Origin: Mycolicibacterium sp. HK-90 | GTDB taxonomy: Bacteria > Actinomycetota > Actinomycetes > Mycobacteriales > Mycobacteriaceae | Assembly (NCBI RefSeq): GCF_030486405.1 | Contig: NZ_CP129613.1 | Coordinates: forward strand, 3,658,001-3,722,000 | Length of the DNA: 64,000 nt | Direction of reading: 5' to 3' | Part shown: positions 1 to 64,000 of the stretch, one piece after another | Layout of the letters: each line of letters opens with the position of its first letter | Numbering within the stretch: the first letter of the stretch is position 1 | Position numbers and translations under genes: made by a program | Notes under the pieces: model-generated | Database searches by the model: none | What the model was told of the DNA's origin: nothing | Seen by the model: the letters and a program-made list of their open reading frames with translations, nothing else

Positions 1-857
1 TATGCGCAGCCACGCAGCCCTTCGTAGAGCCAGCGCTGAATGGCACCTACCGTAGTCGTCTCACCTGCTATCTCGCCGAAGAGGTCCCAGTACCGGCGGA
101 CCTGCGGATCGGTGTCGGCGCCGGCGTTGACGATGAGCGCACGCCGGAAACGCTGCGTGTCCGTGTCCTTGCGAGCCTCGGCGTGGGCATCGACGAATCG
201 GTCGACCGCGGCGCACGATGACGGCGATTGACCGGCACGCACGAGCGGCGACGCCATGTCACACGCCTCGGCAACACCGGTGACCAGACCCCGACGATCG
301 CTGATACGGGTGGGTTCGAACCGCCACAGCTGCCGGGCCATCACCCTCCCGAATACCGGTTGCCGGGCGAGGGCCACAAGCTCGGCGTAGGCGACGACGC
401 TGCCCGGACGTGCCTGATCCGGCGATTGCGGCACGGTCATCTCCACGAGACCGTCGAATACTTCCGCCTGCGCCGCCCCAGCGAACAATCGCCGCCAGAA
501 GTCGATCAGTACGTCGTGTCCGCGACGTCCGTCCTGCGCGGTCGACAAGGCATCCAACGACGCCCGTCGCCTCGCCAGGTCACCCAACTCCGCATCGAGG
601 GCGCGCTGTTCGGCGTTCACAGCATCACCGATGGAGATCCGACCCACCAGGATGGCACCAATGGCATTCAGGCCGAGACCCGCAGCGCGCAAGCGCCGAA
701 CCAGGATCAGCGATTCGACCGCTGTGTCGTCGAAAACGCGATGCCCACCCGAACTCCGGCGAGCTTCGAGAAGGCCCTCGTCGCAGTAGTACCGGATCGT
801 CCGAACGGATACGCCGGTGAGCCGCGACAACTCACCGATGCTTGTGCCGTACGTCAC
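1..857 (-). CDS. MerR-family transcriptional regulator (3' end outside window)
   Basis: Translating the minus strand from GTG at 857 gives an open frame of 285 codons that runs off the left edge, so the C-terminus is missing. Residues 1-70 are a MerR winged-helix DNA-binding domain: the start reads IGELSRLTGVSVRTIRYYCD, followed by a GLL...RSSGGHRVFDD wing and a helical dimerisation region. The remaining roughly 200 residues are an effector region I cannot assign; it has no obvious Cys metal site, which favours a small-molecule sensor. The gene diverges from the DinB-fold enzyme at 903, and a MerR-type operator lies between them, so it probably activates that gene. A GGTGGAGG stretch lies about 10 nt upstream of the GTG. 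The family call is secure; ligand and target are inferred. Confidence 0.85.
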   Translation of the reverse strand, partial: MTYGTSIGELSRLTGVSVRTIRYYCDEGLLEARRSSGGHRVFDDTAVESLILVRRLRAAGLGLNAIGAILVGRISIGDAVNAEQRALDAELGDLARRRASLDALSTAQDGRRGHDVLIDFWRRLFAGAAQAEVFDGLVEMTVPQSPDQARPGSVVAYAELVALARQPVFGRVMARQLWRFEPTRISDRRGLVTGVAEACDMASPLVRAGQSPSSCAAVDRFVDAHAEARKDTDTQRFRRALIVNAGADTDPQVRRYWDLFGEIAGETTTVGAIQRWLYEGLRGCA

Positions 858-863
858 AGTGCC

Positions 864-902
864 TTGAACCTCCACCTGACTGGAGTTCCTAGCGTAGGCC
901 GC
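864..902 (+). promoter_or_regulatory. MerR-type operator in a long-spacer leaderless promoter
   Basis: A -35-like TTGAAC (864-869) and a -10-like TAGCGT (890-895) are separated by 20 bp, longer than the usual 17. The spacer holds an inverted repeat, AACCTCCA facing TGGAGTT (868-887). Long spacers carrying such a dyad are the hallmark of MerR-activated promoters. The ATG at 903 lies 7 nt after the -10, so the transcript is probably leaderless. Confidence 0.65.
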
Positions 903-1550
903 ATGAACACCGAGGACATCTGGCGCGCCGTCGACGCCGAACGCCGCAGCCTCCTGCAACTACTCGAATCACTCGCCGCATCGCAATGGCGCCATGCCAG
1001 CCTGTGTGACAGGTGGCAGGTTCGAGACGTCGTGGCCCACCTGGCACTTTCCGCACACGCCAATGTCGGTCGAATTCTGGTCAATCTGTTGCGAGCGCGC
1101 GGCAGCTTCGACCGGATGGTCTGCGATACCGCGACCCGCCACGCAGCGGAGAGTGCCGATCATCAGTTGCTCGAAGAGTTGCGCGGCACGATCGGCTCGC
1201 GCTTCACCGCGATCGGCACCACACCGACTGATCGGCTGATGGACTTGCTCGTACACGGCCAGGACATCGCGGTACCGCTGCAACTTCAGCACGAAATGCC
1301 CACTGCGGCTGCGCAGCTGGCACTGGAGCGGATTTGGAATCCGCGATTCCCGTTCCGGGCCAGCCAGAGGCTGGCCCCCTACCGACTATGTGCTGTCGAC
1401 ACCGGCTGGGCAGCTGGGACCGGGCCCCTCATCGAGGGGCCCGTCTCGGCCTTGCTCCTGCTGGGGACGGGACGTCATGCGGCTGCCCTCCCCCACCTAC
1501 ACGGTGAAGGGGTCGCCGCATTACGCCGAGCAGACGCGGAATCGCATTGA
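903..1550 (+). CDS. DinB/maleylpyruvate-isomerase-like (MDMPI) fold protein
   Basis: This 215-residue protein belongs to the mycothiol-dependent maleylpyruvate isomerase N-terminal/DinB-like superfamily, four-helix-bundle metalloenzymes common in actinobacteria. An early VRDVVAHLALSAH segment and a later LVHGQDIAVPL segment supply the usual His metal ligands (H...HxxD). Family members isomerise maleylpyruvate or act as mycothiol S-transferases; the substrate here cannot be told. The ATG at 903 is chosen because a TAGCGT box ends 7 nt before it and because homologues begin at such an Ile-Trp-x-x-Val-x-x-Glu helix. It is divergent from the MerR gene and likely its target. The stop codon lies inside the left arm of an inverted repeat. 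Confidence 0.8.
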   Translation: MNTEDIWRAVDAERRSLLQLLESLAASQWRHASLCDRWQVRDVVAHLALSAHANVGRILVNLLRARGSFDRMVCDTATRHAAESADHQLLEELRGTIGSRFTAIGTTPTDRLMDLLVHGQDIAVPLQLQHEMPTAAAQLALERIWNPRFPFRASQRLAPYRLCAVDTGWAAGTGPLIEGPVSALLLLGTGRHAAALPHLHGEGVAALRRADAESH

Positions 1551-1584
1551 AGTGGGCTCGGTAATGCGATTCTCTGTCTGCTCG
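1527..1584. terminator. Imperfect 22-bp inverted repeat between convergent genes
   Basis: Arms 1527-1548 and 1563-1584 pair at 19 of 22 positions around a 14-nt loop. The repeat sits between the convergent MDMPI gene and pheT and could serve as a bidirectional terminator, though neither side has a strong T-run. The left arm contains the last codons and part of the stop of the upstream gene. The CGAGCAGAC core resembles a motif I recall as recurrent in mycobacterial genomes. Confidence 0.5.
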
Positions 1585-1592
1585 CGGGGAAA

Positions 1593-4072
1593 CTAGCCGC
1601 GCAGGACGGCGCCGACGCGCTCCGTGGCCACCGCGACCGCGGCGTCACGGGCGGCACTGGCCTCGTCCTCGGTCAGGGTCCGGTCGGTGGCGCGGAACCG
1701 CAGCGCCAGGGTGAGCGATTTGCGCCCCTCCCCGATCTGCGGGCCGGTGTACACGTCGAAAAGCCGGACGTCCTCGAGCAGTTCACCGGCCCCGTCGCGG
1801 ACCGCGTCGACGACGGCGGCCGCGGCCACATCGTCGCCGACGACCACGCTGATGTCCTGGAACACCGCGGGGAACGGTGACACCGACGGTGCGGGCAGCA
1901 CCTCGACGATCGGCACCGCGTCGAGATCGAGTTCGACGGCACACGTGCCCTTGGGCAGGCCCGTCCGCTCGACGACCGCCGGATGCAGCTGACCGGCGTG
2001 GCCGACGACGGCATCGCCGACAAGCACCTCGGCGCATCGCCCCGGGTGCCACGGCAACTCCTGGGCGGCGCGGAACGTGAACTCCACCCCGGCCGCCCGG
2101 CCGATCACCCGTACCGCCTCGAACGCGTCGGTGGCCTCCACCGGACGACCCGGCCCCCACGGCCCGGCCGGCTCACGCAGCCCGGTAAGCACCGCCGCGA
2201 CGTGCTGCGGCTGAAGCGGCAACGACGCGTCCAGGCCCGCGATCTCGTCGTCGGTGGGCCTGCGGTCGTTCGGGATCCGCTCGACCGATCGGGTCGCTGC
2301 GGTGGGATGCACCACCTGCTGGATCGCGAACAGCGCCACATCGGCAGCACCGCGGGAAACGTTGCGGCCCAACGCCTCCAGCAACCCTGGCAACAGCGTG
2401 GTGGCCAGTGCGGGCCGATCGGCCTCCAGCGGGTTCAGCACCTTGGTGGTGTCGCGGCGGGCGTCGTCGGCGGCCAGTCCCCAGGCGTCGAACACCCCGG
2501 CCGGCAGGAACGGCGTGGGCAGGACCTCGACGAATCCGGCCAGCGCCAGCGACTTCCCGATCGCCCGGCGCCGCTTCTGCACCGCGGTCAGGCCGCGGCC
2601 GGCCGGCGCGGTCGGCAGGACTGACGGGATGGACTCCAGACCCTCCAGCCGCAGCACCTCCTCGACCAGGTCGGCCCGCTGACGCATGTCCGGCCGCCAG
2701 CTGGGCGGGGTGACGGTGAGCACGTCGGAACCGGTGACTTCAGCACCGATCTGGGCGAGCCGCCGGGCCGTGGTGCCCGCGGCGTAGTCGACGCCGGCGG
2801 TGCGGTCGGGAAGGTCGGCGGGGATCTCGACGGCCGGTTGCGACCAGTCGGTGCGCCCGTCCACCCGCCAGTCGGTGAGCTTCGGTTCGACCGTTCCGCC
2901 GGCGATCTCAGCCAGCAGGGTCGCGCAACGGTCCAGTGCGGCAACCGAAATGGCCGGGTCCACCGATCGCTCGTACCGGCGGCCGGCCTCGCTGGCCAGG
3001 TGCAGTCGACGTTGGGTGCGCGACACCGCGGCCGGATCCCACACCGCGGCTTCCAGCAGCACATCGGTGGTGGAATCGCGCACCTCGGTGGTACCGGCGC
3101 CCATCACGCCGCCGATCGCCGCCGTCGCGACATCGTCGACGATCAATACGTCGGCCGAGTTCAAGGTGCGCTCGACATCGTCGAGGGTGACCACCTTCTC
3201 GCCGTCGCGGGCGAACCGCACGTCGAAGCCGCCGGTGATCAGGCTGCTGTCATGCGCGTGCATCGGATGACCGAGTTCGAGCATGACGTAGTTCGTCACG
3301 TCGACTGCCGGGGAGATGGCGCGGATGCCGCTGAGCATCAACCGGCGCTGCATCCACCACGGCGACACCGCCGCCGGGTCGATGCCTGTGACCGGGCGCA
3401 GCCCGAAACGCATTACCCCGGTGCCAGGCTGGACGGTCAGCGGCCAGGCCTCTCCCTCGGCGGGCAGCGGCGCCACGTCGGCGAGGTCGACGAAGTTCAG
3501 GTCGTCGGCGCAGGCGATCTCGCGGGCCAGTCCACGGACCGACAGGCAGTAGCCGCGGTCCGGGGTGATGGCCAGATGGAACACCACGTCGTCGAGGCCC
3601 AGCAGCTCAGCGGCCGGCGTGCCCGGTTCGGCGGTGCCGGCCGGCAGCACCAGGATGCCCGCACCCTCGACGCCCAGGTTCATCTCCGACGCCGAGCAGA
3701 TCATGCCGTCGGAGACCCGGCCGTACGTCTTGCGGGTGGCGATTGTGAAATCGCCGGGCAACACGGTTCCCGGCAGTGCCACCACGACCAGGTCACCGAC
3801 CGCGAAATTCGTTGCTCCGCATACGATGTCGCGCAGCTCGGGTTCGCCGACATCGACCTTGCAGGCCCGGATCGGCTTCTTGAACTCGGTGAGTTCCTCG
3901 ATCTCGGCGACCCGGCCGATGGTCAGCGGGCCCGTCACCGGACCGACCGGGATGATCTCCTCGACCTCGTGACCGATGCGGATGAACGTCTGCTCGAGCT
4001 CCTCGACCGACGCATCCCAATCCGGGGCGCCGGCGCGGACGGCTTCACGCAGCCAGCTGAAAGGAATCCGCA

Positions 4073-4073
<1 letters not shown>
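1593..4073 (-). CDS. pheT: Phenylalanyl-tRNA synthetase beta subunit
   Basis: PheT is the large subunit of the alpha2-beta2 phenylalanyl-tRNA synthetase; it carries tRNA-binding and editing functions. The 826-residue product has the bacterial architecture: N-terminus [10 protein letters not shown], an EMAP/tRNA-binding OB domain around residues 40-155 (including CSASEMNLG), the B3/B4 editing domain, B5, the catalytic-like core and a C-terminal ferredoxin-fold anticodon-binding domain ending in RVGAVLRG. Its ATG shares one base with the pheS stop (TGATG), so the two are one operon with translational coupling. Length and order match the M. tuberculosis pheST pair. Confidence 0.97.
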
Positions 4074-6053
<1,980 letters not shown>

Positions 6054-6281
6054 AGCGCAAGAGTATGTGGCGTTTCGACCGCCGGGCAATCACGCCGTGG
6101 GCGGCTTTGCCCGCACTCTTCGGCCACTGGCAAACCGGGCTGGTCACAGCGCTGTGGCGCGTCGATAGCCGCCCAATAACAGTGCGCGACGCCGCGCCGC
6201 GTCGTCATAGACAACATGCGTTGTCACCACTATCGTTGGGCTCAGCTGTGACCCACGTCATGACGAGTCAACGAGGACGCG

Positions 6282-7301
6282 ATGACCACACGAGCCGCCA
6301 CCGCCACCGATCACGACCCACTGGGCCCGGATTCGCTGACCTGGAAGTACTTCGGCGACCTGCGCACCGGGATGCTGGGCGTGTGGATCGGCGCGATCCA
6401 GAACATGTACCCCGAACTGGGTGCGGGCGTCGAGGAACATTCGATCCTGCTGCGCGAGCCGCTGCAACGGGTGGCCCGGTCGGTCTACCCGATCATGGGT
6501 GTGGTGTACGACGGTGATCGGGCCGCCGACACCGGGGCCCAGATCAAGGGGTTCCACCACACCATCAAGGGAGTCGACGCCGATGGCAGGCGGTATCACG
6601 CCCTCAACCCGGAGACCTTCTACTGGGCGCACGCGACATTCTTCATGCTGATCATCAAGACCGCCGAGTACTTCTGCGGCGGGCTCACCGAGGCCGAGAA
6701 ACGGCAGCTCTTCGACGAGCACGTGCAGTGGTATCGCATGTACGGCATGAGCATGCGCCCGGTTCCCAAGACCTGGGAGGAATTCCAGGAGTACTGGGAC
6801 GCCAAGTGTCGCGACGAACTCGAGATCAACCGGGCCACCCTCGACATCTTCACCATCCGAATTCCCAAGCCGTGGTTCGTGCTGATGCCCACTCCCCTGT
6901 GGGACCAGCTGTTCCGGCCCATGGTGGGGGCACAACGCTGGATCGCCGCCGGGCTGTTCGACCCCGCTGTGCGCGAGAAGGCCGGGATGCGGTGGACTCC
7001 GGGCGACGAAGTGCTGCTGCGGATCTTCGGGAAGATGGTCGAGTTGGCGTTCGTCGCGGTCCCCGATGAGATCAGGCTCCATCCGCGCGCCCTGTCGGCC
7101 TACCGCCGCGCATCGGGGAAACTGCCGGCCGACGGCCCGCTGGTGGAAGCACCGAGCTTCATGGACCCGCCCCGCGACCGGCGCGGGCTGCCCATGCACT
7201 ACCTGCCGCGTCGCAAAACCCTGCTCGACCGCGCCGGCGCGCTGATGCACACCACGTTCTCATTGCCTGCGCTGCGACCGGCCCGCCGGCCGGCCGCCTG
7301 A
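6282..7301 (+). CDS. MpaB/DUF2236-family oxygenase-like protein
   Basis: The 339-residue protein has the features of the DUF2236/MpaB (latex-clearing/rubber oxygenase-like) family: GPDSLTWKYFGDLR, a GAQIKGFHHTIKGVD segment with a candidate haem-ligand His, and LNPETFYWAHATFF. Characterised relatives are b-type haem oxygenases or fungal maturation enzymes; most mycobacterial members have unknown substrates. A purine-rich GAGGA lies just before the ATG. It is followed after 26 bp by an acyl-CoA dehydrogenase on the same strand that has its own promoter signals. Family confidence is good; function is unknown. Confidence 0.8.
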   Translation: MTTRAATATDHDPLGPDSLTWKYFGDLRTGMLGVWIGAIQNMYPELGAGVEEHSILLREPLQRVARSVYPIMGVVYDGDRAADTGAQIKGFHHTIKGVDADGRRYHALNPETFYWAHATFFMLIIKTAEYFCGGLTEAEKRQLFDEHVQWYRMYGMSMRPVPKTWEEFQEYWDAKCRDELEINRATLDIFTIRIPKPWFVLMPTPLWDQLFRPMVGAQRWIAAGLFDPAVREKAGMRWTPGDEVLLRIFGKMVELAFVAVPDEIRLHPRALSAYRRASGKLPADGPLVEAPSFMDPPRDRRGLPMHYLPRRKTLLDRAGALMHTTFSLPALRPARRPAA

Positions 7302-7305
7302 TTTT

Positions 7306-7321
7306 GACACGTGTCTAAGCT
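7306..7321 (+). promoter_or_regulatory. GACACGTGTC palindrome overlapping a leaderless -10
   Basis: A perfect 10-bp palindrome GACACGTGTC (7306-7315) directly abuts TAAGCT (7316-7321), which lies 6 nt before the ATG of the acyl-CoA dehydrogenase gene. A repressor bound here, for example a TetR-type lipid regulator, would block RNA polymerase. The regulator is not identified. Confidence 0.5.
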
Positions 7322-7327
7322 GTCGTA

Positions 7328-8581
7328 ATGCTTGATTGGTCTGATGTCGACATCGCCGTGCGAGACGCGGTTCGCGAGTTCGTAGACAAAGAGATTCGCC
7401 CTCATCTCGACGAGCTCGAGAGCGGCGACATGGAGCCGTACCCGATCGTGCGAAAGCTGTTCGCCACCTTCGGCATCGACACGATGGCCAAGGAATCGCT
7501 CGACAAGCGGCTGGAGAAGCTGCGCAGCGGCGAGGACAAGCCCTCGGGTGCCCGCGGTGGGATGTTCGGCGGCAGCGGATCGCCGGGCATGGGGTTCGTC
7601 CTGATCAGTGAGCTGTGCCGGGTGTCGATGGGCCTGGTCACCGGCCTCGGCGTGAGCCTGGGCCTGACCGTGTCGACCATCCAGAGCCGCGGCACCCTGG
7701 CCCAGCAGGAACGCTGGCTGCCCGGCCTGGTGACCTACGAGAAGATCGGCGCGTGGGCGATCACCGAACCCGATTCGGGCTCGGACGCGTTCGGCGGCAT
7801 GAAGTCGTATGTCACCCGGTCCGCCGACGGCACAGGCGATTACATCCTCAACGGTCAGAAGACCTTCATCACCAACGGCCCCGATGCCGATGTCGTGGTC
7901 GTCTACGCCAAGCTGGATGAAGGCGACGGGGCGGACAAGCGCAATCGCAAGGTGCTGACCTTCGTCCTGGACCGCGGCATGGACGGCTTCGTGCAGTCGA
8001 AGCCGTTCCGCAAGATGGGCATCCACTCGTCGCGCACCGGCGAGCTGTTCTTCAACAACGTCCGGCTCGGCCGGGACCGGCTGCTCGGTGAGACCGAAGG
8101 CTCCGACACCGCGGACGGCGTCGACGAGGGCCGGGCCAGCGCACGGTCCAACTTCTCGGCCGAACGCATCGGGGTCGCCGCGATGGCGCTGGGCGTGATC
8201 GAGGAATGCCTGCGGTTGAGCGTCGACTACGCCAAGACCCGCACCCTGTGGGGCCAGGAGATCAGCCAGTTCCAGCTGATCCAGCTCAAGCTTGCCAACA
8301 TGGAAGTGGCCCGGATGAACGTGCGCAACATGCTCTTCCGCGTCATCGAGTCCGCCGAGAAGGGCGCGCCGATCTCACTGGCCGAAGCATCGGCGATCAA
8401 GTGGTACTGCTCGCAGGCGGCCACCGACGTCGCGATGGAGGCGGTACAGCTGTTCGGCGGCAACGGCTACATGACCGAGTACCGGGTCGAACAGCTGGCC
8501 CGGGACGCCAAGTCGCTGATGATCTACGCCGGCAGCAACGAGGTGCAGATCACCCACGTGGCCCGGGGTCTGCTGGGCTGA
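7328..8581 (+). CDS. Acyl-CoA dehydrogenase (FadE family)
   Basis: This 417-residue flavoenzyme should catalyse alpha,beta-dehydrogenation of an acyl-CoA, passing electrons to ETF. Family hallmarks are GAWAITEPDSGSDAFG (FAD/substrate loop), YILNGQKTFITNGPDADV, the FSAERIGVAAMALG helix and the C-terminal QLFGGNGYMTEY...YAGSNEVQ region. In YAGSNEVQ the residue usually occupied by the catalytic Glu in many FadEs should be checked. A Gly/Ser-rich loop (ARGGMFGGSGSPGMG) near residues 75-90 is an insertion relative to short-chain enzymes. The ATG at 7328 follows a TAAGCT box by 6 nt, so it is likely leaderless. Chain-length specificity and a fadE number cannot be assigned. Confidence 0.92.
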   Translation: MLDWSDVDIAVRDAVREFVDKEIRPHLDELESGDMEPYPIVRKLFATFGIDTMAKESLDKRLEKLRSGEDKPSGARGGMFGGSGSPGMGFVLISELCRVSMGLVTGLGVSLGLTVSTIQSRGTLAQQERWLPGLVTYEKIGAWAITEPDSGSDAFGGMKSYVTRSADGTGDYILNGQKTFITNGPDADVVVVYAKLDEGDGADKRNRKVLTFVLDRGMDGFVQSKPFRKMGIHSSRTGELFFNNVRLGRDRLLGETEGSDTADGVDEGRASARSNFSAERIGVAAMALGVIEECLRLSVDYAKTRTLWGQEISQFQLIQLKLANMEVARMNVRNMLFRVIESAEKGAPISLAEASAIKWYCSQAATDVAMEAVQLFGGNGYMTEYRVEQLARDAKSLMIYAGSNEVQITHVARGLLG

Positions 8582-8589
8582 CCGGCCCG

Positions 8590-8994
8590 TCAGCCCACGA
8601 CGGCCAGGGCGTCGATCTCCACCAGCATGACCTCGTGCGGGAGATCGACGAACACCGTTGTCCGGCACGGCAGCTGGTCGGACTTGACGTTCTCGGCGAT
8701 GAACTCGCCATAGACCTCGTTCATCGCCGAGAAATCGTCACGCTTGGTGAGGTACACCCGGAACATCAGGACGTCGTCGACGCCGGCGCCGCCGGCCGCG
8801 AGGATCGCCTTGACGTTTTCCAGCGTGCGACGGGTCTGCACCCGGACATCGCCCTCGCCGATGTAGGTGTTGGTGGCGGGATCCATCGGCCCCTGCCCGG
8901 AAACCTGCAGCAATCCGCCCTTGCGGATGCCCTGACTGAAGGTGTGCGCGGGTGCGGGCGCGTCGTCGGTACGGATGACCTGCGAATCGGACAC
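8590..8994 (-). CDS. RidA family (YjgF/UK114) enamine/imine deaminase
   Basis: The 134-residue product is a RidA-fold protein: FSQGIRKGGLLQVSGQGPMDP, RTLENVKAILAAGGAG, and the C-terminal PCRTTVFVDLPHEVMLVEIDA with the Arg that binds carboxylates in RidA. Such proteins hydrolyse reactive 2-aminoacrylate-type enamines or imines released by PLP-dependent dehydratases. GTG at 8994 is chosen because AGAGGAG lies 8 nt upstream; longer in-frame starts have no ribosome site. It lies downstream of kdgK-like and IclR genes on the same strand, and across the divergent promoter from a PLP-dependent D-amino-acid deaminase whose product it could hydrolyse. Confidence 0.88.
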   Translation of the reverse strand: MSDSQVIRTDDAPAPAHTFSQGIRKGGLLQVSGQGPMDPATNTYIGEGDVRVQTRRTLENVKAILAAGGAGVDDVLMFRVYLTKRDDFSAMNEVYGEFIAENVKSDQLPCRTTVFVDLPHEVMLVEIDALAVVG

Positions 8995-9041
8995 GGCGGA
9001 ATCTCCTCTGCTTTCTGGTTTTTCGACGTTTGTCGGGTGAG

Positions 9042-9791
9042 TCATGACGGCGGACGGTAGCCGCATTCGGCCGAGATGCGCCGGCACACCGCCTGCAGCG
9101 CCGGCAGCAGCTCCAACACCTGCTCGAACGGCAGCACCACATCGGGTACCGACACCGAAACCGCCGCGACCACACGGCCGTTCGCGCCGCGGACCGGGGC
9201 GCCCATGCAGTTGATCGACGGCTCGTTCTCTTCGCGATCCTGGGCCCAGCCCTGGGCCCGGACGGTCTCGATCTCCCGCAGATACGCCTCCGGCGTGGTG
9301 ATGGTGTTCGCGGTGCGGCGGGTGAAGTCCATCGCGGCGACGATCGGCCGCAGCTCGGCATCGGGCAGGTCGGCGAGGATCACCTTGGCGACGGCGGTGG
9401 AGTTCAGGTTGGCGGTCAGTCCGATTCGGGAGTACATCCGGATCTGATCGTGCGACTCGAGCTTGTCGATGTAGACGATGTCGGCGCCTTCCATCGCGGC
9501 GAGGTGCGTGGTGCGGCCGTACTCGCGGTTGAACTCGACGAGATACGGTGACGCGATCTGACGGATCTCCCGCTGATCGGTGCCGTGGGCGGCGAGTTCG
9601 AAGATCCGTGAGCCGAGGTGATAGCGGTTGTTGTTGTCACGGAACGTGAACCGCTCGTCGGACAGGGTGCGGAGCAGCCTCATCACGGTGGTCTTGTGCA
9701 CGCCGGTGGCGGCCGCCAGTTCGTCCAAACTGGCCGGACCGCCGCCGAGCTGGATCAACAGCTGCAGGGCGCGTGCCACACTCTGGCTCAT
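9042..9791 (-). CDS. IclR-family transcriptional regulator
   Basis: Residues 1-60 form an IclR winged helix (SVARALQLLIQLGGG...LDELAAATGVHKTTVMRLLRTL). The rest is the IclR effector domain, with ATTHLAAMEGADIVYIDKLE, NSTAVAKVILADLP, ENEPSINCMGAPVRG and a Cys near the effector pocket. IclR regulators commonly control sugar-acid and aromatic catabolism and bind small organic acids. The ATG at 9791 overlaps the kinase stop by 4 nt (ATGA), so it is co-transcribed with the kinase and is probably autoregulated. The likely target is the divergent D-amino-acid/KDPG operon, through the dyad at 10918-10933. Confidence 0.93.
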   Translation of the reverse strand: MSQSVARALQLLIQLGGGPASLDELAAATGVHKTTVMRLLRTLSDERFTFRDNNNRYHLGSRIFELAAHGTDQREIRQIASPYLVEFNREYGRTTHLAAMEGADIVYIDKLESHDQIRMYSRIGLTANLNSTAVAKVILADLPDAELRPIVAAMDFTRRTANTITTPEAYLREIETVRAQGWAQDREENEPSINCMGAPVRGANGRVVAAVSVSVPDVVLPFEQVLELLPALQAVCRRISAECGYRPPS

Positions 9792-10903
9792 CGTCTGCTC
9801 CCCGAGGTGTCGAAGCCGGCCGGGCTCACGGTGGTTGCCGCCCATTCCTCTTCCGAGCAGCTGAGCAGATGCTCGATCAGCCCTTCCGGCGGGGGCGGCG
9901 CGGAATCCACCGCGACGGTCAGCGTGACAGCGGCTCCGATGTGGCCCCGGCGCAGGCATGAGGCCGGATCCTCTTCGCGCACAACACCGCTGAGGTATCC
10001 GGCGGCGAACGCGTCGCCGGCACCCACCGGTTCCACGACCTGCACGCTCAGTGCCGGGACGGCGATCACCGCGCCGTTTCGGTCGACGGCCAGTGCCCGG
10101 TCCGCGCCGTCCTTGATCACCACCGTCGCCGGGTTGGGCAGGATGCGGCGAAGGGCCACCGGGTCGTCGGTCCCCATGACCCGGACGGCCTCGTCGGCGC
10201 CCACCATCACCACGTCGGCCAGGTCGGCCAGGGCCACCAGCTCGGCGGGATCGCCGTCGGGCCACAGTTGTTCGCGCCAGTTCACATCGAAGCTCACCGG
10301 CCCGGTGATACCGGGCCGGTCGGTGAGCAGCCGCCGCATCATGGCCCGGCACGTCGGAGACAGCGCGGGCGTGATGCCGCTGCAGTGCACGACCGACGCA
10401 CGCCCGAACACGTCCGCCACCGCAGCCGAGCCCAGGAACTCGGGAGTCATCGCCGACGCCGCCGAGCCCGCCCGGCTGTAGCTGCTGATGCTGCGCGGCT
10501 CCCCCGCCTGGTCCGGTGCGGTCACCTTCGAGTAGTGCCCGGTGGGCCGGCTCGAATCGATCTCGACGGCGGAGACGTCGACGCCGCGTGCGGTCAGTTC
10601 GGATCTGATCAGTGCCCCGAATGCGTCGTCGCCGATCCGGCCGACGAAGGAGGCGGGGGTGTGCCAGGCGGTGAGTCCGGCCGCGACGTTGGCTTCCGCA
10701 CCGGCCAGGTGCAGTTCAGCTTGAGCACCGGCCAGGTGCAAATCAGCTTGAGCACCGGCCAGGTGCAGTTCAGCTTGAGCACCGACCAGGACCAGCGGTT
10801 CACCGAGGCAGGCGACGCCGCCGGCAGTAGGTGTGGGCAATTCGGGCACTGCCGTCCTTCGGGGTTGAACGATTGACGCGGTGTCGCGAGTCATGTTAGA
10901 CAT
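9788..10903 (-). CDS. PfkB-family sugar kinase, probable 2-keto-3-deoxygluconate kinase
   Basis: This 371-residue ribokinase-fold enzyme has the N-terminal sugar-binding GAEANVAAGL segment, FVGRIGDDAFG, and the C-terminal PfkB signature EPVGAGDAFAAGYLSG with the catalytic Asp. With a KDPG aldolase gene across the divergent promoter, the best substrate guess is 2-keto-3-deoxygluconate, phosphorylated at C6. Its N-terminal region holds three tandem copies of a nine-residue unit (AQAELHLAG, with one variant D) where one is expected, encoded by a 27-bp DNA repeat. This adds 18 residues in frame next to the sugar-binding lid and could alter activity. Two nearby ATG codons (10903 and 10894) are possible starts. 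Confidence 0.85.
   Translation of the reverse strand: MSNMTRDTASIVQPRRTAVPELPTPTAGGVACLGEPLVLVGAQAELHLAGAQADLHLAGAQAELHLAGAEANVAAGLTAWHTPASFVGRIGDDAFGALIRSELTARGVDVSAVEIDSSRPTGHYSKVTAPDQAGEPRSISSYSRAGSAASAMTPEFLGSAAVADVFGRASVVHCSGITPALSPTCRAMMRRLLTDRPGITGPVSFDVNWREQLWPDGDPAELVALADLADVVMVGADEAVRVMGTDDPVALRRILPNPATVVIKDGADRALAVDRNGAVIAVPALSVQVVEPVGAGDAFAAGYLSGVVREEDPASCLRRGHIGAAVTLTVAVDSAPPPPEGLIEHLLSCSEEEWAATTVSPAGFDTSGSRR
10698..10790. repeat. Three 27-bp tandem repeats plus partial fourth inside a kinase gene
   Basis: Units run 10698-10724, 10725-10751 and 10752-10778, followed by a 12-bp partial copy to 10790. Units 1 and 3 are identical over 27 bp; unit 2 differs at two adjacent bases (AA for GT). 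The unit length is a multiple of three, so expansion or contraction keeps the kinase frame. Confidence 0.95.
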
Positions 10904-10917
10904 GTCACATCCAAAAA

Positions 10918-10967
10918 TGCAACTGTCATTGCACTATACGCAACATAGCAGTTCAGAGCGGTAGATA
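10918..10967. promoter_or_regulatory. Divergent control region with candidate IclR operator
   Basis: TGCAACTGTCATTGCA (10918-10933) is a dyad with perfect TGCAA/TTGCA arms. A minus-strand TATAGT (10938-10933) provides a -10 for the kinase-iclR-ridA side. A plus-strand TAGATA (10962-10967) may serve the deaminase operon. The dyad overlaps the start region of the minus-strand transcript, which fits control by the neighbouring IclR protein; that assignment is inferred. Confidence 0.5.
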
Positions 10968-10990
10968 TCACTATGGAGGACGGGATCGGC

Positions 10991-12298
10991 ATGACGACGC
11001 GAGGCGAGCCCACGTTGAACAGCCGGGCGTGGGACACCCTCCGGGAGGAGCGACTGTCCGAACTGGACAAGGCGCTGCCCGCCGCGGCCGACGGCCTGAC
11101 CGCCGCGGAATTCCTGGCCACCCGCCCCCGCCTGTCGGCATTCACCACTCCAGTGATGACGCTCGACGATTCGGCCATCGAGGACAACGTGGCCGCCATG
11201 GCCTCGTGGTGCACCGCCCACGGCGTCGAGCTGGCACCACACGGCAAGACCACCATGTCGCCGGTCCTGTGGGAACGTCAGTTGCGCAGCGGCTCATGGG
11301 GTATCACCCTCGCCACGCCCAGTCAGGTCCGCGTCGCCGTGAATTTCGGGGTGCGGCGGATTCAGCTCGCCAACGCGCTCGTCGACCCGACGGCGCTGCG
11401 TTGGCTGGCCGCGGAGATGCACGCCCGAGAAGACCTCGAGGTGCTCACTTGGGCAGACTCGGCGGAGACCGTGGATGCGATGGACGCGGCCCTCGCCGAC
11501 GTGGAGATGCCTCGGCGGATTCCGGTACTCATCGAACTCGGCGCAACGGGTGGCCGAACGGGCGCGCGTTCGGTGGACGACGCCATGGCGGTGGCCCGAC
11601 GGATCGCGGCCAGCGACTCTGTGCGTCCGGCCGGGGTCTCCGGCTACGAGGGAGCACTGGCGCACGACGCGTCCGGCCCGGCGCTGGAGCGGGTCAGGCA
11701 CTACCTCGAAGACATGGCCCGGCTGCACCGGCGCATCGAAGCCGAGGGACTCTACCCCGCCGACGCTGACGTGTACGTAACTGCCGGTGGCAGTGCGTAT
11801 TTCGACGTCGTAGCCGACGTGCTGGCCCCGCTGGCCGGCGATCGCACGCACGTCGTGGTTCGGGCCGGCGCCTACATCATCCACGACGACGGCTTCTACA
11901 CCGGGATCACGCCATTCGGTCGAAGCGACGAGCCGTTCCGACTGCGCTCCGCGATGCACACCTGGGCACGGGTGGTGTCACGCCCCGAGCCCGGTCTGGC
12001 ACTGCTGGACGCCGGCAAGCGGGACGTCCCGTTCGACGAGGGGCTGCCGACGCCGCAGCTGGTGGCCTCGCAACTCGGCGCACCCGCGCAGCCGATCACG
12101 GATGCCGAGATCGTGGCGGTCAACGACCAGCACGCGTTCCTGACCATCCCGCCCGATTCCGATATCCGGGTGGGTGATGTTGTGAGACTGGGCCTTTCCC
12201 ATCCCTGCACGGCATTCGACAAGTGGAGGTGGATCCCCGTCGTCGCGCCGGACGGAGCCGATCCCGTCGTCATCGACCTGATCCGCACGTTCTTCTGA
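10991..12298 (+). CDS. PLP-dependent D-amino-acid deaminase/aldolase (DSD/D-threonine aldolase fold)
   Basis: The protein has the fold-type III alanine racemase-like N-domain, with the PLP Lys in LAPHGKTT (Lys86). The C-terminal domain has the divalent-metal site typical of D-serine dehydratase and D-threonine aldolase (GLSHPCTAFDKW). Relatives remove ammonia from, or cleave, beta-hydroxy D-amino acids. With KDG kinase and KDPG aldolase partners, a plausible substrate is D-glucosaminate, a beta-hydroxy D-amino acid whose dehydration and deamination yields 2-keto-3-deoxygluconate. ATG 10991 is preferred because GGAGG lies 11 nt upstream; an in-frame ATG at 10973 would add six residues. It is the first gene of a four-gene operon. 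Confidence 0.85.
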   Translation: MTTRGEPTLNSRAWDTLREERLSELDKALPAAADGLTAAEFLATRPRLSAFTTPVMTLDDSAIEDNVAAMASWCTAHGVELAPHGKTTMSPVLWERQLRSGSWGITLATPSQVRVAVNFGVRRIQLANALVDPTALRWLAAEMHAREDLEVLTWADSAETVDAMDAALADVEMPRRIPVLIELGATGGRTGARSVDDAMAVARRIAASDSVRPAGVSGYEGALAHDASGPALERVRHYLEDMARLHRRIEAEGLYPADADVYVTAGGSAYFDVVADVLAPLAGDRTHVVVRAGAYIIHDDGFYTGITPFGRSDEPFRLRSAMHTWARVVSRPEPGLALLDAGKRDVPFDEGLPTPQLVASQLGAPAQPITDAEIVAVNDQHAFLTIPPDSDIRVGDVVRLGLSHPCTAFDKWRWIPVVAPDGADPVVIDLIRTFF

Positions 12299-12310
12299 TC
12301 CGGCATCCTG

Positions 12311-13918
12311 ATGCGCACCCTGATCCGCTCCGCGACCGTGATCGACGGCACCGAGACTCCCCGGTACGAGGCCGATGTACTGGTCGATGACGACCGCATC
12401 GCCGCCATCAACACCGAACCCGGAGACTCCCCCGCCGCCGACCGGGTGATCGATGCCGCCGGTCTCGTGCTCGCACCCGGATTCATCGACATGCACGCCC
12501 ATTCGGACCTGCAGATCCTGCTCAACCCGGTGCACCCGTCGCGCATCACGCAGGGCGTCACCACCGAGGTGCTCGGACAGGACGGGCTGTCGTACGCGCC
12601 GGTGACCTCCGATGTGCTCGCCGTCGTCCGCCGCAAGATCGCCGGCTGGAACACCGATCCGAGCGGTTTCGACTTCAACTGGCGCTCGGTCGCCGAGTAC
12701 CTGGATCGGCTCGACCGCGGGATCGCCACCAACGTGGCCTATCTCGTCCCCCACGGGGTGATCCGTGCCCTGGTCGTCGGCTGGGACGACACCCCGGCCA
12801 CCCCGGAGCAGATCACCGAGATGCAGTCCCTGGTGGCCCAATGCATGACCGAAGGCGCGGTCGGCCTGTCCGCCGGCTTGACGTACACGCCAGGGATGTA
12901 CGCCGACAACGACGAACTTCTCGCGCTGTGCCGAACGGTGGCCTCATACGGCGGCTACTTCTCCCCGCACCACCGGTCCTACGGTGCGGGCGCGCTGGAG
13001 GCCTACGCCGAGATGGTCGAGCTGGCCACCAGATCGGGCTGCGCACTGCACCTGGCGCACGCGACGCTCAACTTCGGCCCGAACAAGGGGCGGGCACACG
13101 AACTTCTGGCGATGCTCGAAACCGCGACCGCCGCCGGCGCCGACATCAGCCTCGACACCTACCCCTATCTGCCGGGGGCCACCACACTCTCGGCCATCCT
13201 GCCCAGTTGGGCCTCCGCCGGTAGCACCGAAGAAACCATGGCGCGACTCACCGATCCCGTTGCGCTGGCCAGGATCCGGGAGCACCTGGAGGTCAGCGGT
13301 TCCGACGGCTGCCACGGGGTGATCGCGGAATGGGACACCATCGAGATCAGCGGCGTCACCCATCCAGAGCTGGATCACTACGTGGGCCGGACCATCGCGC
13401 AGATCGCCGCAGAAGAGCGTCGCGATGCGTTCGACGTGTGCATCGACCTCCTGTTGCGCGACGAACTCGGCAGCGGGATCCTGCAGCACGTCGGCCACGA
13501 GGAGAACGTCCGGGCGATCATGCGGCACCCACGCCACACGGGTGGCAGCGACGGGCTGTTGGTCGGCTCGAAACCGCACCCTCGCGGCTGGGGAACATTC
13601 GCCAGATACCTGGGCCACTACTGCCGCGACCTCGGGCTGTTCTCACTCGAAGAGTGCGTCGGCCACTTGAGTGGTCGGGCGGCGACCAGGCTGCGGCTGG
13701 TCGATCGCGGGTACATCCGCCCCGGTTTCGCGGCCGACCTGGTGCTGTTCGATCCCGACACCGTCGACGATGCCGCGACCTATGACCGACCACGCACGGC
13801 TGCAACAGGATTCACACACGTGCTGGTACGCGGACAGTTCGCACTGGATGGTGGCGAGCTCACAGGTGTGACGGCTGGACGATCGCTGAGACGCGGCGCT
13901 GACGGAGGTGTGCAATGA
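12311..13918 (+). CDS. N-acyl-D-amino-acid deacylase family amidohydrolase
   Basis: This 535-residue amidohydrolase resembles D-aminoacylases. It has an N-terminal beta-sandwich segment, the metal motif HAHSD (62-66), GVTTEVLGQDG (the loop Cys of classic D-aminoacylase is not evident here), GLSAGLTYTPGMY, the HHRSYG and LHLAHA metal His regions, and late GSDGLLVG with the catalytic Asp. These enzymes remove acyl groups, usually acetyl, from N-acyl-D-amino acids. Located 12 bp after the deaminase and overlapping the aldolase by 4 nt, it could free an amino-sugar acid such as D-glucosaminate from its N-acetyl form. The family is clear; the substrate is inferred from context. Confidence 0.88.
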   Translation: MRTLIRSATVIDGTETPRYEADVLVDDDRIAAINTEPGDSPAADRVIDAAGLVLAPGFIDMHAHSDLQILLNPVHPSRITQGVTTEVLGQDGLSYAPVTSDVLAVVRRKIAGWNTDPSGFDFNWRSVAEYLDRLDRGIATNVAYLVPHGVIRALVVGWDDTPATPEQITEMQSLVAQCMTEGAVGLSAGLTYTPGMYADNDELLALCRTVASYGGYFSPHHRSYGAGALEAYAEMVELATRSGCALHLAHATLNFGPNKGRAHELLAMLETATAAGADISLDTYPYLPGATTLSAILPSWASAGSTEETMARLTDPVALARIREHLEVSGSDGCHGVIAEWDTIEISGVTHPELDHYVGRTIAQIAAEERRDAFDVCIDLLLRDELGSGILQHVGHEENVRAIMRHPRHTGGSDGLLVGSKPHPRGWGTFARYLGHYCRDLGLFSLEECVGHLSGRAATRLRLVDRGYIRPGFAADLVLFDPDTVDDAATYDRPRTAATGFTHVLVRGQFALDGGELTGVTAGRSLRRGADGGVQ

Positions 13919-14544
13919 CAGAGCTCGACGTGTTGCGGGCGGATCGCGTACTCAGCGTGGTCCGGGCCGAGACCATCCCCGACGCGGCCGATCTGTGCCA
14001 CGCGCTCGCGGCGGGCGGTATCCGCACGGTCGAGCTGACCTTCACCACCCCCGGGGTTCTCGATCATCTCCGGGCCTGCGCGGACTCGGTGTCCCAGGCC
14101 GGAATCGTCCTCGGTGTCGGCACCGTGATGACCGCCGATCAGGCCCGCGAGGCGATCGACGCCGGTGCGCGCTTCCTGGTCACGCCGGGTCTGCGCCCCG
14201 CGGTCGCCGACATCGCGACGTCCAGTGCGGTGCCGGTGTTCCTCGGCGCCCTCACCCCGACCGAAGTGGCTCAGGCAGTCGATCTCGGATCCGCCGCGGT
14301 GAAGATCTTCCCGGCCGGCAGCATGGGCCCCAAGTACCTGTCGGACCTGCACGGGCCGTACCCGGATGTCGAGCTGTTGCCGTCCGGCGGGATCAACGAG
14401 GGCAACGCCCGGTCTTATCTCGACGCGGGCGCCCTCGCGGTGTGCGCGGGTACCGGTGTGGTTCCACCGGCACAGGTCGCAGCCGGAAACTGGGATGAAA
14501 TCACCAACCGTGCACGCAGTTTCGTCGCCGCGCTGTCCAACTGA
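13915..14544 (+). CDS. eda: KDPG/KHG aldolase (2-keto-3-deoxy-6-phosphogluconate aldolase family)
   Basis: The 209-residue class I aldolase has the family catalytic Glu in GGIRTVELTFTTPG (Glu40) and the Schiff-base Lys in SAAVKIFPAGSMGP (Lys130). It also has GVGTVMTADQA and the phosphate-binding LLPSGGINEGNA. It should split 2-keto-3-deoxy-6-phosphogluconate into pyruvate and glyceraldehyde-3-phosphate. Its ATG overlaps the deacylase stop (ATGA), indicating tight co-expression. Together with the divergent PfkB kinase it makes the lower half of an Entner-Doudoroff-type sugar-acid route. A 2-keto-4-hydroxyglutarate activity is an alternative. Confidence 0.9.
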   Translation: MTELDVLRADRVLSVVRAETIPDAADLCHALAAGGIRTVELTFTTPGVLDHLRACADSVSQAGIVLGVGTVMTADQAREAIDAGARFLVTPGLRPAVADIATSSAVPVFLGALTPTEVAQAVDLGSAAVKIFPAGSMGPKYLSDLHGPYPDVELLPSGGINEGNARSYLDAGALAVCAGTGVVPPAQVAAGNWDEITNRARSFVAALSN

Positions 14545-14592
14545 AGTCATCCTCCGCCCACCCCTGGTCCTCACCCACGTCCTGGAGTATTC

Positions 14593-15984
14593 ATGACCTC
14601 GTTCGTGCACTGGCTGCAACACGACACGTCCGGGCTGTTGACGTTGGCCGCGGTATCCATTGCGGTGCTGTTGCTGTTGATCATCAAGCTCAAGCTCGAA
14701 CCGTTCATCGCCCTGATCGTGGTCAGCATCGCCGTCGCACTGATCGCGGGCATACCCGTCACCGATCTCGTCGGCACACCGGCCAAGGCCTCGGATTCCC
14801 TGCTGGAGAAGGGATTCGGGAGCATCCTCGGCCACATCACCGTGATCATCGGGCTCGGCACCGTGCTCGGGGCGATGCTCGAAAGGTCGGGCGGCGCCGA
14901 CGCGCTCACCACCCGGTTACTGAACCTGTTCGGCCCCAAGGGAGCTCCGCTGGCCATGGGGCTGACCGGTCTGGTGCTCGGCATCCCGATCTTTTTCGAC
15001 ATCGGAATCTTCATCCTGGCTCCCCTGGTGTACGTCGCGGCCAAGCGCGGCGGCAAATCGCTGGTGTTGTACGCGATGCCGATGCTCGCGGGCCTGTCGA
15101 TGACACACGCGTTCCTGCCGCCGCACCCCGGCCCCGTCGCCGCAGCCGGTCTGCTGCACGTCAGCCTGGGCTGGATCATCATCATGGGGCTGGCCTGCGG
15201 TATCCCGGCCTGGTTCGTCAGCGGTGTGGCGTGGGGATCCTGGATCGGCAAGCGGGTGCAGGTCGAGGTTCCCGACGAGTTCATCCCCGAGGAGGACGAG
15301 GCCGACACGGCCAATCCCCCGTCGATCGGGCTGATCGCCTTCATCATCCTGGCCCCGATGGCGCTGATCCTGGCCGCCACCGTCGCCGACGTGATGCTCG
15401 ACGGAGGCCGACTGCTGTCGATCCTCACCCTGATCGGCTCCCCGGCGGTCGCGTTGACCATCGCGGTGGTGCTCGCGCTGTACCTACTGGGAATCCGACG
15501 CGGTATCTCCACCACCGAGCTGGGCAAGATCAGCGCGGCATCGCTGCGCCCGGTCGGCATGATCCTGCTGGTGGTGGGCGCCGGCGCATTCTTCGGTGCG
15601 GTGTTGCGCGCCACCGGGATCGGCACCGCGCTCGCCGATTCGATGACGGCCATAGGTCTGCCGGTGATCCTGTCGGCCTACCTGATCAGCTGTGCGCTGC
15701 GGATCGCGCAGGGCTCGGCGACGGTGGCGATCGTGACGACGGCCGGGATCATCGAAGGGTCGATCACGGCCGGCAACTACAGCCCGGCGCAGATCGCCCT
15801 GATCGTGGTCGCGGTGTCGGCCGGGTCGATCATCGCCAGCCACGTCAACGACGGCGGATTCTGGATCGTGTCACGGTATTTCAACATGTCGGTGAAGGAC
15901 ACCCTCAAGACCTGGACCGTGCTGGAGACGATCCTGTCGGTGGTCGGGTTCGCGATGGCCGGCCTCATCTGGCTCGTGGTCTGA
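14593..15984 (+). CDS. GntP-family gluconate/sugar-acid:H+ symporter
   Basis: This 463-residue, very hydrophobic protein has about 12-14 membrane helices. It carries GntP-family motifs: GFGSILGHITVIIGLGTVLGA, GIPIFFDIGIFILAPL, the THAFLPPHPGP loop and ASHVNDGGFWIVSRYF. Family members import gluconate and related aldonates, or D-serine (DsdX), with protons. As the last gene of the deaminase-deacylase-aldolase operon it probably brings in the pathway substrate. A GGAG lies 7 nt before the ATG. The family includes transporters for both sugar acids and D-amino acids, consistent with an amino-sugar acid that is both. Confidence 0.92.
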   Translation: MTSFVHWLQHDTSGLLTLAAVSIAVLLLLIIKLKLEPFIALIVVSIAVALIAGIPVTDLVGTPAKASDSLLEKGFGSILGHITVIIGLGTVLGAMLERSGGADALTTRLLNLFGPKGAPLAMGLTGLVLGIPIFFDIGIFILAPLVYVAAKRGGKSLVLYAMPMLAGLSMTHAFLPPHPGPVAAAGLLHVSLGWIIIMGLACGIPAWFVSGVAWGSWIGKRVQVEVPDEFIPEEDEADTANPPSIGLIAFIILAPMALILAATVADVMLDGGRLLSILTLIGSPAVALTIAVVLALYLLGIRRGISTTELGKISAASLRPVGMILLVVGAGAFFGAVLRATGIGTALADSMTAIGLPVILSAYLISCALRIAQGSATVAIVTTAGIIEGSITAGNYSPAQIALIVVAVSAGSIIASHVNDGGFWIVSRYFNMSVKDTLKTWTVLETILSVVGFAMAGLIWLVV

Positions 15985-16000
15985 CCTCGCGAGGGTGAGC

Positions 16001-16471
16001 TCAGCCCTCGATCATCATCCGGCCCGGGTGGGCCTGCTGCCATCCGGCGATCGCGGCATCCCAGTCGGCACCGTCGAGCGCGGTGAGGGCGGCCGGGAAC
16101 AGACCGTCCTCTTCTTTGGCGATGTGCACGTAGAGCTCCTCGATCTCGGCGCGCACCCGTTTCTGGTCATCGGGATCGGCGAGGTCCGCCACCTCGAGAA
16201 AGGCGGCCAGTTCCCGGTGTTCGGCCACCAGCGGGTCGATGTGCTCGGCGTAGAGCGCGTCGGCGTGCATCACCGCGAAGAGCCCGTTCTCCTCGCCCTG
16301 CCAGTGGGAGCGCAGCTCGTCGAACATGGCCGCGAGGCGGCGACGGGCGGTGTCCAGTTCACCGCGGTCCAGGGCACGCACTGCTTCGCGGCCGTGGTCG
16401 ACGGCCCGCTCGTGCTCGGCGATGTAATCCCGCAACAGCGGCATGTCCCGGCACCCGCAGTATTGGCACAT
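16001..16471 (-). CDS. Hemerythrin HHE-domain protein
   Basis: The 156-residue protein is a four-helix hemerythrin-like domain. Likely di-iron ligands are His20 in the first helix, SHWQGEENGLF, EHIDPLVAEHREL and YVHIAKEEDGLFP. An N-terminal CQYCGC motif (residues 2-7) may bind metal or be redox-active. Mycobacterial HHE proteins have been linked to oxygen, NO or redox handling, but this one's role is not shown. It is convergent with gntP, with only 16 bp between the stops, and is not part of that operon. Confidence 0.88.
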   Translation of the reverse strand: MCQYCGCRDMPLLRDYIAEHERAVDHGREAVRALDRGELDTARRRLAAMFDELRSHWQGEENGLFAVMHADALYAEHIDPLVAEHRELAAFLEVADLADPDDQKRVRAEIEELYVHIAKEEDGLFPAALTALDGADWDAAIAGWQQAHPGRMMIEG

Positions 16472-16525
16472 GTCCCGACCTTAGACCGGTTGTGTGCCTC
16501 CACGTGTGAAGCAGGCGATGGGAGG

Positions 16526-17299
16526 CTAGCCGCCCCGGTGGGCCCGCGCGCTCTGATACAGGCAGATCGATGCCGCCGAGGCGATGTTGAGGCTTTCAGA
16601 GTGCCCGGGCATCGGGATGTGCACCCGGTGATCGGCTGCCGCGGCCAATTCGGTTGGCAGGCCGTGGGCTTCGGGGCCGAACAGCCAGGCCGTCGACGGC
16701 GCCAGGTCGACGTGATCGAGGCTCGTCTCGCCGTCGACCGTGGTGGCCAGCACCTGCAGCCCGGCCGCCTGCACCCGCGCGACGACGGCGGCCTCATCGG
16801 GCTCGCTGATCACCGGAAGCGAGAAGATGCTGCCGGCCGAGGCCCGCAGGCACTTGCTGTTGTACGGGTCGACGCTGTTGCCGGCCAGTACCACCGCGTC
16901 GGCACCCATCGCGTCGGCGGCACGGATCAACGTGCCGGCGTTGCCCGGTTCAGAAATCTGTACGGGCACCGCGATCAACCGCGGCGCAGCTGCCAGAACC
17001 TCGTCGAGGGAGACCTCCGGGAGTCGGCACACCGCCACCAGGCCGACCGGGGTGACGGTGTCCGACAACGCTTTTGCCGCGCGTTCGGTGACCAGTTGCA
17101 CCGGCGCGTCGGCCAGCAGCGCACCGAAGCGGTCGAGCGCGGCCTCGGTTACGAACACCTCGGAAACGAGTCCGCGCCGCAACGCGGCCTCGACGAGGTT
17201 GGGTCCCTCGGCAAGGAAGCGTGCGGCGCGGCGGCGCCCGGTGTGACGCTGGAGTTTGACCGCAGCGGCTACCCGGGCAGAACGCTCGGTGAGGGTCAG
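16526..17299 (-). CDS. tsnR: SpoU/TrmH-family RNA 2'-O-ribose methyltransferase
   Basis: The product is a SPOUT-class methyltransferase: an N-terminal L30e-like RNA-binding substrate domain ([20 protein letters not shown]) and the knotted C-terminal domain with [53 protein letters not shown] and [19 protein letters not shown], the AdoMet-binding SPOUT motifs. It lies directly after rplT as in M. tuberculosis (Rv1644). The frame has no ATG, GTG or TTG near the conserved N-terminus. The best start is CTG at 17299, which overlaps the rplT stop (CTGA) and sits 5 nt after GGAGAG, giving 257 residues, close to the family length. The target nucleotide is not known. Confidence 0.85.
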
Positions 17300-17685
17300 G
17301 CGGCCTCTCCGGACGGCGCATTTACGTCTTCGGGGAGAGCGGCCTTGGCGACCTCGACCAGCGCGGTGAACGCGGCGGCGTCGCTGACGGCGATCTCGGC
17401 CAGGTTCTTGCGGTCCACCTCGACGCCGGCGGCCTTGAGGCCCTGGATCAGGCGGTTGTAGGTGATGTCGTTCGCGCGGGCCGCGGCGTTGATACGCGAG
17501 ATCCACAGCTTGCGGAACTCACCCTTGCGGGCGCGACGGTCACGGTAGGCGTAGGTCAGCGAATGCAGCTGCTGTTCCTTGGCCTTGCGGTACAGGCGGG
17601 ACCGCTGGCCCCGGTAGCCCTTCGAGGCCTTGAGTACGGTACGCCGCTTCTTCTGAGCGTTGAGTGCGCGCTTCACGCGTGCCAT
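17296..17685 (-). CDS. rplT: 50S ribosomal protein L20
   Basis: L20 is an early 23S rRNA assembly protein. The 129-residue product begins [15 protein letters not shown] and contains [35 protein letters not shown] and RINAAAR, all diagnostic. The C-terminus has a short acidic mycobacterial tail ([12 protein letters not shown]). It follows rpmI by 41 bp and its stop overlaps the likely start of tsnR. In some bacteria L20 autoregulates the infC operon by binding its leader; the structured leader here makes that worth testing. Confidence 0.98.
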
Positions 17686-17726
17686 GGGATGTTCCTATTC
17701 TCGTTCGGTACGGGGAGCGGCAGTTC

Positions 17727-17921
17727 TTAGCCGTTGAGCAACTTGTTGACACGCTTGGTGTCGTTGGCTGCCACCACGGTCCGGCCGTCGAGGCGGCGGG
17801 TGCGCTTGGAGGCCTTGTGCTCCAGCAGGTGGCGTCGGCCGGCCTTCTGGCGCACGATCTTGCCGGTCCCGGTCTTGCGGAAGCGCTTCGATGCTCCGCT
17901 GTGGGTCTTCGCCTTGGGCAT
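17727..17921 (-). CDS. rpmI: 50S ribosomal protein L35
   Basis: The 64-residue basic protein ([38 protein letters not shown]) is L35, a small 50S protein. It lies between infC and rplT in the universally conserved order infC-rpmI-rplT, with 23 bp after the infC stop. Length and sequence match the family throughout. Confidence 0.98.
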
Positions 17922-17944
17922 GAATCCTCAGTTCTGTGTTGAAA

Positions 17945-18544
17945 CTAGCTCTGCGTAACGTCTGGTTCTTCTGGTGCGGCCTGCTGCCCACCCGGGCGCT
18001 CGGCCTGCTCCGCTGCCTTGGCGCGAGTCTTCGCGCCGCGGTGCGGTGCCAGCACCATCGTCATGTTGCGGCCGTCCTGCTTGGCTGACGTCTCGATGAA
18101 GCCGTACTCGGCCACATCGGCGCCCAACCGCTGCAACAACCGGTACCCGAGTTCGGGCCGGGACTGCTCACGTCCGCGGAACATGATGGTCACCTTGACC
18201 TTGGACCCGGCTTCGAGGAAGCGGACCACATGGCCCTTCTTCGTCTCGTAGTCGTGATCGTCGATCTTGGGACGCAGCTTCTGTTCCTTGACGACGGTCT
18301 GCTGCTGGTTCTTGCGAGACTCGCGCTCCTTGAGTGCCGTCTCGTACTTGAACTTGCCGTAGTCCATGATTTTGCAAACCGGCGGCTTGGCGCCTGGCGC
18401 AACTTCGACAAGGTCGAGATCGGCATCCGCGGCGACGCGGAGGGCGTCTTCGATGCGCACAATGCCTACCTGCTCGCCACCTGGTCCGATCAGGCGGACT
18501 TCTGGTACACGAATGCGCTCGTTGACGCGGGTCTCAGTGCTGAT
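17945..18544 (-). CDS. infC: Translation initiation factor IF-3
   Basis: IF-3 prevents subunit joining and proofreads start codons. From an ATC codon at 18544 the frame reads [19 protein letters not shown], the conserved IF-3 N-terminus. It continues with [20 protein letters not shown], the linker and the C-domain ([20 protein letters not shown]), and ends in a 30-residue Ala/Glu-rich actinobacterial tail (199 aa in all). An internal ATG or GTG start near 18460 would delete 28 conserved residues, so ATC is strongly preferred; GGAGG lies 5 nt upstream. Rare start codons are typical of infC because IF-3 discriminates against them, giving autoregulation. Confidence 0.95.
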
Positions 18545-18797
18545 GGGGCCTCCTATGTTGGGTCTGCCGAGGAGACCCCGCCCTACCGCACTGCTGCCCC
18601 GAAGAACAGAAAAGCCCTGCTCAAAGCAGGGCCCAATGCCGACCGATCACGGCTTGCGCCGCCTGCGCGTCCAGCTTCTGGATCGCAGAACCGGCGTCCG
18701 AGGACACCGGCGACCGGACCGCTGTACCTTGTGGCCAGCGGTGGGAGTGGGACTCCACTTACTGTCCCTGACGTATGCCGGGACGGTCGCGCACTAG
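18545..18797 (-). promoter_or_regulatory. Structured 5' leader of the infC-rpmI-rplT-tsnR operon
   Basis: About 245 nt separate the probable promoter from the ATC start. In transcript order I see: a 7-bp ACCGCTG/CAGCGGT hairpin; a 9-bp CCGGTGTCC/GGACGCCGG hairpin; a CTGCG/CGCAG stem enclosing TCCAG/CTGGA; an intrinsic terminator (18604-18632); and a GGGTCT/AGACCC hairpin just before the ribosome site. A CTCCT in that last loop could pair with the AGGAG of the Shine-Dalgarno site. This arrangement suggests attenuation plus translational control, possibly by L20 or IF-3. It is inferred only from complementarity. Confidence 0.55.
18604..18632 (-). terminator. Intrinsic terminator (attenuator) in the infC leader
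   Basis: On the minus strand an 8-bp GC-rich stem (GCCCTGCT/AGCAGGGC, loop TTG) is followed at once by TTTTCTGTT. No gene ends upstream on this strand, since the next gene is divergent, so the hairpin lies within the infC leader and probably acts as an attenuator. Confidence 0.75.
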
Positions 18798-18803
18798 AGT
18801 CTA
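18795..18803. promoter_or_regulatory. Overlapping divergent -10 boxes
   Basis: The plus-strand TAGAGT (18795-18800) and minus-strand TAGACT (18803-18798) share three base pairs in the near-palindrome CTAGAGTCTAG. They would serve the DUF1844 gene (ATG 18810) and the infC operon. Both cannot be occupied by polymerase at once, so the two promoters may compete. Confidence 0.5.
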
Positions 18804-18809
18804 GCAGCT

Positions 18810-19223
18810 ATGACCGATCCGACAGAAACGCCCGACGAGGCGACGCCGCAGGTCGCGAGCGATCCGGAGGCCCCCGCCGACTCAGGCGATCTGAACGGCC
18901 CCGCCGTTCGTGACCTCGCGGAGATTCCCGCGGTGGAAGTGATCACCCGGTCGGCGGTCATGTTGATGAGCGCCGCGGCCGAGAAGATCGGGCTCTCTGC
19001 CCCCGACCCCGAGGACAGCCCGCATCGCGATCTCGACGAGGCCCGCCGTCTGATCACCGCGCTGGCGGGCCTGGTGACAGCGTCTGCCGAATACCTCGGC
19101 CCGCACGCGGGACCGGTCCGCGACGGGCTCAAGAGCCTGCAGTTGGCATTCCGTGAAGCCAGCGCGGCGCCCGAGGAACCGGGCAAAGGACCGGGCGAGA
19201 AGTACACCGGCCCGGTCTGGTAG
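18810..19223 (+). CDS. DUF1844-domain protein
   Basis: The 137-residue protein has an acidic, disordered N-terminus (about 1-35), then a helical DUF1844 domain: [20 protein letters not shown] and [24 protein letters not shown]. The C-terminus is Pro/Gly-rich. The function of the domain is unknown; it is conserved next to infC in actinobacteria. The start is nearly leaderless relative to TAGAGT at 18795-18800. It is followed by lysX on the same strand, which has its own promoter-like sequence. Confidence 0.85.
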
Positions 19224-19277
19224 CGGGTTTCGGCGACGTCCGTGCGCGCGCTCGACCCCAATTGGCGGTTGAGCGCC

Positions 19278-19291
19278 TATTCTCCGGGCGT
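19278..19291 (+). promoter_or_regulatory. Likely leaderless promoter of lysX
   Basis: TATTCT (19278-19283) is followed by 8 nt and then the ATG of lysX. The short gap implies little or no 5' untranslated region. Confidence 0.45.
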
Positions 19292-22200
19292 ATGACCGTT
19301 ACGAGCCGCGGCTACCGCGCCGGGGTCCAGCCTGCGTCGAGGTTTTCCTGGGTTCCCGCGGCCGCCGGCTGGACCGTCGGGATCATCGCCACCCTGTCGC
19401 TGATCGCCAGCGTGTCCACCACGGTGCGCTGGCTGATTCACGTGCCGCGAGAGTTCGTCAACGACTACATCTTCAACTTCCCCGACACCAGCTTCGCCTG
19501 GGCGTTCGTGCTGGCGCTGCTGGCCGGCGCGCTGGCCGCCCGTAAGCGGATCGCGTGGTGGGTTCTGGTGCTCTACATGGTGGGCGCCATCGGCTGGAAC
19601 GTGGGTGATCTCGTCACTCCCGGTGACGACCTGGCGGACAACGTCGGTGAGATCGTCGGCCTGGTGTTCCACGCGGCCGCCATCGTCTTCCTCGTGCTGG
19701 CCCGCAGCCAGTTCTGGGCCAAGGTGCGTCGTGGTGCGCTGCTCAAATCGGCCGTCGTGCTCGTTGCAGGCATGGCGATCGGCATCCTGGCCGCCTGGGC
19801 GCTTCTCGAACTGTTCCCCGGCACCATCGCCCCAGAGTGGCGACTGCTGTACGCGGTCAACCGGGTCAGCGGGTTCGCCACCGTACCCACCGAGGTGTTC
19901 GAGGGCTACTCGCATCCGTTCCTCAATGCGATCTTCGGCTTGTTCGGTGCCCTGGCGCTGATGGCCGCCGCCGTCGTGCTGTTTCAGTCGCAACGCGCCG
20001 CCAATGCGCTCACCGGGGAAGACGAATCGGCGATCCGCGGACTGCTGGAGTTCTACGGCAAGAACGACTCGCTCGGATACTTCGCCACCCGCCGCGACAA
20101 GTCGGTCGTATTCGCTCCGGACGGGCGGGCCGCGATCGCCTACCGCGTCGAGGTGGGCGTGTGCCTGGCCGGTGGCGATCCGGTCGGTGACCCCAAATCG
20201 TGGCCACAGGCGATCGCGGCCTGGCTGCAGCTGTGCCAGACCTACGGCTGGGCACCGGGCGTGATGGGGGCCAGCTCCGAGGCGGCCGAGGCATTCCGGG
20301 CGGCCGGGCTCAACGCACTGCAACTCGGCGACGAGGCCATCCTGCACCCGGACGTCTTCCGGCTGTCAGGACCGGACATGCGCGCGGTACGTCAGGCCGT
20401 GACCCGGGCTCGGCGGGCGGGAACCTCGGTGCGCATCCGGCGCCACCGAGAGTTGGATGAGGCCGAGATGGCCGAGGTGATCCGGCGTGCCGACGCCTGG
20501 CGCGACACCGAGACCGAACGGGGCTTCTCGATGGCGCTGGGTCGGCTCGGCGACCCGGCCGACGGCGACTGTCTGCTGGTCGAGGCGGTGCAACAGCGCG
20601 GCGACCACCACCAGCCTGACGTGGTCGCGTTGCTCTCGCTGGTGCCGTGGGGCACCAACGGCGTCTCGCTCGACGTCATGCGCCGGTCCCCACAATCCCC
20701 CAACGGCACCATCGAATTGATGGTCAGCGAACTCTGCATGCAGGCCGAAGGCATTGGGATCAGCCGGATTTCATTGAACTTCGCGATGTTCCGGTCCGCA
20801 TTCGAGCAGGGCGCTCAGCTGGGTGCGGGTCCGGTGGCGCGGCTGTGGCGGGCCCTGTTGGTGTTCTTCTCCCGCTGGTGGCAGCTCGAGACGCTGTACC
20901 GCTCGAACATGAAGTACCAGCCCGAATGGGTCCCGCGGTACGCGTGCTACGAGGACGCCCGGTTGATCCCACGGGTCGGGGTGGCCTCGGTGATCGCCGA
21001 GGGTTTCCTGGTGCTGCCCTTCTCCCGGCGCAACCGACAGCACACCGGCGATCGGGTCGCCGCACCGGCAGACCTGCTGCAATCCGGTCGGTTGCACCAC
21101 GACGGCAGTGTCGCCGACCTGAACGGACTGCGTGACGACCTGACCGACGGCGACGAACAGCAGCGGCTGCCCGAGCAGGTCCGGGTCCGGATGGCGAAAC
21201 TGCGGCAGCTCCAGGCCGACGGAGTCGACGCCTATCCGGTGGGCCAGGCCCCGAGCCACACCGTCGCGGCAGCGCTGGACACCGGTGACGGCGACGACGT
21301 GACCGTCGCCGGGCGGATCCTGCGGATCCGGGATTACGGTGGCGTGCTCTTCGCCCAGCTTCGCGATTGGTCGGGCGAAGTCCAACTGCTCCTCGACAAC
21401 GCCCGGCTGAGCCGGTCCGACACCGCCGATTTCACCGCGACCATCGATCTCGGCGATCTCATCGAGGTCAGCGGTGTGATGGGGCAGAGCCGGAACGGCA
21501 CCCCGTCGCTGCTGGTCGACAGCTGGCGTCTGATCGGAAAATGCCTGCGCCCCTTGCCGGACAAGTGGAAAGGCCTGACCGACCAGGAGTCGCGCGTCCG
21601 GGCCCGCTACGTGGACCTCGCCGTCAACACCGAGGCCCGAGACCTGATCCGGGCCCGCAGCGGGGCGCTGCACGCCATCCGGGAGACGTTGTACGGCAAG
21701 GGTTTTCTCGAGGTGGAAACCCCAATTTTGCAGCAGATCCACGGTGGCGCGAATGCCCGGCCGTTCCTCACCCACATCAATGCCTACGACCTCGACCTGT
21801 ATCTGCGGATCGCGCCCGAGCTCTACCTCAAACGGTTGTGCGTCGGCGGCGTCGAGCGGGTGTTCGAGCTGGGCCGCGCATTCCGCAACGAGGGCGTGGA
21901 TTTCAGCCACAATCCGGAATTCACCCTGCTGGAGGCCTATCAGGCGCACGCGGATTACAACGTGTGGATCGACGGCTGCCGCGAACTCATCCAGAATGCC
22001 GCGCAGGCCGCCAACGGGGCACATGTGTTTCTGCGGCCACGCCCCGACGGCGTGCTGGAACCCGTTGACATCTCCGGCGAATGGGCCGTCAAGACCGTGC
22101 ACGACGCCGTGTCGGAGGCACTCGGGGAACATGTCACGGCCGAAACCGACCTCAACACCCTGCGGCGGCTGTGCGATTCGGCCGCCATCCCCTATCTGAC

Positions 22201-22621
22201 GCACTGGGATGCCGGAGCCGTGGTGCTGGAGATGTACGAGCACCTCGTCGAGGACCGCACCGAGGAACCCACGTTCTACAAGGATTTCCCGACCTCGGTG
22301 TCGCCACTGACCCGGCCGCACCGCAGCATTCCCGGCGTCGCCGAACGCTGGGACCTGGTGGCCTGGGGTGTCGAACTGGGCACCGCGTACAGCGAACTCA
22401 CCGACCCGGTCGAGCAGCGCCGGCGGCTGCAGGAACAATCCCTGCTGGCCGCGGGTGGCGACCCCGAGGCCATGGAACTCGACGAGGACTTCCTGCAGGC
22501 CATGGAGTACGCGATGCCGCCGACGGGCGGTCTCGGCATGGGTGTGGATCGGGTGGTCATGCTGATCACCGGGCGCAGCATCCGCGAGACGCTTCCATTC
22601 CCGTTGGCCAAACCTCGTTAG
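19292..22621 (+). CDS. lysX: Bifunctional lysylphosphatidylglycerol synthase / lysyl-tRNA synthetase
   Basis: LysX makes Lys-tRNA and transfers lysine to phosphatidylglycerol, lowering the membrane's negative charge and giving resistance to cationic peptides. The ~1109-residue product has, in order: an N-terminal block of about six or seven membrane helices (to ~260); the cytosolic DUF2156/MprF-type transferase domain ([20 protein letters not shown] to about 580); a basic linker; an OB-fold anticodon-binding domain ([16 protein letters not shown]); and a class II LysRS core ending in motif 3 ([16 protein letters not shown]). ATG 19292 is chosen over an upstream in-frame start because TATTCT lies 8 nt before it. 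It corresponds to Rv1640c and is followed by an esterase gene. Confidence 0.96.
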
Positions 22622-22668
22622 CAGGTGTTTCACAGCCGATCACAAGTTCGGGCGGCGACGATACTGCG

Positions 22669-24030
22669 GTGACCTTCACCCACCACCTGTCCTTGATGCA
22701 CGGCTGGGTCCCGACCGGTGTCCAAGTCATCACCGCTGTGGTGCTGATCGCCGCGATCGGCCTGCGCACGCACCGCTGGGCCCTGATCTGGCTGCCGTTC
22801 GCCGCGGTCGTGGGCGGCATCCTGGTGGCGGGCACCAACTGGTACATCGAGTCCGAAGGGCTGGCCGGCAATCCCCCGCCCCGGTCCCTGTGGGTGTGGA
22901 TCGCGATGACGGGTGTGGCGGTCGTGGTGCTTATCGCCGGATGGCGCGGCAGCCGGTGGTGGCGGCGCGGCACCGCCGCCCTGGCCGTACCGCTGACCCT
23001 GCTGTGCACGGCGCTGGCGGTGAACCTGTGGGTCGGTTATTTCCCCTGGGTCCAGACCGCGTGGAACCAGATCACCGCTGGGCCCTTGCCCGACCAGACC
23101 GATCAGGTGACGGTGGCCGCCCTGCAACGCCAGGGCACCATCCCCGCCAGAGGGTCGGTGGTTCCGGTCGAGATCCCCAACACCGCTTCGGGATTCCGGC
23201 ATCGCGGTGAGTACGTGTATCTGCCACCGGCATGGTTCGCGGCCAATCCCCCGCCCCAGTTGCCGACCGTGATGATGATCGGCGGCGAGTTCAACACGCC
23301 CGCCGACTGGATGCGCGCGGGCAACGTGATCAAGACGATGGACGATTTCGCCGCGGCACACCACGGATATTCGCCGGTACTCGTGTTCGTCGACCCGGGC
23401 GGCACCTTCAACAACGACACCGAGTGCGTCAACGGCGTACGCGGCAATTCCGCCGACCATCTGACCAAAGACGTTGTGCCGTATATGAACAGTCACTACG
23501 GGGTCAAACCCGCCGCCGCGGGCTGGGGCGTCGTCGGTTGGTCCATGGGCGGCACCTGCGCGGTGGATCTGGCGGTCATGCACCCCGAGTTGTTCAGCGC
23601 CTTCGTGGATATCGCGGGTGACATCGGCCCGAACACCGGTACGAAGGCGCAGACCGTCGAGCACCTGTTCAGCGGGAATGCCGCGGCCTGGGAGGCATTC
23701 GACCCGACCACGGTGATCAATCGGCACGGCCCCTATGAACGGACGGCGGGCTGGTTCGATGTCAACGACACATCCTCGGCCGCCAGGCCCGCAGGTCGCG
23801 GCAACGATCAGGCCAAGGCGGCCAACGCATTGTGTGCCCTCGGTTCGGCCCACGGCATCGACTGCACGGTGGTGACCCAACAGGGCACCCACGACTGGCC
23901 GTTCGCCAGCCGTGCGTTCACCACGGCGCTGCCCTGGCTGGCCGGCGCTCTCGGCACCCCGCAGGTGCCCGCGGTCGGGCTGCCGCAGTCGCCCACCGCC
24001 GCGGCCTACATTCAGACGGCTGCCAAATAG
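22669..24030 (+). CDS. Membrane-anchored alpha/beta-hydrolase (Rv1639c-like esterase)
   Basis: The 453-residue protein has four N-terminal membrane helices (about 1-125), then an extracytoplasmic esterase-D-like hydrolase domain. Visible features are LPTVMMIGGEFNTPADW, an FVDPGG oxyanion-side strand, the nucleophile elbow GWSMGGTC and the late TQQGTHDWPFA with the catalytic His. The GTG at 22669 is preceded closely by GATACT. Position directly after lysX matches Rv1639c; a lipid or aminoacyl-lipid ester is therefore an attractive but unproven substrate. It is separated from lysX by 47 bp. Confidence 0.85.
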   Translation: MTFTHHLSLMHGWVPTGVQVITAVVLIAAIGLRTHRWALIWLPFAAVVGGILVAGTNWYIESEGLAGNPPPRSLWVWIAMTGVAVVVLIAGWRGSRWWRRGTAALAVPLTLLCTALAVNLWVGYFPWVQTAWNQITAGPLPDQTDQVTVAALQRQGTIPARGSVVPVEIPNTASGFRHRGEYVYLPPAWFAANPPPQLPTVMMIGGEFNTPADWMRAGNVIKTMDDFAAAHHGYSPVLVFVDPGGTFNNDTECVNGVRGNSADHLTKDVVPYMNSHYGVKPAAAGWGVVGWSMGGTCAVDLAVMHPELFSAFVDIAGDIGPNTGTKAQTVEHLFSGNAAAWEAFDPTTVINRHGPYERTAGWFDVNDTSSAARPAGRGNDQAKAANALCALGSAHGIDCTVVTQQGTHDWPFASRAFTTALPWLAGALGTPQVPAVGLPQSPTAAAYIQTAAK

Positions 24031-24033
24031 AAC

Positions 24034-25113
24034 TCAGTAGTCGGATTCGGCGGCCAGCACTTCGGCGAGGAAGGCTCCGGCGCCAGGCTCGGCGAGCCTG
24101 GCGCGTGCCACGGCCCGTACCCGGTGGCGGGTTGCCGCGTCCTCGGCACCGCCCTCGGCGCCCACCCGCACCGCGGTACCTGACCAATCCTGGTTCCACG
24201 CCTGGGTTTCGGTGAGGGGTTGTCCATCCTGGCCGCGTAACGCGAGGACGGCGCGGCCATCGACGTCGAGAACGCCGGAACCGGCGCAGCCACCGGTACG
24301 CAGCGCCACCGCGATGCCGGCCGGCGTGTCCCCTCCTGACAACGCCACCTGAACCGCCGCCGTGACCCCGTCACCGCCGGAGGCCACCGACCAGTCGATG
24401 GTGTCCTCGGCCGCGTCGAAAACGCCTGGCGGCACTGCCGACCACGCCACGCTCGCCGTCCCGCGGGCGATGAGCCCGGTCGGCGATGCGGCACTGCCTC
24501 CGGCAGCCAGGGCGTAGTCCTGCCGCCGTGGCACCGCGGCCGCCTGCCAGTCCAACCCGATCTCGGCAGCCAGTTCGCGACACCGCTCGACCAGGGCAGC
24601 CACGCGCGGATCACCGTTGTCGGCAAGAGCATTCAACGCCGTCAGGTGTGGCGCCAGCAGGCCGAGGACATCAGAGTCCAGGGTGTCGTCGGTGAAGTAG
24701 TCCTCGGCGGCCACCGTCAGCAGGGCGATCTCGGCAGCGAGCACCGCGCCGTCGAGCGCCACGATGCCGTCCCGGGCGCTGGCCGGCCACCAGCGTCGCA
24801 GCCAGTGCCCGAATGCCAACCGGCGCAACATCTCCGTCGATTCGGGCCGTACCTCCGCGGCCACCTCGACCGGGCGGTCCAGGCCGCGGTGGCGCAGCGC
24901 CTCGACGAGCGCGACATGACCGGACTCGCCGACGATCCGCCACAGCCAGTCGGCCCGGTGATGGTCGGTGAAGGTGATCGCCGGCGGGTCGGCGGCGTCG
25001 CCGTCGGCGGGCCAACTCAGCACCGCGCCGCTGACCTCCAACACCAGAGCCGGCGGCCCCGCCGCCGGTGCGACACCGGTGGACCACAAACCTGTATCGC
25101 CACTCAGCCTCAT
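24034..25113 (-). CDS. Uncharacterised protein of the CHAT-module region
   Basis: I do not recognise this 359-residue protein. It is soluble-looking and Ala/Asp/Glu-rich, with no signal peptide or membrane helix. The first half is helical (HVALVEALRHRGLDRPVEVA), the second half is richer in beta-type segments and Gly (SGGDGVTAAVQVALSGGD). Its ATG overlaps the stop of the upstream 447-residue gene by 4 nt, so the two are translationally coupled and probably interact. The pair lies close to the CHAT protease and helical-repeat genes and is absent from the remembered M. tuberculosis order. Confidence 0.7.
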   Translation of the reverse strand: MRLSGDTGLWSTGVAPAAGPPALVLEVSGAVLSWPADGDAADPPAITFTDHHRADWLWRIVGESGHVALVEALRHRGLDRPVEVAAEVRPESTEMLRRLAFGHWLRRWWPASARDGIVALDGAVLAAEIALLTVAAEDYFTDDTLDSDVLGLLAPHLTALNALADNGDPRVAALVERCRELAAEIGLDWQAAAVPRRQDYALAAGGSAASPTGLIARGTASVAWSAVPPGVFDAAEDTIDWSVASGGDGVTAAVQVALSGGDTPAGIAVALRTGGCAGSGVLDVDGRAVLALRGQDGQPLTETQAWNQDWSGTAVRVGAEGGAEDAATRHRVRAVARARLAEPGAGAFLAEVLAAESDY

Positions 25114-26453
25114 CCGGTCACCTGCAGCTCCAGCATGGCCTTGATGCGCTGCCGGTGGTCGAGGCTCACCGACCGCGCCACGCCTTCCAGCATCGCGCGC
25201 ACGTCGTCGACGTCCTCACAGGATTCCTGCCAGACGTCGCGGCCGTGCAGGCGTGCCCACAACCGGCTGAGGTAAGGGCGGGTGAAGGCGGCGAGATCCT
25301 CGACCACCTGGCGTTGGCGGGGATGGATGGGCCCACCGTCGGACAGGTAGCGTCGCGCGTGCAGGACGTACGCTTCCTTGGCCAGCCGGGCCTGGATCCG
25401 CGCCGACAGTTCGTAGCGTGGTCGTGCCGAGCCCTCCAGTGGCCGTAGCTCGTTGGCCACCTCGATGCCGGTCACCAGCCCGGCCTGCTTGTCCTCGGTG
25501 AGCAGACCCCATGGGGCGCAGGACCGGTCCACCTCTTCGGCGCAAAGCAGTGGAACGTCGGGCAGCTCGTCGCGGTCCATTGCGCGACGCAGCGTGGCGC
25601 GCACCCGGTCGACCACGCTGCGGTCCAGCGGCCGATCCCCTGTACCACCTCCGTCGATGACAGGTATCTGCTGGGGTGCAACAGAACTCAGCCCCAGCGT
25701 GACGATCGACCAGGGCAGGGCGACATCGGTGAGCCGCGCCTTGGCACCGAGGTTGTACGGCGTGGAGTCGGCGATCAACGCCGACCAAACCCGCTGGCGC
25801 GCGGTCTCGGCCCGGTGGCTGTCAGCCGGTCCCAGCACGGTGTCGAGCCCGGCGAAGAACGGTCCGGTGATCGTGTCGCCGCGGCCGACGGGGGCCCGCA
25901 CATCACGCCAGCTGTGGTCCAACTGGCGCCGCAGCCGGCCGGTGACCTGCGGATCCCGCACATGCTCGTTGAGCACTTCGATCGCGGTGCGGTCATGGCT
26001 GTGGTGGATCTCGGCCAGCACCGCCGCGGCCGCGGACTGACCGCTGGGCATTCCGCGGGTGACCGCGAGCTCGAAACACACCGGGAAATACAGCTCCTGG
26101 GCATTGCCGGTGGTGATGCGCTGGGCCCGGCGCTCCCGTTTGAGTGCCACGAACCAGGCCGCCGCGGCCCGCAATTGGGGCCCCTGTCCGACGATGGTGT
26201 CGTGCATGGCCGCTGCCACATCGGCATCCAGTACCGCCGTGGAGAACTGGGCATTGCTGCGCAGGCGCAGTACCAGAGGGTCGACGATTCGTTTGACCGT
26301 GCGCCGCAGCGGTCCGCCGTCGTCACCACTGAGTACCTCGACCCCGGGGCCGATGGCGCGCCAGGCCCGATCGATCACGGCGCGACGGGGTTGGGCGGTC
26401 TGGGCATCCAAACGTGGCCGGGCACCCTCGGCTGCCTGGAACCCGATACCCAC
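25110..26453 (-). CDS. Uncharacterised 447-residue protein
   Basis: No family is recognised. The protein is basic and mostly helical, with GRGDTITGPFFAGLD, YNLGAKARLTDVALPWSIV, PVIDGGGTGDRPLD and a helical C-terminus (FTRPYLSRLWARLHGRDVWQ). There are no membrane helices. The GTG at 26453 is chosen because TATCCT ends 6 nt upstream (leaderless); in-frame upstream codons would overlap the divergent gene at 26524. It is the first gene of a two-gene operon with the 359-residue protein. Neighbouring CHAT and helical-repeat genes suggest a shared module, which is inference from location only. Confidence 0.72.
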   Translation of the reverse strand: MGIGFQAAEGARPRLDAQTAQPRRAVIDRAWRAIGPGVEVLSGDDGGPLRRTVKRIVDPLVLRLRSNAQFSTAVLDADVAAAMHDTIVGQGPQLRAAAAWFVALKRERRAQRITTGNAQELYFPVCFELAVTRGMPSGQSAAAAVLAEIHHSHDRTAIEVLNEHVRDPQVTGRLRRQLDHSWRDVRAPVGRGDTITGPFFAGLDTVLGPADSHRAETARQRVWSALIADSTPYNLGAKARLTDVALPWSIVTLGLSSVAPQQIPVIDGGGTGDRPLDRSVVDRVRATLRRAMDRDELPDVPLLCAEEVDRSCAPWGLLTEDKQAGLVTGIEVANELRPLEGSARPRYELSARIQARLAKEAYVLHARRYLSDGGPIHPRQRQVVEDLAAFTRPYLSRLWARLHGRDVWQESCEDVDDVRAMLEGVARSVSLDHRQRIKAMLELQVTG

Positions 26454-26465
26454 CGCCCCAGGATA
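26454..26465 (-). promoter_or_regulatory. Leaderless promoter of the two-gene operon
   Basis: Minus-strand TATCCT (26465-26460), then a 6-nt gap to the GTG at 26453. Confidence 0.5.
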
Positions 26466-26523
26466 GGGGGCCCCGCCCGCAAAGTTGGGTTCGGTAGCCG
26501 GCCGCAGGCCGGAGCCTGGTCTC

Positions 26524-26976
26524 ATGACCGACGCGCTGATGCTCACCGTTGTCTGCTTCCTCTGCGGCGGCGCTGCCGGCGCTGTCCTGACCGCCCGCCG
26601 ACGGCGACGATCCGCGGATCCCGGCGACGAGGCCGGCGAACGCCTGGCCACCATCGAGGAACTGGTGGCCGAGTTCGATCACATGCTGGTGCGCAAGGGT
26701 TTGATGACCGCCGCGCAGCTGGCCCTGATCCGCACCGGAACCCGTTGCCGCGGAGTGGTCACGGGAATGCGCGCCACCGGAACGTCACGCGAGGATTTCC
26801 GGGAGGTCGTGTTGGACCTCATGGTCAGCCGGCCCGACGGCGGACAGTTCCCGGCCCGCGAGACGGCGTTGGTCCCGGCGTCGGCACTCGCGAAGGTCGC
26901 ACCGGGCAGCGTCATCGACGCGTATTACCGCCCGGGGCGCGAAGACGCCATCGCGGTGTGCGTGTCGCCGGGCTGA
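26524..26976 (+). CDS. Small membrane-anchored protein of unknown function
   Basis: This 150-residue protein starts with one membrane helix (LMLTVVCFLCGGAAGAVL, about residues 5-24) and a basic stop-transfer stretch (ARRRRR), so the rest is probably cytosolic. The body resembles a short beta-rich domain (TRCRGVVTGMRATGTSR, REVVLDLMVSRPDGGQF) seen in unannotated actinobacterial proteins. GGAG lies 9 nt before the ATG at 26524. It lies on the opposite strand between the CHAT gene and the 447-residue gene, and ends 3 bp before the CHAT stop (convergent). Confidence 0.7.
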   Translation: MTDALMLTVVCFLCGGAAGAVLTARRRRRSADPGDEAGERLATIEELVAEFDHMLVRKGLMTAAQLALIRTGTRCRGVVTGMRATGTSREDFREVVLDLMVSRPDGGQFPARETALVPASALAKVAPGSVIDAYYRPGREDAIAVCVSPG

Positions 26977-26979
26977 CGC

Positions 26980-28179
26980 TCAGCGCGCACCGTCGACGGC
27001 GAACGTGGCCAGCGCGGCCCAATGCAGCGGGCTGGCCGCGCGGTCACCGTCGCGCCAGCGCCGCATCTGAGCCCGCTGCCAGCGATTCACCGCCAGCGCG
27101 GCGTCCTCTTCGCGGTGCGCCAGATCGACACCGACAATCGTGTCTGTCATCGGATCGGCCGATTCGTCGGCCGGGCTGAACTGCCGGAACCCGGCCGTGG
27201 TCGGCAACGACCACAGCGTCGCGGTGACCAGTTGAGCGCCTCCCAGGATCATCGCCGCCACCAGACCCGCCGCCTCGTCGAACCGGTAATCCCCGCCGGA
27301 TGCGCACGCCAGCAACGCCACCCGCGGCGGGACCGGGAGCTGCGCGGCGATCATCTCACCGGCGGTCAGCGGCCGGTCCTCGGCCAGATGCAGTGCCGCG
27401 CGATCCGCGTGCCCGGCATCGCCGTCGGCGGCGCTCGCGTGCCCCACATAGAGCAGCCGGCTCGGATCCTGTCCACACATTTCGGCCAGCCAGCGCCGGT
27501 CGGTGTCGGTACGCCGGAACAGGTCGGTGGGCTCGGTGACGGCGGGGAGCACCGCCCGCTCCGCGGCCAGATCACCGAAGTGCCGCGACAGCCGGGTCTC
27601 CGGTGACGGCCGGCCAAGCACCGATCCCAACGCCGAGTCCGGCCGCTGCCCAGGGATGCGCGGATCGAGCAGCAGCACCGGCGGGCGGTCCGCCCGGTCC
27701 TGCCAACCGTTGTGGCGGCGCGGTGCATGAACGATGTTGGGTGGCACCGCCATCAGCACGTCGGCCAGCTCCATCAACCGGAACCCGTCGCGACCTTGCA
27801 TGGCCAGTTGTCCCCATGGCACCCGGCCCAGGCGGGGGCTCGGAGTGATGAACAGCACCGGTCGCGGTGCCGCCACACAGTCGGCCAGCAGCTGCCAGCC
27901 ATCGATCCCGATCAGGTGCGAACCCAGCAGTCGCGCCAGCTCGAGTTCGGCCTTCGCGGAGGCGAATCCTCCTGTGGTCATAGCCCTTTCGATCGCCTGC
28001 GCCGGCGATTCGGTGCCGACGGGATCCGGCAGCGTCGGAGCGAGCGCAGCGGCGATCTCCTCCAGGTGCGGTTCCTCCAGCACCCAGGTGACCGAGCGCT
28101 CCGGTGCCCCAACCACCCGCAGGCTCGCGTACGTGGCGATGCCGACGTCGGCGAATCGCAGTACCAGGATCTCGGTCAC
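26980..28179 (-). CDS. CHAT-domain (caspase-like) protease
   Basis: The C-terminal ~250 residues are a CHAT domain, a caspase-superfamily cysteine peptidase fold. The putative catalytic His lies in LLYVGHASAADG and the Cys in VALLACASGGDYRFD, followed by the typical GLVAAMILGGAQLVTATLWS strand. N-terminal ~120 residues are unassigned. GTG at 28179 (399 aa) is chosen because it overlaps the stop of the helical-repeat gene by 4 nt (GTGA). Bacterial CHAT proteases are usually activated by a partner and act in cell suicide or antiviral defence; here the coupled helical-repeat protein is the obvious regulator. Catalysis is not proven. Confidence 0.85.
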   Translation of the reverse strand: MTEILVLRFADVGIATYASLRVVGAPERSVTWVLEEPHLEEIAAALAPTLPDPVGTESPAQAIERAMTTGGFASAKAELELARLLGSHLIGIDGWQLLADCVAAPRPVLFITPSPRLGRVPWGQLAMQGRDGFRLMELADVLMAVPPNIVHAPRRHNGWQDRADRPPVLLLDPRIPGQRPDSALGSVLGRPSPETRLSRHFGDLAAERAVLPAVTEPTDLFRRTDTDRRWLAEMCGQDPSRLLYVGHASAADGDAGHADRAALHLAEDRPLTAGEMIAAQLPVPPRVALLACASGGDYRFDEAAGLVAAMILGGAQLVTATLWSLPTTAGFRQFSPADESADPMTDTIVGVDLAHREEDAALAVNRWQRAQMRRWRDGDRAASPLHWAALATFAVDGAR

Positions 28180-29927
28180 GGCCAGGTCGCCCATTCCTCG
28201 CCGGGCGCCGTGACGTCGCGTCCGTACCGCTGCAGCGCCAGCTCGCGGTAGCGACTCATGATCGGTCCGGCGGTCGGATCCATCCGCAGCTGTGGCAGCG
28301 GTCCGAGCCGGGTCAACGCGCCGTCACCGTCCACCGGTGCCGCCGCAGCCGCGACGGCCAGTTGTGGTGCAAGTTCGGCCTCGATCGGCATCGCGGCTGT
28401 GGCCGTCTCCGCCCAGTCGGCGGCCGCCGCAGATCCGGGATCATCGATGCGGTCAGCACTGAAAGTTCCTCGTGCGCTGTGATACTCGACGAGTTCGCAC
28501 AGCAACTCGGTGTTGTCCGACTCCCACGCCACGGCAAACGCCCCCGCCAACAGTGGCGCCGAGACCGTAGACGCCCACCGGGCCCGGGCCCCGGCGTCAG
28601 CGATCGTGTAACGCACCGAATCCACTGCCAGCGCGGCGGGCACTTTCAGATCCACCGCCCGTTGCAGCTTCTCCATGCCACGGCGGTATTTGCGGCTCCC
28701 CGGGCGACAGTTGTACCAACCGCTCCCGGCCGCATGCCGCGCCTCGACCTGCTCCCAGCTCTGCCCCGGTTTACCCAGGCCGTCAAAGCCCATCCCCGCG
28801 AGGGCGTCAGCGCGCCAGATGTTGCCGAGGTGGGCATCCAGCCGGGCATATTGCAGCCAACTGTGCCGCGGCGACGCGTCCAGCAGCGCCCTCGCTTCTT
28901 CCACCATCGCGATCGCCTCGTCGAACATGCCCCGAAACAGGACTATCCAACTGCGCTGCAACAGGATCCGGTGGATGTAGAGCGGCCGCTCGATCTCGCG
29001 CCAATGCCGCTCGGCGTGCTCCCAGCATTCGTCGGCCTCCCGCAGCCGGCCGATACCCAACCGGATCAGCCCGAAGTACAGCCAACTGCGGGAAACGTCG
29101 TGGGCCCGGGCATGCTCGGCGATCACCGGGTAGGCCTCGGTGACCAGATCCTGGGTCGCGGCGTACTCACCGGCAGACCAACTGGCTGCGGCCCGCTCCA
29201 GGAGTGCGCGAGAGGTCGCGAGTCTCCAACCGCGGGCCTCCGCACGGGCGCCGGCCCGCCGCAGCCACGGTCCGGCCTCGTCGAGGCGGCCCGACTCGAC
29301 ACAGAACCGGCCGTAGCCGAGTGCGCCCGTGACGAACAGGTAATCGGATTCGGCATCGTCGGCACCGGCAGCGGGCGCCTCGAGAGCGCCGAGCACGTCG
29401 GCCCATACCGGCACCGACGCCGCGTAGAGGTCGTCGTCGCACAACCCGGTCGCGAGCAGGATCCTGGTGTGGCAGATCAGGTTGCGATGCTCGGCAGCCA
29501 AATCATCGAAGTCCCCACCGGTTTCGATCAGCGTTTCCAGATGCGCTGCGGCACTGTCATGATCGCCGCGGGCGGCAGCCAGTCCGGCTTCGAGAAACTC
29601 GACCCGGCGGGTGTAGCGGCTGATCATGTGATCGATCTCGGAGTCGGACATGGTGGTCTCGGCGGCGAGGTCCGGCCGTTGACCGGACCGGATCGAGAGA
29701 TAGATCGCCAGGCAGTCCCGGATTCGGGAAATACTTTCCACCACACCGTCATACGCGGTGCGCACCAGAAAGATCTCGCCGAGCTGGGCGAACACCTCGA
29801 ACGCATAGTCGTCGCGGTCCGCCTGCTCGATCCGGGGCAACAGCGACACCAGCAGTTCCCTGGCCGTGTCTTCGTCGGCCGCGAGCGCGAGCTGACGGGC
29901 ACGGTCGAGATCCCCGGCGATGGTCAC
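28176..29927 (-). CDS. Helical-repeat (TPR-like) partner of the CHAT protease
   Basis: The 583-residue protein is almost wholly alpha-helical, with repeated ~34-residue helix pairs typical of tetratricopeptide arrays (EFLEAGLAAARGDHDSAAAH, RFCVESGRLDEAGPWLRRAG, IRLGIGRLREADECWEHAER, VLFRGMFDEAIAMVEEARAL). TPR arrays sense or scaffold partners and are commonly paired with CHAT peptidases. GTG 29927 is preferred: TATGGT ends 6 nt upstream, so the transcript is probably leaderless. A TTG at 29942 would add five residues but run into the upstream terminator. It is translationally coupled to the CHAT gene. The target and trigger are unknown. Confidence 0.78.
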   Translation of the reverse strand: MTIAGDLDRARQLALAADEDTARELLVSLLPRIEQADRDDYAFEVFAQLGEIFLVRTAYDGVVESISRIRDCLAIYLSIRSGQRPDLAAETTMSDSEIDHMISRYTRRVEFLEAGLAAARGDHDSAAAHLETLIETGGDFDDLAAEHRNLICHTRILLATGLCDDDLYAASVPVWADVLGALEAPAAGADDAESDYLFVTGALGYGRFCVESGRLDEAGPWLRRAGARAEARGWRLATSRALLERAAASWSAGEYAATQDLVTEAYPVIAEHARAHDVSRSWLYFGLIRLGIGRLREADECWEHAERHWREIERPLYIHRILLQRSWIVLFRGMFDEAIAMVEEARALLDASPRHSWLQYARLDAHLGNIWRADALAGMGFDGLGKPGQSWEQVEARHAAGSGWYNCRPGSRKYRRGMEKLQRAVDLKVPAALAVDSVRYTIADAGARARWASTVSAPLLAGAFAVAWESDNTELLCELVEYHSARGTFSADRIDDPGSAAAADWAETATAAMPIEAELAPQLAVAAAAAPVDGDGALTRLGPLPQLRMDPTAGPIMSRYRELALQRYGRDVTAPGEEWATWP

Positions 29928-29939
29928 CGTTGCACCATA
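29928..29939 (-). promoter_or_regulatory. Leaderless promoter of the TPR-CHAT operon
   Basis: Minus-strand TATGGT (29939-29934) is 6 nt before the GTG at 29927. It lies immediately after the terminator of the lipoprotein gene, so the TPR-CHAT operon has its own transcription start. Confidence 0.45.
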
Positions 29940-29946
29940 CAAAAGT

Positions 29947-29987
29947 GGCGGGCGGGCCCGGCAAACGCTCTGCCGGGCTCGCCCGCC
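29947..29987 (-). terminator. Strong hairpin after the LpqH-like gene
   Basis: Arms 29947-29963 and 29971-29987 pair at 16 of 17 positions around a 7-nt loop; on the minus strand it is followed by CACTTTTG. It directly follows the lipoprotein stop and should end that transcript. Confidence 0.75.
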
Positions 29988-29999
29988 GTGTCGGGACGG

Positions 30000-30500
30000 T
30001 CAGCTGCACGTCACCGTGATGGTGAACGGCTTGGTGATCATCCCGGCCATCGGGTTCTTCATGTCGGCGCCGGCCGCCTCGCCGGTGATGGTGTAGGTGT
30101 CACCGTCGACCTTGACCTCGGCCGAGCCGACCTTGACGCCCATGTTCTCGCTGACCGCGAGGGCACTGCCGTCGTAGACCAGGCCGAGCGATTCGACCTT
30201 GGGTGTGGCCTCGTCCGTCATCACCACACCGAGGCCCTGCTGGCCACCGATGGCGGCGCTGGCGACGTTGATCTTGCCCGCCTGTTTGACACAGGTCACC
30301 GAGTTGAGGTCGAGTCCGGCCAGGTCCGAGCCGCCGACCTTGACCTCGGTCTTGCCGCCGCTGGTGACCTCCGATGCCTCGGCCGACGCGGCGGGCTTCT
30401 CCGCGGGCTTGTCGGCGGGCTTGTCGTTCGAGCAACCAACCAGCACCGCACCGGTGGCGAGCAGTCCCATGGCGCCTGCGATAACTCGATTCATGGTCAT
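30000..30500 (-). CDS. LpqH-family (19-kDa antigen-like) lipoprotein
   Basis: The 166-residue protein has a signal peptide with lipobox LVGC (Cys at about residue 23), so it should be lipid-anchored on the outer face of the plasma membrane or exported to the cell envelope. A charged Lys/Ala/Glu linker (DKPADKPAEKPAASAEASE) follows, then an LpqH/LppX-type beta-rich domain with two conserved Cys (VTCVKQAG and the terminal VTCS) that probably form a disulfide. GGGAAG lies 5 nt before the ATG at 30500. It resembles the 19-kDa antigen, which binds TLR2 in pathogens; the physiological role is not known. Confidence 0.88.
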   Translation of the reverse strand: MTMNRVIAGAMGLLATGAVLVGCSNDKPADKPAEKPAASAEASEVTSGGKTEVKVGGSDLAGLDLNSVTCVKQAGKINVASAAIGGQQGLGVVMTDEATPKVESLGLVYDGSALAVSENMGVKVGSAEVKVDGDTYTITGEAAGADMKNPMAGMITKPFTITVTCS

Positions 30501-30617
30501 TGCGTCTTCCCTTTCGTTCCGCGTTGCCCCGATGGCTCCGTCGTGCCCTGAAGTCTTGGCGGGCCCGAGTGCTACCGATCCCAAGAAATGTCGGTTCCCG
30601 CAGGTAACGTGGGTTTC

Positions 30618-30965
30618 GTGACGAAGGACCCAGAGCAGCCGGATCAATCCGAGGAAGCCACACCAGCCGAGGAGCCCGCTGTGGTGGAGGGCGAGATCGT
30701 TCCCGCAGCTCCGGCCACGGGCCCGCAAACCGGGCCGGTCCCGGGGCCGGCCGACACCGGCTACACCGCGGCCGGGGTGCCGACATTCGACGCGGTCCGG
30801 GAGAAGATCGAGACCCGGTACGGCACCGCGATCGGGGCGTCGGAGCTGGCAGCCGAGACTCCTGAGGGCCGCTCCATCGAGGAGCAGTACGAAAAGCGTC
30901 AGCAGGCGGCGGCCGAGCGCTTGAAACAGATCCGCGAGTCCATGGACAAGACGGACGACGCCTGA
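30618..30965 (+). CDS. Small acidic actinobacterial protein (Rv1638A-like)
   Basis: This 115-residue protein has a Pro/Glu/Ala-rich disordered N-terminal half and a helical C-terminal half (FDAVREKIETRYGTAIGASE, EEQYEKRQQAAAERLKQIRE) that could form a coiled coil. No enzymatic motif is visible. GTG at 30618 lies 7 nt after TAACGT (30605-30610), indicating a leaderless message. It lies 3 bp before the winged-helix gene and is probably co-transcribed with it. The position next to uvrA matches what I recall of Rv1638A. Function unknown. Confidence 0.72.
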   Translation: MTKDPEQPDQSEEATPAEEPAVVEGEIVPAAPATGPQTGPVPGPADTGYTAAGVPTFDAVREKIETRYGTAIGASELAAETPEGRSIEEQYEKRQQAAAERLKQIRESMDKTDDA

Positions 30966-30968
30966 TCC

Positions 30969-32129
30969 GTGCGGACATTCACATTGGCCGAGCGCCGGGC
31001 TCGGCTGGCCCGTCGTCACTTCCTGAGCCGGCCGGCGGCCTCGGTCACCGAGGCGACGGCCTCGTTCGTCGGCCTGCACGCCACCGACCCCTCCACGCCG
31101 TATCTGTCCCTGTGGGCACGGCTGCCGGGTTTCGCGGTTGACGACCTGGACACCGAGCTGTACCAACAGCGCACGCTGCTCAAACACCTCGCGATGCGCC
31201 GCACGCTCTGGGTGGTGCGCGCCGAGGACCTGCCGCTGGTGCAGGCCGGAGCCAGCGACCGGGTGGCCGGCAATGAACAGCGCAAACTCGTCGGCGACGT
31301 GGTGAAGGCCGGTGTGGCCGCCGACGGCGCCCAATGGCTGGACACGGCATGTCAGGCAGTACTGGCCCATCTGCGTGAGCACGGACCCACCCCCGCGGCC
31401 CAGCTGCGCGCAGCCTTGCCTGAACTCGCCGGCAGTTACGATCCGGCACCGGGCAAACGTTGGGGCGGTGAGACTCCGCTTTCCCCAAGGGTTTTGACGG
31501 TGCTCGGGGTTCGCGGCGAAATCGTCCGCGGACCGAACGACAGTGGCTGGACCAACTCACGGCCGCGGTGGGCGCTCACCACCGACTGGCTCGGCGCTTC
31601 GGTGCCGGCGGCTGAGCCGGAGCACGCCCGCGCCGAGCTGGTGCGGACCTGGCTACGGACGTTCGGTCCGGCCACCGTCACCGACATCAAATGGTGGTTC
31701 GGCAACACCCTGACCTGGGCACGCCACGCGTTGCGCGACATCGGCGCCGTCGAGGTGGATCTGCACGGCGCCCCGGGCTACGTCCTTCCCGACGACCTCG
31801 AGGTCGAACCGGACGCCGAGCCGTGGGCGGCCCTGCTCCCGGGTCTGGACGTCACCACGATGGGCTGGTTCGACCGTGCCTGGTACCTCGGAGACCATCG
31901 CGCCCAGGTGTTCGACACCAACGGCAACGGCGGGCCCACGGCGTGGTGGAACGGCCGGATCGTAGGTGGCTGGGGCCAGGACGCCGACGGCCGCGTTCAG
32001 CTGCACCTGCTGGAAGAGATCGGCCGCGACGGCACCCGCGCTCTGCAAGAGCGCGCCGATGCGCTGACAGACTGGCTGGCCGGCGACCGCGCCAATCCGC
32101 GGTTCCCGTCGCCGCTCTCCAAGCGGTAG
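30969..32129 (+). CDS. Winged-helix DNA-binding domain protein (HTH_42/AlkZ-like)
   Basis: This 386-residue protein belongs to the winged helix DNA-binding HTH_42 family (YcaQ/AlkZ-like), which includes DNA glycosylases that excise bulky alkylated bases or unhook crosslinks. Visible features are the N-terminal EATASFVGLHATDPSTPYLS, TLLKHLAMRRTLWVV, and late TTMGWFDRAWYLGDHRAQVF. The characteristic QxQ/QxD catalytic motif of characterised glycosylases is not evident, so activity is open. The gene sits next to uvrA, convergent, which fits a DNA-repair role but is not proof. The GTG start follows the stop of the previous gene by 3 bp. Confidence 0.78.
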   Translation: MRTFTLAERRARLARRHFLSRPAASVTEATASFVGLHATDPSTPYLSLWARLPGFAVDDLDTELYQQRTLLKHLAMRRTLWVVRAEDLPLVQAGASDRVAGNEQRKLVGDVVKAGVAADGAQWLDTACQAVLAHLREHGPTPAAQLRAALPELAGSYDPAPGKRWGGETPLSPRVLTVLGVRGEIVRGPNDSGWTNSRPRWALTTDWLGASVPAAEPEHARAELVRTWLRTFGPATVTDIKWWFGNTLTWARHALRDIGAVEVDLHGAPGYVLPDDLEVEPDAEPWAALLPGLDVTTMGWFDRAWYLGDHRAQVFDTNGNGGPTAWWNGRIVGGWGQDADGRVQLHLLEEIGRDGTRALQERADALTDWLAGDRANPRFPSPLSKR

Positions 32130-32192
32130 CGCCGAAACTACGGTTGCTGACGAGAAATCAGCCGAATTCCGTCAGAAACCGTAGCCTCGGCG
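32130..32192. terminator. 23-bp inverted repeat between convergent genes
   Basis: Arms 32130-32152 and 32170-32192 match at 20 of 23 positions with a 17-nt loop. It fills the gap between the winged-helix gene and uvrA and may end both transcripts. No T-run follows on either strand, so it may instead be a dispersed palindromic repeat. Confidence 0.55.
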
Positions 32193-32203
32193 AGACGACC
32201 TGC

Positions 32204-35098
<2,895 letters not shown>

Positions 35099-35171
35099 GC
35101 GTTTCCTTTCCCACGACAGACTTCACGCCCATGCTATGTGCGCCCACCGACAAGCCGGATACGGTGGCGCT

Positions 35172-35858
35172 ATGACCAGCCCTCACATCACCGTGGACGA
35201 CACCTACACCGGTCACGTGGAGCCCCGAACCGCCGCCCGGCGCAGGTTGCCCGGCGCCTCGATCATCAAGGTGTCGGTGGGCCCGATGGACAACAACGCC
35301 TACCTGGTGACCTGCAATTCCACCGGGCAAACCCTGCTCATCGACGCCGCCAACGACGCCGAGGTGCTGCTCGACGTGATCAAGCAGCACGCCCCCGAGC
35401 TCGCCCTGATCGTCACCAGCCACCAGCACTTCGATCACTGGCAGGCGCTGGCGAGTGTGGCCGAGGTCACCGGGGCGCCGACGGCCGCGCACGAGCTCGA
35501 TGCCGAACCATTGCCGGTCACCCCGGACCGGATCCTGGTCGACGGGGACACGGTGCGGATCGGTGAGCTCACATTCGACGTGATCCATCTGCAGGGACAC
35601 ACCGAGGGTTCGGTTGCCCTGGCGCTCAAAGGAGCCGACGGGGAGGTCACCCACCTGTTCACCGGCGACTGCCTGTTTCCCGGAGGTGTCGGCAAAACCT
35701 GGCAGCCCGGTGACTTCGAGCGGCTACTGGGTGATGTGAGCGCCAAGGTGTTCGACGTCTATGACGACAGCACCGTGGTGTACCCGGGCCACGGCGACGA
35801 CACCACGCTCGGCGCCGAACGACCCCACCTCGGGGAGTGGCGCCAGCGCGGCTGGTAG
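35172..35858 (+). CDS. Metallo-beta-lactamase-fold hydrolase (Rv1637c-like)
   Basis: The 228-residue protein has the complete glyoxalase II-type metal set: TSHQHFDHW (HxHxDH), LQGHTEGSV, FTGDCLFPGG and VYPGHGDDT. It begins with an extension before the SVGPMDNNAYLV strand. The fold suggests hydrolysis of a thioester such as S-lactoyl-mycothiol or glutathione-type conjugates; the substrate is unknown. The ATG at 35172 lies 6 nt after TACGGT (35160-35165), a leaderless arrangement. It is convergent with the stress-protein gene, with stops 7 bp apart, and divergent from uvrA. Confidence 0.88.
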   Translation: MTSPHITVDDTYTGHVEPRTAARRRLPGASIIKVSVGPMDNNAYLVTCNSTGQTLLIDAANDAEVLLDVIKQHAPELALIVTSHQHFDHWQALASVAEVTGAPTAAHELDAEPLPVTPDRILVDGDTVRIGELTFDVIHLQGHTEGSVALALKGADGEVTHLFTGDCLFPGGVGKTWQPGDFERLLGDVSAKVFDVYDDSTVVYPGHGDDTTLGAERPHLGEWRQRGW

Positions 35859-35865
35859 CTGCCGA

Positions 35866-36309
35866 TCAGCTGGTGTGAACGATCAGCACGTCGGTCGTGG
35901 ACCGGCGTGCCACGTTCGCGGGCACCGAGCCCAGCAGCCGACCGGCAATGGTGCTCAGCCCGACGTTGCCGACCACCAGCAGGTCTGCCTTGACGTCCTC
36001 GGCCAGCTCGACGAGGGCGTCAACCGGGGCGCCGACGATCGGACGCTCCTCGATGTCAGTGGCACCGGCGGCCTTCGCCCGGTCGGTCGCCTCGCGCAGG
36101 ATGGCGTAGATCGGCGCGTTGCCCGCCATCTTGTAGCCCTCCTCCTTGAGCACATCAGCGGCACGCTGGTCTTCGCTCTGGGGGAAGTATGCGGTTGCCA
36201 CGATCAGCTTGGCATTCGAGCCGGCGGCAATCTGACCGGCGCGGTCGACTGCACGCAACGACGAATCAGATCCGTCCGTGCCGACCACCACGGTTCGATA
36301 CGCGCTCAT
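35866..36309 (-). CDS. Universal stress protein (Rv1636-like)
   Basis: This 147-residue single-domain USP starts YRTVVVGTDGSDSSLRAVDR and ends with the nucleotide loop VVGNVGLSTIAG-x8-S, then TTDVLIVH, the G-2x-G-9x-G(S/T) signature. The M. tuberculosis counterpart Rv1636 and its M. smegmatis homologue bind cAMP, so this protein may buffer cAMP made by cyclases such as the one at 5169. ATG at 36309 is chosen (GGAGGG 5 nt upstream). It lies between the MBL hydrolase and the glycosyltransferase as in the remembered reference order. Confidence 0.92.
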   Translation of the reverse strand: MSAYRTVVVGTDGSDSSLRAVDRAGQIAAGSNAKLIVATAYFPQSEDQRAADVLKEEGYKMAGNAPIYAILREATDRAKAAGATDIEERPIVGAPVDALVELAEDVKADLLVVGNVGLSTIAGRLLGSVPANVARRSTTDVLIVHTS

Positions 36310-36662
36310 CAATACCCTCCCACTGTCAGTTGCAACGCCACCCGAGACAGTAACCCGTCGCCCGCTGACCAGGGGCGCGAATCACGACACCCGCACGGAC
36401 AGCCGACGACTGGCTCCGGTTTCGCCTCCCGGGACGGCGAATTGGCACTGATGTTAACTCTCCGGTGTGCAAATTCGGTGCCGACCGTGACGTAGTCGAC
36501 GCCTGCCGAATCCGGGTTGCGGGCAGGACGATTCACCGCCCGGGGTGATCCAGCTCATCCGCGCGGCCGCGAACCGGCGGCAATAGTGCTGCCGGAGAAA
36601 GCGAATCGGAGTGACTCGGGTTACTGTTTGCCATCGCTTGAGGGGAAGAAACGGTCGCTGAC
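36310..36662. other. 353-bp intergenic region, no gene seen
   Basis: The region separates the divergent USP and glycosyltransferase genes. It must hold both promoters, but I see no clear -10/-35 pair or dyad. It is less GC-rich around 36440-36480 (TGATGTTAAC) than its neighbours. No convincing open frame, RNA gene or repeat is visible. Confidence 0.5.
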
Positions 36663-38201
36663 GTGGACGTATCGCTGAATGAGCGCGCCAGGGGCGCGGG
36701 CCTGCGCATCGATCGTGGTGTCCGCATCGATGCGCTGGCGGTGGCGGCCTTCGCCGTCGTGCTCTCCGCCGCGGGAGCGGCCCGCCCGTCGCTGTGGTTC
36801 GACGAGGCCGCCACCATCTCGGCTGCGACCCGAACGGTCCCACAACTCTGGGAGCTGATCGGCCACATCGACGCCGTACACGGGCTCTATTACCTCGGCA
36901 TGCACGGCTGGTTCACCGTCTTCCCGGCGACCGAGTTCTGGTCGAGGTTCTCCAGCTGCCTGGCCGTCGGCGGCGCGGCGGGCGGCGTGGTGGTTCTCGG
37001 CAGACAGTTCGGCACTCGGACGGTATCGGTCTGTGCGGGAGTTCTTTTCGCGATCCTGCCAAGGATCACCTGGGCAGGCATCGAGGCCCGGTCGTACTCG
37101 TGGTCGACGCTGGCCGCGGTGTGGCTGACCGTTCTGCTCGTCGCGGCCATCCGGCGCGACCGCACTGCACTGTGGGTGTCCTACGGTGCGCTGCTGGTCT
37201 TTTCGACAGTGCTGAACATCTATGTGGTGCTGATGGTGATCCCCCACGCCGTAGCCGTCGCACTGCTCTGCACCCGCCGTCGCACCCGCGCGAGGTGGAC
37301 CTGGGCGGCGACCGCTGCGGTGGCCGCAGTGGTGCCGTTCGTGTTGTGGTGTCGTTCCCAGAGCTTCCAGGTCGGGTGGATCTCACCGCTTGGATGGCAC
37401 ACCTTCGCCGAGGTCGCCGTGGAGCAGTATTTCGACCACAGTGTGGCCTTCGCGGTGTTGGCGGCAGTGGCACTCGGCGCGCCCCTGGTGGTCAGGCGGC
37501 TTCGGCCCACCGATGTCGATACGCGGCGGCTCATGGTGATCGCCGCGGTGTGGGTGGTGGCCCCGACCGCGGTCCTGTTGGTGTATTCGGCTGTCGCGCA
37601 ACCGCTTTATTACCCTCGATACCTCAGCTTCACCACCCCGGCCATCGCGTTGCTGCTCGCTGTCTGCGTGGTGGCGCTCGCCCGAAGCAGAGAATGGATC
37701 ACCGCCGCACTGGCAGCCTTCGCCGTCGCCGCGACACCGAACTACGTCACCGTGCAACGCGGCCCGTACGCCAAGGAAGGCATGGATTTCAGCCAGGTCG
37801 CCGATGTCATCTCATCGCACTCCTCCCCCGGCGACTGCCTGATCTTCGACAACACCACGTCGTGGAAACCGGGCCCGATCCGCCCGATCACCGCCGCCCG
37901 CCCCTCCGCCTATGCCCACCTCGTCGACCCCGGCCGGGGAACCCGGGCACCGCAGCGAAATCGGTTGTGGGACGCGCACCTCGGAATCTGGGGCGTCGCC
38001 GACGAGGTACGCCGGTGCACGGTGTTGTGGACGGTGTCCGAACGCGATCCATCCGTGCCGGACCGGCAGAGCGGCGCCGGGTTGGAGCCCGGCCCGCGAC
38101 TGGGCCGGGCCCCGGCCTACCGGGTACCCGAGGACATGGGCTTCCACATCAGCGAACGCTGGCAGTTCAACTTCGCTCAGGTGGTCAAGTCCACCCGCTG
38201 A
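36663..38201 (+). CDS. GT-C-type polyprenyl-phosphate-dependent glycosyltransferase (Rv1635c-like)
   Basis: The 512-residue integral membrane protein has about ten helices and the GT-C motif in its first extracytoplasmic loop (SLWFDEAATISAA, with the catalytic Asp-Glu). The C-terminal ~130 residues are a soluble extracytoplasmic tail. Such enzymes transfer mannose or arabinose from decaprenyl phosphate to cell-wall glycans. The syntenic M. tuberculosis gene Rv1635c (capA) adds the first mannose cap on lipoarabinomannan. The GTG at 36663 has only a distant GAGGGGAAG, so the start is uncertain. The mannosyl role is inferred from position and fold. Confidence 0.78.
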   Translation: MDVSLNERARGAGLRIDRGVRIDALAVAAFAVVLSAAGAARPSLWFDEAATISAATRTVPQLWELIGHIDAVHGLYYLGMHGWFTVFPATEFWSRFSSCLAVGGAAGGVVVLGRQFGTRTVSVCAGVLFAILPRITWAGIEARSYSWSTLAAVWLTVLLVAAIRRDRTALWVSYGALLVFSTVLNIYVVLMVIPHAVAVALLCTRRRTRARWTWAATAAVAAVVPFVLWCRSQSFQVGWISPLGWHTFAEVAVEQYFDHSVAFAVLAAVALGAPLVVRRLRPTDVDTRRLMVIAAVWVVAPTAVLLVYSAVAQPLYYPRYLSFTTPAIALLLAVCVVALARSREWITAALAAFAVAATPNYVTVQRGPYAKEGMDFSQVADVISSHSSPGDCLIFDNTTSWKPGPIRPITAARPSAYAHLVDPGRGTRAPQRNRLWDAHLGIWGVADEVRRCTVLWTVSERDPSVPDRQSGAGLEPGPRLGRAPAYRVPEDMGFHISERWQFNFAQVVKSTR

Positions 38202-38212
38202 GACCCGGGGGG

Positions 38213-39061
38213 TCAGTCGCGACGGTCCCGGCCGAAGTACATCTCCTGGCTCACCGAGCACACGAGTTGCCCGGCCCGGTTGTACACCGTCGCATTCGCC
38301 AGACCTCGTCCGTTGACGCCGCTGGGTGAAACCTGGTCGGACAACACCCAATCCGTCAGATCGGCGGGGCGCTGGAACCAGATTGCAAGGTCGATCAACG
38401 CCGAGAAAACCGTGACCTGGGTGGCACGCCGCATCGTCACCGTCGTGTCCAGCACCGCAGTGCCCGAGAAGTAGGTCAGCAGACAGCTGTTGACGATCGG
38501 ATCGTCGGTGACCGGTTCGGCAGGGCGCCACCACATCCGGGTGCGCTCCGGCGGTTCCGGCAGATCGATCGCCAGCCGCGGGGGCGGGTCGATGTAACGC
38601 CGCTCGATCCACTGCGGGCGCACCCAATACCCGTGGGCCTCGTCGGCGAACGCCTGCAGCTGTTCCTCGACCGGGGGCAGCGTTTCGGGGTCGGGGACCG
38701 CGGGGCGGGGTTGCTGGTAATCCGCGGCCTCCATGGGAACGCTGAACGAGACGAGCGCTTCCAGCAACACTTCATCGCCCTGCCGGCCGATGACCCGGCG
38801 GGTGGACAGCGATCCACCGTCGCGCAGGTTGGTCACCTCCATCTGCACCGGGTAACGGGCGTCACCGGCCCGCAGCAGGTAGACGTGCAGGCTGTGGGGC
38901 AATCGGCCCGGGACGGTGCGACTGGCGGCCATCAGCGCCTGGGCGGAGATATGCCCACCCACGATGTGATGGCTGGGGTTGTCCCGCTGCTCGGCGACGA
39001 AGATGCCGTCACCCGACTCCGTCAGGTCGAGCGTGGACAGGACGTCGGCTAACTGCAGCAT
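38213..39061 (-). CDS. Acyl-CoA thioesterase II (TesB-like)
   Basis: The 282-residue protein is a double hotdog-fold thioesterase: HIVGGHISAQALMAASRTV in the first hotdog and DQVSPSGVNGRGLANATVYN with VCSVSQEMYFG in the second, the TesB-type layout. It hydrolyses acyl-CoA to free acid and CoA; chain-length preference is unknown. ATG at 39061 is used; a GTG at 39067, two codons upstream, sits 6 nt after AATAAT and may be the leaderless start. The N-terminal region abuts the acquired AT-rich island on the other strand. Confidence 0.85.
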   Translation of the reverse strand: MLQLADVLSTLDLTESGDGIFVAEQRDNPSHHIVGGHISAQALMAASRTVPGRLPHSLHVYLLRAGDARYPVQMEVTNLRDGGSLSTRRVIGRQGDEVLLEALVSFSVPMEAADYQQPRPAVPDPETLPPVEEQLQAFADEAHGYWVRPQWIERRYIDPPPRLAIDLPEPPERTRMWWRPAEPVTDDPIVNSCLLTYFSGTAVLDTTVTMRRATQVTVFSALIDLAIWFQRPADLTDWVLSDQVSPSGVNGRGLANATVYNRAGQLVCSVSQEMYFGRDRRD

Positions 39062-39272
39062 GGGCACGGCAGCATTATTCGGGGTCTGCCAGCACACATC
39101 GCCCCAGGGGTGCCGACCTCCGTTACCGAACCGATTGCGGGCGGGCCGGACCGAAACCGAGAACGAAGGCGTCTCAGGAAAGCCAGTTGCGGCAGCTTGT
39201 CCCGTTCGCGCGCCTAATGCTGACCAGATTGCGACGCAGTTACTATCTAGCCTCAAAGCGTCTCGATTCGGA

Positions 39273-40454
39273 TTGGAAGCCCAGTTGAAGCTTGGTAAGT
39301 CTGACCCTGACCTCGAAACGATAGTCAGCCGGATCAAGGGCAAAGAGCTGGATTTGCAGCCAAGTTTTCAACGTGGCGACGTATGGGACGCGAAGCGGCG
39401 CCAACGACTGATCGACACCATACTTCGCGGATGGTATGTGCCAGCTGTGCACCTCGTCATCGACACCGAGGGCCACGAACTCGTACTCGACGGCCAACAA
39501 CGCCTGACAACAATTCGTGACTTCTTTGACGACGAATTGAAAATCGACGGGAAAATTCAGCCATCCGATTCTCACATAGAAGAACTCGACGGCCTATACT
39601 ATTCGCAACTTCCTGACAACATTCGACGTAATGTGAACCGCTTCACTATTCAAACCATCACCCTTACTGATTATCGCCCACAAGAACCAAACGAACTTTT
39701 TTTCCGACTAAATCAGTCATATAATCTCACGCCGCCAGAAAAGCGAAATGCCCTTCATGGGCCTGCTCGTGATCAGATCAAGGACCTCGTCGAGCAGCTG
39801 AAATCTAACGGCCTACTTCGCCCTGATCGAATCGGATTTGCCAATGGACGCCTGGCCTACGACGATATAGTGGCGCGGGCTTGCGTTAGTGTGCAGATCG
39901 GCAACATGCGCCGACACATCAATAACAACGTAGTGGAGAAATTCTACCGCGAAAACCAGTTCTCCAGTGACACGATTGATAGTATTTCGGATGCAGGACG
40001 TGAACTACTCTTACAGATAAGGGCGTGCCCGGAAGAGCGCGTGAGATTCAACAAAGGAACTCTGCAAACATGGCTGATCTACTGCTATTGGGCGTCTCTC
40101 GATTCGGCCATCCCCCCTGATCTCTTGTGGCGCTTTGAGACTGATCGTCTTATGCTGAAGCGAGGGAATACAGGAAGTTCAGCGCGTCACGGGTCGCCAG
40201 TTACGGAAATATTGCGCATCTACGATGACCGCGCGTCCTACAGAGTCACGGACGTCACTTCCGTACTCGCGCGCGATTTGGCGATCCACCTGTTCTCAAT
40301 CGAGAATTTCCGAACGCGCGAGCGTGACGACTCAGGCCATCTACTTGAAATTTTGCGTGAAACTCCCTCGGAGATGCGTCAGGCGGAGTTCTTCTCGTTC
40401 ATCGAAAACTCAAGTTGGGGCAATCCGATTGCTTCCGGGCGCGGCTTGTGGTGA
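39273..40454 (+). CDS. DUF262-domain protein of a candidate defence island
   Basis: The 393-residue protein carries an N-terminal DUF262 (ParB/Srx-like, GmrS-type) domain: LDLQPSFQRGDVWD, WYVPAVHLVID and the signature DGQQRLTTIRDFF (73-80 for the Asp-Gly-Gln-Gln-Arg motif). DUF262 domains bind or hydrolyse NTPs in type IV restriction enzymes such as GmrSD. No C-terminal HNH/DUF1524 nuclease domain is evident, so nuclease function could lie in the partner. The start is uncertain: no ATG or GTG lies near the domain, and TTG 39273 is the best in-frame choice (TTG 39285 also possible). The stop overlaps the next gene by 4 nt. Base composition is clearly AT-richer than the neighbours, indicating transfer. 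Confidence 0.8.
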   Translation: MEAQLKLGKSDPDLETIVSRIKGKELDLQPSFQRGDVWDAKRRQRLIDTILRGWYVPAVHLVIDTEGHELVLDGQQRLTTIRDFFDDELKIDGKIQPSDSHIEELDGLYYSQLPDNIRRNVNRFTIQTITLTDYRPQEPNELFFRLNQSYNLTPPEKRNALHGPARDQIKDLVEQLKSNGLLRPDRIGFANGRLAYDDIVARACVSVQIGNMRRHINNNVVEKFYRENQFSSDTIDSISDAGRELLLQIRACPEERVRFNKGTLQTWLIYCYWASLDSAIPPDLLWRFETDRLMLKRGNTGSSARHGSPVTEILRIYDDRASYRVTDVTSVLARDLAIHLFSIENFRTRERDDSGHLLEILRETPSEMRQAEFFSFIENSSWGNPIASGRGLW

Positions 40455-41785
40455 GAAACGCGGAGTATGAGCGTGCATTTTCTAAAATGCAGACCCTCAG
40501 CTCGAAGGTAGACGCCGACATTCGGTCGCCGATTGACGATGTGAAGATCGACATTTCTCAACCTTGCATTATTATCGGCGGCAAGAATGGCGCTGGAAAG
40601 TCGCGTTTGCTTCGCTCAATTTGCGACGAAGACGGTGTCGCAGGCATCTATCTGGATCTGCACCACCTAATTGAGCAGGCTCTGATGATACTACGCTCAC
40701 GAACCGACTTTGACGCAATGACCGACGAATACGACGCCATGAAGCTCAGCGATGACACCGTCACAGCCATTCAGCAGATTGTCGGCCGAACATACTCAGC
40801 GATTGATTGGTTCTCGGTCGAAGTGGAGTCAGCCGAGAATGATGTTGCAGAGAAGTTCAAGTGGGGTGGCGACCAATCCCTTTTCCCATACTTTCGCGTA
40901 ACCTACAATGGGACGGAATATACTTCCCTTGAAATGGGCCTGGGCGAATTTAGCGTTCACTTTCTATTGTGGATACTTGAACAACACCGAGAATCAAGAT
41001 CTGTAACATTACTACTTGATGAACCGGACGCCTACTTGCCGCCCGTGGGTGTTTCTATATTATTGTATTACCTGGTCCATCTTTGCGAAAAGAAGAAGTG
41101 GAAGGTTATACTGTCCACGCATTCAGAGGAAATGATACGGATTGCGCGAAGGAGTAAGCTGTTCACCCTGCTCCGCACCGATGAAAGTGGCAAGATTAGC
41201 GCTTCGAACAGCTTAGAGAATCCTCATGCTGGCGACAGCTTACTAAGCTTTAAGGGAATGCGTCGTGTCTTATTCTGCGAGGACGAATCAGCGTACGTCC
41301 TAACCCGCGTACTTCTGCAGGCAGATGACCTCAGCTATATTCGCGAGACAACTATCGTGTGGGGAAACGGCCATGGATATCTACGCGCCCTAGAGGCCGC
41401 TATGCCGAGACCACCCCAGCCTGTTATCGAATTTGCTTATGTTTTTGATGGCGATCAGCGCAAAGATTTTGAACCTTCCAACGGGTCGCGATGGCCGGCG
41501 GTGTTTCTTCCCACCAATGACGATCCGGATACTCTATTCGTGAATCTTGCCTCCCACCTAGATGAGTTAGCCACTGCGCTTAGCACTCCAGCCAACCAAC
41601 TGCAGGAATTCCTCGACACACTCAATGGGAAAGAGCCACACGATTGGGTGAACGACCTCTGTGTCCAGTTTGGCCGTCAACAGACATTGGCATCTCTTGC
41701 GGCACTGTGGCGTGAACTCAATGCTGAGGAAGCAACACAATTCATTCGGGACGTGCACACTGTGCTTCCACCAACGAGCGATTGA
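40451..41785 (+). CDS. OLD-like AAA/ABC ATPase with TOPRIM-type C-terminus
   Basis: The 444-residue protein has an ABC/SMC-type ATPase head: Walker A GGKNGAGKS (43-51), Walker B VTLLLDEPDAYLPP and the H-loop LSTHSEEMI. After it comes a TOPRIM-like block with the acidic residues in RVLFCEDESA and FDGDQRK, the OLD-family ATPase-nuclease pattern seen in several phage-defence proteins. GTG 40451 overlaps the DUF262 stop (GTGA), so the two are translationally coupled. Codon use is AT-rich (a 60-base sample at 40981-41040 has 27 G+C, versus 42 in 42121-42180). No known system name is assigned. Confidence 0.83.
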   Translation: MRNAEYERAFSKMQTLSSKVDADIRSPIDDVKIDISQPCIIIGGKNGAGKSRLLRSICDEDGVAGIYLDLHHLIEQALMILRSRTDFDAMTDEYDAMKLSDDTVTAIQQIVGRTYSAIDWFSVEVESAENDVAEKFKWGGDQSLFPYFRVTYNGTEYTSLEMGLGEFSVHFLLWILEQHRESRSVTLLLDEPDAYLPPVGVSILLYYLVHLCEKKKWKVILSTHSEEMIRIARRSKLFTLLRTDESGKISASNSLENPHAGDSLLSFKGMRRVLFCEDESAYVLTRVLLQADDLSYIRETTIVWGNGHGYLRALEAAMPRPPQPVIEFAYVFDGDQRKDFEPSNGSRWPAVFLPTNDDPDTLFVNLASHLDELATALSTPANQLQEFLDTLNGKEPHDWVNDLCVQFGRQQTLASLAALWRELNAEEATQFIRDVHTVLPPTSD

Positions 41786-41836
41786 TGACGTAGCGCGACG
41801 ACAACTAATCGGCACGCAGAATTCTAGCGCCTGGCG

Positions 41837-41876
41837 TTGTTCCGCTGCCGGGCCCTCTGATTCGGCAGCGGAACAA
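41837..41876. terminator. 13-bp perfect hairpin between ATPase and tRNA genes
   Basis: Arms 41837-41849 and 41864-41876 are perfectly complementary over 13 bp, with a 14-nt loop. It lies 12 bp beyond the tRNA 3' end and could end both the tRNA transcript and the convergent ATPase operon. Confidence 0.7.
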
Positions 41877-41887
41877 GCAACCATCCG

Positions 41888-41958
41888 AGCGAGTGACGGG
41901 ATTCGAACCCGTGTAATCGGCTTTGCAGGCCGGTTCCTAGCCACTCAGACACACCCGC
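41888..41958 (-). tRNA. tRNA-Cys (anticodon GCA)
   Basis: The minus strand folds as a tRNA: a 7-bp acceptor stem (GCGGGTG/CACTCGC, one G-U), a D-arm with GG, an anticodon loop CTGCAAA (anticodon GCA), a variable loop and a T-arm ACGGG-TTCGAAT-CCCGT. The discriminator base is U, a Cys identity element. The anticodon stem has a C-A mismatch at its outer pair (27-43). CCA is not encoded. It borders the AT-rich island, and tRNA genes are frequent integration targets. Confidence 0.93.
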
Positions 41959-42019
41959 ATCGGTTGGCTACTGTGCCAGCCACGCGGGTGCGGGCCCATG
42001 GTTTCGATCGCAATGATCG

Positions 42020-42790
42020 CTATTCGTCGGCGTCATCCCCCACCGGTCGGCCGACCACCGCCCCGCCCTGCGGCCACCCGGCCGGCGAGTCCTCCCACGG
42101 TTCCTGCCTGCCGTAGGGCGTGAGGTCCAGGAAGGGGTAGCCCACCGCGCTGTGGTCGAGGCCGCGGGCGAAGGTCGAGTAGGTGTGGAAGACGTCGTCG
42201 CCCCGGCGCAGGAACACGCTGGCGCCGGGCCAGTCGCCACGGAGGTCCTCATCGGTGAAGCCGTCGGCCCGCAACTCGTCGGCGGTCTTGTAGTTGTATT
42301 CGATCGGCGCACGGGCCGGGTCGAGCGTCACGTGGTAGTCGTAGGTGAAGTCGCCGTCGCGCGACGAGTACCAGGGGAACGTCCAGCCGTGCTGGTCCCG
42401 GTAGGCCGCGATGCTGGCATACGGTGCCCGGGACACGCAGGCGAACGTGACGTCCTTGCAGTGCAACAGGTCTCGATCCCCTTCGGTGAAGGTCAGGTCG
42501 GCTGCAGCCGTGCAACTCGGGCAGCCCTGATCGATCGCGTCCATCCACATGAAGTGGTGGATGTAGAGCTGGCTGCGGCCCTCGAACATGTCCTGCAAGC
42601 GGACTTCGCCGTCGGGTCCCTCGAAGATGTAGTCCTTTTCCACCTTCACCATCGGCAGCCGACGACGTTGGGCGTTGACCGCATCGCGCAGGTGCGTCAC
42701 CTCGCGTTCGGCGGCCAGTAGCTTCTTGCGTGCCTCGAGCCACTCGTCGCGGGTGACAACGTCTGGGTAGGCATTGAGTGTCAGCGGCAT
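42020..42790 (-). CDS. DUF899-family thioredoxin-fold protein
   Basis: The 256-residue protein has DUF899 hallmarks: MPLTLNAYPDVVTRDEWLEA, FEGPDGEVRLQDMFEGRSQL, HHFMWMDAIDQGCPSCTAAA with a CPSC redox motif, and FPWYSSRDGDFTYD. The fold is thioredoxin-like, and a role in redox or detoxification is plausible but untested. GAGGAG lies 6 nt before the ATG at 42790. The gene is upstream of the tRNA on the same strand, with 61 bp between them. Confidence 0.88.
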   Translation of the reverse strand: MPLTLNAYPDVVTRDEWLEARKKLLAAEREVTHLRDAVNAQRRRLPMVKVEKDYIFEGPDGEVRLQDMFEGRSQLYIHHFMWMDAIDQGCPSCTAAADLTFTEGDRDLLHCKDVTFACVSRAPYASIAAYRDQHGWTFPWYSSRDGDFTYDYHVTLDPARAPIEYNYKTADELRADGFTDEDLRGDWPGASVFLRRGDDVFHTYSTFARGLDHSAVGYPFLDLTPYGRQEPWEDSPAGWPQGGAVVGRPVGDDADE

Positions 42791-42878
42791 CGAATCACTC
42801 CTCGTGTTGGTCCTATACGAGTGAGACCTGGGCTGCGGGCGAAACTCATCGCGCACGAGCGCGCGAAAAATCCTGGTG

Positions 42879-44294
42879 CTATGTGGCGTGTTGGGCAGCG
42901 GACACGCGCGCTCGCGGTGCAGAACGGAAGGTGGCGAGGGCCCCGAGCGCGGCCAGCACCGCGAATGCCGCGAACAGCCCGCGCGCTGCCACCGCATCGC
43001 CGGCGACGCTGAGGTTGACGACGACACCCGCCAACCCCGCACCCAAGGCACCGGAGATCAATTGCACGGTGTTGATCGCAGCTGCCGCGGCCGGGCCCTC
43101 AGCCGGATCGTCGACACTGCCCATCGCCCACGCGGACAGATGCGGCCAGGCGATACCGATGCCGGCACCGCTGAGCACCAGCGCCACCGCCCACGTCGCG
43201 ACCAACCAGGGCGCCATCCCGTCCCGGATCAGCAGCGCCCCGGCCGCCAGGCCGGTCGCCATCACGAGCGGCGCGAACGCCACCGACCGCGCGATCACCC
43301 GCCGATTCTGCAGCGATGCGCTGACGATCTCCCCCGCCGTCCAGCCGACCGACAACACCGAGCCGAAGAACCCGGCTGCCACCGGGGTCAGATGGGCGAG
43401 CCGTTGACCGAACAGCGGCACGTACATCACGACCATGGTGGCGGCCATCAGCACGCCGAGGCTCAGGTAGATCCACTTGAGCGGGCCGGGCCCGAAAGTG
43501 CTGGGCGGCAGGACCGATGCGCGGGTCCGACGGTCGACGAACACGAACCCGACCGCCAGCGCCACACCCAACACGAGCAGCGCCGCAGTCGCCCGCAGAT
43601 CGTGCGGTATCCCGGCCACACTGATCGCCATCGCCGCAGCCCCCAGCAGCGTCAGTGACGCCACCGGAATGCCCGGGGGCGCGGTCGACGTGGTGGCCCG
43701 GGCCGGTAATGCGACGGGTACCAGTGCCGCCATCGCGACGGCCAGGACCACCAGGATCCCGAAGGCCCACCGCCAGTGCCCGAACTGCGCGAACAGCCCG
43801 CCCGCCGCGGGGCCGATCACGGTGCCGACGCCCCACATCGCCGAAACGAGGGCAGATGCCTTGGTCCACAAGGTATTCGGCAGCGCCGTGTTGATCACCG
43901 CGTAGCCGAGACCGGCCAGCATCCCGCCCGCGAAACCCTGCACCGTGCGCCCGGCGAGCATCACCTCCATACTCGGGGCCAGCGCGCAGAGCAAGCTCCC
44001 GGCACCGAACACCGTGAGCCCCAAGAGATATGCCCGTCGCGGTCCCAACCGCATCAACGTCGAATGAACGGTGGTGGCCGCCACGACCGAGGCAACCAGG
44101 TACACCGTCGTCACCCAGGCGTAGAACCGGTGCCCACCGATCTCGGCCACCGCGCTGGGCAGCAGGCTGATGGTCAGGAACTCGTTGGTGGCGTACAGCA
44201 GCACACCGCCGGCCAACACGGTGGATGCGCCCAGGTGCCGGGCGCCCAGCAGGTGCCGCCAGGTGCCGGCATCCGGCGTCACGGTATCGGTCAC
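42879..44294 (-). CDS. MFS efflux transporter (Rv1634-like)
   Basis: The 471-residue protein has about 14 predicted membrane helices. Its MFS features include YAWVTTVYLVASVVAAT, LGPRRAYLLGLTVFGAGSL (motif A-like loop) and GRTVQGFAGGMLAGLGY (motif B-like Arg). It fits the drug:H+ antiporter 2 class. The position beside uvrB matches Rv1634, annotated as a possible drug-efflux membrane protein. GTG at 44294 lies 7 nt after TAGCGT, a leaderless arrangement. The substrate is unknown. It reads in the same direction as uvrB but has its own promoter box. Confidence 0.88.
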   Translation of the reverse strand: MTDTVTPDAGTWRHLLGARHLGASTVLAGGVLLYATNEFLTISLLPSAVAEIGGHRFYAWVTTVYLVASVVAATTVHSTLMRLGPRRAYLLGLTVFGAGSLLCALAPSMEVMLAGRTVQGFAGGMLAGLGYAVINTALPNTLWTKASALVSAMWGVGTVIGPAAGGLFAQFGHWRWAFGILVVLAVAMAALVPVALPARATTSTAPPGIPVASLTLLGAAAMAISVAGIPHDLRATAALLVLGVALAVGFVFVDRRTRASVLPPSTFGPGPLKWIYLSLGVLMAATMVVMYVPLFGQRLAHLTPVAAGFFGSVLSVGWTAGEIVSASLQNRRVIARSVAFAPLVMATGLAAGALLIRDGMAPWLVATWAVALVLSGAGIGIAWPHLSAWAMGSVDDPAEGPAAAAAINTVQLISGALGAGLAGVVVNLSVAGDAVAARGLFAAFAVLAALGALATFRSAPRARVSAAQHAT

Positions 44295-44339
44295 GTCGAT
44301 GACGCTAAAGGCTGAACCGCCGTTGAGGTCAAGCCCGGC

Positions 44340-46499
44340 TCACTTCAAGCCGGCCGCGTCCATCCCCCGCAACTCCTTCTTCAGATCCTGGATCTCGTCG
44401 CGGATCCGGGCCGCCAACTCGAACTGCAGATCACGGGCAGCAGCCATCATCTGCTCGGTCAGATCCTTGATCAGATCGGCCAACTCGGCCCGCGGCATGT
44501 TGGTGGTGTCGCGGCCTTCCACGATGCCGGCACTGACCGCCCGACCGGGCTCGCCCTGGGCCCGCCGGCCACGTGAGGCATTGCGGCCGGAGCCACCCAC
44601 CTCGACCGATTCACTGTCGTCGGCCTCGCGGTACACCTGATCGAGAATGTCGGCGATCTTCTTGCGCAGCGGCTGCGGGTCGATGCCGTTGGCCTCGTTG
44701 TAGGCGATCTGCTTGGCCCTACGACGTTCGGTCTCGTCGATCGCCTCACGCATCGAGTCCGTGATCTTGTCGGCGTACATGTGCACTTCGCCCGACACGT
44801 TGCGGGCCGCACGACCGATGGTCTGGATCAGGCTGCGCGTGGAGCGCAGGAAGCCCTCCTTGTCGGCGTCGAGAATCGCGACCAGCGACACCTCGGGCAG
44901 GTCCAGCCCCTCACGCAGGAGGTTGATACCGACCAGCACGTCGTACTCGCCGAGACGCAGCTGCCGCAGCAACTCGACGCGGCGCAGCGTGTCGACCTCG
45001 GAGTGCAGATACCGAACCTTGATGCCGAGTTCCAGCAGGTAGTCGGTGAGGTCCTCGGCCATCTTCTTGGTCAGCGTGGTGACCAGCACCCGCTCGTCGC
45101 GTTCCGTGCGGGTGCGGATCTCGCCGATCAGGTCGTCGATCTGGCCCTTCGTCGGCTTCACCACCACCTTGGGATCGACCAGACCGGTCGGCCGGATCAC
45201 CTGTTCGACGAACTCGCCGCCGGCCTGACTGATCTCATACGCGCCCGGGGTCGCCGACAGGTATACCGTCTGTCCGATCCGGTCGGCGAATTCCTCCCAG
45301 GTCAACGGCCGGTTGTCGACCGCCGAGGGCAGCCGGAACCCAAAGTCGACCAGGTTGCGCTTGCGCGACATGTCCCCCTCGTACATGCCGCCGATCTGGG
45401 GCACCGTGACGTGGGATTCGTCGATGACGAGCAGGAAGTCCTCGGGGAAATAGTCCAGCAGCGTCGCGGGCGCCGAGCCGGCCGGCCGGCCGTCGATGTG
45501 GCGCGAGTAGTTCTCGATGCCCGAGCAGAAGCCGACCTGCTTCATCATCTCGACGTCGTAGTTGGTGCGCATCCGCAGCCGCTGGGCTTCCAGCAGCTTG
45601 CCCTGCCCCTCCAGCTCGGCCAGCCGGTCCTCGAGTTCGGCCTCGATGGTCGAGATCGCGTGCGCCATCCGCTCCGGGCCCGCAACGTAGTGGGTGGCCG
45701 GGAAGATTCGGAGTGAGTCGACCTGGCGGACGATGTCACCGGTCAGCGGGTGCAGGTAGTACAGCGCCTCGATCTCGTCGCCGAAGAACTCGATGCGCAC
45801 CGCGAGCTCCTCATACGACGGGATGATCTCCACGGTGTCGCCCCGCACCCGGAACGTGCCGCGGGTGAACGCCATGTCGTTGCGGTTGTACTGGACATCC
45901 ACGAGCAACCGCAGCAAGCCGTCGCGTGGTACCTCCTGGCCGACCTCCAGCTCGACCGAGCGATCGAGGTAGGACTGCGGCGTACCGAGGCCGTAGATGC
46001 ACGACACCGAGGCGACCACCACCACGTCGCGCCGGGACAGCAGGCTCGAGGTCGCCGAGTGCCGCAACCGCTCGACGTCGTCGTTGATCGAGCTGTCCTT
46101 CTCGATGTAGGTGTCGGTCTGGGCGATGTACGCCTCGGGCTGGTAGTAGTCGTAGTACGAGACGAAGTACTCAACGGCGTTGTGCGGCAACATCTCCCGC
46201 AACTCGTTAGCCAGCTGGGCGGCAAGCGTCTTGTTCGGCGCCATCACCAGGGTGGGCCGCTGCAGCCGCTCGATCAGCCACGCCGTGGTGGCCGACTTGC
46301 CGGTACCCGTCGCGCCGAGCAGCACGACGTCGCGTTCACCACCCTTGATCCGGCGCTCCAGCTCGTCGATGGCGGCCGGCTGGTCACCCGCCGGGTCGTA
46401 CTCACTGACCACCTCGAACCGTGCGCCGGTCCGGACGATCTCATCGACAGCCCGGTACTCCGAATGCGCGAGCACGGGGTGTTCGGTCGCGAAGGCCAT
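44340..46499 (-). CDS. uvrB: Excinuclease ABC subunit B
   Basis: UvrB verifies damage loaded by UvrA and recruits UvrC. The 719-residue product has helicase motif I ([10 protein letters not shown]), the damage-probing beta-hairpin ([19 protein letters not shown]), DEAD-like [11 protein letters not shown], motif VI region QTIGRAARN and a C-terminal UVR domain ([18 protein letters not shown]) that contacts UvrC. ATG at 46499 is chosen: TAGGCT lies 7 nt upstream, whereas the in-frame extension to 46631 lacks signals and is not conserved. It matches Rv1633. Confidence 0.98.
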
Positions 46500-46512
46500 G
46501 CTCACCAGCCTA
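46500..46512 (-). promoter_or_regulatory. Leaderless promoter of uvrB
   Basis: Minus-strand TAGGCT (46512-46507) is 7 nt before the uvrB ATG. No LexA (SOS) box of the mycobacterial GAAC-N4-GTTC type is obvious immediately upstream. Confidence 0.45.
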
Positions 46513-46566
46513 GAACTGCGCACCGACAACTTCCGGTCGTGTTCACTCCCCGCGTAGTCTTGGGCC

Positions 46567-47073
46567 ATCCATCCTCCCAAGCACGAGACGTTCGACCTGG
46601 TGGCCCGCACGAACACCGACCCCAAGGGCATCGTACGGGCCGTCGACGTCTACACGGTCGAACCCTGGGGGCTGTACATGGCCAGGCCCACGCCCGGCCG
46701 GGCCCAGTTCCACTACCTCGAATCGTGGCTGCTGCCCGGCCTCGGACTGCGGGCCAGCATCTTCCACTTCAATCCCGGCCACGAGCGTGACCAGGACTTC
46801 TACCTCGACGTCGGCACCTACACCCCCGGGCCGTCGGTGTGGCAGTCCGAGGACCACTACCTGGACCTGGTGCTCCGCACCGGTCGGGGCGTCGAGCTGT
46901 GCGATGTCGACGAACTGCTCACCGCCGTCCGGCACGGCCTACTGACCCCCGAGGTCGGTGAGCAGGCCGTGCAAACCGCGGCCGCCGCGATCGAGGGCCT
47001 CGCCAGCTGCGACTATCGGCTCGATCAGTGGCTGTCCGGCAACGGAATGGCCCTCACGTGGCGGGCAGCGTAA
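46567..47073 (+). CDS. DUF402-domain protein (Rv1632c-like), probable ATC start
   Basis: The protein contains a DUF402 beta-barrel: [34 protein letters not shown] and [16 protein letters not shown]402 members include nucleoside di/triphosphate phosphatases; activity here is untested. Conserved relatives begin with a residue pattern like HPPKHExFD; in this frame that pattern follows an ATC codon at 46567, and TAGTCT (46555-46560) is 6 nt upstream. The most conservative conventional start is GTG at 46600 (157 aa), which would delete the first 11 conserved residues. Either the true start is a non-canonical ATC or the N-terminus has changed. Confidence 0.8.
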
Positions 47074-47084
47074 GGTCAGGATTC

Positions 47085-47657
47085 ATGAGTTCAGCTAAGT
47101 ACGTCTGGGGAGTCCTCCCCGCGCTGGCAGGACTGCTCACCGGCGCACTGTTGATCCCCGCTGTGGCACAGGCCGACCCCGAGGCGCCGCCGCAGGTCGA
47201 GCCGCTACCCGACCAGCAACTCCACAACGTCACCTACCGCGCCCGGATCGACGGGGTGTCCCGCAACGCGACGATCGCCTACAAGATCGACGACGACAAC
47301 GTCAACACCGCGGACCCCTCCATGCTGCCGGGCCGGATCTTCGAAGCCACCGGTGTGGTGTCGGATCCGGGTTCCGCCGGAATGTCGGTACGCATCGACT
47401 GGCCGTACTCGGCGAACCTTCACTGCGAAATCCTGGTGGACGACCAGATCGTGGCCCAGGCCGACACCTTCGTCGCACCGCGGCTGACCCGGCCCAAGGA
47501 CGACCCGAGCTACGGCAGCCTGCCCTGCGGAGCCCCGCTGAACACGCCGGTGCCCGGCACGATCGCCGACCCGGCGGCGCCGGCTTATCCAGCGCTCGCG
47601 CCACCCGCGGATCCGGCGCTCCCACCGGCACCGGAACCGGCCCCACCGGCCGCCTGA
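47085..47657 (+). CDS. Secreted mycobacterial protein with Pro/Ala-rich tail
   Basis: The 190-residue protein has a Sec signal peptide (hydrophobic LPALAGLLTGALLIPAV, likely cleavage after AQA at about residue 30), a beta-rich mature domain with two Cys (LHCEILVDD and SLPCGAPL) that may form a disulfide, and a Pro/Ala-rich C-terminus (PALAPPADPALPPAPEP). It resembles a family of unannotated secreted mycobacterial proteins. ATG 47085 follows a weak TAAGGT box by 8 nt. It is on the same strand as the DUF402 gene, 11 bp downstream. Confidence 0.8.
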   Translation: MSSAKYVWGVLPALAGLLTGALLIPAVAQADPEAPPQVEPLPDQQLHNVTYRARIDGVSRNATIAYKIDDDNVNTADPSMLPGRIFEATGVVSDPGSAGMSVRIDWPYSANLHCEILVDDQIVAQADTFVAPRLTRPKDDPSYGSLPCGAPLNTPVPGTIADPAAPAYPALAPPADPALPPAPEPAPPAA

Positions 47658-47660
47658 GCG

Positions 47661-48395
47661 TCAGCGCTTGAGCCAGGACTCGACCGTGTGCCGGGTGTCG
47701 TTGATGTGGGCTTCCATCTCGGCCGCGGCCCGCTCCGGGTCACGGCTCTCGATCGCCTCGAGGATCGAGGCGTGGTAGTCGTTGGCGTTGGGCTCCAGCC
47801 GCCCGAAGATCGCACCGACCGGTAGCCACATCCGCCTTCGGGCGTCGGCGACGGCGTCCAGCAGACGGGCGTTCTGGGCCGCCTGGGCGATGCCCAGATG
47901 GAAAGCCGAGTCCAAGGTCTGGAAGTCGGTGGTGTGACGAGCCGACTGGTCGTTCATCGCCGTGTGCAACGCGGATTCCATGCCCTTGAGCAGCTTGCGG
48001 AGCTCGGCCAGATCGGTGGCACGCCGCCGTTCGGCCGCCAGCCGGGTGGCACCGGTCTCGACGACGACGCGATAGTCGAAGGCGTCGCGGACCTCGCGCT
48101 TGTTGCGGCGCAGTTCCCGGCGCATCTCCGCCGAGTCGTAGTGCGGCGCCTGGACGGTGAACCCGCCGCCCCGGCCGCGCCGGACGGTGATCAGACCATC
48201 GCGCTCGAGCACGGCCACCGCGGCGCGCACCGTGGTGCGGGAAACGTTGAGCACGTCGGACAGTTCGCGTTCGGTGGGCAACCGGTCACCAGGCCGGAAC
48301 TGGCCGAGTTCCAGGGCCCGCCGCATCTGGTCGACGACCAATTCATGGGCGGCGATCTGGCGGACCGGAACCAAGGCCGATTTGCCTGTTGACAT
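47661..48395 (-). CDS. GntR/FadR-family transcriptional regulator
   Basis: The 244-residue protein has an N-terminal GntR winged helix (GDRLPTERELSDVLNVSRTT, VLERDGLITVRRGRGGGF) and a C-terminal all-helical FadR-type FCD effector domain (RDAFDYRVVVETGATRLAAE, FHLGIAQAAQNARL) with His/Asp residues placed for metal and carboxylate ligands. ATG 48395 is preferred with GAAGGGGGG upstream. Target genes are not obvious; no adjacent catabolic operon is present, so it may act elsewhere. It is convergent with the secreted-protein gene, with stops 3 bp apart. Confidence 0.9.
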   Translation of the reverse strand: MSTGKSALVPVRQIAAHELVVDQMRRALELGQFRPGDRLPTERELSDVLNVSRTTVRAAVAVLERDGLITVRRGRGGGFTVQAPHYDSAEMRRELRRNKREVRDAFDYRVVVETGATRLAAERRRATDLAELRKLLKGMESALHTAMNDQSARHTTDFQTLDSAFHLGIAQAAQNARLLDAVADARRRMWLPVGAIFGRLEPNANDYHASILEAIESRDPERAAAEMEAHINDTRHTVESWLKR

Positions 48396-48497
48396 GCGCC
48401 CCCCTTCGGACGCCCCAAAAGTACCGCACGGCCAGAACCACGGTGCGGACATTCACCCGCTGATTCTCCGGGGGCCAAACCCGGTGCAGCCCAAGGA

Positions 48498-49661
48498 CTA
48501 AGGCTGCCAGCCCGTCGCGTCCGCCCACTCCCAGGCGCGCCGGTAGGCATCGAGGAACCACGGCTCTTTGGCCACGGCGTAATCGGGGGCCGTCAGCGCG
48601 GCGCGCTTGGCGGCCAGGTAGTCGGCGTGCACGCCCGGGTTGTCCCGCAGCCAGTCGACGAACATCAGCGCGAACCGCTGGTTGGGCCAGCCATCCACCC
48701 GGATATGCACATTGGTCGGCCGGCCCGGATCCGCCGAGGCGTGGAAACGCTTGTGCCACACCGCCGGATCGTCACTGTGCGGGGTGTCCGTGGTGATACC
48801 CGGCACCACCGGGTATCCGGCCGTCAACAGGGCGTCGGCAAGTTCGTCGGCGACAGCCAGTGACTGCACGGTCACCTGCACATCGATGACATCCTTGGCG
48901 TCCAACCCGGGAACGGCCGTCGACCCGATGTGGTCGATACGCACTGCACGGTGTCCGCATGCGGTGTTCAGCCGCGCGACGACCCGGCGGGCCTGATCCG
49001 GCCAGGTCGGGTCGTAGGGCACCACGGCGGGGTCGCGACGGGCCGGCTGGCGGATCTTCAGGTTGTGCGCGAACGGCAGGATCCGCTCGTGCCACAGGGC
49101 GCGGGCCTGTTCGACGACGGCGCCGGGGCTACCCGAGTTGTCCAGCCACACATCGGCGACCGCCCGGCGCTGCTCCTCGGTGGCCTGCGCGGCGATCCGG
49201 GCCCGGGCGTCCTCCTCGGTGAATCCGCGGTACTCGATGAGCCGCTTGACGCGGATTTCCGGGTCGGCGTTCACCACGATCACCAGCGGGAACATGGGTG
49301 CCATCTGGGACTCCACCAACAGTGGGATGTCCTCGACGATCACGGCGTCTTCGTGGGCCGCCGCGATCAGCTCAGACCGGCGGTGCGCCACCAGCGGATG
49401 CACGATGCCGTTCAGGGTGGCGCGCTTCTCGTCGTCGCTGAACGCGACCGCCGCCAGGGCCGGGCGGTTCAGCGCCCCTTCGGGTAGCAGGATCCCGTCA
49501 CCGAACGCCACGACGAGCTTGGCCAGACCTTCGGTTCCCGGTTCGACCACCTCACGCGCGATGACGTCGCCGTCGACGATGATGCCGCCGAGATCGCTGA
49601 ATGTGGCCGACACTGTTGACTTCCCGGCGCCGATACCGCCGGTTAACCCGATACGAAGCAC
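48498..49661 (-). CDS. coaE: Dephospho-CoA kinase with C-terminal GrpB/UPF0157 domain
   Basis: CoaE phosphorylates dephospho-CoA in the last step of CoA synthesis. Residues 1-200 hold the kinase: P-loop LTGGIGAGKST, DGDVIAREVVEPG, HPLVAHRR and VEDIPLLVESQM. From about residue 213 a GrpB-like (UPF0157) nucleotidyltransferase-fold domain follows (VVPYDPTWPDQARRVV, RIDHIGSTAVPGLDAKDVID, FVDWLRDNPG). This fusion is the normal mycobacterial form; the tail aids enzyme stability. GTG 49661 is chosen, with CAGACT 7 nt upstream; the longer frame to 49778 runs through a palindromic repeat. It corresponds to Rv1631. Confidence 0.95.
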   Translation of the reverse strand: MLRIGLTGGIGAGKSTVSATFSDLGGIIVDGDVIAREVVEPGTEGLAKLVVAFGDGILLPEGALNRPALAAVAFSDDEKRATLNGIVHPLVAHRRSELIAAAHEDAVIVEDIPLLVESQMAPMFPLVIVVNADPEIRVKRLIEYRGFTEEDARARIAAQATEEQRRAVADVWLDNSGSPGAVVEQARALWHERILPFAHNLKIRQPARRDPAVVPYDPTWPDQARRVVARLNTACGHRAVRIDHIGSTAVPGLDAKDVIDVQVTVQSLAVADELADALLTAGYPVVPGITTDTPHSDDPAVWHKRFHASADPGRPTNVHIRVDGWPNQRFALMFVDWLRDNPGVHADYLAAKRAALTAPDYAVAKEPWFLDAYRRAWEWADATGWQP

Positions 49662-49685
49662 GCCCGACAGTCTGTCAGGGCGCGG

Positions 49686-49814
49686 AAACGACGAACGCCC
49701 CGGCCCTTGGGACGAACCTTTTGGGCCGAACGTGAAGAAGATCGCGAGATCTCGACGAATTCTCGCGATCTTCTTCACGTTGGAGCGCGCAAACGACGAA
49801 CGCCCCGACCCATT
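49686..49814. repeat. 20-bp perfect palindrome arms flanked by a direct repeat
   Basis: Arms 49730-49749 and 49761-49780 are perfectly complementary over 20 bp with an 11-nt loop. They are flanked by near-identical direct copies of about 24 bp (49686-49709 and 49792-49814, both starting AACGACGAACGCCCCG). The unit lies between rpsA and coaE and carries no coding frame. It resembles a small non-autonomous repeat insertion or a duplicated terminator; I cannot tell which. Confidence 0.7.
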
Positions 49815-49830
49815 GGGCCGGGGCGTTCGT
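49796..49830 (-). terminator. Hairpin after rpsA
   Basis: Arms 49796-49810 and 49816-49830 pair at 14 of 15 positions with a 5-nt loop. It lies just past the rpsA stop on the minus strand and has only a weak T stretch, as is common in mycobacteria. Confidence 0.7.
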
Positions 49831-49844
49831 TGTCGTACTTGTGG

Positions 49845-51284
49845 TTAGGCGTTGCCTGCGAGCTTCTCGCGCAGAGCGGCGAGCTGTGCGTCGCTGGCCA
49901 GCGTGCCACCGGTGGACTCCTCCGAGCGCGAGGAACCGTTGGCCACCGGACGGGCAGCTTCCTCGGCCTCGGCCGCGGCGAACTTCTCCATCTGCGTGGT
50001 GTGCATCTTGTGACGACGCTCGGCCTCGGCGTAGCGGGCCTCCCACTCCTCACGCTGCTTGTCGAAGCCTTCGAGCCATTCGTTGGTCTCGGCGTCGAAG
50101 CCCTCGGGGAAGATGTAGTTGCCCTGCTCGTCGTAGCTGTCGGCCATGCCGTACTTCGACGGGTCGAACTCCTCGGTGTAGTCCTCGTTGGCCTGCTTGA
50201 GGCTCAGCGAGATCCGGCGACGCTCCAGGTCGATGTCGATGACCTTGACCATCGCGTCGTCGCCGACCTGGACCACCTGGTCCGGGACCTCGACGTGGCG
50301 CTCGGACAGCTCCGAGATGTGCACCAGGCCCTCGATGCCCTCCTCGACGCGGACGAACGCACCGAACGGCACCAGCTTGGTGACCTTGCCCGGCACGATC
50401 TGGCCGATCGCGTGGGTACGGGCGAAGTGGCGCCACGGGTCTTCCTGAGTCGCCTTGAGCGACAGCGAAACCCGCTCGCGATCCATGTCGACGTCGAGCA
50501 CCTCGACGGTGACCTCGTCGCCCACCTGAACCACCTCGGACGGGTGATCGATGTGCTTCCAGGACAGCTCGGAGACGTGCACCAGGCCGTCGACGCCGCC
50601 GAGATCGACGAAGGCGCCGAAGTTGACGATCGAGGAGACGACACCCTTGCGGATGGCACCCTTCTGCAGCTGGTTGAGGAACTCGCTGCGCACCTCGGAC
50701 TGGGTCTGCTCCAGCCAGGCGCGGCGGCTCAGCACCACGTTGTTGCGGTTCTTGTCCAGCTCGATGATCTTGGCCTCGATCTCCTTGCCGATGTACGGCT
50801 GCAGATCGCGTACACGACGCATCTCGACCAGCGATGCGGGCAGGAAGCCACGCAGGCCGATGTCGAGGATCAGGCCGCCCTTGACGACCTCGATGACGGT
50901 GCCCTTGACGGCCTCGTCCTTCTCCTTGAGTTCCTCGATGGTGCCCCAGGCGCGCTCGTACTGAGCCCGCTTCTTGGACAGGATCAGGCGGCCTTCCTTG
51001 TCCTCCTTGGTGAGAACGAGGGCCTCGACCTCATCGCCCACGGAAACGACCTCGTTGGGGTCGACGTCGTGCTTGATGGAGAGTTCGCGGGAAGGGATGA
51101 CACCTTCGGTCTTGTAACCGATGTCGAGCAGGACCTCGTCACGGTCAACCTTGACGATGGTTCCCTCGACGATGTCGCCATCGTTGAAGTATTTGATGGT
51201 TTTGTCGATGGCGGCGAGAAAGTCCTCAGCCGAGCCGATGTCGTTGACGGCTACTTGCGGCGAGGTGACGGAGGGAGAGGGCAT
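49845..51284 (-). CDS. rpsA: 30S ribosomal protein S1
   Basis: S1 binds mRNA on the 30S subunit. The 479-residue protein has four S1 (OB) repeats (about 36-105, 120-190, 205-275, 292-362), each with the VxGxVxxxxxxGxxVD/xxG pattern, such as GVVSSIVNFGAFVDLGGVDG and GKVTKLVPFGAFVRVEEGIE. The C-terminal tail is charged and mycobacterial. ATG 51284 is chosen (GGAG upstream); the in-frame start at 51323 lacks support. A candidate -10 TACGAT lies about 30 nt upstream on the minus strand. It matches Rv1630, a proposed pyrazinoic-acid target in M. tuberculosis. Confidence 0.97.
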   Translation of the reverse strand: MPSPSVTSPQVAVNDIGSAEDFLAAIDKTIKYFNDGDIVEGTIVKVDRDEVLLDIGYKTEGVIPSRELSIKHDVDPNEVVSVGDEVEALVLTKEDKEGRLILSKKRAQYERAWGTIEELKEKDEAVKGTVIEVVKGGLILDIGLRGFLPASLVEMRRVRDLQPYIGKEIEAKIIELDKNRNNVVLSRRAWLEQTQSEVRSEFLNQLQKGAIRKGVVSSIVNFGAFVDLGGVDGLVHVSELSWKHIDHPSEVVQVGDEVTVEVLDVDMDRERVSLSLKATQEDPWRHFARTHAIGQIVPGKVTKLVPFGAFVRVEEGIEGLVHISELSERHVEVPDQVVQVGDDAMVKVIDIDLERRRISLSLKQANEDYTEEFDPSKYGMADSYDEQGNYIFPEGFDAETNEWLEGFDKQREEWEARYAEAERRHKMHTTQMEKFAAAEAEEAARPVANGSSRSEESTGGTLASDAQLAALREKLAGNA

Positions 51285-51530
51285 GTGGTGGGTTGCTCCG
51301 GACAGGTTTAATCGTAGGGACATTTGTATTGCGGTTTTGCGTTCGTGCAGATCCGTGGCAGTGACCAGACGGTGTCAAGCTGTGCGCACAGATACGTAAC
51401 GAGGGTACTCGACCGGGTACACGCAGGACAAACCCGGTCCCCCTGAGCGCGGCCCCACCGAAGGCTCGCCGACCGGCTCCCGGCGAAATTTGTGCCTGGA
51501 TCGCCGCCCACCCACGGCTACGCTGCTCCG

Positions 51531-52751
51531 GTGGCGTACTACCCGACTCCCGGCCCCGCCCCCCGGCCGTGGTACCCGATCACCGCACCTCTGCCCCGCC
51601 CGGTCCGCAAGGTAGGCGCCCCACTGGCCGCGATCATCGCCTGCGGCGTCGTCATCGGCGCGCTGGTGCTGCTGTTCACCGCGCTCAACCCGGCCGGCGC
51701 GATCATCGGCTTCACGCTGTCGAGCATCGTGATGACCGGGGCGGTGTTCGCCTACCTCTGGCTCGACCGCTGGGAACCGGAACCGCCCCGCCTGCTGCTG
51801 CTGGCGTTCGGCTGGGGTGCCGCCGTGGCCATCGTGTTGTCCCTCGTCCTGAGCCTGTTCACCGACGCGCTGTTGGCACCCGGTGTCGATTCGGCCGACT
51901 CGGCGCACAGTTTCGCCTCGGTGGCGATCCGCGCCCCGTTCATCGAAGAGGCCGCCAAGGGCCTGTTCCTGCTGATCATGATGACCGGGCGGCGCCGCAA
52001 CGAACTGAACTCGCTGACCGACTGCCTGGTGTACGCCGGCCTGGTCGGCCTCGGGTTCGCCTGGCTGGAAGACATCATGTACATCGCCAGCGCGGATTCG
52101 CTGGCCGGATCCCTGCTCACCGCGGCGATGCGCCTGATCATGGCGCCCTTCGCGCACTCGCTGTTCACCACGATGACCGCGATCGGGGTCTACTTCGCAC
52201 TGCACCGGCGCAGCACGATCGCCAAGGCGCTGTGCATCCTGGCCGGGTATCTCGGCGCGGTGCTCATGCACGGATTGTGGAACGGCTCGTCGCTGGTGGG
52301 CGCCGGCACCTACTTCATCGTGTACGCGGTCTGGATGGTGCCGATGTTCGTCACGATGATCGTGGTGGCCGTGATCAGCCGCCGCCGCGAGCAGAAGGTG
52401 GTCGCCGGCAAACTGCCCGGCATGGTGGCCGCTGGGTTGATCACCCCCAACGAGGCCACCTGGCTCGGTTCCTTGAAGGCCCGCCACGGCGCGGTGGCGC
52501 AGGCGAAGCTGGCCGGCGGGCGACCCGCGGGCCAGGCCGTGGCGGCGTTCGCCGCGGCCGTCGTCGAACTCGCCTTCGTCCGAGACCGCATCGACCGCGG
52601 TTTCGGTGACGCGCGGGTATACGCGCTACAGCAGGAGGAGGTCTATGCCGTCGCCGCCGCCCGGTCGGCCGCGCCCATCCTGCACTGGCTGGCCAACTAC
52701 CGGGCGCCGGTCGCCATGCCACCGCACCCGGGGCCACAGCGCTTCGGCTGA
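51531..52751 (+). CDS. PrsW-family intramembrane metalloprotease
   Basis: The 406-residue protein has about eight membrane helices. The three PrsW motifs are visible: FIEEAAKGLFL (EExxxK), PFAHSLFTTM (HxxxT-type) and LMHGLWNGSS. PrsW-type proteases cut membrane-bound anti-sigma factors or other substrates inside the membrane. The C-terminal ~130 residues are a cytosolic helical tail. GTG at 51531 lies 6 nt after TACGCT (51519-51524), favouring a leaderless start over the upstream codon at 51492. The target in this organism is unknown. It is divergent from rpsA and convergent with polA. Confidence 0.88.
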   Translation: MAYYPTPGPAPRPWYPITAPLPRPVRKVGAPLAAIIACGVVIGALVLLFTALNPAGAIIGFTLSSIVMTGAVFAYLWLDRWEPEPPRLLLLAFGWGAAVAIVLSLVLSLFTDALLAPGVDSADSAHSFASVAIRAPFIEEAAKGLFLLIMMTGRRRNELNSLTDCLVYAGLVGLGFAWLEDIMYIASADSLAGSLLTAAMRLIMAPFAHSLFTTMTAIGVYFALHRRSTIAKALCILAGYLGAVLMHGLWNGSSLVGAGTYFIVYAVWMVPMFVTMIVVAVISRRREQKVVAGKLPGMVAAGLITPNEATWLGSLKARHGAVAQAKLAGGRPAGQAVAAFAAAVVELAFVRDRIDRGFGDARVYALQQEEVYAVAAARSAAPILHWLANYRAPVAMPPHPGPQRFG

Positions 52752-52779
52752 GTCCGGTACGCGGTGCCGGCGAGCTCCG

Positions 52780-55488
52780 CTAGTGAGCCGCGGAGTCCCA
52801 GCTCGGGCCGTACCCCACCGACACCTCGAGCGGCACATCCAACGGATACGCGTTGCCCATGTGCTCGCGAACCAGCGCCTCCAAGGTCTCGCGCTCGCCC
52901 TCGGCCACCTCGAACAACAGCTCGTCGTGCACTTGAAGCAGCATCCGTGAGGTGAGCCCGGCCTCCTTGATCGCGGCGTCGACGTTGATCATCGCCACCT
53001 TGATGATGTCGGCGGCACTCCCCTGGATCGGCGCGTTGAGCGCGGCCCGCTCGGCGGCCTCCCGGACCTGCCGGTTGCTGCTGTCCAGCTCGGGCAGATA
53101 ACGGCGTCGGCCCAGCACGGTCGAGGTGAACCCGTCCTTGCGGGCCTGATCGACCACATCGCGCAGGTAGTCGCGCACGCCGCCGAACCGGTCGAAGTAC
53201 TGCTCCATCTGTACCTTGGCCTCTTCGGTGGAGATCTTGAGCTGGCTGGCCAGCCCGTAGGCGCTCAATCCGTAGGCGAGGCCGTAGGACATCGCCTTGA
53301 CCCGGCGGCGCAGCTCCGGGGTCACCTCGTCGATGGGCACCGAGAACGCTCGCGAGGCCACGAACGAATGCAGGTCCTCGCCGGTGTTGAACGCCTCGAT
53401 CAGGCCGGCGTCGCGGGACAGGTGGGCCATGATCCGCATCTCGATCTGGCTGTAGTCGGCGGTCATCAGCTCGCTGTAGGGCCCGTCGGGGCCGACGCCG
53501 ACGACGAAGGCGTCTCGGATGCGGCGGCCCGCCTCGGTCCGGATCGGGATGTTCTGCAGGTTCGGCTCGGTCGAGGAGAGCCGGCCCGTCGCGGCGATGG
53601 TCTGGTTGAACGTGGTGTGTATGCGGCCGTCGGAGGCCACCGAGTTGAGCAGGCCGTCGACGGTCACCTTCAGCCTGGTCGCGTCGCGGTGGGCCAGCAG
53701 ATGCTGCAGGAACGGATGCCCGGTCTTGTCGAACAACGATTGCAGCGCATCGGCGTCGGTGGTGTAGCCGGTCTTGGTGCGCTTGGTCTTCGGCATCTCC
53801 AGCTCGTCGAACAGCACCGCCTGCAACTGCTTGGGCGAACCGAGGTTGATCTGCTTACCGATCACCGCATAGGCGGCCTCGGCGGCGTCACGGATCTGGT
53901 CGGCGAACTCGCTCTGCAGCTCCTGGAGCTTGTCCAGATCGACGGCGATGCCCGTCGACTCCATCTCGGCCAGCGCGCGCTGCACCGGCAGCTCCATCCG
54001 GCCCAGCAGGGACGACGAGTCGATCCGGGCCAGCTCCTCATCGAGTGCATCCGCAAGGTCCAGCACCGCACACGCCCGCAGGATCAGCGTCTGCACCGCC
54101 TGTTCGTCGACCCCGTCGGAGTCATCCAGCAGCGAAAGCTGTTGTTGCTCAGGCGTTTCCGCACGCAGCTCGCGTCGCAGGTAGCGAACCGCCAGATCGT
54201 CGAGCGCGAAACTGCGTTGCCCGGGCCGCACCAGGTAGGCAGCCAGCGCGGTGTCGGAGGTGACGCCGCGCAGCGTCCAGCCGCGCCCGGCCAGATCGTG
54301 CATGGCCAGTTTGGCCTCGTGCAGGGCCTTCGGCGGACCCGGGTCACCCAGCCAACGCGCCAGCGCCTCCTCGTCCTCGGGAGTCAGCGTCGCGGTGTCG
54401 ATGTAGCGGCCGTCCCCGTCGGCGGCAACGATGGCCAGCGCGGTGGCGTCGGCGTCATAGGCGAGGTGCGTACCGACCACGGCGAGCCCGAACCGGTTGC
54501 CCAGGCTGTGCTCGGCAAGCCACGCGGCGAGCTCGCCGGGCTCCAGCGCCCGGCCACGCACGTCGAACCCGTGCTCGACCTCCGGCTCGGAGGCGACCAG
54601 CGTCTCGAACAGCCGGTCACGCAGGACGCGGAACTCCAGATCGTCGAACAGCCGGTGAATCTGGTCGCGGTTCCAGGGTTGCATCCGCAGCGTGTCCGGG
54701 GTCTGGGCCAGGGGTACATCGCGGACCAGATCGGTGAGCTCACGGTTGAGCACCACGCTGGACAGGTTGGCCCGCAGCGAGTCACCCACCTTGCCCTTGA
54801 CCTTCTCGACGTTGTCGACCAGGGACTGCAGGGAGCCGTACTCGACGATCCACTTGGTCGCGGTCTTCTCGCCGACGCCAGGAATACCGGGCAGGTTGTC
54901 GCTCGGGTCTCCGCGCAGGGCCGCGAAATCCGGATACTGCGTCGGCGTCAGCCCGTACTTCTCCACCACCGCTTCCGGAGTGAACCGGGTGAGCTCGCTG
55001 ACGCCCTTGCGCGGGTAGAGGACGGTGACGTTGTCGGTGACCAACTGCAGCGAGTCCCGGTCGCCGGTGACCACCAGCACCCGGTAGCCCTCCTGCTCGG
55101 CCTGGGTGGCCAGCGTGGCGATGATGTCGTCAGCCTCGAAGCCGGGCTCGGCCATCGCGGTGATGCCCAGCGCGCCGAGCACCTCCTTGGTGATGTCGAT
55201 CTGCCCGCGGAACTCGTCCGGTGTCGCGGAGCGCCCCTCCTTGTACTCGGGGTACTTGTCCTTGCGGAAGGTCTGCCGCGACACGTCGAATGCCGCGGCG
55301 ACATGGCTGGGCTGCTCGTCACGCAGCAGGTTGATCAACATCGAGGTGAACCCGTAGACCGCATTGGTGGTCAACCCGCCCTGGGTTTTGAAATTCTCGG
55401 CGGGCAACGCGTAAAACGCGCGGAACGCCAGGGAATTACCGTCGAGCAGCATCAGTGTGGGCTTGGTCTGGGGCTGGGCGTCCGTCAC
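52780..55488 (-). CDS. polA: DNA polymerase I
   Basis: The 902-residue protein has a 5'-3' exonuclease/FEN domain (LMLLDGNSLAFRAFYALP, EADDIIATLATQAE, YPRKGVSE), a middle region where the 3'-5' exonuclease carboxylates are not conserved, as in mycobacterial Pol I, and the family A polymerase core with motif A DYSQIEMRIMAHLS, motif B RRRVKAMSYGLAYG and motif C QVHDELLFEVAEG near residue 852. GTG 55488 is chosen: TAGAGT (55501-55496) lies 7 nt upstream and overlaps the stop codon of the LysR gene. It matches Rv1629. Confidence 0.97.
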   Translation of the reverse strand: MTDAQPQTKPTLMLLDGNSLAFRAFYALPAENFKTQGGLTTNAVYGFTSMLINLLRDEQPSHVAAAFDVSRQTFRKDKYPEYKEGRSATPDEFRGQIDITKEVLGALGITAMAEPGFEADDIIATLATQAEQEGYRVLVVTGDRDSLQLVTDNVTVLYPRKGVSELTRFTPEAVVEKYGLTPTQYPDFAALRGDPSDNLPGIPGVGEKTATKWIVEYGSLQSLVDNVEKVKGKVGDSLRANLSSVVLNRELTDLVRDVPLAQTPDTLRMQPWNRDQIHRLFDDLEFRVLRDRLFETLVASEPEVEHGFDVRGRALEPGELAAWLAEHSLGNRFGLAVVGTHLAYDADATALAIVAADGDGRYIDTATLTPEDEEALARWLGDPGPPKALHEAKLAMHDLAGRGWTLRGVTSDTALAAYLVRPGQRSFALDDLAVRYLRRELRAETPEQQQLSLLDDSDGVDEQAVQTLILRACAVLDLADALDEELARIDSSSLLGRMELPVQRALAEMESTGIAVDLDKLQELQSEFADQIRDAAEAAYAVIGKQINLGSPKQLQAVLFDELEMPKTKRTKTGYTTDADALQSLFDKTGHPFLQHLLAHRDATRLKVTVDGLLNSVASDGRIHTTFNQTIAATGRLSSTEPNLQNIPIRTEAGRRIRDAFVVGVGPDGPYSELMTADYSQIEMRIMAHLSRDAGLIEAFNTGEDLHSFVASRAFSVPIDEVTPELRRRVKAMSYGLAYGLSAYGLASQLKISTEEAKVQMEQYFDRFGGVRDYLRDVVDQARKDGFTSTVLGRRRYLPELDSSNRQVREAAERAALNAPIQGSAADIIKVAMINVDAAIKEAGLTSRMLLQVHDELLFEVAEGERETLEALVREHMGNAYPLDVPLEVSVGYGPSWDSAAH

Positions 55489-55498
55489 GGCACTTACT

Positions 55499-56383
55499 CT
55501 AGGCACCGCCCCCGACGAGTTTCTGGGCCATCTCGATGAGCGCCCGCGCCGCCGGGCTGATCGGGCCGGTCGCGCGCCAGGCCAGCACCAACCGGCCGCG
55601 GAGCTCCGGGCGGATCGAGATGGCGTGGACGTCGCCACGGCCCCGGGCGACCGACCCCGGCACGATGGCCACGCCCAACCCCCGTGCGGCGAGATCGGCC
55701 AGCGCGTCGGGCGTCGCGGCCTCGAACACGACATGCGGGGCGACGCCGGCCGTCGCACAGGCCCGGTCGAACTGTCGCCGGATGCCGCCGCCGGCGGGCA
55801 GCGCGATGAGCGGACGCTGCGCGAGCGCGGACAGCCCGACCGTCCGGCGGGCGGCCCACGGATCGGCGCGACTCACCACGGCCTCGATCGGCTCCTCGGT
55901 TGTGGTGGCGACCGCCAGCCCGTCGGGGACCTCATCGGAACCGACCGACGTGATCGCGACGTCGAACCTGCCGCTGCGGATGCCGTCGATCAGCGCATCC
56001 GAAGTGTCGGTGGACAACGTGATCTCGACCGCGGGGTGCGCGCGGTGGTATTCGGCGAGCAGCTCCGGCATGTCGACGTTGTGGGCCGTCACCGTGCCGA
56101 CGGTCACCGAACCCCGGACCAGCTGGGCTACCTCGTCGACCGCGGTCTTGGCCTGACGGACCGCCTCCAGCGCGGCACGCGCGTAGGGCAGCACGGCCTC
56201 TCCCGCGGCGGTGAGCCGGACCTCGCGCCGAGACCGGTCCAGCAGAGGCTGGCCCAATTCCCGTTCCAGCCGGGCGATCTGGGCGCTGACCGCGGGTTGC
56301 GCCACGCGCACCCGCTGTGCGGCCCGCGTGAAATTGGCCGCCTCGGTGACGGCGACGAAGTACTCGAGCTGCCGCAGTTCCAT
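55499..56383 (-). CDS. LysR-family transcriptional regulator
   Basis: The 294-residue protein has an N-terminal LysR winged helix (MELRQLEYFVAVTEAANFTR, VAQPAVSAQIARLERELGQP) and a periplasmic-binding-protein-like effector domain (VGTVTAHNVDMPELLAEYH). It diverges from a flavin monooxygenase gene and probably activates it, binding an aromatic or acid inducer. Its TAG stop codon forms part of the polA -10 box. Confidence 0.92.
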   Translation of the reverse strand: MELRQLEYFVAVTEAANFTRAAQRVRVAQPAVSAQIARLERELGQPLLDRSRREVRLTAAGEAVLPYARAALEAVRQAKTAVDEVAQLVRGSVTVGTVTAHNVDMPELLAEYHRAHPAVEITLSTDTSDALIDGIRSGRFDVAITSVGSDEVPDGLAVATTTEEPIEAVVSRADPWAARRTVGLSALAQRPLIALPAGGGIRRQFDRACATAGVAPHVVFEAATPDALADLAARGLGVAIVPGSVARGRGDVHAISIRPELRGRLVLAWRATGPISPAARALIEMAQKLVGGGA

Positions 56384-56454
56384 AACCTATCATTATAGTT
56401 TGTGTACTGAGATGGTATTGGACTTATAGCACCAGCTCCGCGCAGGCTTGAGGC
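56384..56454. promoter_or_regulatory. LysR-regulated divergent intergenic region
   Basis: The 71-bp gap contains the AT-rich dyad CTATCATTATAG (56387-56398), consistent with the T-N11-A LysR box, immediately before the lysR start. TATAGC (56426-56431) may form a -10 for the monooxygenase. AT-richness here contrasts with the genes on both sides. Confidence 0.5.
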
Positions 56455-57576
56455 ATGGATATCGTCATCGCCGGGGCCGGAATCGGCGGCCTCACCGCAG
56501 CACTCAGCCTGCACGCCCAAGGCATGCGTGTCGTCGTCGTGGAATCGGCGCGCGAGCTCGCCGCGATGGGCGTCGGCATCAACCTGCTCCCCCACGCCGT
56601 CGCCGAACTCCATGCCCTCGGCCTCGGCGATGGGGTGCGCTCGATCTCGGCCACCCCGGCGGTCATCGACTACTACGACTCCGACGGCGGGTTGTTGTTC
56701 CGCGAGCCCCGCGGAATCGAAGGCGGATACGCGTATCCCCAGTGTTCGGTGCACCGTGGGCGGCTCCAGATGCTGCTGCTCGATGCGGTGCGGGACCGGA
56801 TCGGGCCCGACGCGGTGCGCACCGGAGCAGGTGTCACCGACTTCGAGGAGACGAGCGAGGGCGTGCGGGTGACCACGCGGGCAGGCGAATTCGGCGCCGA
56901 GGTGTTCGTCGGCGCCGACGGGGTGCACTCGATGGTGCGCCGGCGGCTGCACCCCGGCCCCGATCCGCTGCTGTGGTCCGGGGTGCGGATGTTCCGCGGC
57001 GCGAGCCACCTGGAGCCGTACCTCGACGGCCGCACCATGGCCATCGTCAAGGGGCCGGACGGGGTCGAACTGGTCGTCTACCCGATCGGCGGCGGCCTCG
57101 TGAACTGGGTGCTGCAGGTCACCGAGGGTGCGCCCGGGCCACTACCCGGCGACGCGAACTGGAACACCCCGGCCGATCCGGCGGCGGTGACCGCCCACAT
57201 GGCCGGCTGGCACCTGGACTGGCTGAACCCCGCCGAGCTCGTGGAATGCTCCGACGCGGTGTTCGAGTACCCGATGGTGGACCGGGAACCGCTCTCGCGC
57301 TGGGGAACTCGACGCGTCACGCTGCTCGGCGATGCTGCACACCCGATGTACCCAGTCGGCGCCAACGGGGGTTCCCAGGCGATCCTCGATGCCCGCGCCC
57401 TGGCCGATGAACTGGCCGCGGGCGGCGGCGTGGCCGGCTACGAGACCCGCCGCGTCCCCGAGACGACCGACGTGATCCGGGCCAACCGGGAGATGCATTC
57501 CGGCGATCCGCAGGACCTGGCCCGCGTCACCGCCGAATACCGACGAAAGACCCTCGCCGACAGGAGTTCACGATGA
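56455..57576 (+). CDS. FAD-dependent aromatic/heteroaromatic monooxygenase
   Basis: The 373-residue group A flavoprotein monooxygenase has the FAD Rossmann fingerprint IAGAGIGGLTAALSLHAQG near the start, the second FAD motif TLLGDAAHPMYPVGANGGSQ (GD-motif) and the mid-domain DG fingerprint FVGADGVHSMVRRRL. It resembles salicylate/3-hydroxybenzoate/flavin hydroxylases, usually NAD(P)H-dependent. The substrate cannot be assigned. Its stop overlaps the alpha/beta-hydrolase start by 4 nt (ATGA), so the two form an operon under the divergent LysR. Confidence 0.9.
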   Translation: MDIVIAGAGIGGLTAALSLHAQGMRVVVVESARELAAMGVGINLLPHAVAELHALGLGDGVRSISATPAVIDYYDSDGGLLFREPRGIEGGYAYPQCSVHRGRLQMLLLDAVRDRIGPDAVRTGAGVTDFEETSEGVRVTTRAGEFGAEVFVGADGVHSMVRRRLHPGPDPLLWSGVRMFRGASHLEPYLDGRTMAIVKGPDGVELVVYPIGGGLVNWVLQVTEGAPGPLPGDANWNTPADPAAVTAHMAGWHLDWLNPAELVECSDAVFEYPMVDREPLSRWGTRRVTLLGDAAHPMYPVGANGGSQAILDARALADELAAGGGVAGYETRRVPETTDVIRANREMHSGDPQDLARVTAEYRRKTLADRSSR

Positions 57577-58277
57577 CCGACTACGTCCTGATTCCGGGCG
57601 CATGCCACGGCGGCTGGTGCTTCGACGACCTCGCCGCAGCCCTTCGCGCCGAAGGGCACCGGGTGTTGACGCCGACACTGACCGGAGTGGCCGAGCGCGC
57701 CCACCTCGCTCACGCCGGGGTCAACCTGGACATTCACATCGCCGACGTGGTCGCCGAGATGCGGGCCCGACATGTGACGGACTCGGTTCTGGTCGGTCAC
57801 AGCTATGGCGGCATGGTGATCACCGGCGTGGTGGATCATGTTCCACGGCAAGTTGACTCGCTGGTATACCTGGACGCGTTCGTCCCGCGTGACGGTGATT
57901 CCTGCTGGACCCTCACCAACGACGAGCAACGCCGGTGGTACACCGATGTCGATGCGACCGGCTTCGGTGTGCCACCGCTGCCGTTCTTCGACGAGCGCGC
58001 TACCGCACACCCGCTGGCGTCGCTTCTGCAGCCCATCCGGCTCGACACCGCGCCGCCGGACATCCGCCGGACCTTCGTCTACGCCCAGCGATGGCCGACG
58101 GAATCGCCCTTCGCGCCGACCTACGAACAACTCCGGGCGGACCCCGCGTGGACCACGTATTCACTCGACGGCGCGCACAACCTCATGCGCGACAATCACA
58201 GCGACCTGGTGCGCATCCTGCTCGAGGCCGCCCGGCCCAGCCGAGTTGATCACGAACGACTTCCGGCCGGGAGCTGA
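57573..58277 (+). CDS. Alpha/beta-hydrolase
   Basis: The 234-residue protein has the oxyanion-loop HGGWCF, nucleophile elbow LVGHSYGGM (Ser) and C-terminal SLDGAHNLMRDN with the catalytic His, plus Asp in the YLDAFVP region. It resembles salicylate/methyl-ester or carboxylesterases of the SABP2-like group. Translational coupling to the monooxygenase suggests hydrolysis of its substrate ester or product. The 3' end overlaps the convergent monooxygenase gene by 95 nt on the other strand, with the catalytic-His region lying 5' of or near the overlap. Confidence 0.88.
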   Translation: MTDYVLIPGACHGGWCFDDLAAALRAEGHRVLTPTLTGVAERAHLAHAGVNLDIHIADVVAEMRARHVTDSVLVGHSYGGMVITGVVDHVPRQVDSLVYLDAFVPRDGDSCWTLTNDEQRRWYTDVDATGFGVPPLPFFDERATAHPLASLLQPIRLDTAPPDIRRTFVYAQRWPTESPFAPTYEQLRADPAWTTYSLDGAHNLMRDNHSDLVRILLEAARPSRVDHERLPAGS

Positions 58278-59643
58278 TCGCGCCGATGTAACCGTCGGGC
58301 CGGACCAGCACATACGAGCCAACGGGCACGTCGTAGTCGGCACTCGGCACCAGGCACACCTGTGGCACCCCGAAATCGACTGGCTCGGCATCGAATTGGA
58401 GGACGGTCCAGTGTGGTCCGCGGAACACGTCGAACAATCTGCGACCGTCCGGCAGCAGACCGTCGGGTGCCCGGTCGCCGGCGCGCAGCGAACTGGACGG
58501 TTCGGATTCGGCCGCCAGCGGGCCACCGCGGTAATTGATGTCCAACTGGTGGATGGCCCCCGGTGCCGAACCCGGTGAGCTGAATCCCCGGCCGTGCAAC
58601 AGGCCGCTGAGTTGCAGCACGCCGGCAGCGACGGGCAGGCGCTCGGCCTCATAGCTGTCCAGCAGGGCGTCGGGCGCCCCGGCCGCCACCGCGGCCAGTT
58701 TCCAGCCGAGGTTGTAGGCATCCTGCACACCGGTGTTGACGCCCTGACCACCGGCCGGCGAATGCACGTGAGCGGCATCTCCGGCCAGGAGCACTCGCCC
58801 CATCCGGAAGCGCTGCGCCAGCAGCAGATTCACGCGATACTGCGAGATCCAGCGCAGGTCCGACAGTCTGATGTCACGCCGTCCCGACCGCTGCTGCAGG
58901 ACGGCCTGCATACCGTCGAGGGTCAGCGCGGGCGGGTCCTCGCCCGGTGCCATCGTCACCACCAGTTGGTAGTGGTCACTGCCGGGCAGATTCCACAGTG
59001 AGAATCTGTTGGACCGGTCGCCGTCCCGGGTCAGCAGGTGGCAGCACCGGCCGTCGAGCCCGCCGGCCCGCACGTCGCCCACGATGACGCGTTCCTCGGT
59101 GAGCGCACCGCCGAGAAAATCGACTCGGGATGCCTTGCGGACCGTGCTGCGGCCGCCGTCGGCGCCCACCAGATAGTCGGCCTGGATCGGACCCCGGTTC
59201 GTCTGCACGGTAATTCCATCGCCATGCTGGGTGAAACCCGTTACCTTGGTGTCGAATTCGATGGCTCCGCCGAGTTCGGCAAATCGTGCCGCCAGGATCT
59301 GGTCGGTGCGCCACTGCGGGATCAGCCAGGTGTAGGGATACGGCACCGCCGACGATGGCTCCAGCTCCGGCAGCCCAAGCAGCTCGTAGACGGGTTTCTC
59401 CCAGACCACGTCCGCACCCCGGTAGAGCCGCATGGGCGGGAACGGCTCACCGGCCGCCAGCACGGCGCCGATCACACCGAGATCATCGAAGACCTCCAGG
59501 GTGCGCGGTTGTAGGCCCTTGCCGCGCGAGCCGGGGAACAACGTCGCGGCCTGGTCGACCACCCGGCAGGGCACGCCGCGACGGGCCAACTCGATGGCGA
59601 GCGTCAGTCCCGTCGGGCCGGCGCCGGCGATCACGATCGTCAT
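58183..59643 (-). CDS. FAD-dependent aromatic hydroxylase (PheA/TfdB class)
   Basis: The 486-residue group A flavoprotein has GAGPTGLTLAIELARRG (FAD motif), YLVGADGGRSTVRK (DG motif) and RVLLAGDAAHVHSPAGGQGV (GD motif), then a C-terminal thioredoxin-like domain typical of phenol, 3-(3-hydroxyphenyl)propionate and polyketide hydroxylases. The last ~30 residues (from RDQLGWAG) run antisense into the neighbouring hydrolase gene and look non-homologous, so the 3' end may be read-through. Its ATG overlaps the TetR stop by 4 nt; it is therefore under TetR control. Confidence 0.88.
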   Translation of the reverse strand: MTIVIAGAGPTGLTLAIELARRGVPCRVVDQAATLFPGSRGKGLQPRTLEVFDDLGVIGAVLAAGEPFPPMRLYRGADVVWEKPVYELLGLPELEPSSAVPYPYTWLIPQWRTDQILAARFAELGGAIEFDTKVTGFTQHGDGITVQTNRGPIQADYLVGADGGRSTVRKASRVDFLGGALTEERVIVGDVRAGGLDGRCCHLLTRDGDRSNRFSLWNLPGSDHYQLVVTMAPGEDPPALTLDGMQAVLQQRSGRRDIRLSDLRWISQYRVNLLLAQRFRMGRVLLAGDAAHVHSPAGGQGVNTGVQDAYNLGWKLAAVAAGAPDALLDSYEAERLPVAAGVLQLSGLLHGRGFSSPGSAPGAIHQLDINYRGGPLAAESEPSSSLRAGDRAPDGLLPDGRRLFDVFRGPHWTVLQFDAEPVDFGVPQVCLVPSADYDVPVGSYVLVRPDGYIGAISSRPEVVRDQLGWAGRPRAGCAPGRCDCRA

Positions 59644-60209
59644 GTCGCGACACCTCCGAGCAGGACCAGCAGGACGTCATCGATCAACCGGGCGCTGAAC
59701 GCCGCGTCGACCGGCAGGTCCAGGTGCATCTGGCGCAGGATCATCGCCTCGGCCACGTCATGGATGAGCTCCAGGTCGGTGTCCTCGGAGATCTCACCGC
59801 GGGCGATCGCCCTCCGTAGCGCGTCGTGGAACGGCGACAGCTCCGCTTTCGCGAGGTGTTCACGCAGAGCCTCGGCCAGCTGTGTGTCGCGGCGCATCAG
59901 CGTCGCGAGTTCGGCGGTGACCTGTGTCAGCGGGTCGGTCACTTCCGCGGCCACCACATCCATCACGGCCAGCAGATCGCTACGCAACTGACCGGTATCG
60001 GGCACTGACGCGTTGCGGGCGGCGTCAGCCGCGTCCAACGTGGCGCGGACGAGCTGAGCCTTGTTCGGCCAGCGACGATAGATGGTGGCCTTGCTGGCGC
60101 CCGCCCGCGCAGCCACCGCGTCGATCGTCAGCGCCTGATAGCCCCGTTCCGCCAACAACTCGACAGTGGCGGCCAAGACGGCCCGCTCACGTTCAGCACC
60201 TCGAACCAT
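59640..60209 (-). CDS. TetR-family transcriptional repressor
   Basis: The 189-residue protein has the TetR helix-turn-helix (VLAATVELLAERGYQALTID, AARAGASKATIYRRWPNKA) and a ligand-binding C-terminal domain with a helical EAMILRQMHLDL dimer segment. ATG 60209 is chosen; the longer frame to 60239 would run through the operator. The gene overlaps the hydroxylase by 4 nt. A perfect 27-bp palindrome 6 nt upstream of the start is its probable autoregulatory operator, and induction likely needs the hydroxylase substrate or product. Confidence 0.93.
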   Translation of the reverse strand: MVRGAERERAVLAATVELLAERGYQALTIDAVAARAGASKATIYRRWPNKAQLVRATLDAADAARNASVPDTGQLRSDLLAVMDVVAAEVTDPLTQVTAELATLMRRDTQLAEALREHLAKAELSPFHDALRRAIARGEISEDTDLELIHDVAEAMILRQMHLDLPVDAAFSARLIDDVLLVLLGGVAT

Positions 60210-60214
60210 GGCCA

Positions 60215-60241
60215 AAGTGTACGAAACAGTTTCGTACACTT
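60215..60241. promoter_or_regulatory. Perfect 27-bp TetR operator
   Basis: Thirteen-base arms (60215-60227 and 60229-60241) are perfectly complementary around a single central base, with half-sites containing GTACGAAAC. It is AT-richer than its surroundings and sits directly upstream of the TetR gene. Confidence 0.8.
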
Positions 60242-60315
60242 CAACCGGTTTCCTCGCGTAGAACTAAACTGCAACACGTTTCAGTTTTGGTGTCTTGATC
60301 GTTTAGGCTGGCCGC

Positions 60316-60753
60316 GTGCCAGCAGCTACCTCGCAACCCGCGATCGACGGGTGGTTTTCCACCGACGACGCCGGTGCCACCCACCTGATCGGCGGCAAGT
60401 GCACCCAGTGCGCCACGTATGTGTTCCCGCCGCGTGAGAACAACTGCCCCAACCCGGCCTGTGACAGCGACACCCTCGACCTGGTCCCCCTGTCCCGCCG
60501 CGGGAAAGTGTGGAGCTACACCGAGAACCGGTACCTCCCGCCGTCGCCGTATCCCAAGACCGACCCGTTCGAGCCGTTCGCGATCGCCGCGGTGGAACTG
60601 GCCGACGAGGGATTGATCGTGCTCGGCAAGGTCGTCGAGGGCACCCTGGCCGCCGATCTCAAGGTGGGCATGGAGATGGAGCTGACCACCATGACGCTCT
60701 ACACCGACGACGAGGGCGTCGAGCGGACCACCCACGCCTGGAGGATCGCATGA
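60316..60753 (+). CDS. DUF35 OB-fold/zinc-ribbon protein (Rv1628c-like)
   Basis: The 145-residue protein has an N-terminal rubredoxin-like zinc ribbon (Cys29, Cys32, Cys44, Cys49; CTQC...CPNPAC) and an OB fold (GKVWSYTENRY, LIVLGKVVEG). DUF35 proteins pair with thiolase-like Ltp proteins to bind acyl-CoA, for example in steroid side-chain retro-aldol cleavage. GTG 60316 lies 6 nt after TAGGCT (60304-60309). Its stop overlaps the thiolase start by 4 nt, so the pair is a coupled operon. Confidence 0.9.
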   Translation: MPAATSQPAIDGWFSTDDAGATHLIGGKCTQCATYVFPPRENNCPNPACDSDTLDLVPLSRRGKVWSYTENRYLPPSPYPKTDPFEPFAIAAVELADEGLIVLGKVVEGTLAADLKVGMEMELTTMTLYTDDEGVERTTHAWRIA

Positions 60754-61952
60754 GCACTCCCGAACCCCTGTACATCCTCGGCGCGGGCATGCACCCGTGG
60801 GGCAAGTGGGGACGCGACTTCACCGAGTACGGCGTCGTCGCCGCCCGTGCCGCGCTCGCCGAGGCCGGCCTGGACTGGCGCCAGATCCAGCTGGTCGCCG
60901 GCGCCGACACCATCCGGAACGGCTACCCCGGCTTCATCGCCGGCTCGACGTTCGCCCAGAAGCTGGGCTGGAACGGCGTGCCGGTGTCGTCTTCGTACGC
61001 CGCCTGCGCGTCCGGCTCGCAGGCGCTGCAGAGCGCCCGCGCCCAGATCTTGGCCGGCTTCTGCGACGTCGCCCTGGTCATCGGTGCCGACACCACGCCC
61101 AAGGGTGCGTTCGCGCCGGTCGGTGGCGAGCGCAAGAACGATCCCGACTGGCAGCGCTTCCACCTGCTGGGCGCGATGAACCCGGTGTACTTCGCCCTGC
61201 TGGCGCGGCGCCGGATGGATCTCTATGGCGCCACGGCCGAGGACTTCGCCCAGGTGAAGGTGAAGAACTCCCGCCACGGTCTGCAGAACCCGAACGCGCG
61301 CTACCGCAAGGAATCCGCGATCGAGGACGTGCTGGCCAGCCCGGTGGTCTCCGACCCGCTGCGCCAGCTCGACATCTGCGCCACCTCCGATGGAGCGGCC
61401 GCGCTGATCGTGGCGTCGAAGTCGTTCGCGGAGAAGCACCTCGGCTCGCTTGAGGGGGTGCCGTCGGTCCGCGCGATCTCTACGGTGACGCCGCAGTACC
61501 CACAGCATCTGCCCGAATTGCCGGACATCGCAACGGATTCCACCGCAGTCGTGCCGGCGCCGGAGCGCGTGTTCAAGGACCAGATTCTCGACGCGGCGTA
61601 CGCCGAGGCCGGCATCGGACCCGAGGATGTCAGCCTGGCCGAGGTGTACGACCTGTCCACCGCCCTGGAGCTGGACTGGTACGAGCACCTGGGCCTGTGC
61701 GCCAAGGGTGAGGGTGAGCAGCTGCTGCGCAGCGGCGCCACCACCATCGGCGGGCGCGTCCCGGTGAACCCGTCGGGCGGCCTCGCGTGCTTCGGCGAGG
61801 CCATCCCGGCCCAGGCCATCGCGCAGGTGTGCGAGCTGACCTGGCAGCTCAAGGGCCAGGCCACCGGCCGTCAGGTCGAGGGCGCCACGGTCGGCGTGAC
61901 CGCCAACCAGGGCCTGTTCGGCCACGGCTCCTCGGTGATCGTCGCGCGGTAG
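60750..61952 (+). CDS. Thiolase-fold lipid-transfer protein (Ltp/SCP-x type, Rv1627c-like)
   Basis: The 400-residue thiolase-fold protein has the nucleophile region YAACASGSQAL (Cys86), GGLACFGEAIP where classical thiolases have GHP, and GVTANQGLFGHGSS at the C-terminus. Loss of the usual His-Pro suggests a non-classical activity, such as the retro-aldolase or acyl-transfer role of Ltp2-DUF35 complexes. It is coupled to the DUF35 gene, as in M. tuberculosis. The CoA substrate, sterol-derived or other, is not known. Confidence 0.9.
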   Translation: MSTPEPLYILGAGMHPWGKWGRDFTEYGVVAARAALAEAGLDWRQIQLVAGADTIRNGYPGFIAGSTFAQKLGWNGVPVSSSYAACASGSQALQSARAQILAGFCDVALVIGADTTPKGAFAPVGGERKNDPDWQRFHLLGAMNPVYFALLARRRMDLYGATAEDFAQVKVKNSRHGLQNPNARYRKESAIEDVLASPVVSDPLRQLDICATSDGAAALIVASKSFAEKHLGSLEGVPSVRAISTVTPQYPQHLPELPDIATDSTAVVPAPERVFKDQILDAAYAEAGIGPEDVSLAEVYDLSTALELDWYEHLGLCAKGEGEQLLRSGATTIGGRVPVNPSGGLACFGEAIPAQAIAQVCELTWQLKGQATGRQVEGATVGVTANQGLFGHGSSVIVAR

Positions 61953-61973
61953 CTCCGTTGTTTGCGCGGGCGT

Positions 61974-61995
61974 GCGTGTCTGCTCCGCGACACGC
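61974..61995. repeat. Short hairpin motif downstream of the thiolase gene
   Basis: GCGTGTC (61974-61980) and GACACGC (61989-61995) pair perfectly around an 8-nt loop. It lies in the 88-bp gap between thiolase and DUF167 genes and may terminate the operon; no T-run follows. Confidence 0.4.
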
Positions 61996-62040
61996 CGCCG
62001 CGCGGCAGCATTTTGCGCACGTTCGCGTCACGATGACGGT

Positions 62041-62268
62041 GTGAGCGAAACCGTCGCCGTCCGCGTCAAACCCGGCAGCCGCAAAGGCCCGCTGGTCGAG
62101 GTCGCTGACGACGGCGCGCTCACGATCTACGTCCAGGAACGCGCGGTCGACGGCAAGGCCAATGACGCCGTCATCAAACTGCTGGCCCAGCATCTGGGTG
62201 TGCCGCGCAGCCGTGTGGAGTTGATCTCCGGAGCGACTGCGCGGCTCAAGCGCTTTCGGGTCAGCTGA
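62041..62268 (+). CDS. DUF167/UPF0235 family protein
   Basis: This 75-residue protein is a complete DUF167 (YggU-like) domain: VRVKPGSRKGPLVEV, LTIYVQERAVDGKANDAVIK and VELISGATARLKRFRV. The function is unknown. GTG 62041 directly follows a CACGAT box by 6 nt. The gene overlaps the convergent kinase-like gene by 8 nt at their stops. Confidence 0.88.
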   Translation: MSETVAVRVKPGSRKGPLVEVADDGALTIYVQERAVDGKANDAVIKLLAQHLGVPRSRVELISGATARLKRFRVS

Positions 62269-64000
62269 GGTTGCGGTTCCACTCCAGCCAGCCGACGCCG
62301 CTGCGCCCGTCGGCGGTACGTACCGTCGCCCACGCCCGCGGGAACTGGCTGACCCGGCCGTCGGCCGCCACGAGCAAAACCGGGGCGTGGCCCTGAATGT
62401 CGACCGTCACCTCGATGTCACCGGGCTGCAGGGTCAGCGTGGTCGCCACCGGCAGATCGTCAGCGCCGAGCTCGTGTTCCGCGGTCACGGTCTGCAATTC
62501 GACGAGCGGCTCACCCGCCCGCTGGGCATAGCCGATACCGATCGGCGGCATGCCCGGGATCCGGATGTCGACACCGTGCAGGTGGGTGCCGTCGTCGAGA
62601 TGGATCGCACTCCACACCCAGTTCATCGACCACCAGTCGCGCACACCCCACGAGTGGTCGCGTTGTCCCGCAACGGCTTCGATGGTGTGGGTCTGATCGC
62701 CGATGATCACCGTTCCCGATACCGCGCACGGAATCTCATAGCGCGGCGTGATCCGGTATTGGTACGGCGTTCCCACGGTGCGCCAGGTCAGGTCCAACGT
62801 CACCGAGATCTCCTGCCCCGACTCGCCACGCAGCAATGCCGACGGGTCGTCGAACGCCTCGCCAGTCCCCGTGGCGGTCAGGCGGTACACCTCGAGCGGC
62901 TCGTCCGGGTGCAGGTTCAGCTCGACCCCTTCGCCCTTGACCGACGCCGGCTCGGCCAGCGGTGCGTGAAAGTCGTTGAGCGCCACTGTCGGCATGCCCG
63001 GCCCGCAGAACAGCACGTTGATCCATGCGGTGTCCTGGTTGGGAATCAGCCCGAGCCTGACCCAGCCGCCGAAACCCGCGTCGGCGTCGACGAAGTCGAA
63101 GTACCAGCTCTCGTTCCACAGATCCTCGGCGGTCGGGGTGTGCGCATGGTCATCCTCGGGCGCGGGCACCAACGGCTCCGGAACAGCCGGTGGCGCAAGG
63201 ACATCCAGCGCATGGGTGTCCAGCACGTGGCTGCAGTGCCGGTCGAGCATGGTCATGAACATCTGGTCGCCGCGTTCGGTACGTTCCACCAGCATCGAGG
63301 AGATGATCGCCATCATCACGCCGAAGAAGCTCTGCCGGCGCACGCCCTCACGCACCTGGCCGAGCGTCAGGGCCGAGTCCGGTCCGAGTGCCTGGTGATA
63401 CGCGGTCAGTAACTCGTCGTAGTGGGCGCGGCGCTGCTCGACGGGCAGGGCACAGCCGATGAAGTACGCGACGTCGGTGAACGCCGGCCCTCTGGTGACG
63501 GTCTGCCAGTCGACCACGGTCAGCGCCCGGTCGGCCCCCTCGGCGCCGAACAGCATGTTGTCGAGCCGATAGTCGCCGTGTACGAGCCCGTGTGGCCGCT
63601 GAGGCGCGCCCTCATCGGCGAGATACGCATCGAAACTCTCGACAAGACGTTCGCAGACGTTCCGCTGTTCTGGCGTGATCAGGCCCGCATAGCGCTCGAC
63701 GAACGCGGCGTACAGGCCCGAGATCAGGGCCTGGTTGACGGGTGCCTCCCGGTTGAGCCAGTCGGCGTCGTCCAGGGCGGCGGCGCCGAGCATCGACCCG
63801 TGCACCCGGCCCAGCTCGGTCAGCGCCACCGTGGCCTGTTCGGCCGTCGCGCCGCGGATCTCATCACCCACGACGGCCGGGGTGGCATCGCCGAGCAGCA
63901 GGTCGAACGCGCCGGTCTCCGGGTCGAACGCGGCGTGATAGCACGGCGCCACCGGTCCCGGATCCAGGGCCGGGGCGATGTCGGCGTAGAACCGCACCTC
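62261..64000 (-). CDS. APH-like kinase fused to lipocalin/CrtC-like domain (5' end outside window)
   Basis: The frame runs off the right edge, so the N-terminus is missing. The first ~300 visible residues are an aminoglycoside-phosphotransferase/ecdysteroid-kinase-like domain with the catalytic loop GLVHGDYRLDNML and metal site VVDWQTVTRGPAFTDVAYFI. The remaining ~270 residues are a beta-rich domain like DUF7064/7065 or hydroxyneurosporene-synthase (CrtC) lipocalin-type domains (RDHSWGVRDWWSMNWVWS). Both units may act on the same hydrophobic substrate. The product is likely cytosolic; its substrate is unknown. Confidence 0.82.
   Translation of the reverse strand, partial: EVRFYADIAPALDPGPVAPCYHAAFDPETGAFDLLLGDATPAVVGDEIRGATAEQATVALTELGRVHGSMLGAAALDDADWLNREAPVNQALISGLYAAFVERYAGLITPEQRNVCERLVESFDAYLADEGAPQRPHGLVHGDYRLDNMLFGAEGADRALTVVDWQTVTRGPAFTDVAYFIGCALPVEQRRAHYDELLTAYHQALGPDSALTLGQVREGVRRQSFFGVMMAIISSMLVERTERGDQMFMTMLDRHCSHVLDTHALDVLAPPAVPEPLVPAPEDDHAHTPTAEDLWNESWYFDFVDADAGFGGWVRLGLIPNQDTAWINVLFCGPGMPTVALNDFHAPLAEPASVKGEGVELNLHPDEPLEVYRLTATGTGEAFDDPSALLRGESGQEISVTLDLTWRTVGTPYQYRITPRYEIPCAVSGTVIIGDQTHTIEAVAGQRDHSWGVRDWWSMNWVWSAIHLDDGTHLHGVDIRIPGMPPIGIGYAQRAGEPLVELQTVTAEHELGADDLPVATTLTLQPGDIEVTVDIQGHAPVLLVAADGRVSQFPRAWATVRTADGRSGVGWLEWNRNLS

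What the first reader, a model, noticed from the sequence alone, without database searches (positions are those of the whole stretch)
39273..41785. AT-rich two-gene island: DUF262 protein coupled to an OLD-like ATPase/TOPRIM protein
The pair is translationally coupled, compositionally foreign (27/60 G+C versus 42/60 in a nearby host sample) and beside a tRNA. DUF262 occurs in type IV restriction, and OLD-type ATPase-nucleases are common phage-defence effectors. A DUF262 protein without an evident HNH domain, joined to a separate ATPase with intact Walker A/B, H-loop and TOPRIM acidic residues, does not match a system I can name.
Basis: partly seen in the sequence, partly recalled or inferred. 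Interest (0 to 1): 0.85.

Follow-up and report, generated by a model that had tools for sequence, protein, structure and literature searches.

The report
Two-gene module accompanying a restriction system
Two foreign-looking genes in a bacterial chromosome, a nucleotide-switch-type protein and an ATPase with nuclease-like motifs, probably form a small defence module: in 10 of 12 genomes examined their relatives sit beside one particular DNA-cutting-and-marking (restriction) system, and in this genome that system is present too, but half a million bases away.

Summary
Genes A (DUF262, 389 aa) and B (OLD-like ABC ATPase with TOPRIM-like motifs, 444 aa) overlap by 4 bp. They lie in a 2.8-kb, 52% G+C insert beside tRNA-Cys in a 68% G+C window; one relative has 35 bp there. 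A has no HNH-like motif; key Walker, H-loop and acidic residues of B are identical in 89 of 89 sequences aligned.

It is not Menshen as tested: A matches NsnA over its N-terminal half only, B scores poorly to NsnB, and the one NsnC model run on the genome found nothing. Gene content does not fit Gabija, PARIS or GmrSD.

New finding: the pair accompanies a type II restriction-modification system, an Eco57I-like methyltransferase (M) and an endonuclease-like protein (R), perhaps the MSMEG_3213-3214 family. Ten of 12 genomes have M-R beside A-B (one inferred across a contig break; R overlaps A in two). The other two, this genome included, have M-R elsewhere and apparently acquired A-B separately. 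A and B co-diverge; A and M do not.

Most likely A-B is a portable second-line arm working with the mark or failure of M-R: A a switch-sensor, B the nuclease. Function is inferred. New variant of a known kind.

The parts
39082..41881 (.). Inserted segment (2.8 kb, 52.2% G+C) holding A and B, between the tesB-like gene and tRNA-Cys; no integrase-like ORF seen
   Evidence: Window 36000-39081 and 41882-44334 align to relative G021 (L115), which has 35 bp there; no att-like direct repeat found; G+C
39275..39279 (+). GGAAG, likely ribosome-binding site of A
   Evidence: 5 nt before TTG 39285
39285..40454 (+). Gene A: DUF262/GmrSD_N (ParB-like NTPase-type) protein, 389 aa, no HNH-like motif
39489..39503 (+). 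DGQQR motif of A (residues 69-73), the DUF262 nucleotide-pocket motif
   Evidence: Invariant in 83 rows, position; motif role from PMC10952713 (passages)
40451..41785 (+). Gene B: OLD-like ABC ATPase with C-terminal TOPRIM-like motifs, 444 aa; GTGA overlap with A
40580..40603 (+). Walker A of B (residues 44-51, GKNGAGKS)
   Evidence: G44, G49, K50 in 89 of 89; S51 in 71 of 89
41003..41029 (+). Walker B of B (residues 185-193, VTLLLDEPD)
   Evidence: D190, E191 in 89 of 89
41120..41122 (+). H-loop histidine 224 of B
   Evidence: 89 of 89
41279..41281 (+). E277 of B, candidate TOPRIM glutamate
   Evidence: 89 of 89; aligned by hhalign with a conserved glutamate of six larger ABC proteins
41447..41455 (+). 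D333-G-D335 of B, candidate TOPRIM DxD
   Evidence: Both D in 89 of 89; motif reading by eye
41837..41876 (+). 14-bp perfect inverted repeat downstream of B, possible terminator
   Evidence: I3
41887..41958 (-). tRNA-Cys; its 3' end faces the insert

Best explanation
A and B form one two-protein defence module that works as a second-line arm of a type II restriction-modification system (M, an Eco57I-like adenine methyltransferase; R, a PD-(D/E)XK-like endonuclease). A, a DUF262 NTPase-type protein without its own nuclease domain, is the sensor or switch. It reads the state of incoming DNA with respect to M's mark, or the failure of restriction, and after NTP turnover licenses B. B, an ABC ATPase joined to a TOPRIM-like nuclease, cuts DNA (or tRNA) of the invader or of the infected cell. 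The module can be inherited as part of one M-R-A-B cluster, or acquired alone by a genome that already has M-R, as here. Shown by sequence: gene anatomy, conserved residues, insertion, linkage to M-R in cis or presence in trans, A-B co-divergence. Inferred: defence, the sensor/effector split, B's nuclease activity and target, dependence on M's mark or R's failure.
For: Of 12 A-B genomes, 10 have M-R beside A-B. Six are co-directional M-R-A-B (L004, L006, L007, L008, L010; L002/G138 inferred across a contig break) and four convergent (L003, L009, L011, L058). R overlaps A by 11 bp in L006 and 4 bp in L007. The other two (window genome; G193) have M-R elsewhere; their M proteins are 86% identical but A only 54% and B 45%, which suggests separate gains of A-B. 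Background: M at E<=1e-100 in 79 of 396 genus genomes (counted by hand; 173 of 396 at E<=1e-30) and M at E<=1e-60 in 4 of 74 phylum genomes, own included. 8 of 120 listed R homologues share exact contig lengths with A/B hits, offset-control mean 0.9, maximum 4; the other 112 do not, though all three lists are cut at 120. A and B identities correlate (r=0.64 over 11 taxa, 1 of 2000 shuffles as high). Precedents: in SspE, recognition of a DNA mark triggers GTP hydrolysis that licenses a nuclease (PMC13251355, abstract); DUF262 described as likely modification sensor, and GrwAB as a two-gene system one of whose DUF262 proteins lacks the nuclease domain (PMC12137116, passages); OLD proteins as defence nucleases (PMC10568477, passages); PrrC and PARIS as second lines (PMC9122126, passages).
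Against: A and M identities do not correlate (r=-0.07; 1187 of 2000 shuffles reach it), so no lasting physical partnership of A with M is implied. M-R is common without neighbouring A-B: the 30 nearest genus M loci (own and G193 among them) all have R, one cut by a contig end, and none has A-B within about 1.5 kb. True B was found in only 3 of 396 genus genomes. With M in 20% of the genus, both trans carriers having it has a chance near 4%: weak. Not every M of that 79 need have R: G172's (59% identical) has none detected. PARIS, an OLD-type relative, does not need a restriction system to act (PMC9122126, passages). Defence genes cluster, so linkage could be partly passive. TOPRIM is a motif-level call: Pfam's OLD-like_TOPRIM is not reached in B, the proteins of the supporting alignment have no Pfam TOPRIM match where scanned (4 of 6), and two other comparisons stopped before that region. 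No structure model could be made.
Confidence: 0.5

Rival explanations
1. A-B is an independent defence system that merely sits in the same defence islands as M-R; the link is hitchhiking without functional dependence.
For: A and M identities are uncorrelated; the R subfamily differs in L009 and L058; A-B has no M-R beside it in the window genome and G193; gene order varies.
Against: The same M family occurs in all 12 genomes, not a random mix of defence genes; R-A overlaps in two loci. Setting aside frames antisense to M, R or A (clusters of 7, 6 and 4 loci), the next recurring family is an integrase-like one in 4 of 12 (one member checked).
Confidence: 0.3
2. A-B is a guard that physically watches R or M and triggers abortive infection when a phage inhibits restriction, like PrrC with EcoprrI (overlaps in part with the best explanation).
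For: Overlapping R-A in two loci; B is an OLD-type ABC protein, and PrrC and PARIS are precedents (PMC9122126, passages).
Against: No A-M co-divergence; R is a distant subfamily in two loci while A-B stays, unexpected for a direct R guard; PARIS itself does not guard a restriction system (same passages).
Confidence: 0.12
3. A-B is a Menshen variant (NsnA plus an NsnB/NsnC-like fusion).
For: A's best PADLOC match is NsnA (1.4e-32); profile comparison aligns A's N-terminal half with NsnA (97% probability); a review says Menshen pairs DUF262 with a predicted OLD nuclease (PMC10952713).
Against: A three-gene Menshen locus scores 403/336/236 bits (NsnA/B/C); A scores 111 over its N-terminal half, B 34 to NsnB, and NsnC model PDLC03879 finds nothing in the genome (four other NsnC models seen were not run on the genome).
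Confidence: 0.06
4. The pair is not defensive: a toxin-antitoxin-like or DNA-repair module.
For: No phenotype of a member was seen in the paper searches (listings capped).
Against: Rare, patchy, foreign composition, in an insertion hotspot beside a tRNA, next to restriction genes in relatives.
Confidence: 0.07

Closest known systems
Menshen (NsnABC)
   Same: DUF262 protein (NsnA) encoded just before an ABC ATPase (L054); A resembles NsnA across the DUF262 domain
   Different: Three genes with a DUF3696-type NsnB and NsnC; here two genes, ABC with TOPRIM-like C-terminus, linked to a type II R-M
OLD-family nucleases: class 1, Gabija GajA (class 2), retron type I-B (class 3), PARIS (class 4)
   Same: ABC ATPase, probably with TOPRIM; B's best PADLOC hit is ATPase-Toprim_I-B (2.2e-17; that this model is the retron I-B effector is recalled)
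   Different: Classes are defined by genetic context (PMC10568477, passages); the partner here is DUF262 (plus M-R), not a helicase, reverse transcriptase or separate AriB
GmrSD / BrxU / SspE
   Same: DUF262 with DGQQR; NTP-regulated proteins that act on or read DNA modification
   Different: Their nuclease is a DUF1524/HNH domain; A shows none and the presumed nuclease is a separate ABC protein
GrwAB and TgvAB of Vibrio cholerae
   Same: Two-gene systems in which one DUF262 protein lacks the nuclease domain and needs a partner (PMC12137116, passages)
   Different: The partner carries DUF262-DUF1524, not an ABC ATPase; sequences not compared here
MSMEG_3213-MSMEG_3214 (MamA and its restriction endonuclease) of M. 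smegmatis
   Same: Probably the same M-R family: M directly followed by R, in mycobacteria (inferred from arrangement; sequences not compared)
   Different: Described as a two-gene R-M (PMC7526240, parts 1-2 of 3 read); no A-B mentioned in those parts
PrrC-EcoprrI
   Same: Second-line effector sensing inhibition of a restriction system (PMC9122126, passage)
   Different: PrrC is an anticodon nuclease of a type I system without DUF262 (composition recalled)

Membership tests
Menshen | NsnA full-length family match | tested here: not met
   111 bits, residues 5-205 of 389, against 403 bits over residues 22-403 of 410 for a true NsnA
Menshen | NsnB (DUF3696-type ABC ATPase) | tested here: not met
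   B scores 33.7 bits against 336; no DUF3696 among Pfam matches of B (E<=1) or of the 89 aligned members (E<=0.01)
Menshen | NsnC present | tested here: not met
   Model PDLC03879 finds nothing at E<=1 in the whole genome; other NsnC models were not run on the genome
Gabija | Adjacent UvrD-like GajB helicase | tested here: not met
   In the window B is followed by tRNA-Cys and an opposite-strand DUF899-like ORF (by eye); no helicase model was run; apart from M, R and antisense frames no family recurs in more than 4 of 12 loci
PARIS | Separate AriA ATPase and AriB TOPRIM genes | tested here: not met
   ATPase and TOPRIM-like motifs lie in one 444-aa protein; fused AriAB exists (PMC10568477, passage), B scores 40 bits to that model
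OLD-family nuclease (broad) | ABC ATPase with Walker A, Walker B, H-loop | tested here: met
   Invariant in 89 of 89; best solved relative by sequence is an OLD endonuclease, 6p74, over residues 148-261 (E 2.4e-7)
OLD-family nuclease (broad) | C-terminal TOPRIM with E and DxD | tested here: inconclusive
   E277, D333, D335 in 89 of 89; E277 aligned to a conserved E of six larger ABC proteins, of which the four scanned have no Pfam TOPRIM match; OLD-like_TOPRIM not reached in B; comparisons 110, 111 ended earlier
GmrSD-type type IV restriction | DUF262 domain | tested here: met
   PF03235 E 3.8e-22, DGQQR invariant in 83 rows
GmrSD-type type IV restriction | DUF1524/HNH nuclease | tested here: not met
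   No Pfam match in A's C-terminal half above cut-off, no HNH-like pattern
R-M-linked second-line module | Linked M-R in the same genome | tested here: met
   12 of 12 genomes, 10 in cis (1 inferred) and 2 in trans
R-M-linked second-line module | Activity depends on M or R | not testable with these tools
   Needs phage or plasmid assays

The most novel reading that the evidence does not exclude
A-B is a portable upgrade that plugs into an existing type II restriction-modification system: the DUF262 protein reads the methylation state set by a chromosomal methyltransferase encoded elsewhere and licenses a separate OLD-type nuclease, so a restriction system gains a second effector by horizontal gain of two genes in trans. 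This would be a further genetic context of OLD nucleases and a split, type II-coupled counterpart of SspE.
Probability: 0.3. Interest if true: 0.8.

Novelty: new variant of a known kind. Interest (0 to 1): 0.58.

Why it matters
Type II restriction systems are usually seen as self-sufficient two-gene units. If a mobile sensor-nuclease pair depends on the mark or failure of a resident type II system, restriction has a modular second layer that annotation misses: no R protein run matched Pfam (5 run, one of them partial) or NCBIfam (3 run), one of 4 had a weak PADLOC match, and A-B matches only partial PADLOC models. It would also bear on what DUF262 proteins without a nuclease domain do, left to future work in PMC10952713 (passages), and could be tested in the background of the genetically supported MSMEG_3213-3214 system.

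Tried and rejected
Menshen membership: tested with a three-gene locus (L054) and not met. Phage or plasmid origin: B has no match in the phage or plasmid collections; A has weak matches (under 60% identity, none covering 80% of the query) in 97 plasmid and 198 phage records; IMG/VR gave 5 weak ATPase matches for B and none for A. Integrase or att repeats: none seen at the insert; an integrase-like cluster lies near 4 of 12 loci (one member checked by Pfam).

Site avoidance of CTCGAG, the predicted M-R target: in the window 23 seen, 45 expected, third most depleted of 36 palindromes scored. The control contigs (from G002, G172, G213, G319) show the same (14 seen, 23 expected), but G213 has M-R and G002 and G172 have an M homologue, so the control cannot decide. 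Not used.

A-M mirror-tree: negative. A first version used a wrong-frame row for G193's M; superseded, also not significant. TOPRIM by profile: E277 aligned in one comparison, not reached in two. R and A against solved structures: only chance-level matches.

Rows dropped: L012-L020 (9 of 19 loci, short ATPase matches at 27-40%); 15 of 18 genus genomes (partial matches at 24-35%); L058 left out of the A-B correlation because its B is interrupted. Alignments A3 and A4 used 82 and 88 of the 120 listed homologues.

After the filing check I looked up Krishnan et al. 2020 (not held), read passages of three papers for an earlier mention and found none there, and rechecked positions and G+C.
Full report
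WHAT IS THERE. The window lies in a 6.49-Mb single-contig genome at G000:C1:3658001-3722000. Gene A (39285-40454, +) encodes a 389-aa DUF262/GmrSD_N protein, gene B (40451-41785, +) a 444-aa OLD-like ABC ATPase with TOPRIM-like motifs near its C-terminus. The two overlap by 4 bp. Most aligned homologues start MKLxKSD and MRRAE or similar, so A more likely starts at TTG 39285 than at 39273. G+C is 51.1% for the pair against 67.9% for the rest of the window, and the pair is also poorer in G+C than its surroundings in all 11 other loci compared.

INSERTION. In relative G021 the flanks are collinear and 35 bp stand where the window has 2.8 kb (39082-41881; 52.2% G+C). The right edge is about 5 bp from the 3' end of tRNA-Cys. 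Relative G020 has a different insert of about 1.1 kb at the same place, so the site is a hotspot. No integrase-like ORF and no flanking direct repeat were seen.

CATALYTIC RESIDUES. In B, Walker A G44/G49/K50, Walker B D190/E191, the H-loop H224 and the acidic E277, D333 and D335 are identical in 89 of 89 aligned sequences. A profile comparison places E277 on a conserved glutamate of six larger ABC proteins, which carry a similar E...DxD pattern by eye but no Pfam TOPRIM match in the four scanned. Two further comparisons ended before that region, and Pfam's OLD-like_TOPRIM model is not reached in B. TOPRIM is thus likely by motif, not proven. In A the DGQQR motif is invariant in the 83-row alignment and no HNH-like pattern was found.

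DISTRIBUTION. True B relatives (E<1e-100) were found in 3 of 396 genus genomes (18 of 396 at E<=0.001), 2 of 394 class genomes (E<=1e-40; at most 4 candidates scored per genome, so a lower bound) and 1 of 396 phylum genomes, the window's own (query P0082, same cap). The scan of one genome per species gave 10 loci at 39-54% identity, two of which are the genus genomes G138 and G193. The protein database gave 204 B hits and 816 A hits. The pair is rare and patchy.

THE NEIGHBOURS. Clustering of all ORFs of at least 90 aa in 12 loci (L002-L011, L058 and 22 kb of the window) gave A and B in 12 of 12, an endonuclease-like family R in 10 and an adenine methyltransferase M in 9. Clusters in 7, 6 and 4 loci are frames antisense to M, A or R; an integrase-like cluster occurs in 4. 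M of L004 and L011 matches M_Eco57I_C and N6_Mtase; M of the own genome matches a PADLOC type II methyltransferase model at 1098 bits. R has no Pfam match (5 proteins, one partial) and no NCBIfam match (3 proteins), and one weak PADLOC match among 4 proteins. It conserves D146, S161, K163 and K171 across 10 sequences, which I read as PD-(D/E)XK-like. R in L009 and L058 is a distant subfamily (76% to each other; best match to the rest E 1e-9 over 167 residues). For G138, M and the first part of R end contig C20 and the rest of R begins the A-B contig, so I infer M in cis there too: 10 of 12.

IN TRANS. The own genome has M at C1:3131592-3133199 and R at 3133201-3134172, each 55% identical to the Nocardioides cassette proteins and 563 kb from A-B. 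G193 likewise has M-R, split over contig ends, away from A-B. The M proteins of these two genomes are 86% identical while A is 54% and B 45% identical, which suggests separate gains of A-B. M at E<=1e-100 occurs in 79 of 396 genus genomes (counted by hand; 173 at E<=1e-30). The 30 nearest, own and G193 included, all have R beside M and none has A-B within about 1.5 kb (35 loci examined, R in 31 including one genome seen twice; the four without R have M at 36-59% identity, and one of these lies at a contig end). In the phylum sample M occurs in 4 of 74 genomes at E<=1e-60, own included.

WHAT M-R IS. M directly followed by R, near a hisF-like gene (by eye), resembles MSMEG_3213-MSMEG_3214 of M. 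smegmatis. There, depletion of the methyltransferase stops growth unless the endonuclease gene is deleted, and CTCGAG is predicted but unproven as target (PMC7526240, parts 1-2 of 3; CRISPRi support in PMC7647400, passages). Orthology is inferred from arrangement, not from sequence comparison.

CO-EVOLUTION. Pairwise identities of A and B correlate over 11 taxa (r=0.64; 1 of 2000 shuffles as high); A and M over 12 taxa do not (r=-0.07), nor over the 10 cis taxa (r=-0.06). A and B therefore behave as one unit, and the unit seems to be repeatedly recombined with M-R. This argues against a fixed protein complex with M and fits a shared mark, a shared trigger, or passive island linkage.

MECHANISM. 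Known DUF262 proteins use nucleotide turnover as a switch: in SspE, recognition of the modification triggers GTP hydrolysis, which licenses an HNH nuclease (PMC13251355, abstract). Two-gene systems exist in which a DUF262 protein without a nuclease domain works with a partner (GrwAB; PMC12137116, passages). OLD proteins supply effectors in Gabija and retrons (PMC10568477, passages), and OLD-ABC modules are proposed as back-up effectors beside BREX (PMC12839542, passages). Joining these, A is the switch and B the effector, and M-R supplies the self mark or the first line. Only anatomy, conservation and linkage are shown; the rest is inference at about 50%. Against a strict guard role, PARIS acts without any restriction system in the cell (PMC9122126, passages).

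COMPARISON. Menshen was tested with a three-gene locus found here and not met. Gabija and PARIS fail on gene content; GmrSD/BrxU/SspE fail on the nuclease domain. Literature searches with DUF262, TOPRIM, OLD, Menshen and restriction terms (listings capped, e.g. 15 of 38) showed no paper describing this four-gene arrangement, judged from listings and from passages of the papers named here and of PMC3710099 and PMC10853773. Two key papers, on Menshen polymorphism and on ABC-ATPase conflict systems, are not held, so prior mention cannot be excluded.

VERDICT. A real, complete, apparently horizontally acquired two-gene module with an unexpected and testable link to a type II restriction system: new variant of a known kind.

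Noticed in passing
L116 about 4193-5307 (relative G020): A different insert of about 1.1 kb, with a small membrane-protein ORF (HdeD-like by eye), occupies the same tRNA-Cys site: an insertion hotspot.
   Followed up: partly
L062:11198-12205 and homologues: The endonuclease family R has 2210 database hits (query R of L006), including Burkholderia-type bacteria, yet no Pfam or NCBIfam match in the members run and only one weak PADLOC match.
   Followed up: partly
L062:12219-13217 (-): A transposase-like gene (by eye) lies directly downstream of R in the own genome.
   Followed up: no
L054:5550-8842: A three-gene Menshen locus in another actinobacterium (G449), used as yardstick.
   Followed up: yes
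L058:9914-11771: B of G907 is interrupted by a stop and about 0.5 kb of extra sequence.
   Followed up: no
L012:7113-10982: A larger OLD-like ABC ATPase gene lies next to an oppositely oriented gene resembling full GmrSD with an HNH part (by eye), a possible parallel DUF262/ABC pairing in another phylum.
   Followed up: no
L006:9394-11880 and L058:6272-8686: A second, larger OLD-like ATPase family (sub-threshold OLD-like_TOPRIM match in L006) stands near the cassette in two of 12 loci.
   Followed up: no
L005:8016-9734: B of G193 has an open C-terminal extension of roughly 130 residues beyond its relatives (572 aa).
   Followed up: no
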